Both the position numbers and the translations under genes were made by a program. Of a stretch of 32,726 nt of DNA, positions 1 to 32,726 are shown piece by piece. This stretch comes from Rhodocyclaceae bacterium (lineage in GTDB: Bacteria > Pseudomonadota > Gammaproteobacteria > Burkholderiales > Usitatibacteraceae). Within the stretch, counting starts at the first letter, position 1. Each line of letters starts with the position of its first letter. The notes under the pieces were generated by a model. It saw nothing but the letters and a program-made list of their open reading frames with translations, searched no databases and was not told the origin of the DNA. Location of the stretch: contig JADCIX010000022.1 in assembly GCA_020247545.1 (NCBI GenBank), positions 1 to 32,726 on the forward strand, given 5' to 3'.

Positions 1-197
1 AACCGTAACCCTGTCGCTCGCCTGCGCCAGTTCGCCTTGCTCGCATCCCCGCAACGCGGGGCCCCTGCTCGGTGGCTCACTTGCGCTCGCTTCGTTTGAT
101 TTTCGTCATGCAACCGTAACCCTGTCGCTCGCCTGCGCCAGTTCGCCTTGCTCGCATCCCCGCAACGCGGGGCCCCTGCTCGGTGGCTCACTTGCGC
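1..197. repeat. Two direct copies of an 86-bp hairpin-containing repeat
   Basis: Positions 1-86 and 112-197 are identical by eye, with an offset of 111 bp and 25 bp between copies. Each copy contains the hairpin CCCCGC-AAC-GCGGGG (47-61 and 158-172). No T-run follows, so it is not an obvious intrinsic terminator. The right boundary of the second copy lies inside the last codons of the methyltransferase gene and supplies its final Arg, Lys and stop. The left copy starts at the window edge, so more copies may lie outside. It looks like a REP/BIME-type extragenic repeat; the family is not identified. Confidence 0.8.
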
Positions 198-1372
198 ACC
201 CCAAACACGTGCCAGCTGGCTTTGCGGCCATAGTCTTCTACGTCCTCTTTTTGCTTGCCGAAGATCGTCTCATCGACGACCGCCTGCGCACCAGAGACGA
301 ACATTTTTTCGCGTTGAAATCCAGCCGCTTCCATCATGGCTTCCAAATCCATTTCGTGCATCCGGGTCCAGAAGGGTTCGTTATTGTAAAGCGCGTCCCA
401 GTCGCGCATGAACTGTTCAAACGGCGGCAGCCCTTCAAATTGAGGCTGCTCCAAATGCAAGCAGAGCCCACCAGGACGCAGTAGGCGATGCGTTTCGTTG
501 ATGATGCGTTTGATCGCGGTATTTGAGGTCTCGTGCAAGAACATCGTGGTAAAGACCAAATCAAAACTCCCATCCGGTTCCGGCACCTGCTCGGCGTTTG
601 CCTGGATAAAGGTAATGTTGTTAACGTCTAGCGATTTGGCTCTTGCATGGGCAAACCTTAGCAGAGGTGCCGCCACATCAATGGCGATGACTTCAGCGTC
701 AGGAAACGCCTGTGCCACCGGCAGCAGGCTATGTCCCATGCCACAGCCCAAGTCAAGAATACGTTTGGGCTTTAGCTCAGGCGCGTTTTTCTTGAGCCAT
801 CCGGCCAGCGCGTGCCCTGCACCGTCGTTTAAGCGTCCGAGCCCGCCAGCGGTGGTGGCAAAAATGCCGACATCGTAGTTCGCCGCCGCCGATACATCGT
901 CGGGAGCCAATTCGTCGATGTAGCCACCGGGCATGCAGTGAAAATCCACCTTAGCGATGTACGGCGGCACCACAAATTTCGGGTCGAGTTTAAGTTTTGG
1001 TGAGCCGGCGTTGAGTGCTGCCGCACGTTGATTGAGATCGGCGATCTGCCGAAGTACCACTTCGCGACCATTTTGTTGACGCAACTCCATTGACGAGCGC
1101 CGCAGCGCACTCCAAGTCTGAAAGTAACTGTTTTTCAACATGGCACGCCGTACTTCATGCCGGTCTTTTGGTGCGCGTCCGTGCTCCTTTTCAAATTCCG
1201 GTTTGACCCTGAGCTCATAGGCGCGAGCGTTAGCGGGGACGACGTTGGTCGCCAGATGGGTGTTGAGTTGTGCCAAGAAGTTAAACCGCGCACGATCATC
1301 GTGATTGGTGACGGGTGATAGCCCGTGTTTACCAACCAGAGAATAAGGTGGGGGGGAGGGCCAGCTACTCAT
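188..1372 (-). CDS. Class I SAM-dependent methyltransferase with long N-terminal extension
   Basis: The 394-residue protein has a methyltransferase-11/25 type Rossmann core in its second half. SAM-binding motif I (ILDLGCGMG) is at about residues 205-213, the acidic ribose-binding position (AIDV) near 230 and motif IV (FDLVFTTMFLHE) near 271-282. About 200 residues precede the core; they are helical-looking and charged and I do not recognise them. The ATG at 1372 is chosen because AGGAG sits 8 bases upstream; an earlier in-frame ATG at 1393 has no such site. The last codons lie in the 86-bp repeat. Codons 5-7 contain a run of seven C. The gene is 87 bp downstream of the GntR gene on the same strand and may be cotranscribed. 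The substrate (small molecule or natural product) cannot be told. Confidence 0.85.
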   Translation of the reverse strand: MSSWPSPPPYSLVGKHGLSPVTNHDDRARFNFLAQLNTHLATNVVPANARAYELRVKPEFEKEHGRAPKDRHEVRRAMLKNSYFQTWSALRRSSMELRQQNGREVVLRQIADLNQRAAALNAGSPKLKLDPKFVVPPYIAKVDFHCMPGGYIDELAPDDVSAAANYDVGIFATTAGGLGRLNDGAGHALAGWLKKNAPELKPKRILDLGCGMGHSLLPVAQAFPDAEVIAIDVAAPLLRFAHARAKSLDVNNITFIQANAEQVPEPDGSFDLVFTTMFLHETSNTAIKRIINETHRLLRPGGLCLHLEQPQFEGLPPFEQFMRDWDALYNNEPFWTRMHEMDLEAMMEAAGFQREKMFVSGAQAVVDETIFGKQKEDVEDYGRKASWHVFGVRK

Positions 1373-1459
1373 ATTGATTCTCCTGCGGAACATTACGTGA
1401 TGTGGATGAGACCAACACGCGCACGATATGCCAAAGGCTAAGTGACGGGTTGTGTTACA

Positions 1460-2182
1460 TCAAGACTTGGATTGCTTTAAAGACATCGAGTACACAAAAT
1501 CCGAACCCGGATGCAGGTTCACAGCGGCAACGATCAGCTTACCGGAGGGATCGAAGTACCGTCGTGCGATACGTAGGCATACACTTGATTTTGGTACGCC
1601 CAGTTCTAGCGCGTTTTCTGTGGGCAATGGTGCGGCGTTGATATCTTGCTCAACCATGCCTATATGGCCAATCTCTAATTCTTCGACAAGCGCGTAAACC
1701 GCTCCGCTGACTTCCATCAGACGTCTCGAGAGTGGATCTTTGCTGCCGATGCGGTAGATGTCGGACACACAAAACGGTGCCTCGCCCTTTTGCGTGCTGC
1801 GCAAGCCATGCAAATGAATACACTCGCTACCCACTTCACAGCCAAGCAATTCGGCGAGCTCATCGTCGGCCATGACAATCTCGGTGTGTTTGATGGTCAG
1901 ACGCGTGTTGGCACCATACTGCAGCAGGTCCTGTACGGAGCTGATGCTATGGTTAAAGCGCTGTCGCGAGTTCGCGATCACCAATGTGCCCGAGCCCTGC
2001 TTACGTTCGATCATCCGATCATGGATCAATACGCGTAACGCTTCCCTAGCGGTGTGGCGTGAGATCTCGTAGGCGGCACACAGCTGTAGTTCGGTAGGCA
2101 GCAGCGTACCGACTTGGTGACGCCCTTTTTCAATGTCCCGGCGGAGCTGGTCGGCGACAGTTTGATAGCGGGGTTTTGACAT
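1460..2182 (-). CDS. GntR-family transcriptional regulator, HutC/UTRA type
   Basis: The 240-residue regulator has an N-terminal GntR winged helix (about residues 5-70, with the typical LPTELQLCAAYEISRHTAREAL helix-turn-helix, split here as LPTELQLCAAYE then ISRHTAREAL). A UTRA ligand-binding domain follows (about 90-235) and ends in the usual F-x-YSMS strand. UTRA domains bind small effectors such as sugars, amino-acid derivatives or acids and usually relieve repression. The gene diverges from the catabolic operon beginning at 2308, and the gap contains two TGTCCGGACA palindromes. It is therefore the obvious candidate to bind them and to control the operon, the TonB receptor and itself. That assignment is inferred from position and palindrome geometry. 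The ATG at 2182 has no strong Shine-Dalgarno. Confidence 0.9.
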   Translation of the reverse strand: MSKPRYQTVADQLRRDIEKGRHQVGTLLPTELQLCAAYEISRHTAREALRVLIHDRMIERKQGSGTLVIANSRQRFNHSISSVQDLLQYGANTRLTIKHTEIVMADDELAELLGCEVGSECIHLHGLRSTQKGEAPFCVSDIYRIGSKDPLSRRLMEVSGAVYALVEELEIGHIGMVEQDINAAPLPTENALELGVPKSSVCLRIARRYFDPSGKLIVAAVNLHPGSDFVYSMSLKQSKS

Positions 2183-2265
2183 TGAATGGGTGATTACAAA
2201 GGCAAAGGATACGATGGCTTAAACTGCGGGCACAAAAATCACCATCGACCGCAGTTCGACGGTCT

Positions 2266-2323
2266 CAAAATGTCCGGACAACTTTATTATGCGCTTATAA
2301 TGAAAATATGTCCGGACAAATTT
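2266..2323. promoter_or_regulatory. Divergent control region: -10 box and two TGTCCGGACA operators
   Basis: The 10-bp perfect palindrome TGTCCGGACA occurs at 2271-2280 and 2309-2318, with centres 38 bp apart. The second extends to the 20-bp AAATATGTCCGGACAAATTT (2304-2323) with one mismatched pair. A consensus TATAAT lies at 2296-2301; the best -35 is CGGACA (2275-2280, spacer 15), inside the first palindrome. The expected start point falls on or next to the ATG at 2308. Repressor bound to both sites would cover the -35 and the start. The GntR regulator at 1460-2182 is the likely ligand. Confidence 0.7.
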
Positions 2324-3777
2324 ATCTGAACCGCGCCGCAAAAGCCAGCGCCAATGCATCTGCAGGCACCGGCCCGAGCGCGAGTGTTTTGGAGACATTA
2401 GCCACGCGCCTGGCGGCACCGGTTGATGATGCCACGCTCAGCCGCGCAACGCGACATGTGCTGGACTGGTTGGCCTCGGCGCAGCTCGGCATGGTCCAGT
2501 CCTCCGCAGAGGGATTTGTCACGCTCGCGGCTGAATCCGAACCAGGGCGGTGTCGCACGGTGGCGGGTAAATCCGCCGATTGGTGGCACGCTCTGCAAGT
2601 AAATGCCGCGTTGGGTAACATCATGGAGATGGACGACCTACATCGGACGTCGATCCTCCATCCGGGTCCGGTGATTGTGCCTGCCGCGATTGCAATTGCA
2701 GAGAAAGTTGGCGCGTCCGGCGCTGAGTTACTGGACGCCATTGTCCGTGGCTATGAAGCGACGATTCGTATCGGCCGCGCACTGGGAACGTCGCACTACA
2801 AGTATTTTCATAACACCAGCAGTTGTGGCAGCTTTGGTGCCGCGGCCGCTGCAGCTTCATTGCTCAAGCTCGATCATGCCAAAACTGTGTCTGCACTGGC
2901 TAATGCCGGCAGCCGTACGGGTGGTCTGTGGCAGATGCGGCACGAAGCTTGTGAGACCAAATCGTTGCACAATGCGATGGCGGCGCAGACAGGGGTGCAA
3001 AGTGCGCTGCTCGCGGCAAACGGTGTGCGCGGCCCGACACAATTGCTCGAAGGCCCGCAGGGGCTGTTTGCGGCAACTACTGATCACGCCGATCCGCAGG
3101 CGGTAGTCGCGCAAATGGGGCGAGGGGATGGTTGGCTGATTCATGATGTGAGTTTCAAGCCCTGGCCGGCTTGTCGTCATGCCCATCCCGTCATTGACGC
3201 GGCATTGGCGCTCGCCAAGACCATGGCGACAAGAAGTGTAGGGCAGGCGGCTGACATCCGCGCGATTGAGGTTGCGACCTACAAGAGCGCCATCGATTTT
3301 TGCAACAAGCCGGACCCGACGACGGAGGCCGAAGCGAAGTTTAGTTTGCAGCATTCGGTAGCGATCACGCTCCTGCGCGGCTTGGCGGGTGAGCTACCGC
3401 AACTCATCGACTTTGCGGTTTCAAATTTGGCTGATCCAAATGTCGTGGCGTTACGCGAGCGGGTGAGTGTGGGTGAAGATGCCGGCCTAACCAGCGCTTT
3501 CCCTAATCACTACGCCGCGCGATTGAAAGTCACGATGAGCAATGGTGATGTCCTCAACCACTTACAAGAAGACGCGTGGGGCGACCCCGAGTTGCCGCTT
3601 TCGCAAGAAGGTCTACAGGCAAAGTTCTTCATGTTGTTTGATGCCGCCGGTGTTGAGCGCGCGGTTACCCAAGCTTTGCTGGCGGCAACGCTGGCGTTGC
3701 CGATGTCCACAACAGTCTCCGACTGGACTGCGCTGTGGCCCAACGTCGTTTCTCAAAATTCAGCGCAGCATACATGA
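2308..3777 (+). CDS. MmgE/PrpD family protein, first paralogue
   Basis: The 489-residue protein belongs to the MmgE/PrpD fold family, which includes 2-methylcitrate dehydratase, cis-aconitate decarboxylase and iminodisuccinate epimerase. The family signature EMDDLHRTSILHPG lies at about 107-120. A Lys-containing TKSLHNA segment (K218, H221) and the FKPWPACRHAHP motif (about 283-294) correspond to the catalytic Lys and His region of the decarboxylase, so it is probably active. The substrate is unknown, presumably a polycarboxylate or a similar acid. The ATG is part of the second operator and lies 7 bases after the -10 box, so the mRNA is predicted to be leaderless; no Shine-Dalgarno is seen. 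Its stop overlaps the next start by ATGA, indicating translational coupling. Confidence 0.9.
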   Translation: MSGQIYLNRAAKASANASAGTGPSASVLETLATRLAAPVDDATLSRATRHVLDWLASAQLGMVQSSAEGFVTLAAESEPGRCRTVAGKSADWWHALQVNAALGNIMEMDDLHRTSILHPGPVIVPAAIAIAEKVGASGAELLDAIVRGYEATIRIGRALGTSHYKYFHNTSSCGSFGAAAAAASLLKLDHAKTVSALANAGSRTGGLWQMRHEACETKSLHNAMAAQTGVQSALLAANGVRGPTQLLEGPQGLFAATTDHADPQAVVAQMGRGDGWLIHDVSFKPWPACRHAHPVIDAALALAKTMATRSVGQAADIRAIEVATYKSAIDFCNKPDPTTEAEAKFSLQHSVAITLLRGLAGELPQLIDFAVSNLADPNVVALRERVSVGEDAGLTSAFPNHYAARLKVTMSNGDVLNHLQEDAWGDPELPLSQEGLQAKFFMLFDAAGVERAVTQALLAATLALPMSTTVSDWTALWPNVVSQNSAQHT

Positions 3778-5180
3778 CCACGGCGATACACAAACCGGCG
3801 GCCGCCGATCACGTCGGGTTAATCGTGCAGCATGTATTGATGCACGCGGACCCGAGCAGCGTACCGCTCGTTGCACGCAACGCCGCAAAAATATTTATGC
3901 TCGACAGTATTGGTGTCGCGCTTGCCGGTGCTTCAGTCGCAGAATCTTCGCTGGTTCGCCGCGCCGCATTGACGTGGGGAAAAAGCGGTGGACTCGATTG
4001 TGATGCGAGCGTTTGGGGCAGCCGTGAAAAACTGCCGGCACCCTCAGCCGCAATGGTGAACGCGTTTCATATCCACAATCAGGAATTCGATTGTGTGCAT
4101 GAAAAAGCGGTGGTGCACCCAATGGCGGTGATCCTCGCGGCGTTGATGGCGTATGCAGAACGTAATGGCCAAGTTTCGGGCGAAAAATTCTTAGCCGCAC
4201 TTGCCATCGCCGTCGATGTTGCAACCGTGATCGGCATGACCGCCACCAAGCCGATTCGTTTTTTTCGCCCTGCACAATGTGGATGTCTTGGCGCTGCGGT
4301 AGGTATGGCGTATCTAGCCGGCATGGATGAAGGTGGTATCAAAAACACTTTGGGGCTTGCTTACAGCCAGCTCGCAGGCACGATGCAAGCGCACATTGAA
4401 GGCACCCCGACACTCGCATTACAGGTGGCGTTTGCCGCACGTGCCGCTGTGTGTGCGGTGGATCTCGCACAGCTGGGTTTCCGAGCACCACACGACGTAA
4501 TCGACGGTAAGCACGGTTATTTTGCGTTGATTGAAGACGGTGTCGCCAACGTTGCGGCGTTTGCGGAACTTGGCAAGGTCTGGCAAATTATGCGCGTGTC
4601 ACACAAGCCCTACCCGACTGGGCGCGCCGCGCAAGGCGGCATTTCCGCGTTGCAAACTGCGATGCGAGAGCATGACCTGACTGCTGACGCTGTGATCTCG
4701 GTGGTGTTGCATGCGCCGCTGCTGATTCGACAATTGGTTGACCGGCCCTATCGCGATGGAATGGCAACAAACTACGCGCGACTGTGTCTTCCGTATTTAC
4801 TCGCGCTGGTCTTGCGTGACGGCAAGGTTGGACTGGACGCATACAACGAAACGAATTTGCGGGACCCGCAGTTGCGGGCACTGGCGCACCGAATAAACAT
4901 CGTCGCCGATACCAACACAAACCCGAACGCACTTACACCGCAGGCGCTCACGCTCCAATTGGCGGGCGGTCGCAGTGTATCTGTCGATATCGGTGTCGTG
5001 TACGGCTCCCCCGAAGCGCCGATGACCAGTGATGCACAGCACGAGAAGTTTGTCGCATGCTGTAAACACGCGCCCAAGCCGCTGACCGACCTACAGATCG
5101 AGAGATTGATCGCCGCGATCAATACTATCGAAGGCACCGAAGATGCATCAAGTATCGTTAAGCTAACCATGGTGCCCTGA
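3774..5180 (+). CDS. MmgE/PrpD family protein, second paralogue
   Basis: The 468-residue protein is a second MmgE/PrpD member. The start at 3774 is chosen because its ATG overlaps the preceding TGA as ATGA; an earlier ATG at 3735 lies inside the upstream gene. The family signature is degenerate: FDCVH (about 105-109) replaces the usual D-D-x-H, although the downstream VVHP is kept. The segment corresponding to the catalytic Lys of its neighbour reads EGTPTLALQ. The late motif HKPYPTGRAAQ (about 277-287) has Gln where His is common. It may be a non-equivalent enzyme of a different subfamily or a partner subunit. Coupled translation with the first paralogue suggests joint action. The specific function is unknown. 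Confidence 0.88.
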   Translation: MTTAIHKPAAADHVGLIVQHVLMHADPSSVPLVARNAAKIFMLDSIGVALAGASVAESSLVRRAALTWGKSGGLDCDASVWGSREKLPAPSAAMVNAFHIHNQEFDCVHEKAVVHPMAVILAALMAYAERNGQVSGEKFLAALAIAVDVATVIGMTATKPIRFFRPAQCGCLGAAVGMAYLAGMDEGGIKNTLGLAYSQLAGTMQAHIEGTPTLALQVAFAARAAVCAVDLAQLGFRAPHDVIDGKHGYFALIEDGVANVAAFAELGKVWQIMRVSHKPYPTGRAAQGGISALQTAMREHDLTADAVISVVLHAPLLIRQLVDRPYRDGMATNYARLCLPYLLALVLRDGKVGLDAYNETNLRDPQLRALAHRINIVADTNTNPNALTPQALTLQLAGGRSVSVDIGVVYGSPEAPMTSDAQHEKFVACCKHAPKPLTDLQIERLIAAINTIEGTEDASSIVKLTMVP

Positions 5181-5227
5181 CCCCGCACCTTCTCACCTCC
5201 TCACCTTCCCCTCTTTTCCTTCACCCC

Positions 5228-6628
5228 ATGTCCCAGCCCCTCTACTTCGATACCTTTGATTGGCAAACGCTAAAGCAGCAATATCCCATCGGCGCGGATT
5301 TCATGACGCGCTACAAAGGTATCAGCAGCGATCATTTATTTGCCATCCAGGATGCACTGTTCAAACGCTGTATGTCGCGCGGCTGGAAGATTCCGTTTTA
5401 TCAGCGGCTGTGGGGGGCCAAGGGTATTGAGGCAGGAGATATTCGCGGTCTGGAAGACATCGCCAAGCTGCCGACGTTTTCCAAGACGGAGTTGATGGAA
5501 AGTGTCGAGCTGGCGCCACCGCTAGGTGACTATCACGGGCTGGATAGTTATGACGACGCGACACGCCCACCGATGATTTTGCATACCACCAGCGGCACCA
5601 CGGGCCGACCACAGCCGCTGGTGTTTGGTCCGCGTGGCCGTGAGATTCAGAACCTGTTGCTTGGACGTGCTTATACCTTTCAAGGCATAGGTGAGGGCGA
5701 CACCGTGCACTCGGTCTATGGCCATGGTTTGATTAACGGCGGGCACTATGTGCGTGAAGCGGTGTTGCATTACACCCGCGCAGTGTTTTTGTCGGCGGGG
5801 ACAGGTGTGGAGACGCGCTCCCTGCAGCAAGTGCAAATCATGCGTGACTTTAGCGTGACCGCAGTCGTTGGTTTCGCGGACTACATCAAGAAACTTGCGG
5901 AAGTTGCGCATGAATCTGGCATCGTGCCGGGACGCGATATTCCGGTCAAGCGAATTTCCGGACACTTGGGGCGTGAGTCACGCGAAGCGCTGTCCGCGTC
6001 GTGGGGCGACTGTGAAGTGTTTGATTGGTATGGCGTTGGTGATACCGGGTTGATTGCCGCCGAGGGGCCCGATCACGACGGCCTGTATGTCATGGAAGAC
6101 GCGCAGTACGTAGAAATTGGCGACGTCGATACCGACCTGCCGGTTGCGGATGGTGAAAACGGCAACCTGATCGTCACGTGTTTGTATAAAGATGATATCT
6201 ACCCCTGTATTCGCTTTAACACGAAGGACGTTTCGGCGGTGAAGACGGGTGGCTCCGCAATTGACCTCGGCTTCAAACGCATTGAAGGCTTCCTCGGTCG
6301 CTCCGACAACATGATCAAACTTCGTGGCATCAATATTTATCCGCAGGGTTTGGCGCCGGTGCTGGAGCAAAACAATTCCTACGCCGGGGAATTTGTGTGT
6401 GTGGCCGAGCGCGATGCCGATGGGCGCGATGAATTAACGGTGCGCGTCGAAGTCAAACCAGGTGTTGCGGCAGATGCGGGTTTGGTGGACGCGTTTGAAG
6501 AACTGTTGAAGCAGCGTTTTGGTGTGCACATGAAGGTGACATTGGACAAGCCCGGCACACTTGCCCCGCTGACCGGCATCGAAACACGGCAGAAGCCAAT
6601 TCGTTTGATCGATAAGCGCTTTAAGTAA
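5228..6628 (+). CDS. PaaK-like AMP-forming acyl-CoA ligase
   Basis: The 466-residue protein has the architecture of phenylacetate-CoA ligases, i.e. the short-form adenylate-forming family. The P-loop TSGTTGRP lies at about 121-128, the YGVGDTG adenine motif at 268-274 and FNTKD near 330-334. GRSDNMIKLRGINIYP (357-372) marks the hinge to the C-terminal domain, whose end contains a candidate catalytic Lys (K456 region). It would convert a carboxylic acid, ATP and CoA to acyl-CoA, AMP and PPi in the cytoplasm. The acid need not be phenylacetate; the context suggests a product released by the amidase. It starts 47 bp after the second MmgE/PrpD gene. That gap is almost pure pyrimidine and has no Shine-Dalgarno. 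Confidence 0.88.
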   Translation: MSQPLYFDTFDWQTLKQQYPIGADFMTRYKGISSDHLFAIQDALFKRCMSRGWKIPFYQRLWGAKGIEAGDIRGLEDIAKLPTFSKTELMESVELAPPLGDYHGLDSYDDATRPPMILHTTSGTTGRPQPLVFGPRGREIQNLLLGRAYTFQGIGEGDTVHSVYGHGLINGGHYVREAVLHYTRAVFLSAGTGVETRSLQQVQIMRDFSVTAVVGFADYIKKLAEVAHESGIVPGRDIPVKRISGHLGRESREALSASWGDCEVFDWYGVGDTGLIAAEGPDHDGLYVMEDAQYVEIGDVDTDLPVADGENGNLIVTCLYKDDIYPCIRFNTKDVSAVKTGGSAIDLGFKRIEGFLGRSDNMIKLRGINIYPQGLAPVLEQNNSYAGEFVCVAERDADGRDELTVRVEVKPGVAADAGLVDAFEELLKQRFGVHMKVTLDKPGTLAPLTGIETRQKPIRLIDKRFK

Positions 6629-6652
6629 ACCTTTGCAATCCCACTCAGCGTG

Positions 6653-7942
6653 ATGGACGTCTTGAAGTTAATCGATGACATTCAACAGCGCGATCGCGAG
6701 ATCGGCGCGTTTGTCGCGTTCGCCAAATCAACAAGCTCGCCTATCGACGGGCAGTTTCAGGCAAAAAATGCTGAAAACGCCCTACAGGATTGGACTTTTG
6801 CCGTTAAATCAAATATTGCTGTCGCAGGACTCGCACACACGGCGGGCATCGGCGGCTACCGCGATCGCATTGCATCCGAGGACGCGTTTTGTGTGGCGCG
6901 GTTACGCGCGGCGGGTGCGGGCATTATCGGCACGGTGAACATGGAAGAGGCCGCACTTGGTGCTGTCACCAACAATCCACACTTTGGCAAGACGCACAAC
7001 CCGCATCGTCACGGCTACACCGCAGGTGGGTCGAGTGGCGGCAGTGCAGCGGCGGTGGCGGCTGGCATGGTGCGTGTGGCACTCGGCACCGACACCATGG
7101 GCTCGTGCCGAATTCCCGCCGCCTACTGCGGCGTGGTGGGCTTTAAGCCCAGTTACGGTCGTATCAGTATGCGTGGGGTGGAACCATTGTCGCGCAGGCT
7201 CGATCATGTCGGCATCCTAGCCAATACTGTTGCCGATGTGCGCGAGGTTTTTGCGGTGCTCGACTGTTTTGATGCGAACGATGCCGGTGCCCGTCGGTAC
7301 AATGCTAAGCTCGCGACTTCAGTCAAGCCGGTTCGCTTAGCCGTACTTGACGACGCATCACGTGCCGGGCTCGACGCCGATGTGCGCCGTGACTACGAAG
7401 GCGCGTTGGACCAAATTGCGCGTGCGGGTTATCAGCTGACAGAACGTGCAGTCGACCAAGCCAAATTAGCTACAGCGCGGCGCGCCGGCTTACTCATTTG
7501 TGAAGCCGAACTTTCGGTTACCTTGGCTGACTTGCTGGCCAAGGACGATGGCGGCGTGTCTGCAAATCTTCGCAAACTTATCGCCTTTGGTGCGGCCAAA
7601 TCGGCGGCGGACATCTCAAACGCCCACGCGGCCATTGATGCCACCGCGGCAGTATTGCGTGAGCAGTTATCCGACGTGGATGCGGTGTGTTGGCCGACCG
7701 CACCACAAACTGCATTTGCCTTTTCAGCACCGGTACCCGCCAACCAAGCCGACTTTACTTGTCTGGCGAATTTCACCGGCGCACCAGCGATCAGCCTGCC
7801 GATGCCGTGCGCGCCGAGCAACATGCCCAGCGGCCTGCAACTGATGATGGCGTCTGGCGAGGATGAGGCTTTACTCAACCTCGCCGAATCGCTCGCAACA
7901 ATAGTAGAGTCCAACCGTCGCAATGCAAACAACACAACATAA
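6653..7942 (+). CDS. Amidase-signature family amidohydrolase
   Basis: The 429-residue enzyme has the complete Ser-cisSer-Lys machinery: Lys in FAVKSNIAVAG (about K52), the cis-Ser in AGGSSGGS (about S127) and the nucleophile in GTDTMGSCRIP (about S151). The 24-residue spacing between the two serines matches malonamidase E2. It would hydrolyse an amide (or ureido) bond to a carboxylate plus amine or ammonia. The family includes AtzF-like allophanate hydrolases and many broad amidases, so the substrate stays open. It follows the CoA ligase by 24 bp. The ATG at 6653 is preferred to the adjacent GTG at 6650; neither has a clear Shine-Dalgarno. In this operon it could free the acid that the ligase activates. 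Confidence 0.9.
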   Translation: MDVLKLIDDIQQRDREIGAFVAFAKSTSSPIDGQFQAKNAENALQDWTFAVKSNIAVAGLAHTAGIGGYRDRIASEDAFCVARLRAAGAGIIGTVNMEEAALGAVTNNPHFGKTHNPHRHGYTAGGSSGGSAAAVAAGMVRVALGTDTMGSCRIPAAYCGVVGFKPSYGRISMRGVEPLSRRLDHVGILANTVADVREVFAVLDCFDANDAGARRYNAKLATSVKPVRLAVLDDASRAGLDADVRRDYEGALDQIARAGYQLTERAVDQAKLATARRAGLLICEAELSVTLADLLAKDDGGVSANLRKLIAFGAAKSAADISNAHAAIDATAAVLREQLSDVDAVCWPTAPQTAFAFSAPVPANQADFTCLANFTGAPAISLPMPCAPSNMPSGLQLMMASGEDEALLNLAESLATIVESNRRNANNTT

Positions 7943-7964
7943 CGCCCGACCAGGAGAATTTGCC

Positions 7965-9221
7965 ATGACCGATACGCCGATCCCGTTGGCCACCAAGCCG
8001 AATACGGTTTACCCCTGGGTGATGGCCATCATGGCCATGCTGCTGTTGTTAGTGACCAACGGCCTGACCACCACCGGCATCACCGCATTTGATAGTTCGC
8101 TCTTAAAGGAATTCGGCTGGTCGCGTGGTGAACTGAAGTTTCGCGACCTGCTCACATTAGTTGTCGCTGGGTTGTGTGCGCCGTTTGCAGGGGCCATGAT
8201 CGACCGGTTCGGTGTGCGGCGCTTGATGATGTTGGGGTTGGGCATTTTTGCCGTGCTGTATTTTCTCTACGGCCAGATCCAGGACAAAACCCATCTCTAC
8301 GCGATTCACTTTGGCTTCGGTATCATTCTGGTGATGGCGGGAATCAATATCGCGGTAATCCTAGCCTCGCAGTGGTTTGTGAAACATCGCGGCACGGCGG
8401 TTGGCCTTGCGGTTGTTGGAAGTAGCCTTGGTGGAATCGTGTTGCCGCCGCTGATCATCAGCCTGATCGGCGATTACGGCTGGCGTAATGCATTCGGCAT
8501 CGTCGCCATCATCCCGGTGGTATTCATGCTCCTGACATGGTGGCTGGTGCGCACACCCGCTGAGAAGAACACCGTGCCGTTAGGGCATGGTGTGCCGAAC
8601 AAATCCGCTGCGGCACCGTCGCCAAATGATTTGCGCTACAAAGAAGCCTTAAAGACCCGGAGCTTCTGGGCGCTTTCGTTTGTCGCGATGGCTACCTTTT
8701 ATTCGGTGTTGGCGGTGGTCGCGCACTTGATTCTGTATGTCATTCCGCTTGGGTTCGATCCCAAATACGCGCTTGGCTTATTGTTTATCCCGGGGCTGTT
8801 CAGCAAATTTTTGTTTGGTTTCCTAGCAGACATCCTGCCGCCAAAATGGGTATTCCGCGGCAACCTGTTCATCATGCTGATTGGCATGGTGTTGCTGGTC
8901 ACCTTCGACAAAGATTTAGTCAAAGCCGCAGTTGTCATCATCGGCTTTGGCTGGGGTGGGGCGTATACCCTTATTCAGTTGCAGGCGATAAATAACTTCG
9001 GCTTGACTGACGCGGGCAAGATATTGGGAACCATCACCATGATGGATGCCATCGCCGGGGGGCTCGGCATTTGGCTCACGGGCGTGTTGTTCGACAAGTT
9101 CGGCAACTATCATGTCGCGTTTTACATCCTGTGTACCCTCGTCGCGGCGGCGTTTTTGATGAGCTTCTTTGTTAAACGCGAAATCAAAGAAATCAAGGAA
9201 GTGTCGCAGGCAGCGGGCTAG
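7965..9221 (+). CDS. MFS transporter, monocarboxylate/oxalate-formate-like
   Basis: The 418-residue membrane protein has a hydrophobicity pattern fitting 12 helices. MFS motif A is present in the loop after helix 2 (GAMIDRFGVRRLM) and a hydrophilic central loop lies near residues 195-225. The second half resembles the oxalate/formate antiporter and monocarboxylate porter group. The ATG at 7965 is chosen because AGGAG lies 8 bases upstream; an ATG at 7923 overlaps the amidase and lacks a site. It is the last gene of the operon and probably imports the substrate, or a carboxylate derived from it, across the inner membrane. Direction and substrate are inferred from context. Confidence 0.88.
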   Translation: MTDTPIPLATKPNTVYPWVMAIMAMLLLLVTNGLTTTGITAFDSSLLKEFGWSRGELKFRDLLTLVVAGLCAPFAGAMIDRFGVRRLMMLGLGIFAVLYFLYGQIQDKTHLYAIHFGFGIILVMAGINIAVILASQWFVKHRGTAVGLAVVGSSLGGIVLPPLIISLIGDYGWRNAFGIVAIIPVVFMLLTWWLVRTPAEKNTVPLGHGVPNKSAAAPSPNDLRYKEALKTRSFWALSFVAMATFYSVLAVVAHLILYVIPLGFDPKYALGLLFIPGLFSKFLFGFLADILPPKWVFRGNLFIMLIGMVLLVTFDKDLVKAAVVIIGFGWGGAYTLIQLQAINNFGLTDAGKILGTITMMDAIAGGLGIWLTGVLFDKFGNYHVAFYILCTLVAAAFLMSFFVKREIKEIKEVSQAAG

Positions 9222-9296
9222 CGCGTCGTACCCTACGCTACGGGGTTGCAGAAGATCGTGACAAAACCAGTGGCCGGTGGCGAGGCTACGCTTGCG

Positions 9297-9329
9297 GCCG
9301 CGTCGAATACGTAACGCGGCTTTGCTATT
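9297..9329 (+). terminator. Candidate terminator after the catabolic operon
   Basis: GCCGCGT (9297-9303) and ACGCGGC (9314-9320) form a perfect 7-bp GC-rich stem with a 10-base loop, followed by TTTGCTATT. A second small hairpin, GGCGAG-CAG-CTCGCC, is at 9330-9344. The T-tract is weak, so termination is only suggested. Confidence 0.4.
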
Positions 9330-9370
9330 GGCGAGCAGCTCGCCGTGCGCTTCAGCCGGGTGTCGTGGCG

Positions 9371-9394
9371 CAATGTTGTGTACATGCAACATTG
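9371..9394. promoter_or_regulatory. Inverted repeat just upstream of the TonB receptor -35 box
   Basis: CAATGTTG (9371-9378) and CAACATTG (9387-9394) are perfect 8-bp arms around an 8-base spacer, TGTACATG. The right arm ends one base before the -35 element at 9396, a usual place for an activator site. The binding protein is unknown and differs in site sequence from the TGTCCGGACA operator. Confidence 0.45.
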
Positions 9395-9395
9395 T

Positions 9396-9439
9396 TTGAC
9401 GTTGTACAGTTAGCGGAATACAATTTGTCCGGACAATTT
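9396..9439 (+). promoter_or_regulatory. Sigma70-type promoter of the TonB receptor with overlapping operator
   Basis: TTGACG (9396-9401) and TACAAT (9419-9424) are separated by exactly 17 bp, a near-consensus housekeeping promoter with a start expected near 9431. The palindrome AATTTGTCCGGACAATTT (9422-9439, one mismatched pair) overlaps the -10 box and the start. It is the same operator as in the GntR/MmgE intergenic region. Occupancy would block the promoter, predicting repression of receptor expression. The 5' UTR to the ATG at 9544 would be about 113 bases. Confidence 0.75.
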
Positions 9440-9543
9440 AGATGGCCGGTGTGGGGTTGATACCGTGCGCCGCGTCGTTGAGTAAAAGTGAAGGTCACAA
9501 TTACTACAATCGCAACTACCGCTGTATTTTTCCGGAGGCATCC

Positions 9544-12216
9544 ATGAAGATAAAAAACATCACCCAGGCAGTCGGGCTGGCAATCGCAGGTTCGATGATC
9601 GCCGCCACATCTGCGTTTGCCCAGGGTGCTGCCAAGGTCGAGAAGATCGAAGTCACCGGCTCGAACATCAAGCGCGCCGACGTCGAAGGGCCGCTGCCAG
9701 TGTTGGTCATCACGCGTGAAGAAATCGACCGCAGCGCTGTGGCCACGGTTGGCGACTTCGTGCGCGGCCTTACCGTCAACTCGGGTGGTAGCGGTAACGA
9801 ATCTAACATCAGCAACCAGTCTGGTGCATCGGGCGTATCGCTACGCGGCCTTGGGCAAAAATCGACGCTGGTGCTGATCAACGGACGCCGCATGGCGAAT
9901 CATGCATTTGCGCGTAACAATCAAGATACGTTCGTCGATTTAAACTCCATTCCGAAGGGCGCGATTGAACGCATCGAAGTGTTGAAGGATGGAGCATCGG
10001 CAGTTTATGGCTCTGACGCCATCGGTGGCGTGGTGAACTTCATCATGCGCAAGGATTACCAAGGAATTCAGTTCGGTGCTGACGCCGGGCGCCGTAGCGA
10101 TGGTGGCCTCAACGAGCGGAATGTGAACATCAGTGGCGGCGTCGGCAGCCTGGCTAAAGACAAGTACAACATCTTTGGTGTTGTCGATTATTTCCACCGC
10201 GACCGCATGCTGCTCTCCGATAGCAAATGGGTCGGCGACGGAAACTACTCCCGTTATGTTGGTGGTGCGCTATTCAATAACTTCTTGACATCCTCAGCGG
10301 GCACGTGGGTATCTGTGGCACCGGACCCGGCGTTCTCGCCGACGAGCTTGACCGTACAGCCCACAGGCGTTCCGGGAGGTGTGCGCCGTCAGGCATTCAC
10401 CACGTGTATGGGTAACGGCTTCCGCTTGAATCTCGGCGCGATCCCAGCGGCACCATTCTTCACGACCGGTACGATTTGCGCAGGCTCGCTGACGCCTTTC
10501 ATCGTTGCCTACCCTGAGCAAACGCGTGTGGGCGGCATGGCGCGCGGTAACTTTGAGTTGTCGGGTGGCACCAATGCGTTCTTCGAAGCGCAGTACGCGC
10601 AGAACAAAACCAATTTTATTTCGCAGCCGCAGACGATGACGCAGTCGTCGCAAGTGTTTGATCCCGCCACGCAGACGGCGCGCCTCTACAACGTGCGCAT
10701 CCCGGCAACCAATCCTTCCAACCCTTTCGGTCGCGCATACCAACTGCGCTACACCTTCTTTGATGTTGGCGCGGTGCAAAACGACATCAAAACCGACGCT
10801 TACCGCGTGCTCGGTGGCTTTAATGGAACTGCGGGGCGCTGGGAATGGGATGGTGCGATTGGTGTTTCGCAGAGTAAGATAAACGAAAAGCGTCAGAATC
10901 AGGTCGATGCCGATGCGCTACAGCTCGCAATTCAGAACGGCACGTACAACTTCTTAGCTCCCACTCCGGCGCAAACGGCGGCAATTCGTGTGAGCACCGA
11001 GCGCAATTCGACGTCTGATCTTGCCTTTGGTGACATCAAAGCCACCACCACCATCGGCAAACTCGATGGCGGAGATATTGGCTTCGCGATGGGTATCGAC
11101 GCGCGCCGCGAGAAGTTTAACGACCAACCTGATCCGCTTACGCGCACTGGGCGTCTGCTTGGCACGGGTTCGTCGATCACCAACGGCTCGCGCAATGTTG
11201 TCGCGGCATTTGCCGAAGTCAGCGCACCGTTCACGAAAGCGGTTGAACTTGTCGCTGCAGCTCGTGCAGACCGCTACAGCGACTTCGGTAGCGCTGTCTC
11301 TCCGAAAGTTGGCCTGAAATGGTCGCCTAGTAAGGATGTATTGGTGCGCATGTCGTATAACCGAGGATTCCGCGCGCCAACCCTCGTCGAGAACACACAG
11401 TCGACGACATTGAGCCTCACCACGCTCACTGGTCTCGGTGCAACCGGCGGCACTGCTGTGATCTTGCGCGGCAACCCTAACCTCAAACCGGAGAAGTCCG
11501 AATCGTCTTCGATTGGTGCAGTTTGGGATCCGATGAAAGACTTGTCGTTGTCGTTGGATTGGTACAAGATCGATCAGCGCGATCTTATCTCCATCAACGG
11601 CGCGGGCTTCATCGCCAATAACGCCGCGCTCTTCCCGAACGCTATCGTTCGCGATTCCGCTGGCTTGATTACCACGATTTTTGACGGCTACGTCAATGTG
11701 GCGCGTGTGTCCGTTGAGGGACTCGATGCGGAAGCACGCTGGGTTGTGCCATCGGCATGGGGCTTCCCGGGCCGCTTGCAGGTGCGCTCAGTTGCTTCAT
11801 ACCTGACCAACTTCAAGCAGCCGCCGGCACGCGGCGCAAACTTGGTGCAGTATGCTGGCAACAACGGGTTGCAGGGCTCCCCGGGCCGTGGCGCACTGCC
11901 GCGCACAAAAGCGAAGTTGGGCTTCGATTGGGATTACAAAGGCTTCGCGGTGTCGACTACGAGCAATTACATTAGCGGTTATCGCCAGCTGAACGCGACC
12001 ATCATCCCGACGACGATTGGAAGCGTTGGTTCGTACCTAACAACCGATTTGTCGGTGTCCTACACCTACGCTAAGAAGCTGAAGTTATATCTCAGTGCGC
12101 TTAACTTGGAAGATCGTCAGCCACCGTTTGATCCCTCTACGTTTGGTTGGGATTCAACCCTCTATGACCTGCGTGGTCGTTACTTCCGTGGCGGGTTTCA
12201 GTACACGTTTAAATGA
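9544..12216 (+). CDS. TonB-dependent outer-membrane receptor
   Basis: The 890-residue protein has a signal peptide (cleavage after TSAFA, about residue 26), then a VEKIEVTGSNIKR segment that can serve as TonB box and plug start. The plug domain reads through GASGVSLRGLG, LVLINGRR, IPKGAIERIEVLKDG and SAVYGSDAIGGVVNF. A 22-strand barrel follows, with the typical YNRGFRAPTL and NLKPEKSES segments, ending in an aromatic strand (YTFK). The start at 9544 is chosen because of GGAGG 5 bases upstream and the signal peptide; in-frame ATG 9442 gives a 34-residue extension without signal character. It energises uptake of a bulky or scarce substrate through TonB/ExbBD. The operator on its promoter ties it to the upstream catabolic operon. 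The ligand is not predictable. Confidence 0.92.
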   Translation: MKIKNITQAVGLAIAGSMIAATSAFAQGAAKVEKIEVTGSNIKRADVEGPLPVLVITREEIDRSAVATVGDFVRGLTVNSGGSGNESNISNQSGASGVSLRGLGQKSTLVLINGRRMANHAFARNNQDTFVDLNSIPKGAIERIEVLKDGASAVYGSDAIGGVVNFIMRKDYQGIQFGADAGRRSDGGLNERNVNISGGVGSLAKDKYNIFGVVDYFHRDRMLLSDSKWVGDGNYSRYVGGALFNNFLTSSAGTWVSVAPDPAFSPTSLTVQPTGVPGGVRRQAFTTCMGNGFRLNLGAIPAAPFFTTGTICAGSLTPFIVAYPEQTRVGGMARGNFELSGGTNAFFEAQYAQNKTNFISQPQTMTQSSQVFDPATQTARLYNVRIPATNPSNPFGRAYQLRYTFFDVGAVQNDIKTDAYRVLGGFNGTAGRWEWDGAIGVSQSKINEKRQNQVDADALQLAIQNGTYNFLAPTPAQTAAIRVSTERNSTSDLAFGDIKATTTIGKLDGGDIGFAMGIDARREKFNDQPDPLTRTGRLLGTGSSITNGSRNVVAAFAEVSAPFTKAVELVAAARADRYSDFGSAVSPKVGLKWSPSKDVLVRMSYNRGFRAPTLVENTQSTTLSLTTLTGLGATGGTAVILRGNPNLKPEKSESSSIGAVWDPMKDLSLSLDWYKIDQRDLISINGAGFIANNAALFPNAIVRDSAGLITTIFDGYVNVARVSVEGLDAEARWVVPSAWGFPGRLQVRSVASYLTNFKQPPARGANLVQYAGNNGLQGSPGRGALPRTKAKLGFDWDYKGFAVSTTSNYISGYRQLNATIIPTTIGSVGSYLTTDLSVSYTYAKKLKLYLSALNLEDRQPPFDPSTFGWDSTLYDLRGRYFRGGFQYTFK

Positions 12217-12261
12217 GCACGTCACGCTGTTGCGTGCTTGGCGTCAGCGTTCGTAGTAAGT

Positions 12262-12305
12262 AACATACCCGCGATTGCGTTTGCATCGCGGGTATGTTGT
12301 TTGTC
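12262..12305 (+). terminator. Strong intrinsic terminator after the TonB receptor
   Basis: AACATACCCGCGAT (12262-12275) and ATCGCGGGTATGTT (12285-12298) form a perfect 14-bp stem with a 9-base loop, followed by GTTTGTC. It sits 46 bp after the receptor stop codon. Confidence 0.8.
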
Positions 12306-12322
12306 TGGCATTCGCGCGCAAG

Positions 12323-12541
12323 TTAGAGACCGAAATTTGTTTCTTGAGCTCTCGTGCCGGATAGGCTAACGCACCCGTGTTGAGCGAGACGAATGCAGTG
12401 CGCGCCAGGTTGCGCTTCTAGTTGGGCGATGGTGTCCAGCGCCGCTGGAAGACCTTCATACAGCTCGCCACGCACGAAGCCGTCGGGTGCTTCGACAACA
12501 TCGTCCATTGAAGTAAATAGCGTCGCGACGAGTTTCCGCAT
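12323..12541 (-). pseudogene. Remnant with DHFR/RibD-C-like N-terminus
   Basis: The stretch starting at 12541 reads MRKLVATLFTSMDDVVEAPD, which closely resembles the first strand and loop of the stand-alone dihydrofolate-reductase-like (RibD C-terminal) family, whose members usually begin MRKLV with LDGVxEAPG. After about 22 residues the resemblance stops. The frame ends after 72 residues, where a normal member has about 180-200. No Shine-Dalgarno is seen. It is probably a truncated or recombined relic, although a short real gene starting further upstream (12607 or 12622) cannot be excluded. Confidence 0.35.
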
Positions 12542-12595
12542 AATTTCTGGTTGCGGTGTCGAGTGATGCGCGCTGGCTGGCAGGAGGTAATCCGC

Positions 12596-12607
12596 TTGTC
12601 CGGACAT
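12596..12607. promoter_or_regulatory. Fourth TGTCCGGACA palindrome
   Basis: TTGTCCGGACAT contains the same perfect 10-bp core (12597-12606) as the operators at 2271, 2309 and 9426. It lies just beyond the tdk stop, upstream of the minus-strand DHFR-like remnant. The flanks do not extend the palindrome, unlike the site at 9422. It may be a true but orphaned operator, or chance. Confidence 0.4.
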
Positions 12608-12615
12608 CTCTCGTG

Positions 12616-13182
12616 TCAGCACTTGCCGGTATAAAACCGCCGCGCGCAGACTGCTTCGTAGCGGTCGTTTCCACCGATTTCAACCTGTGCGCCTTCGGTA
12701 ATGCGATTTCCCGAAGCGTCAAGACGCACGTTCATGGTGGCCTTGCGGCCACATCGGCAAATCGTTTTCATTTCCTCCAGATCATCGGCCAATGTAAGCA
12801 GCGCCTTGGAGCCAGGAAACGGCTTGCCTTGGAAGTCGCTGCGCAGCCCGTAGCAGATCACCGGGGTAGATGAAGTGTGCGCTAAACGATGAAGCTGTGT
12901 GACCTGCGCCTCGCTCAGGAATTGAGCCTCGTCGATGAGGACGCATGAGGGAGTCGGCTTGGCACCGTAGATCGTGGCGAAATCGGTTTCGGCAGTGAAG
13001 GTCGCCGCATCACGGGTGACGCCCAGCCGCGAGGTTACGTTGCCGACGCCGTAACGATCATCGACGCGAGCGGTGTAGAGGTCAACTGACTGGCCGCGCT
13101 CCTCATAGTTGTGTGCAACTTGTAGCAACGAAGTTGATTTGCCAGCGTTCATCGCGGCGAAGCGGAAATAGAGTTTGGCCAA
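12616..13182 (-). CDS. tdk: Thymidine kinase, type II
   Basis: The 188-residue protein matches bacterial thymidine kinase in length and order of motifs. The Walker A loop AAMNAGKST lies at residues 9-17, the DEAQF segment with the catalytic acid at 84-88 and the zinc-finger pair C142/C144 in ICRCGRKATMN. The lasso and substrate region GAQVEIGGNDRYEAVC (about 164-179) follows. It phosphorylates thymidine and deoxyuridine with ATP in pyrimidine salvage. The third zinc ligand C179 is present, but the usual C-x-x-H/C pattern is broken: the residue three after it is Arg. The last residue, C188, might substitute. It lies 131 bp downstream of lexA on the same strand. Confidence 0.93.
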   Translation of the reverse strand: MAKLYFRFAAMNAGKSTSLLQVAHNYEERGQSVDLYTARVDDRYGVGNVTSRLGVTRDAATFTAETDFATIYGAKPTPSCVLIDEAQFLSEAQVTQLHRLAHTSSTPVICYGLRSDFQGKPFPGSKALLTLADDLEEMKTICRCGRKATMNVRLDASGNRITEGAQVEIGGNDRYEAVCARRFYTGKC

Positions 13183-13313
13183 TTTCTAACTCGTAACAGT
13201 GGACGGCAGATGGACAGCGTCTAGGGCGCAAATGGCAGCTGCGCGGCACCAATGGTGACCGCGCAGGCCTGAGCGTGGACGGCAGTTTACCGCCACCGCG
13301 TGTGTGGATGTGC

Positions 13314-13931
13314 CTAAATTGTCCGCACCACTCCCACCACGAGACCTTCGATATCGAGTGTTTGTTTGGAGAGATCCACCACAATCGGCAGGTAATCGGG
13401 ATTCTCCGCCACGAGGAAGGCTTGTTTACCTTTCACCTTCAAGCGTTTGACGGTGGCATCACCTTCAACACGTGCCACCACAATCTGGCCACTACGCGCC
13501 TGTTGGGTTTTGTGCACAGCAAGCCAGTCGCCGTCCATGATGCCGACGTCCTTCATGCTCATGCCCTTCACTTGCAGGAGATAGTCTGCGCGTGGCTGAA
13601 ACATCAGCGGACTGACGGGATAGCGACCGACCATGTTTTCCGCAGCGAGGATTGGTGAACCAGCGGCCACACTGCCGATGAGCGGTAGTCCAAACTCCTC
13701 GTCGTTGGCGGCAGTTTCTTCACCCAAGATGCGAATGCCGCGTGATGAGCCGGGTAACATTTCAATGGCACCCTTGCGCTCCAAGGTCCGAAGGTGCTCC
13801 TCAGCGGCATTGGGTGAGCGGAAGCCCAACGCCGCGCAAATTTCGGCGCGTGTCGGCGGCATGCCGTTTTCCGCAATCCATTGTTTAAGGAAGTCGAGTA
13901 TTTCTTGCTGGCGTACGGTTAAATTTTCCAT
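13314..13931 (-). CDS. lexA: SOS repressor LexA
   Basis: The 205-residue protein has the LexA winged helix (about 1-65, with [14 protein letters not shown] and SPNAAEEHL recognition elements). Its S24-like C-terminal protease domain has the autocleavage bond A90-G91 in VAAGSP, nucleophile S125 in KGMSMKD and general base K162 in ATVKRLK. It represses DNA-damage genes and cleaves itself when RecA filaments form. A gamma/beta-type SOS box lies directly in front of the start codon, so autoregulation is expected. The gene diverges from the PhoD-like gene, and tdk follows on the same strand. Confidence 0.95.
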
Positions 13932-13933
13932 AA

Positions 13934-13949
13934 CTGACTTTTTATACAG
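13934..13949. promoter_or_regulatory. SOS box (LexA operator) at lexA
   Basis: CTGACTTTTTATACAG matches the CTGT-N8-ACAG core of the proteobacterial SOS box at seven of eight core positions, with an AT-rich centre. On the lexA strand a TATAAA -10 element (13946-13941) lies inside the box. The box ends 2 bases before the ATG, implying a very short or absent leader. Confidence 0.7.
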
Positions 13950-14105
13950 GTTTCACAAGTTTTGCAAGTCTTTTTTGTAAGGGCACGGGGTAAGGGTCTG
14001 GCCCAAGCGCGTCAGGGCAGCACTTTTGTCATGTAGTTCGGCTATGCTTCACGCTTCGACCGTCACCGCCGTCCACCGTTTTTCACCCATCCTCAGGAAG
14101 TCCGC

Positions 14106-15518
14106 ATGTCGCTACTGTCTTTCTCAAGGCAACCCACCAGATTCTGGCCGTACCGCTTCTGGCTGTTGCTCATGCTCATCACATACGCGGCGCTTGCAGG
14201 CCACGTAATGGCTTCGCAACTGCAGGCTGGGCCCATGGTGGGGGCGACCGCCATGCGCCAAGCAAAAATTTGGGTGCAAGCTACCGGCAAAGGGCAGGCG
14301 TACATCGAATATTGGGAGCTGGGTACCGCGAAGATGACGCCGGTTCGACTAAAGACCGCGGTCGTTCCACTCACGGAAGAGACGGACTTCGTCGCACAGT
14401 TCACGGTTGGGCTGCTCGAACCCGGTCGTACCTATGGTTATCGCGTGATGATCAATGGCAAAGAGCAGAAGGTGCCGCAGGCGCTCACGTTTAAGGCGCA
14501 GGCCTTGTGGCAGTGGCGCACCGACGCGCCCGATTGGAAGATGGCCTTTGGCAGCTGTGCTTTTGTCAACGATACGAAATATGACCGGCTCGGACGGCCT
14601 TATGGTGGGGCACCCGAGGACAAACGGATTTATGCGTCGATGGCGGGCCAGGCACCCGACCTGACGGTATGGGGTGGCGATTATCTTTACTTTCGCGAAG
14701 TCGATGAAGACAGTGAACTGGGCTTGCGTTATCGCTGGCGCTATGACCGCAGCACCGCAGAGCAGCAGGTGCTGCTGCGCACCGGATCACACGTTTCAAT
14801 CTGGGACGACCATGAATACGGACCCAACAATGGCAATTCCAGTTATCGGTTGAAAGGAGAGGCACTTGCATTGTTCAAACGGTACTGGGCAAACCCAAGT
14901 TACGGGCTCCCCGAGTTGCCGGGCACGTTTACCACTTACCGATTTAACGACGCGGAACTGTTTATGCTCGACAATCGGTACTATCGTGATGACGATGAAT
15001 TACAGGCGAAGGACAAGACCAAGTTGGGTGCAGCGCAACTACGCTGGCTAAAAAACTCGCTTTTGATGTCCGTGTCACCGGTCAAGTTAATTGTCGCCGG
15101 AAGCCAGGTGACTAACGACGCAAGCACCTATGATGGTTGGCATAACTTCCCGGAGGAGCGCGCCGACATCCTCAAATTTTTGGTTGACCACAAAGTTAAC
15201 GGCGTCATCTTTCTCACCGGTGATCGGCATTTCACGGAGCTGCTCAAGACCGAGCGTTCCGGTACGTATCCACTTTATGAGTTGACATGCTCGCCACTAC
15301 TGTCCGGCATCGCATCGGTAGTTGAACGAGAGCGCGGATACAAAAAAGTCGTCGAGGGAACCTTCGTCGCGCAGCGCAACTTCTGCACGCTGGACTTCAG
15401 TGGTAGTAAAGCCGAACGCAAGATCACCATGCGGTCGTTTTCCAATACTGGCGAAAAACTATGGGAGCGTGAACTTAAGTTGTCTGAGCTGCAAACGCCG
15501 ACCGCCGGAAAACCCTAG
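14106..15518 (+). CDS. PhoD-like alkaline phosphatase/phosphodiesterase
   Basis: The 470-residue protein starts with a signal peptide (hydrophobic segment about 14-34, cleavage near VMA-S). A PhoD N-terminal beta-sandwich (about 40-130) and a metallophosphatase domain follow. Metal-site motifs are FGSC (148-151), GDYLY (191-195), WDDHEYG (233-239) with the conserved DDHE, GSQV (332-335) and GDRHF (372-376). PhoD enzymes hydrolyse phosphomonoesters and diesters outside the cytoplasmic membrane using Ca and Fe. AGGAAG lies about 8 bases before the ATG. No twin-arginine motif is evident, which is unusual for PhoD, so export may be via Sec. The stop codon overlaps that of the convergent MFS gene through a shared CTAG. 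Confidence 0.88.
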   Translation: MSLLSFSRQPTRFWPYRFWLLLMLITYAALAGHVMASQLQAGPMVGATAMRQAKIWVQATGKGQAYIEYWELGTAKMTPVRLKTAVVPLTEETDFVAQFTVGLLEPGRTYGYRVMINGKEQKVPQALTFKAQALWQWRTDAPDWKMAFGSCAFVNDTKYDRLGRPYGGAPEDKRIYASMAGQAPDLTVWGGDYLYFREVDEDSELGLRYRWRYDRSTAEQQVLLRTGSHVSIWDDHEYGPNNGNSSYRLKGEALALFKRYWANPSYGLPELPGTFTTYRFNDAELFMLDNRYYRDDDELQAKDKTKLGAAQLRWLKNSLLMSVSPVKLIVAGSQVTNDASTYDGWHNFPEERADILKFLVDHKVNGVIFLTGDRHFTELLKTERSGTYPLYELTCSPLLSGIASVVERERGYKKVVEGTFVAQRNFCTLDFSGSKAERKITMRSFSNTGEKLWERELKLSELQTPTAGKP

Positions 15519-16663
15519 TGCTTGCGTGGCTTGTCGCTGGTCAGTGCACTACCGCCGATTAGAAAAAACGCCATTGCCCAAAAGATCGGCGCGAGCCCGA
15601 ATGCGGCACCGACCAAACCAAACAACATCGGCATGGTCGTCTGTGATGTATTGATCAGTGTGGTACGCAGACCAAGCGCTTCGCCGGCGCGGCCCTTCGG
15701 GGTGGTTTCGTGCAATAGCGTCAGCGCCATCGGTTGCGGCGCACCCAGGCCAAGGCCCAGCACAAACATCAATATCATCAAAAGTGCGATGTGATGCGTG
15801 AAGGGGATCAGCGCGAAACTGCACCCCGCCACCAATAGTGAAAGCTTGAGCACACCCCACGGCCGCATATGTTGTACGAGAAATGGCATCGCCAGTCGTA
15901 CGCTGAATGTCGCTGCCGCAAATGCGCCCATCACAATGCCGATTTCAGAGGCGCTGAGACCAATGTTGGAGCCGTGGATCGGAATGGCAAAGCCATAAAC
16001 GTCCCACGCGACGGTGAGGATTGTCATGTTGATGAAAAGACGCCGGACTTCGGTATCTTTTAACAAGTCGAGTACCGGGCCACTCGGTTTTTCTTCTTCC
16101 GATTTGTGCGGACGATGCATCGGCAGCAATCGAAACGACAACGCGATGATCGGCAAAACAGTGAACAGCGTTAGCACCAAAAACGTCATTCGATGACCAA
16201 AGTTGTCGATGATCACGCCGGACAAGATTGGCGCAATAAATGTCGAGGTCGAAAAACCGAGAGCGACGTAGCTAAAGTTAATCGGTCGTTCGCCCGCGCT
16301 GCTCATTTCTCCGACGGCGTGATAAGCGGCAACGTTGATTAACATAAATCCCAAACCGACGATGACGCTGGTGAAGTAGAGCGCGTAGATCGACGGCCAC
16401 AAGAAAGCGGCGAAAGTGCCGACGCCGACCGCAATCGAGCCGAGCTGAAATGGCTTTTCCACACCGATACGATCAATCCAACGGCCCGACGCGACCGACA
16501 AAAGCGCCGGTAGCAGCGCGTATAGCGCCATTAACAAACCAATCGTGAAAGCCGATGATTTCTGATCGATGGCAAATAGCGTTACTGTCACACGGCTACC
16601 GTAGGATGCGACATGGTTAAGGATCAATAGAATGATGATGAGGGGCAGCGGCTTCATTACCAT
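15515..16663 (-). CDS. MFS transporter, DHA1-like
   Basis: The protein of about 382 residues has a pattern fitting 12 helices, with MFS motif A in GRWIDRIGVEKP after helix 2 and a central charged loop (HRPHKSEEEKPSG) near residue 185. It resembles small efflux or sugar-efflux type MFS proteins; the substrate is unknown. The start is uncertain: ATG 16663, ATG 16657 and TTG 16675 are all possible and none has a good Shine-Dalgarno. It lies about 20 bp after the EamA transporter gene and is the last gene of a three-gene minus-strand cluster led by a GMC oxidoreductase. Its stop overlaps the PhoD-like gene by the palindrome CTAG. Confidence 0.85.
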   Translation of the reverse strand: MVMKPLPLIIILLILNHVASYGSRVTVTLFAIDQKSSAFTIGLLMALYALLPALLSVASGRWIDRIGVEKPFQLGSIAVGVGTFAAFLWPSIYALYFTSVIVGLGFMLINVAAYHAVGEMSSAGERPINFSYVALGFSTSTFIAPILSGVIIDNFGHRMTFLVLTLFTVLPIIALSFRLLPMHRPHKSEEEKPSGPVLDLLKDTEVRRLFINMTILTVAWDVYGFAIPIHGSNIGLSASEIGIVMGAFAAATFSVRLAMPFLVQHMRPWGVLKLSLLVAGCSFALIPFTHHIALLMILMFVLGLGLGAPQPMALTLLHETTPKGRAGEALGLRTTLINTSQTTMPMLFGLVGAAFGLAPIFWAMAFFLIGGSALTSDKPRKH

Positions 16664-16684
16664 AGGTGTTTTCAAGGGCGACTT

Positions 16685-17578
16685 TCAGTGGTCGGTGGTT
16701 TGGGCGAGCCAAACACCCGCGCAGACAATGACGATGCCGACAAAGGTAAGGGGAGTCGGTATGATGCAATACACCAGCCACTCGGCAGCAACGGCAAATA
16801 TTGGTGGCAAGTAGAGAATGCTGGAGACACGTGTGGCCTGGCCGTGGCGCATCAGGATGTGTAATGCGCTGACACCGAGAATGGAAGCGAGTACCACCAA
16901 GAATAGCATCGCCGCGAATAGCTGCCACGCCCATTCCACCTTGGCACCTTCAACAACGATCGCCAGCGGCGCGAGCAGGAGCAATGACGCAACGAATTGG
17001 ATGAAGGCGGCCGACCAAAGATCGGTATCCGGCAAAAAGCGTCGCTGGTACAACGTGCCGACGGTTAACGCTATCAGCGCCACCAAAACGGCGGTGAGAC
17101 TCTTGCCATTCATGGCATGGATATCAAGTTTGTGCCATACGACCAACAACACCCCGATCAGTCCAATGCTAATACCTAACCACTGACGTCTTGACGCCGC
17201 CTCATTTAACACCAGTGCGGCGATCATTGCCGTCAACAGCGGTTGGGCAGCAAGGATAATGGCGACCACCCCGGCGGAGAGTCCTTCGTATTGGCCATAG
17301 TGGCTGCCGGATAAGTGAATAGCATGCATCAACAACCCGGCGACAATAACGTGTCCCCATGCTTTCTTGGTGCGTGGCCAACTTGGGCGCAACCACAGCA
17401 ATACGGGCAACAGGCAAACAATCCCCAGACAAAAGCGCAATGTCAGAAACGTGAATGGCGCGGCGTACTGCAGGCCGGTTTTGGTTGCGATAAAACCGAC
17501 GCCCCAAACGCTGACAAAAAACCACGCTAACAGCGCGTCACTTGACGGTACCGGGATTCTCAATGAGCCCGGATTCAA
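16685..17578 (-). CDS. EamA/DMT-superfamily transporter (RhaT-like)
   Basis: The 297-residue protein fits ten transmembrane helices in two EamA repeats (about 15-145 and 160-295). The family features seen are VWGVGFIATKTGLQYAAP at the start and an AALVLNEAASRRQWLGISIGLIGVLLV stretch, here cited in part as NEAASRRQWLG. Such proteins export or import amino acids, nucleobases or metabolites. The start is TTG at 17578, overlapping the GMC gene stop as TTGA, consistent with translational coupling. The gene probably works with the GMC oxidoreductase and the following MFS gene, but the compound is unknown. Confidence 0.88.
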   Translation of the reverse strand: MNPGSLRIPVPSSDALLAWFFVSVWGVGFIATKTGLQYAAPFTFLTLRFCLGIVCLLPVLLWLRPSWPRTKKAWGHVIVAGLLMHAIHLSGSHYGQYEGLSAGVVAIILAAQPLLTAMIAALVLNEAASRRQWLGISIGLIGVLLVVWHKLDIHAMNGKSLTAVLVALIALTVGTLYQRRFLPDTDLWSAAFIQFVASLLLLAPLAIVVEGAKVEWAWQLFAAMLFLVVLASILGVSALHILMRHGQATRVSSILYLPPIFAVAAEWLVYCIIPTPLTFVGIVIVCAGVWLAQTTDH

Positions 17579-19251
17579 GTGTGGACCCGGTTACGTGTCT
17601 CCGCCGCCGACGCGTCGGCAATCACCATCGCAGCACCACGTTCGGCGATCATGAGCGTGGGGGAGTTGGTGTTACCGGAGGTGATGGTTGGCATCACGGA
17701 AGCGTCGATTACACGCAGCGCCGCAACACCGCGCACCCGTAATCGCGAGTCAACGACCGCAGTATGATCTGCGTCACGTCCCATCTTGCAGGTGCCGACC
17801 GGATGAAAAATGGTGGTGCCAATATTCGCTGCCGCGTCGATCAACTCCGCTTCGGTTTGATGGCGCGAGCCAGGCAGAAATTCCTCAGGTCGTAAATGTG
17901 CCATGGCAGGCGCCGCGGCGATACGCCGGGTCAGCTTGATGGCATCGACAGCGGTGGTCTTGTCAACGTTGGTTGAAAGATAGTTGAGAGTAATGGCGGG
18001 GGCGTCTGCTGCGTTGGCGGTGCGCAAGCGAACGTGGCCGCGTGAAGTGGGACGAAGATTACACACGCTCATGGTGATGGCTGGAAACCTGTGCAATGGC
18101 TCGCCGAACTTGTCCAGTGATAATGGCTGCACGTGGAATTGCAAGTTTGCGGTAACTTGCGCGGGGTCAGACTTTGCAAATGCGCCGAGCTGTGAAGGAG
18201 CCATCGTTAATGGCCCACGTCGCCAGAGCGCGAACTGTGCTGCCATTTGTAGCTTTCCCCACCACGTGTGATACCACTCGTTCAATGTTCGAACGCCACG
18301 CACCTTGTAGGCCAGCCGAAGTTGTAGATGATCCTGTAGATTCTCGCCCACGCCAGTAAGTTCGTGTGCGGCATGAATACCATATTGATACAACCGGTCC
18401 GGCGCACCAATACCGGAAAGTTGTAATAGTTGCGGCGAGTTGATTGCCCCCCCGGCGAGCAACACCTCACCATTTTCGGCAATTGGTGCATAGACGAATT
18501 CGCCATCGCGTATGAAGTCCACACCGACGGCACGCGGGGTGCCAGCGCTGCTCTGCAAACGCACTTTAGTGGCGAGTGCCTTTGTCATCACAGTTAAATT
18601 GTGACGGGTCATGGCGGGCCGCAAGAGCGCCGTCGCGGCACTCCAGCGCATGCCGACTCGCTGATTGACCTGAAAACGGGCGCTGCCCGAGTTGTCACCA
18701 CCATTAAAATCTGCCACCGGCCTGATGCCGCATTCGGCCGCCGCTTGCTGCCATGCGTCCAGTACGCGCCAGTCAAGGCGTTGTGGGGCAACGCGCCATT
18801 CACCCTGCCCGCCATGAATTGGCGAAGGCCCCGCGAAGTGATTTTCCGTCTGCTTGAATACCGGCAACACCTGATCCCACGACCAGCTGTTATCACCGGT
18901 TAATGCCGCCCACTCGTCATAGTCGCGGCGCTGGCCGCGCATGTAAATCATGGCATTGATGGCAGATGAGCCGCCCAAGGTCTTGCCGCGTGCGTAAAGA
19001 ATGGACCTGCCATTCAGTCCCGGCTCAGGCTCTGTGCGGTAACACCAGTCGGTGCGCGCGTTGGCGATACAAAACAGGTAACCCACCGGGATGTGAATCC
19101 AGTGCCAATCGTCCGCAGCACCTGCTTCGAGAAGCAGCACGCGTTTGGCCGGATTTGCAGACAAACGGTTGGCGAGCAAACACCCGGCCGTGCCGCCACC
19201 TACAATCACGTAGTCGTAAGGCGGGAGCGTGGCAGTTGGCGCTGTTGACAT
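17575..19251 (-). CDS. GMC-family FAD oxidoreductase (choline/alcohol dehydrogenase-like)
   Basis: The 558-residue protein has the FAD-binding VIVGGGTAGCLLANRL motif (about 15-30) and LLLEAG. GMC signature 1 is around RGKTLGGSSAINAMIYMRGQ (88-107) and signature 2 is in LLAGGAINSPQLLQLSG. The C-terminal catalytic pair is H483 in FHPVGTCKMG and N527 in SGNTNSP. It oxidises an alcohol to an aldehyde or acid. The close relatives are alcohol dehydrogenases and BetA-like enzymes; choline is not assured because no bet genes are nearby. The ATG at 19251 is chosen because the FAD motif follows after 13 residues; further upstream the frame runs through the divergent thioesterase gene. It is first in a coupled cluster with two transporters. 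Confidence 0.9.
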   Translation of the reverse strand: MSTAPTATLPPYDYVIVGGGTAGCLLANRLSANPAKRVLLLEAGAADDWHWIHIPVGYLFCIANARTDWCYRTEPEPGLNGRSILYARGKTLGGSSAINAMIYMRGQRRDYDEWAALTGDNSWSWDQVLPVFKQTENHFAGPSPIHGGQGEWRVAPQRLDWRVLDAWQQAAAECGIRPVADFNGGDNSGSARFQVNQRVGMRWSAATALLRPAMTRHNLTVMTKALATKVRLQSSAGTPRAVGVDFIRDGEFVYAPIAENGEVLLAGGAINSPQLLQLSGIGAPDRLYQYGIHAAHELTGVGENLQDHLQLRLAYKVRGVRTLNEWYHTWWGKLQMAAQFALWRRGPLTMAPSQLGAFAKSDPAQVTANLQFHVQPLSLDKFGEPLHRFPAITMSVCNLRPTSRGHVRLRTANAADAPAITLNYLSTNVDKTTAVDAIKLTRRIAAAPAMAHLRPEEFLPGSRHQTEAELIDAAANIGTTIFHPVGTCKMGRDADHTAVVDSRLRVRGVAALRVIDASVMPTITSGNTNSPTLMIAERGAAMVIADASAAETRNRVHT

Positions 19252-19357
19252 GAGGTTTGCAAGTGATGTGATTTGTGGCGGGGATTCTGTTGGCCACACG
19301 ATTAGAATAAAGCAACTTAGCCACGATGCAGAATCCACACCAAAATCGGCCTCAATA

Positions 19358-19780
19358 ATGACGACAAATCTTGCAATCTCTGTGGGCGTTTGCGGCGAGT
19401 CCACACTCCTGGTCGGCGACGAACACACCGCCTCGCGTGTCGGCTCCGGCCTCATCGGTGTGCTCGCCACGCCCGTCATGATCAACGTCATTGAGGCCGC
19501 TGCGCTAGCATGCTGCGAAGCGTTGTTGCCAGAGGGGCACCAAAGCTTGGGCACACATCTGAATATCTCCCACATCGCCGCCACGCCGGTGGGGATGTGC
19601 ATCGTGGCGCGTGCCACGGTCACACACGTCGAGGGCCGCAAGATCAGTTTTGCGATCCAAGTTCATGACCAGCGCGACTTGATCGGTGAGGGCACGCACG
19701 AACGTGTGGTCGTGAACGTGGCGAAATTTGATTTGCGTGTGCAGGAGAAAATCCGACTGCTGGGCGATAAACTCGTTTAA
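19358..19780 (+). CDS. Hotdog-fold thioesterase of the FlK (fluoroacetyl-CoA thioesterase) type
   Basis: The 140-residue protein has the sequence pattern of the FlK-like thioesterase family: GLIGVLATPVMINVIEAA followed by HQSLGTHLNISHIAATPVGM, then an IGEGTHERVVVN ending. A Thr-Glu-His triad is visible as T38, E46 and H72; the 8 and 26 residue spacings equal those of FlK (T42, E50, H76). It hydrolyses a small acyl-CoA, most likely as housekeeping or detoxification. Specificity for fluoroacetyl-CoA is not implied. The ATG at 19358 gives the family's usual length; upstream in-frame starts overlap the divergent GMC gene. No clear Shine-Dalgarno is present. Confidence 0.85.
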   Translation: MTTNLAISVGVCGESTLLVGDEHTASRVGSGLIGVLATPVMINVIEAAALACCEALLPEGHQSLGTHLNISHIAATPVGMCIVARATVTHVEGRKISFAIQVHDQRDLIGEGTHERVVVNVAKFDLRVQEKIRLLGDKLV

Positions 19781-19924
19781 AGACGGGCAGTTTGGGGTAT
19801 TTGTGCTTGAAGACGCCCGCCGAATAAAGGGTTTTTGTTTTTACTCGGATCACCAGCAATCCGATCGAACTATCCCTAGGCACAACGTCTAAGTCTGGTC
19901 AGCAACCATTTGGAGTGAAAGAAC

Positions 19925-20872
19925 ATGAATGAACAGGAACGTGACGGCGTACTGGCCATTGCGATGATGGCCGCATTTGCCGACGGCAATAACACCGATC
20001 AAGAGCGTGCTGAGATCCGCCGTATTGCAGACGCACTCGGCGCTGAGAGTGGCGCCAACATGCCGCTCCTCTACCAAAACGTGTTGCTGAAAAAAGTTGG
20101 CGTGGCTGATGCTGCCGCGATGGTGACGAGTGGGGAAGGCCGGGCGCTCGCCTACGAATTTGCGGCTGGTGTTTGTAATGCAGATGGCGCGCTATCTCCG
20201 GCTGAGATCGCCTTTCTCGCCTCGTTGCAGTCCGCTCTTGGCTTGGCAGCATCTCGGGCGGGCGAGGTGTTAAAACAGTCCGCAGCGATGGCAGCGGCTC
20301 CGCTGCTAACCAGTGAATCGATTTCTGCCTCAGTTGAACCGAAGTTTGCTTCAACGATGACTGAGGCCGAACTGGACAAGATGATTCTTAACTACAGCAT
20401 CTTGAACGGCGCCCTTGAACTTTTGCCGCAGAGTCTCGCTTCGATGGCAATCATTCCGCTGCAAATGAAAATGGTTTATCGCATTGGTAAATCACACGGC
20501 TTTGAGTTGGATAAAGGCCACATCAAGGATTTTTTGGCAACGTTGGGTGTTGGCCTGACCTCGCAATATGTTGAACAGTTTGGCCGCCGCCTGGTTGGTG
20601 GTTTACTCGGCAAGCTCGCCGGCGGCGTCGGCCGGATGGCAGGTAGCGCCGTCACCGGCTCGGCGTTCTCGTTTGCCACCACCTACGCGCTTGGCCAAGT
20701 CGCCAGACGCTACTACGCAAACGGACGGACTCTTTCTGCTGATACGCTGAAGTCCTCTTTCTCCGGCATGTTAGGCGAGGCAAAACAATTGCAGACGCGT
20801 TATCTCCCTGAAATTCGGCAGAAGGCGTCCACCATCGATGTCACGCAGGTGATGAAGGAAGTTGCCGGCTGA
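19925..20872 (+). CDS. TerB-like domain fused to DUF697 (YcjF-like) domain
   Basis: The 315-residue protein begins with a helical TerB-like module (about 1-115), visible as two similar acidic stretches, AFADGNNTDQERAEIRRIA and VCNADGALSPAEIAFLASL. After a linker comes a DUF697/YcjF-type domain (about 155-260) with ALELLPQSLASMAIIPLQMK, a glycine-rich segment (LVGGLLGKLAGGVGRMAG) and the family signature SAFSFATTYALGQVARRYY. The C-terminal part probably associates with or inserts into the inner membrane. TerB domains are linked to stress and metal sensing and DUF697 to GTPase-associated membrane proteins. The role of this fusion is unknown. GGAG precedes the ATG. Confidence 0.75.
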   Translation: MNEQERDGVLAIAMMAAFADGNNTDQERAEIRRIADALGAESGANMPLLYQNVLLKKVGVADAAAMVTSGEGRALAYEFAAGVCNADGALSPAEIAFLASLQSALGLAASRAGEVLKQSAAMAAAPLLTSESISASVEPKFASTMTEAELDKMILNYSILNGALELLPQSLASMAIIPLQMKMVYRIGKSHGFELDKGHIKDFLATLGVGLTSQYVEQFGRRLVGGLLGKLAGGVGRMAGSAVTGSAFSFATTYALGQVARRYYANGRTLSADTLKSSFSGMLGEAKQLQTRYLPEIRQKASTIDVTQVMKEVAG

Positions 20873-20931
20873 CAGCGCCAGCCGCAGCCGTCACTTGTCG
20901 GCGCGGCAACCGCGGGTATGACGGATAATCG

Positions 20932-20949
20932 CCGAACAAAAATGTTCGG
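20932..20949. promoter_or_regulatory. Perfect inverted repeat before the flavoprotein gene
   Basis: CCGAACA-AAAA-TGTTCGG is a perfect 7-bp-arm palindrome ending 9 bases before the ATG at 20959. It could be an operator or a small hairpin covering the ribosome site. A GC-rich hairpin, CGCGG-CAA-CCGCG (20902-20914), lies just upstream and may belong to the end of the TerB/DUF697 transcript. Confidence 0.45.
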
Positions 20950-20958
20950 AAATATTTC

Positions 20959-22575
20959 ATGCGCGTGAATAACGAGACCTATGACGTCGTGGTCATCGGC
21001 GGCGGTCACAACGGCTTGGTGTGTGCTGCTTATCTGGCGGCCAAAGGCAAAACAGTGCGGGTGTTGGAGCGCCGCTCGGTAGTGGGTGGCGCGGCAGTGA
21101 CGGAAGAGTTTCATCCGGGTTTTCGTAACTCAACGGCGAGTTATACGGTCAGTCTGCTCAATCCCAAAATCATTCGTGATCTGCGTTTGTATGAACGCGG
21201 CTTGAGAGTGATCGAGCGACCGTTCTCGAACTTCATGCCGCTGTCCGCGCAACCGGGTGACTATTTGAAGGTCGGCGGTGGGCTCGCCGCCACACAAGCC
21301 GAAGTTGGAAAATTCTCTGCCAAAGATGCGGCAGCGCTGCCCGGCTACTTCGCGATGCTCGATCGTGTGGCGGCGGTATTAAAGGATTTGTTGTTAGAGA
21401 CGCCACCCAACGTCGGTGGTGGTATCGCCGATTTGATACAGGCATGGAAAGTCGGCAAACAATTCAAGGCGCTGGATATGGCGGCGCGCCGTGACGTTCT
21501 CGATCTGTTTACCAAAAGCGCGGGTGATGTTCTCGATCAATACTTCGAGTCGGCACCCATCAAGGCTTGTTTTGGCTTCGACAGTGTGGTCGGAAATTTT
21601 GCCTCACCTTACACGCCGGGCTCTGCCTACGTGCTGTTACATCACGTGTTTGGCGAAGTGAATGGCAAGCCGGGTATCTGGGGGCACGCGGTTGGCGGGA
21701 TGGGTGCCATCACTCAAGCGATGGCGGCGGAATGTGCCGCGCGCGGCGTTGAGATAACACTAGAGGCCGATGTCGCAGAAGTCGTAGTTGGGGGTGGTCG
21801 TGCTGTCGGCGTGCGGTTGGCATCTGGCGAAATCGTGCGCGCATCGAAGGTGGTGTCGAACCTCAACCCCAAACTGCTGTTTGGCAAACTGATCGACAAA
21901 AACCATTTGCCGGACGAGTTCACGCAACGCATCGGTGCCTATAAATGCGGCTCAGGCACCTTCAGAATGAACGTCGCGCTTTCAGCGTTACCGTCGTTTT
22001 CGTGTCTTCCTGAAGTGGGGTCGCACCTTTCGTCCGGCATCATCATGGCACCGTCATTGCACTACATGGAACAAGCATATTTTGATGCCAAGACATACGG
22101 TTGGTCGCGCGCGCCGATTGTTGAAATTTTGCTTCCTTCGACGGTTGATGATTCCCTGGCACCTCGCGGGCAGCACGTGGCGAGCCTCTTCTGCCAACAC
22201 GTCGCACCGGAATTACCCGACGGCGGCAGTTGGGACGAACATCGCGAGACGGTTGCCGATTTGATGATCGATACCGTCACAAGATTTGCACCGAATTTTC
22301 GTCAAAGTGTCATCGCACGGCAAATCCACTCGCCGCTAGATCTCGAGCGCAAGTTTGGCTTGGTTGGGGGCGATATCTTTCATGGTGCGTTGTCGCTCGA
22401 CCAACTGTTTTCCGCCCGCCCGGTACTTGGCTACGGCGACTATCGGACCCCGATTGCAGGGTTGTATCAGTGCGGATCGGGTACGCACCCGGGCGGTGGT
22501 GTGACAGGTGTTCCCGGCCATAATGCTGCGCGGGAAGTGTTGCGGGATCGGTGGCGTTGGGGCGAGAAGCTTTAA
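20959..22575 (+). CDS. FAD-dependent oxidoreductase, phytoene desaturase/PYROXD2-like
   Basis: The 538-residue protein starts with a dinucleotide-binding motif VVVIGGGHNGLVCAAYLAAKG (given in part: VVIGGGHNGLVCAAYL) and the ERRSVVGGAAVTEE segment typical of COG1233 phytoene dehydrogenase relatives. Further family blocks are PGSAYVLLHHVFGE, GGMGAITQAMA, VVSNLNPKLLF, and near the end GLYQCGSGTHPGGGVTGVPG, the second FAD contact. The bacterial PYROXD2-like group is mostly uncharacterised; no carotenoid genes are nearby, so a carotenoid role is unlikely. It appears to be a single-gene unit preceded by a perfect inverted repeat. Confidence 0.87.
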   Translation: MRVNNETYDVVVIGGGHNGLVCAAYLAAKGKTVRVLERRSVVGGAAVTEEFHPGFRNSTASYTVSLLNPKIIRDLRLYERGLRVIERPFSNFMPLSAQPGDYLKVGGGLAATQAEVGKFSAKDAAALPGYFAMLDRVAAVLKDLLLETPPNVGGGIADLIQAWKVGKQFKALDMAARRDVLDLFTKSAGDVLDQYFESAPIKACFGFDSVVGNFASPYTPGSAYVLLHHVFGEVNGKPGIWGHAVGGMGAITQAMAAECAARGVEITLEADVAEVVVGGGRAVGVRLASGEIVRASKVVSNLNPKLLFGKLIDKNHLPDEFTQRIGAYKCGSGTFRMNVALSALPSFSCLPEVGSHLSSGIIMAPSLHYMEQAYFDAKTYGWSRAPIVEILLPSTVDDSLAPRGQHVASLFCQHVAPELPDGGSWDEHRETVADLMIDTVTRFAPNFRQSVIARQIHSPLDLERKFGLVGGDIFHGALSLDQLFSARPVLGYGDYRTPIAGLYQCGSGTHPGGGVTGVPGHNAAREVLRDRWRWGEKL

Positions 22576-22870
22576 CGCCCGAGAACCGCTATTGCCGAGC
22601 TTGCGCACCTTTTCGGGTGCTCCCTGCTCGCGGGGCATCCCCTGATTGAGGGTTGCATCTCGAATTTGTCCCAAATTTGGCCGTTCGGGAGGGATACGAA
22701 TTTACTTCCAACAGCCGCACGGCTAACATTCAGCAGGTGACGAAAGTGTGAATTTTGATCAAGCAAGCACTTTTTGGGGACCTGAACTTTTGCGCTTTTG
22801 ACTAACTATCGCGTCTCTGGCAGGGTTGGTTACCCCCCCCGGAAGTTCGCGAACAAGAAGATACCAATAA
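22576..22870. other. Intergenic region with an operator-like repeat and C8 tract
   Basis: No coding frame is convincing here. Features seen are a small hairpin, GCACC/GGTGC (22605-22620), after the flavoprotein gene; the inverted repeat AATTTG-TCC-CAAATT (22663-22677), which equals the left half of the TTGTCCGGACAA-type operator joined to its right arm with GGA missing; a run of eight C (22833-22840); and the palindrome GTTCGCGAAC (22845-22854), 16 bp before the next ATG. No confident -35/-10 pair was found. Confidence 0.5.
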
Positions 22871-24286
22871 ATGCAAGGCTTAACCGAAATAGATAGCGTT
22901 GGGTGCGGTGCCTCCAGCCGCCCTCACGCCGCGCTGCTGGGACTTTTGCTGATCACAAGTTGCCTCGCAATGCCAGTCTTTGCGGACACCAAACTGTTTG
23001 AAGAGGCAAAGGCGCTTATCGCCGCGTCGAATCCGAAGCAGGCATACTTAAATTTACTCGCAAAGGAAAATGTGCTCGCTGGAAATGTCGAGTATGACTA
23101 TCTGTTGGGGGTGGCAGCCCTCGACAGCGGCAAGGTCGATGAGGCCATCATTGCATTCGAGCGGGTGCTTGCAGTACAACCCAATAATGCCGGCGCACAG
23201 CTAGATTTGGCTCGCGCCTATTTCACGGTTGGCTCGCTGGATTTGGCCGAAGGCACCTTCAAGAAACTACGTGCGCTTAACCCGCCGCCAGCGGCGATGA
23301 TGGCGATCGATAAATATCTGGTGGCGATCAGCGAGCGAAGGCTGGCAGCGCGCCGCATGCTCAGCCTGTGGGGCGAGATGGCGTTGGGGTACGACAGCAA
23401 CCTCACCGGGGTTCCCAATGATTTCACCACGGCGATACAGCAGGCGTTCAATCTGGTCGGCGTACTTCCCACAGGCAACTCTATCAAACGTAAAGCACCC
23501 TATCTTGGAACTGGGGTGGGGGCTGACCTGCTGTTCCCGATTTCTGAGCGTTGGAATGGATATGTTGGTGCGGACCTTCGCGGACGCGGCTATAAGCGCG
23601 AGTCTGAGTTCAACTCGGGTACCGCCGAGGTTCGCGCCGCAGCGATCTGGGATGGGGGACAACATCAATTCCGCTTCAACTCCACCTATAGCGCGTTCGA
23701 GCAGCGTGGTGATGCGCCGGGTGAACCTCAACCAACCAACGACCGCCGGTCGGCGGTTGGCGGCACCGAGTACCGCTATACAATCAGTGGTGCGAACCAG
23801 TTGAGTTTCGGTGCCGCAGCCGCGCAAACGCGATTTCCGCGTAACAACATCGAAGATTTTAATTCTACGGTCGCCAGTATCTCGCTCTTGACTTCATCCG
23901 GCGGGAAGGGCTCACCGTTGATGCAGCTGACTGGCTATGGCACACGCGACCGCGCCGTTCGAAAACTCGCCGACGGCGTGACAGACAAGTCAAAGAAGGT
24001 ATCGGGAATTCGTCTCTACGGCCAGACGGGTATCACCGAAAAACTCTCATCGTTTAGCTCAATCGGGTACTCCCAGCGGCGCGATGACAGTCCGTTTGCG
24101 CGCGCCACAACCGTTGAATATGGTCGGGACAAGTTGGCAGACGTGACCCTTGGCATCAATTGGCGGTTTCAAGCGGGATGTAACTTGCGTGCGCAATGGT
24201 TTGGGTCGCGCAACAATTCCAATATTGCGATATATGACTACACCCGTCACGAAGTATCGTCGACCATCCGCTGCGAATTCCTGTAG
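22871..24286 (+). CDS. TPR plus outer-membrane beta-barrel protein, Slam-like
   Basis: The 471-residue protein has a signal peptide (hydrophobic segment about 20-36, cleavage near VFA-D; an ITSC lipobox-like string lies within it). A TPR region follows (about 40-160, including LLGVAALDSGKVDEAIIAFERVL). From about residue 165 there are alternating amphipathic strands starting MALGYDSNL and ending in RCEFL with terminal aromatic/hydrophobic residues, typical of a beta-barrel. This order resembles surface lipoprotein assembly modifiers (Slam, type XI secretion) and related uncharacterised TPR-barrels. The next gene, 24 bp away, encodes a FecR-domain protein with barrel-like repeats, a plausible client. 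The Slam assignment is by architecture only. Confidence 0.7.
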   Translation: MQGLTEIDSVGCGASSRPHAALLGLLLITSCLAMPVFADTKLFEEAKALIAASNPKQAYLNLLAKENVLAGNVEYDYLLGVAALDSGKVDEAIIAFERVLAVQPNNAGAQLDLARAYFTVGSLDLAEGTFKKLRALNPPPAAMMAIDKYLVAISERRLAARRMLSLWGEMALGYDSNLTGVPNDFTTAIQQAFNLVGVLPTGNSIKRKAPYLGTGVGADLLFPISERWNGYVGADLRGRGYKRESEFNSGTAEVRAAAIWDGGQHQFRFNSTYSAFEQRGDAPGEPQPTNDRRSAVGGTEYRYTISGANQLSFGAAAAQTRFPRNNIEDFNSTVASISLLTSSGGKGSPLMQLTGYGTRDRAVRKLADGVTDKSKKVSGIRLYGQTGITEKLSSFSSIGYSQRRDDSPFARATTVEYGRDKLADVTLGINWRFQAGCNLRAQWFGSRNNSNIAIYDYTRHEVSSTIRCEFL

Positions 24287-24310
24287 TACCTGGGCCACTG
24301 AGGAACAATC

Positions 24311-26704
24311 ATGATGTCAACCCAAACTGAGCTGCCCCCACTCCAATCCCGCCCCACGGTGCAATGCGCGAGCGCCCCCGTTTTGAAACGCATTGCATTC
24401 GGTTGTCTAGCGTTTGGGGGATTCATCGGTAGTCTGCTGCCGATAAGTGTGCTTGCCGCTAGCGGAACGTTTACCTATGTTGCCGGCCAGGTGTTTGTCG
24501 AGCGCAACGGGCAACGCATCGTTGCCGCGCGGGGCGTGGAAGTTGATCCGGGTGACCTGATCGTCGCCGGTGCCGATGGTATGGCACAGCTTTCGATGAT
24601 CGACCAGGCCAAGCTCTCGTTGCGTTCGAATTCGCAGTTGCGTATCGAACGATACCAACGTAAAGCGGGGGATCAAGATGGTGCGGTATTGTCGCTGCTG
24701 CGCGGCACGCTGCGGACATTTACCGGACTATTGACTGCATCTAACCGCGACAAATACCAAATGAAAACACGAGTCGCGACGGTGGGTATTCGCGGCTCTG
24801 GCAACATCCTTGCCCACGAAGAGGAAGAGGGCAAGCCGCCGGTGACGATCAATCACACCATTGAAGGTAGCCATATCATCTCAAGCTTGACAGGGAACTT
24901 CGCGCCTATTATCACGCTGCCCAATGACACGGTTAAGGTAGAGCCGGGCAAACCACCGGAGCGCATCCCCACGCCGCCCTCAATTCTCAACTCATCGAAC
25001 ACGATGATCGCCAAGGGAGAGGCTGGCTCAACCAAACAAGGGGCCGCGTCTGAACCGGCACCTGCCCCGGCACCATCGCCGACGGTAAATGCGGCGGGTT
25101 CAGGATCCGGCAGTACGGGTGGAAGTGGTAACACGACCGCGCCGCCGCCGGTTGTGACGCCCATTATTCCGCCAGTCGTGATCGCCTCGGATCCCACCGG
25201 TTTGCGCGATATCGTGCTGGCCGGTGCCGGCACGACCTATTCGGGACAAGCCACTGCCGCCCAAAGCACTTTCGAAGGTACCGGTCTGCGTGCTTTTAAT
25301 TCAGTCGCCGGTGGCGCGGGTACCTCCGCGACGATTACCGGCGGTACGATTGCAGAAGCCCGGACATTCGACATCGGCAATAATTCTTCGATCACGCTTG
25401 GCCGTTGGAATTCACCATCCAATTTGTTGCTGACCGGACTCGGTTCGTTTAATGGGCCGGCGGCGACTACTCACTTTGCCTATGGTAGCTCCGGTTATCC
25501 ACCGTATCTGTCGGATGTGCTCACCGGTACTGTCTCCTATCAGCGTATCGGTGCCACCTCGCCAACCAATGATGGCGGTGTTAGCGGAACACTCACCACG
25601 GCCACGCTCGATGTGAACTTCAGTGCCCGATTACTCAACGCTGCGCTCGGTATCTCCATGGCCGCGTCGCCAAATGCGCCTACGTACAACATACAGGCTA
25701 CCAATGTCCCGTTTTCGTTGAATAGTTTTTTTGCCATCACCGGTTACGGCCTTACCATTACCAGAATCGTAAACGGGCAAACGTCACCGGGTAATGTTGG
25801 GATCTTCGGCAGCCTCGAAGGCAGTTTTGTGGGGGCCGCGCTTTCGGGGGTGATTTTGGGTTATTCGTTCAGCGATGACAACGCTGCGACGCGCCAAAAT
25901 GTGGCGGGTGTTGTGGCCTTTCAGGCACCTTCGCAAAACGTCAATGCGCCGTTCGTTTACGGATTGATTTCGGACCCGACGATTTCGCTAGCGGCTTCCA
26001 ATTACTCGCGCACCTACGCCACCATCAACCGACCCGACGAGGTATCGATCAATGTGGCGGGAGCAGCACAGTCCTTCCGCGGACCATTCGCACGAGGCGA
26101 CGGCACCATTGCCGGAAGTACCAATTACGCAATCGGCACGGCACAGGTCGTTGATTCGGGGTTCGATGCCACAACCGGACTCTCGTGGGGCCGTTGGACT
26201 GGTGGCAGCGCCATCATCGGCGGCGTCTCGACGGGGTTGTCAAATCGAAGCTTGCACTACATTTTTGCTTCCGCGCAGACTGGGCCGACCACATTACCGT
26301 TAACCGGAACGGCAGTCTATGAAGTCGCCGGCTCGACACGGCCAACCGACCTTGGTGGAAATGTCGGCACCATGAATACCGCGACGTTGAATGCCAACTT
26401 CAGTGCGCGGACGGTAGATGCATCGCTTAATGTCACCATCGCCAACCAAACCTGGAATGCCTCTGCGACAGGCATGGCGATTTATCGCGATATGACCTTT
26501 GGTGCCAACACCGGACGGTCACCGGGCGGTGGTCTGCCTGCGCCAACCCAGCTTAATATCACGTGCTCACCGAGTTGCGGGACATCGGGCTTTACCGGCA
26601 GCTTGGATGGGTTCTTCACCGGGCGGACAGGGCAGGGGGCGGGCGTACAGTACAACTTAAATGGCAACATCACCGGGGCGATTGCGTTTAGGCGGCGTGG
26701 TTGA
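24311..26704 (+). CDS. FecR-domain protein with two homologous barrel-like C-terminal domains
   Basis: The 797-residue protein has a long N-region, a hydrophobic export segment (about 28-50) and a FecR domain (about 52-160: GQVFVERNGQRIVA, VDPGDLIVAG, LSLRSNSQLRIE, TRVATVGIRGSG). A Pro/Ala/Gly/Ser-rich linker (about 210-290) follows, then two related domains (about 300-545 and 600-797). Both contain GRW, an HF/HY aromatic step, LTGT, a T-x-x-GT-x-x-TATL-x-x-NFSAR block, a GS-L-G-F segment and a final hydrophobic GAIAF or GVVAF strand. These resemble TbpB-type handles and barrels. No lipobox is present. FecR domains are found in iron signalling and cell-surface proteins, but no sigma factor is nearby. 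It is probably exported or surface-exposed with help of the preceding barrel protein. Confidence 0.75.
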   Translation: MMSTQTELPPLQSRPTVQCASAPVLKRIAFGCLAFGGFIGSLLPISVLAASGTFTYVAGQVFVERNGQRIVAARGVEVDPGDLIVAGADGMAQLSMIDQAKLSLRSNSQLRIERYQRKAGDQDGAVLSLLRGTLRTFTGLLTASNRDKYQMKTRVATVGIRGSGNILAHEEEEGKPPVTINHTIEGSHIISSLTGNFAPIITLPNDTVKVEPGKPPERIPTPPSILNSSNTMIAKGEAGSTKQGAASEPAPAPAPSPTVNAAGSGSGSTGGSGNTTAPPPVVTPIIPPVVIASDPTGLRDIVLAGAGTTYSGQATAAQSTFEGTGLRAFNSVAGGAGTSATITGGTIAEARTFDIGNNSSITLGRWNSPSNLLLTGLGSFNGPAATTHFAYGSSGYPPYLSDVLTGTVSYQRIGATSPTNDGGVSGTLTTATLDVNFSARLLNAALGISMAASPNAPTYNIQATNVPFSLNSFFAITGYGLTITRIVNGQTSPGNVGIFGSLEGSFVGAALSGVILGYSFSDDNAATRQNVAGVVAFQAPSQNVNAPFVYGLISDPTISLAASNYSRTYATINRPDEVSINVAGAAQSFRGPFARGDGTIAGSTNYAIGTAQVVDSGFDATTGLSWGRWTGGSAIIGGVSTGLSNRSLHYIFASAQTGPTTLPLTGTAVYEVAGSTRPTDLGGNVGTMNTATLNANFSARTVDASLNVTIANQTWNASATGMAIYRDMTFGANTGRSPGGGLPAPTQLNITCSPSCGTSGFTGSLDGFFTGRTGQGAGVQYNLNGNITGAIAFRRRG

Positions 26705-26845
26705 TGAGTGCGCGCTAGAAGCAGCCCTGCGGCTTGCGTTTCGTCCCCCTCCGCGCCTCACTTCGCGCCTCGCGAATCCGAGCGCAATGCAGGGCACGGG
26801 GTGGCGCGGCGCCAGCGTGGGCTACACGGAAAATCGGAAAATGGT

Positions 26846-26879
26846 GTCCGACCCCAATTTTCGTCCGACCCCAATTTTC
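26846..26879. repeat. Tandem 17-bp repeat in the gap before the giant gene
   Basis: GTCCGACCCCAATTTTC occurs twice head to tail (26846-26862 and 26863-26879). It ends about 10 bases before the Shine-Dalgarno of the following gene. The preceding 140 bp are GC-rich and non-coding in appearance (CGCGCCTCACTTCGCGCCTC and a GGCGCGGCGCC palindrome), resembling degraded REP-type sequence. No transposase is seen. Confidence 0.6.
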
Positions 26880-26900
26880 GTGATTCACGGAGAGAACCAA

Positions 26901-29900
26901 ATGAACAAGCACCAATTGTTGAATGTTGACATCGCAAACGGTTCAGCGGGCTGCGGCGTAACGGCCACAGCGAGTAGATTCTTGCGCCGAATACCGTCTT
27001 GGTTCCTCGTAAGCGTGATCGGTGTACTTGCGTTCAACCATCCATCGGCAAACGCGCAGACCCTCCCGGCGGGGACGAATCCCCGCGCCATCGCCGTGCA
27101 CCCCATGACCAGCAAGATCTATGTGGCGAACGAAAACAGCGGCAACGTCACGGTAATCGACGGGGCAACCAACACCATCACGACCAACGTCACGGTGGGA
27201 ACGAATCCCTTTGCTGTCGCGGTGAACCCCGTGACCAACAAGGTCTATGTCGCAAATTACATCAGCAACAACGTCACCGTGATCGACGCGGTCAGTAACA
27301 CCGCCATCGCGACCGTCGCGGCGGGGACGAATCCCCGTGCCGTCGTGATAAACACCGTGACCAATCAGGTGTATGTGGTGAACCAAAGTAGCAACAACGT
27401 CACCGTGATCGACGGGGACAGTAACACCACCATCGCGACCGTCGCGGTGGGGACACAGCCCTACACCATTGCGGTCAATGCGGTGACCAACAAGGTCTAT
27501 GTGGCGAATACCGCGACCAACGACGTCACCGTGATCAACGGGGTGAGTAACACCACCATGACGACCGTCTCGGTGGGGACGAGTCCTTACGCTATCGCGG
27601 TGAACACCGATAGCAACAAGGTCTATGTGGCAAACATCGTCAGCAACAACGTCACCGTGATCGACGGGGCGACCAATACCGTCACCACCACCGTCACGGC
27701 ACCCAATATCCCACCAAGTGCCGCCGCCATCGCGGTCAATGGGGTGACCAACAAGATCTATGTGGCGAATACCGGCAGCAATAACGTCACCGTGATCAAC
27801 GGGGCAGATAACACCACCACTACCGTCGCAGCGGGGACACAGCCCTTCGCTATCGCCGTGAACACCACGACCGACAAGGTCTATGTGGCAAATAGCGGCA
27901 GTGCCAACGTCACCGTGATCGACGGGGCGACCAATACCACCACCACCGTCGCGGCGGGGATCCAACCCTACGCCATTGCGGTGAACACTACGACCAACAA
28001 GGCCTATGCGGCGAACTACGGCGGCGGCAGCGTCACCGTCATCGACGAGGCGACCCCGGTTTTCACCGTTTCGGGCACAACAAATTTTCCCACTACCGCC
28101 GTCGGCGGGCGCAGCGATATCCAGTATTTGACCGTGACTAACACGGGAACAGCGCAGTTGATCGTCACAGCGCTTTCACTCAGCCCGTCGGGCGCGTTTC
28201 GCTCCAGTTATGGAGGCGACATACGGCCCAATGCGTCGACGGTTTATGGGTGGTTCGGCTTTGGCTCAGACGAAAATGGTGCGCCCGTCACTGGCACAAC
28301 TTCTCTGGACCCGGGGCAGCAGATGAGTTTTCAAATCTACTTCAAACCGACATCGGTTGGAACCAATACCGCCACGTTAAGTTTCACCACCAACATGAAT
28401 CCGTCGATTCAAACCATTACCTTGACGGGTGAGGGGGTGACGGGGAGTGCGCCTTCGGCAACGGGTACGCCTACCGCGACTGCATACAATGGCTACGCGA
28501 TAGTGTCGTTTACCGGTTCGGAACTCAGCGGTGGTGCACGGGTCGGCTACACCGTTGTGTCAAATCCTCCGGGTGGCTTCGACAGCAATGGTGGGAGTGG
28601 TAGTGACACTCACGTTGTCACCGGACTGACGAACGGCACCGCCTACACCTTTACTGTGGTTGCCGACAACGGTGTGGGCAGCACGACCTCGGCAGCGTCG
28701 AACGCTGTCACCCCAACCGAGGCTACACTCACATTGCCCGTGCCGGTCTCGAAGGACAACTTGCTTGCGTACTATCCTTTTGATAGCACCACGAACGATC
28801 TGATGGGGGGAGCTCCCTTCTCAACGCCTGGCACGGTCACAGGCGGAAGCCTATCTCTGAGTGGTGTAGCCTCTGGCTACTCGCCGACCATTGATGGCAT
28901 CGGATATAAGTCGTTCAGCGTTTCGGTCGATTTCAATATGGACGACGCATTTGCTGGTGGCCCCGTGCTCGTATTGGGAGCCCTCTATCGGTCGCTTGAA
29001 TTTGCTATCGATCCGGCGCTTCTCCCCCGAATTAGTGCGAATAACAATGGCGCCTCCTATTTGGGTGGACCGCCGGAAACTGTGTTCATGGGAACCCCCC
29101 TTTCGAGAGGCGTATGGTATCGCGCGACAGTGACCGTCGATGTCGGCATTCCTGCGCCGAGTATTAAGTTGTACATCAACGGGACGTTGGTTGGCACCGT
29201 ATCGACGCCGCCGCTGACTCCCGGATGGCTGTTCGATGTTTTTTACGCACCCGAGGTCAACCCTATTGACCGTAATTTCTTGTTTTGGAACCCCGCTAAT
29301 GGGTCTAGGTTCAAGGGTCTTGTCAAGAACCTCTTGATTTACGGCCGCGCGCTCAATGCAGCGGAATTAAGCATGCTGAACGTGTCGCTTGGTCCGCCAC
29401 AGCTGATTTTGAGCGCCCCGACGATCACCAGTGGACCACCGCCCAACGGCACGGTAGGGGTACCCTACAATTTTGCCCTATCCGCGACTGGCACGCCCAC
29501 ACCTGGCTGGGGCACTTCAGGATCTGTGCCGCCTGGGTTGTCTGTTGATGGAATAACTGGGGTTATTTCTGGAACCCCGACGACTGCGGGTAGCTTCTCG
29601 TTCACGGTTAGTGCGGACAACGGTGTAGCCCCGGCTTCCACCCAAACTTACACGATCAATATTGCCTCAGCAGTAAGCGCACCCTGGCAGGCTGATCGGC
29701 GTTTGGGTGGTGGTGGCACGGCGGAGTTTGCGCGGCTCGACAATGGTCAATTGTGGAGTTGGGGTGTTGGCAACGGCGATGCGCTCGGTCGTAGCAACAC
29801 TGGGGTGAACACCCCCAGTCCCATCGGCACGCTAGGCGCATCGGTGCGCTCGGTCGCGGCTGCGGGTTGGTATGGCGTTGCACTCAAGACCGATGGCTCA

Positions 29901-32726
29901 GTGTGGGCTTGGGGCTTTGGTGACAATGTTGGAGCTGGTGTCGGCCTCCCCGCAGCATCGACGGTGCCGTTGCCGCTGCAGGTGACTGGTATTTCAGGTG
30001 CGGTCGGCATTTCGACGCGGTACCACCACACATTGGCCTTGAAAGGCGACGGCACTGTGTGGGGCTTTGGTCGTGAGGACCTCTTGGCGCTTGGCCCCAC
30101 GATTGGTAACAAGGCGGCGCGTCAGGTACCTGGCCTGGGCAACGTCAGGCAAGTTGCTGCTGGTGAGCAGCATTCGTTGGCGCTTGTAGAAAATGGAACT
30201 GTACTGTCGTGGGGCTCGAATACGGGTGGTCAGCTTGGGGTGTTCACAGGTGGCACACCGCAGTCTGCCCCGCAAACGGTACCCATCTCCAATGTTGTAC
30301 AAATCACCTCAGGGAGCTTCACGTCGCTAGCGCTGAAGAGTGACGGTACTGTCTGGTGGTGGGGCAGCGCCGCGCCAGGCGGTTCGACGCCGACGCAGGT
30401 CGCAGGCTTGAGTGGGGTGGTGAGCATTGCTGCTGGCAACTACACGTTCTTTGCACTCCTCAGTAACGGCACAGTAAAGGGGTGGGGCGACAACTCGTTT
30501 GGTCGCGTCGGCAACGGAACGACCGGCGGTACGATCGCAACGCCGGTACTGCTGCCGGGACTATCGAACGTTGCACACATTGCCGGCGGCGAATTCCACG
30601 GCGTGGCGGCGACGGCATCGGGAACCGTGTACGCATGGGGAAGCAACAGCACAAGGCAACTCTGCGGCGTAGCAGGCCCAGACGTGAACGTGCCAACGGC
30701 GTGCGCACTCTCGCTGGCCTCGGGGGGTGGGACTGCCCCGACCATTACGAGCAGTCCGCCGCCGAACGGGACGGTGAGCGTTTCCTACAACCATACGGCG
30801 ACGGCGACCGGGTCGCCCACACCCACATGGAGTGTGATGGCTGGCTCGCTGCCTGCGGGTCTCACGCTTAACGCGGCATCTGGTGTGATTTCAGGCACGC
30901 CGACGACGGCAGGTACTTATGTCTTTACCCTAGTTGCAGCCAATGGCAACGCGCCGGATGCTACGCAAACTGCGTCGATTGTTATCGCTCCTTCCGTGAC
31001 GGTGAATGCGCAGTACTACTACCCAAATCTGTCGTCTCTTGAAGTAAATGGTCCGACAAAGATTCTCTCTGATGGCGTCGAATACGCCAGTTTTCACGTT
31101 GGCTTTGTCATTGATTTCACGCCGACCCAAATCATCATTACGCCGCCGCCGCTTTACCCGTTTAATAGTGTGTCCTTTAACGGGCTTAGACTGACCAACA
31201 TCACCAATCCCATTACTTCTGTTGGCGCACTGTCTTTTACGGGTACTGACTACACTAGTCGGGTTAGTTTGGTGGGCGACGCGGTACTTGTGAACTTTGC
31301 TGGTATTACGTCGATGTCTGGGACAACACTGACCATCAATTACTCCTCAACGGCAGTGGCCCCGACCATCACCAGCAGTGCGCCGCCGTCAGGTACCGTC
31401 GGTATCGACTACAGCCATACGTTTGTGGCCACGGGCGTGCCGACGACGATGACCTGGACAGTTTCAGCAGGAGCCTTGCCTGCCGGCATCACGCTCAATA
31501 GCAGCACCGGTGTACTCGCTGGTACACCGACCGCATCGGGGAGCTTTAGCTTCACCGTACAGGCGGCCAACGGCACGGCACCCAATGCCACCCAGGCGGT
31601 GAGCCTGACCATCGCCGCCGCAGCGCTGGCCCCCACCATCACCAGCATTGCGCCGCCGTCAGGTACCGTCGGTATCGACTACAGCCATACGTTTGTGGCC
31701 ACGGGCGTTCCGGCGGCGATGACCTGGACAGTTTCAGCAGGCGCCCTGCCTGCCGGCATCACGCTCAATAGCAGCACCGGTGTACTCGCTGGTACACCGA
31801 CCGCATCGGGTAGCTTTAGCTTCACGGTGCAGGCGGCCAACGGCACGGCACCCAATGCTACCCAGGCGGTGAGCCTGACCATCGCCAGCGGCAGCGGGGT
31901 CACGGCGCTGGCGACGGGATTCGGCCACAGCTGCGCGGTGGTGAATGGCGGCGTGCAGTGCTGGGGATATAACGCCAAGGGCCAACTCGGCAACGGCAGC
32001 ACCACCAATAGCACCACTCCGGTGCAAGTCACCGGACTCACCAGCGGGGTCACGGCGGTGGCGGCGGCGCAATCCCACAGCTGCGCGGTGGTGAATGGCG
32101 GTGTGCAGTGCTGGGGATATAACGCCAACGGCCAACTCGGCAACGGCAGCACCACCGATAGCACCACCCCCGTGCAAGTCACCGGACTCACCAGCGGGGT
32201 CACGGCGGTGGCGGCGGGGGCTTTCCATAGCTGCGCGGTGGTGAATGGCGGCGTGCGGTGCTGGGGATATAACGAATACGGCCGACTCGGCAACGGTAGC
32301 ACCACGGATAGCACCACCCCCGTGCAAGTCACCGGGCTTACCAGCGGTGTCACGGCGGTGGCGGCGGGGGAGCGACACAGCTGCGCAGTCGTGAATGGCG
32401 GCGTGCAGTGCTGGGGATATAACGAATACGGCCAACTCGGCAACGGCAGCACCACCAATAGCACCACCCCCGTGCAAGTCACGGGGCTTACCAGCGGGGT
32501 CACGGCGGTGGCGGCGGGGCAATACCACAGCTGCGCGGTGGTGAATGGCGGTGTGCAGTGCTGGGGAAATAACGACAACGGCCAACTCGGCAACGGCAGC
32601 ACCACCTATAGCACCACCCCCGTGCAAGTCACCGGACTCACCAGCGGGGTCACGGCGGTGGCGGCGGGGGCTTTCCATAGCTGCGCGGTGGTGAATGGCG
32701 GCGTGCGGTGCTGGGGATATAACGAA
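26901..32726 (+). CDS. Giant secreted mosaic protein with YVTN and RCC1 propellers (3' end beyond window)
   Basis: One uninterrupted frame of 1,942 codons runs from an ATG with GGAGAG upstream to the right edge without a stop. Domains, approximately: signal peptide with long N-region, cleavage after SANA (1-52); eight YVTN-type repeats of 41-45 residues (60-384, e.g. NKVYVANYISNNVTVID); ASH/HYDIN-like sandwich (386-512); Fn3-like (513-607); LamG/concanavalin-like (611-829); He_PIG Ig-like (839-923); seven diverged RCC1 blades (927-1273, e.g. ALKTDGSVWAWG); He_PIG (1279-1363); an unrecognised domain (1365-1483); two near-identical He_PIG (1487-1662); and an RCC1 array of 50-residue units (1666 on, each HSCAVVNGGVQCWG). 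It is probably a surface or secreted binding/adhesion protein. C-terminal anchoring or sorting signals lie outside. Confidence 0.85.
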   Translation, partial: MNKHQLLNVDIANGSAGCGVTATASRFLRRIPSWFLVSVIGVLAFNHPSANAQTLPAGTNPRAIAVHPMTSKIYVANENSGNVTVIDGATNTITTNVTVGTNPFAVAVNPVTNKVYVANYISNNVTVIDAVSNTAIATVAAGTNPRAVVINTVTNQVYVVNQSSNNVTVIDGDSNTTIATVAVGTQPYTIAVNAVTNKVYVANTATNDVTVINGVSNTTMTTVSVGTSPYAIAVNTDSNKVYVANIVSNNVTVIDGATNTVTTTVTAPNIPPSAAAIAVNGVTNKIYVANTGSNNVTVINGADNTTTTVAAGTQPFAIAVNTTTDKVYVANSGSANVTVIDGATNTTTTVAAGIQPYAIAVNTTTNKAYAANYGGGSVTVIDEATPVFTVSGTTNFPTTAVGGRSDIQYLTVTNTGTAQLIVTALSLSPSGAFRSSYGGDIRPNASTVYGWFGFGSDENGAPVTGTTSLDPGQQMSFQIYFKPTSVGTNTATLSFTTNMNPSIQTITLTGEGVTGSAPSATGTPTATAYNGYAIVSFTGSELSGGARVGYTVVSNPPGGFDSNGGSGSDTHVVTGLTNGTAYTFTVVADNGVGSTTSAASNAVTPTEATLTLPVPVSKDNLLAYYPFDSTTNDLMGGAPFSTPGTVTGGSLSLSGVASGYSPTIDGIGYKSFSVSVDFNMDDAFAGGPVLVLGALYRSLEFAIDPALLPRISANNNGASYLGGPPETVFMGTPLSRGVWYRATVTVDVGIPAPSIKLYINGTLVGTVSTPPLTPGWLFDVFYAPEVNPIDRNFLFWNPANGSRFKGLVKNLLIYGRALNAAELSMLNVSLGPPQLILSAPTITSGPPPNGTVGVPYNFALSATGTPTPGWGTSGSVPPGLSVDGITGVISGTPTTAGSFSFTVSADNGVAPASTQTYTINIASAVSAPWQADRRLGGGGTAEFARLDNGQLWSWGVGNGDALGRSNTGVNTPSPIGTLGASVRSVAAAGWYGVALKTDGSVWAWGFGDNVGAGVGLPAASTVPLPLQVTGISGAVGISTRYHHTLALKGDGTVWGFGREDLLALGPTIGNKAARQVPGLGNVRQVAAGEQHSLALVENGTVLSWGSNTGGQLGVFTGGTPQSAPQTVPISNVVQITSGSFTSLALKSDGTVWWWGSAAPGGSTPTQVAGLSGVVSIAAGNYTFFALLSNGTVKGWGDNSFGRVGNGTTGGTIATPVLLPGLSNVAHIAGGEFHGVAATASGTVYAWGSNSTRQLCGVAGPDVNVPTACALSLASGGGTAPTITSSPPPNGTVSVSYNHTATATGSPTPTWSVMAGSLPAGLTLNAASGVISGTPTTAGTYVFTLVAANGNAPDATQTASIVIAPSVTVNAQYYYPNLSSLEVNGPTKILSDGVEYASFHVGFVIDFTPTQIIITPPPLYPFNSVSFNGLRLTNITNPITSVGALSFTGTDYTSRVSLVGDAVLVNFAGITSMSGTTLTINYSSTAVAPTITSSAPPSGTVGIDYSHTFVATGVPTTMTWTVSAGALPAGITLNSSTGVLAGTPTASGSFSFTVQAANGTAPNATQAVSLTIAAAALAPTITSIAPPSGTVGIDYSHTFVATGVPAAMTWTVSAGALPAGITLNSSTGVLAGTPTASGSFSFTVQAANGTAPNATQAVSLTIASGSGVTALATGFGHSCAVVNGGVQCWGYNAKGQLGNGSTTNSTTPVQVTGLTSGVTAVAAAQSHSCAVVNGGVQCWGYNANGQLGNGSTTDSTTPVQVTGLTSGVTAVAAGAFHSCAVVNGGVRCWGYNEYGRLGNGSTTDSTTPVQVTGLTSGVTAVAAGERHSCAVVNGGVQCWGYNEYGQLGNGSTTNSTTPVQVTGLTSGVTAVAAGQYHSCAVVNGGVQCWGNNDNGQLGNGSTTYSTTPVQVTGLTSGVTAVAAGAFHSCAVVNGGVRCWGYNE
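27078..28052 (+). repeat. Array of eight YVTN beta-propeller repeats within the giant gene
   Basis: Eight consecutive units of about 123-135 bp encode N/Q-P-x-A-I-A-V-N-x-x-T-N-K-V-Y-V-A-N blocks followed by NVTVIDG. Units 6-8 are the most alike. Eight units could close one or more YVTN propellers, as in archaeal surface-layer and bacterial cell-surface proteins. Confidence 0.85.
31359..31890 (+). repeat. Recent 270-bp duplication of an Ig-like (He_PIG) domain
   Basis: The segment from 31359 is repeated from 31629 at an exact offset of 270 bp (90 residues) with only a few base changes. Both encode APTITS-x-APPSGTVGIDY and NSSTGVLAGTPTASGSFSF. Two more diverged copies of the same domain type occur at about 29415 and 30735. 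Confidence 0.85.
31896..32726 (+). repeat. RCC1-type array of exact 150-bp units, at least 5.5 copies
   Basis: Units start at 31896, 32046, 32196, 32346, 32496 and 32646 (the last cut by the window edge). Each encodes 50 residues with two Cys (HSCAVVNGGVQCWGYN), NGQLGNGSTT and TPVQVTGLTSGVTAVAAG. Variant bases recur every three units, giving a 450-bp higher-order period. The copy number beyond the edge is unknown. Confidence 0.9.

Follow-up and report, generated by a model that had tools for sequence, protein, structure and literature searches.

The locus analyzed here raises the question of which protein recognizes a palindrome that recurs in its promoter regions, and how far the set of genes under that palindrome extends. 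The window, which is the whole stretch of 32,726 nucleotides that was analyzed, contains gntR (1460-2182, minus strand), predicted from its domains to encode both the binder of the palindrome and its own repressor. The 240-residue product has a GntR winged helix and a C-terminal UTRA domain (Pfam scores of 68.5 and 55.8 bits, both above cut-off), which places it in the HutC/UTRA subfamily. Its best NCBIfam matches are the HutC, PhnF and TreR-type UTRA regulators, with equivalog scores far under the cut-offs (95.0 against 156.8, 87.6 against 220 and 74.7 against 211.95 bits, the second of these for the HutC histidine repressor, TIGR02018). On the plus strand are genes for two MmgE/PrpD proteins (2308-3777, 489 residues, with a probably leaderless start; and 3735-5180, given from the first possible start, the real one perhaps lying further in), a PaaK-like CoA ligase (5228-6628), an amidase (6650-7942), an MFS transporter (7923-9221, its best NCBIfam models being under their cut-offs) and a TonB-dependent receptor (9544-12216). 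Position 9544 was favored by eye over the ORF start at 9442; CCGGAGG precedes it and the resulting N-terminus resembles a signal peptide. Comparison of sequences makes it very probable that the palindrome serves as operator for the neighboring GntR/UTRA protein, a predicted autorepressor that would act on the whole predicted regulon.

The 10-mer TGTCCGGACA occurs exactly four times in the window, as the cores of operator A (2267-2284, core 2271-2280), operator B (2305-2322, core 2309-2318) and operator C (9422-9439, core 9426-9435) and at 12597-12606. The initial annotation had the first three copies at their correct positions and lacked the fourth; its chance expectation of about 0.03 copies per window is of the right order, a hand estimate from base composition giving about 0.04. 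Allowing one mismatch yields 5 matches against a mean of 1.20 in shuffled sequence, and none of 100 shuffles reaches 5. The genome-wide scan with flanks that had been proposed as a check finds 14 copies in the source genome. All but two fit an extended 18-bp form, AAWTTGTCCGGACAAWTT, at no more than 2 mismatches, and the AT-rich symmetric flanks noted earlier are real, being common to these 12 copies. The 12 extended sites represent 10 promoter regions, and 6 of the sites are clustered on another contig. Mismatches to the 18-bp form number 2, 1 and 0 for operators A, B and C, respectively. At 12597 the core is poorly flanked (CTTGTCCGGACATCT) and lies inside a small ORF (12323-12622, minus strand). 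This copy is probably no operator; it was set aside as weak together with a copy on contig C64. A match with 2 mismatches on contig C92 has no regulon homologue in the 7 kb examined there.

The bare 10-mer was rejected as a marker since genomes without the regulator may hold many copies: there are 10 in G046, which has no GntR match, and 13 in G039, which has distant GntR homologues. It is the extended form that discriminates. Extended sites (at most 2 mismatches) number 13, 10, 4, 9, 12 and 9 in the six genomes of the genus that have the GntR protein and 0, 0, 0, 1, 2, 2 and 0 in the seven that do not, absence being defined as no match at E <=1e-20 and six of the seven genomes being just 80-88% complete. 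None was found in the 15 other genomes searched from the same family. The reversed word, a control that is unlike the palindrome in composition, gave 1 match each in G004 and G019. In the complete genome of UKL13-2 the site is kept 5' of the orthologous gene in 9 of the 10 regions, which answers the comparison of orthologous promoters called for at the outset. Among 80 loci of GntR homologues, a site with at most 2 mismatches lies within 350 bp upstream at 33, compared with 89 of 3572 random segments. At no more than 1 mismatch these loci contain 80 sites against 1 for the reversed word, which does not match the palindromic composition, and 38 of these 80 are deep in coding frames (over 100 nt within an ORF of at least 200 aa), against 82% of random positions. 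Widening the upstream search from 350 to 1200 bp added no loci (23 of 80 in both cases at no more than 1 mismatch; 0 for the reversed word). By the criteria used, 22 of the 80 loci have no site, including Tahibacter and five of the six Azospirillum loci, and no such site lies upstream of the GntR homologues of G038 (37%) and G013 (39%, a fragment) or of the second copy in G039 (29% identity).

Sites beside GntR homologues occur in Alpha-, Beta- and Gammaproteobacteria. The site adjoins the regulator gene in Yersinia massiliensis, Entomohabitans and Pectobacterium, in which the remaining regulon genes have no homologue detected by tblastn, and the three other UTRA regulators of the source genome are encoded on contigs without any copy of the palindrome. 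Co-occurrence in the genus, the UKL13-2 sites and the sites at homologues in three classes all point to the GntR/UTRA neighbor, as the initial annotation had suggested, and the link between GntR protein and operator is well supported comparatively. Another transcription factor could instead bind the palindrome, with gntR merely one of its targets, as might be read from G011 (99% complete, no GntR match), which keeps a good site before ETF-QO. This is quite unlikely, since the site accompanies GntR homologues from class to class, also at loci with different neighboring genes, and since the arms and spacing of the palindrome match operators of GntR-fold proteins. LexA, which is encoded nearby (13314-13931), was considered as the binder and rejected; 5' of its own gene stands CTGACTTTTTATACAG (13934-13949), which we take to resemble a LexA box and which is not this palindrome.

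The consensus of HutC-type operators is GT-N-TA-N-AC. The early remark that the operator does not look like this form is right for the center, which is CG in all 12 sites so that the full form does not occur, but not for the frame, since GT-N4-AC is kept with the same spacing, as in AraR. By this comparison the operator is a variant of the HutC form, CG-centered on the known GT-N4-AC frame. The C-terminal domain of AraR is a sugar-binding, LacI-like domain, in place of which the gntR product has UTRA, and this sets it outside the AraR type. AraR nevertheless has a related winged helix (4egy), and it controls arabinose genes, unlike the regulon described here. In the available part of PMC5289569, the AraR operator of Bacillus and Geobacillus is given as ATTGTACGTACAA, with the same arms and CG center as here; the CG-centered TTGT-N4-ACAA form is found in our sites, which differ from the quoted site by 1 base per half, with C instead of A beside the center. 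The best full-length solved relatives are NagR (YvoA) and DasR, GntR/HutC-UTRA repressors of amino-sugar genes that share the domain pair. The NagR site in the accessible portion of PMC4333415, GTGGTCTAGACCAC, has the same GTC-NN-GAC frame, and relative to NagR and DasR, CG replaces TA at the center and T replaces G before GT. The target genes also differ here, and the ligand, unlike those of NagR and DasR, is probably no sugar phosphate. These likenesses suggest that CG-centered operators extend beyond AraR among GntR-fold proteins. In the open-licence PMC literature, no description of this regulon was found among the matches listed, and none of the articles containing the operator word concerns a bacterial regulator, as judged by title and the opening of the abstract. 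An operator can be assigned, as a prediction, to a wide group of UTRA regulators of which the literature searched gave no description.

The positions of the sites bear on how the GntR protein would act. The gntR promoter match (2286-2314, minus strand; 9 of 12 positions) consists of CGGACA (2314-2309), a 17-bp spacer and CATAAT (2291-2286), and operator A lies over the predicted transcription start. For the mmgE operon, a TATAAT -10 element (2296-2301, plus strand) was found 6 bases 5' of the ATG, with no recognizable -35. The match for the TonB receptor gene, TTGACG-N17-TACAAT (9396-9424, plus strand; 10 of 12), has its -10 element 1 base from the core of operator C, which covers the predicted +1. 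The -10 element of the best match for a downstream gene ends 1 base before the core at 6 of the 12 sites, although the scoring is simple and AT-rich operator flanks favor hexamers resembling a -10; the zinc-type dehydrogenase promoter, which belongs to these six, has a score (8) reached by 16% of background positions. A GntR/UTRA dimer would use its two winged helices to bind AAWTTGTCCGGACAAWTT and, because the site adjoins the -10 element and covers +1, would block RNA polymerase. Operator A would thereby mediate autorepression, while operators B and C, over the starts of the mmgE operon and the TonB receptor gene, would mediate repression of those genes, and the same protein would also act elsewhere in the genome, at the 8 remaining promoter regions. 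The repressor would be released by a ligand bound to its UTRA domain, which is probably dicarboxylate-like (a di- or tricarboxylate or the amide of one). Some GntR proteins are activators, and the protein could act mainly in that way at these sites, but this is very unlikely given that the sites overlap the -10 element and +1 and are not placed 5' of -35.

Operator B spans the start codon (2308-2310) and codons 2 to 4 of the first MmgE/PrpD gene, which opens ATG TCC GGA CAA (Met-Ser-Gly-Gln). No Shine-Dalgarno sequence was seen, and with the -10 element so near the ATG the gene is probably leaderless. The same MSGQ start is found, codon for codon, in 15 of 26 orthologous genes from three proteobacterial classes, these 15 not being independent. 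Conservation of this N-terminus might reflect the needs of the protein, with only a fortuitous resemblance to the operator. Such an explanation is extremely unlikely: all 15 genes, although not independent, use ATGTCCGGACAA despite a joint frequency of 0.0067 for that choice of Ser-Gly-Gln codons (from 16 genes of the source genome), the same word sits off the start codons at other promoters, and there are loci where its ATG opens just a short frame. There is good support for the overlap between operator and start, which appears to be a case of selection on DNA binding dictating the N-terminus of a protein. It is barely conceivable that the copies arose by chance or form a dispersed repeat with no function, even with the bare 10-mer present, in up to 13 copies, in 42 of the 61 genomes searched, since the extended form occurs 12 times in promoter regions, is tied to the presence of GntR, is kept before orthologues and has flanks that diverge past about 20 bp, unlike those of a copied repeat, and since the genus counts refute this explanation for that form.

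The initial annotation joined uptake and catabolic genes in one regulon, which agrees with our results, but set its extent too narrowly, since the window contains just 2 of the 10 promoter regions and the other 8 are elsewhere in the genome. These predicted promoters precede acyl-CoA dehydrogenase/aconitase-like genes, an enoyl-CoA hydratase/hydrolase set, a second TonB receptor gene, a hydrolase-flavin oxidase-VOC set, an SDR-imidase-like-lyase-hydratase-dehydrogenase-CoA-transferases set, and genes for DUF1838, the zinc-type dehydrogenase and ETF-QO. At four (aconitase-like, DUF1838, zinc-type dehydrogenase and ETF-QO) the site is at the 5' end of the longest possible ORF; there the Pfam or NCBIfam match starts 3' of the site and the start codons are putative. 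Scattered genes thereby become a single testable catabolic regulon. Because it comprises MmgE/PrpD, ligase, amidase, an itaconate-like CoA module, an imidase-like hydrolase, ETF-QO and two TonB receptors, its content suggests a pathway that degrades an amide or cyclic imide, with a branched dicarboxylate as the product. The score in the PuuE allantoinase equivalog test (TIGR03212) was 223.2 bits, below the cut-off of 424.6. Itaconate and methylsuccinate clusters (ict-ich-ccl, mcd, mmgE), as presented in the available part of PMC12290011, share the CoA-transferase, Ich/RipB-like hydratase, Ccl/RipC-like lyase, acyl-CoA dehydrogenase, MmgE/PrpD and VOC genes; the imidase-like, amidase, ligase and TonB genes are extra here. 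A word search of that part found no mention of GntR or a regulator. The hydratase and lyase score under the RipB/Ich and RipC/Ccl equivalog cut-offs (243.3 against 340 and 190.3 against 375 bits). The substrates might, as a guess, come from tetrapyrrole pigments of the cyanobacteria living with UKL13-2; among the matches listed for hematinic acid and maleimide catabolic clusters, no direct support for this source was found. A tentative and rather doubtful reading combines these elements: an operator fused with a leaderless start, setting +1, the start codon and the next three residues and kept in Beta-, Gamma- and Alphaproteobacteria, would control conversion of an amide or cyclic imide to an itaconate-like dicarboxylate, the starting compounds perhaps being substituted maleimides of cyanobacterial tetrapyrrole pigments. 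A leaderless gene lies in the GntR-controlled divergent region of Corynebacterium pxpR (accessible portion of PMC13274462), but there the regulator gene itself is leaderless and the operator is 143 bp from that start, whereas here the probably leaderless gene encodes an enzyme and the operator lies over its start.

The palindrome TGTCCGGACA is predicted with high confidence, from sequence comparisons, to be the operator of a coherent regulon. An initial annotation placed copies of this 10-mer at positions 2271, 2309 and 9426 (operators A, B and C), all of which are exact, and the window holds a fourth exact copy at 12597. The genome-wide scan that it called for, covering 3,541,102 bases on 95 contigs, returned 14 exact copies versus none of the reversed word, and six of the 14 are clustered within 22.5 kb on contig C31. 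AT-rich flanks, described in the same annotation, are common to 12 of the 14 copies; the flanks are weak at 12597 and at a copy on contig C64. For the 12 flanked copies, the symmetrised information profile shows high values at most positions between -9 and the centre, and drops farther out. The extended 18-bp form AAWTTGTCCGGACAAWTT has 17 matches in this genome with up to three mismatches (one for the control) and 13 with up to two, these being the 12 flanked copies and one on contig C92 with no regulon homologue nearby. The weaker-flanked C64 copy (C64:21141; L019:3142) lies where a guanylate/adenylate cyclase-like ORF begins.

The 12 extended sites are distributed over ten promoter regions, namely those of gntR/mmgE (two sites), TonB receptor 1, acyl-CoA dehydrogenase/aconitase-like, enoyl-CoA hydratase/hydrolase, TonB receptor 2 and a divergent gene (two sites), hydrolase-FAD oxidase-VOC, SDR-imidase-like-RipC-like-MaoC-ACAD-CoA-transferases, DUF1838, zinc-type dehydrogenase/cyclophilin, and ETF-QO. 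At four of the ten (aconitase-like, DUF1838, zinc-type dehydrogenase and ETF-QO) the site lies at the beginning of the longest ORF that the sequence allows; since the domain matches of these ORFs begin downstream of the site, their true starts probably do as well. Within the C31 cluster (L015:8250-12592), a gene for a DUF1800 protein with FG-GAP repeats adjoins one for a DUF1501 protein, with no exact core copy directly before them.

The proposal that a GntR regulon joins uptake and catabolic genes agrees with the co-occurrence of regulator and motif, with orthologous promoters and with sites beside gntR, and the regulon is predicted on these grounds. A GntR homologue (E ≤1e-20) is present in 11 of the 61 genomes searched, including this one. 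Six genomes of the genus with GntR have 13, 10, 4, 9, 12 and 9 extended matches, versus 0, 0, 0, 1, 2, 2 and 0 in seven without, where absence of GntR is not certain because six of the seven are only 80-88% complete. Fifteen further genomes of the family have no extended match, though three carry a distant homologue; G038 and G039 have one and none, respectively. Over 30 genomes the reversed word occurs once in each of G004 and G019 and in none of the other 28. The exception is G011, a genome of the genus with no gntR match and a good site before ETF-QO, possibly a relic of a lost regulon. This site (L172:5639-5650, contig C114) has ETF-QO on one side and, on the other, a thioesterase-like ORF whose product would likewise begin MSGQ.

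Conservation before orthologues, a check suggested at the outset, was found in the single-contig genome of UKL13-2, a relative in the same genus, which has a site (at most one mismatch to the 12-bp core) before the orthologous gene at nine of the ten regions; the tenth gene, the zinc-type dehydrogenase, did not turn up in the UKL13-2 stretches inspected. The counterpart of the C31 cluster in UKL13-2 is no more than about 41 kb from gntR. Homologues of both gene sets, from the window and from C31, adjoin gntR in L153, an alphaproteobacterial locus, as they do in L097, L111 and L113, and this independently supports a single unit. UKL13-2 also has a perfect 18-bp operator near a DUF1800 gene (G003:C1:1870954), without counterpart among the ten regions.

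Beyond the genus, a genome-collection scan for GntR yielded 569 loci, of which the best 80 were analysed. Among these 80, a site with at most two mismatches lies within 350 bp upstream in 33, versus 89 of 3572 segments drawn at random from these loci. Their 1.45 Mb hold 80 sites with at most one mismatch versus one reversed word, and these occupy 50 of the 80 loci; 27 sites are intergenic, 15 lie no more than 100 nt from an ORF start and 38 lie deeper in an ORF of at least 200 aa, a position taken by 82% of random positions. A site of either kind, upstream or anywhere in the locus, is carried by 58 of these best 80 loci, and site-bearing loci occur on many branches of the tree, with at least 12 label changes compared with a mean of 19.5 in shuffles. 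The motif is kept where the targets differ, as in Yersinia massiliensis, Entomohabitans and Pectobacterium, where a search of the loci for the other regulon genes gave no homologue. Distant homologues in G017 and G019 (L074 and L073) have TTGTCCGTACAAACGGACAA or TTGTACGGACAAACGGACAA as their upstream site, plus another half-site that overlaps it.

The most unusual feature of the system is the overlap of an operator with a start codon. In the gntR-mmgE intergenic region two -10 elements stand back to back, flanked by operators A and B; in this arrangement the start of gntR would lie under operator A and that of mmgE under operator B. Of the two promoters, only that of gntR exceeded the scoring threshold, and mmgE has a perfect TATAAT as its -10 with no recognisable -35. 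At operator C a TTGACG-N17-TACAAT match stops one base before the core. At six of the 12 sites the best promoter match for a downstream gene, on that gene's strand, has a -10 that ends one base before the core. By simple scoring, five of these matches reach at least 8.5, as do 8% of background positions, and the sixth reaches 8; the operator's own AT-rich flank favours -10-like hexamers.

The sequence ATGTCCGGACAA at 2308 opens the 489-aa MmgE/PrpD ORF, its ATG six bases from the end of the TATAAT and with no Shine-Dalgarno sequence seen before it. There are 26 distinct orthologous genes (27 rows at ≥40% identity, because L070 and L083 are the same contig), and 15 of them begin MSGQ (six in the genus, five in Alteromonadales and four in Alphaproteobacteria), every one written ATGTCCGGACAA. 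Across 16 genes from this genome, these codons for Ser-Gly-Gln have a joint frequency of 0.0067. No row has MSGQ in other codons, and none of 15 lower-identity rows left out of the 26 has MSGQ. In L088, L111, L114 and L123 the operator exists but its ATG opens only a short frame, and no such start was seen in others of the remaining 11 genes; the overlap is thus common and not universal. A leaderless mmgE start is best predicted for the genus and Alteromonadales; in L122, L125 and L153 no clear -10 was seen before the ATG.

HutC-type operators have characteristic arms and spacing, and this operator shares them; the initial view that it departs from the HutC form holds for its CG centre. Like the NagR site, it has a GTC-NN-GAC frame (PMC4333415), and its CG centre matches that of the AraR site ATTGTACGTACAA (PMC5289569). 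R42 and R46 of the window GntR protein are invariant in 12 aligned homologues and, judged by residue positions, have the same spacing as R41 and R45 of the AraR recognition helix (PMC4218819). Corynebacterium offers a precedent in pxpR, described as a leaderless gene within a region under GntR control, with the operator 143 bp from the leaderless start (PMC13274462); operator B overlies the predicted leaderless start of mmgE.

The C31 operon encodes two CoA-transferases, a RipB/Ich-like hydratase, a RipC/Ccl-like lyase and an acyl-CoA dehydrogenase, a set like that of itaconate/methylsuccinate clusters (PMC12290011). The hydratase and lyase, however, fall under the equivalog cut-offs, and the substrate therefore probably differs. 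A PuuE-like protein scores 223.2 of the 424.6 bits of its cut-off; its fold includes cyclic imide hydrolases (PMC9304392), and together with the amidase this protein suggests imide or amide entry to the pathway. ETF-QO, which also has the operator, is in keeping with the regulon's two acyl-CoA dehydrogenases. The neighbours of gntR in Yersinia massiliensis and a Pectobacterium (L126 and L139) encode a fumarase-superfamily lyase and a DASS transporter, and a Wenzhouxiangella locus has a TRAP transporter. With the 1,4-dicarboxylate backbone described as common to MmgE/PrpD substrates (PMC12290011), these transporters suggest that the ligand is probably di- or tricarboxylate-like. The assembly of UKL13-2 comes from a co-culture with Aphanizomenon (PMC5248499), which makes cyanobacterial products plausible as substrates. 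A tetrapyrrole-derived imide would be a guess at the substrate.

Elsewhere in the window, CTGACTTTTTATACAG at 13934-13949, directly upstream of lexA (13314-13931, minus strand), resembles a LexA autoregulation box.
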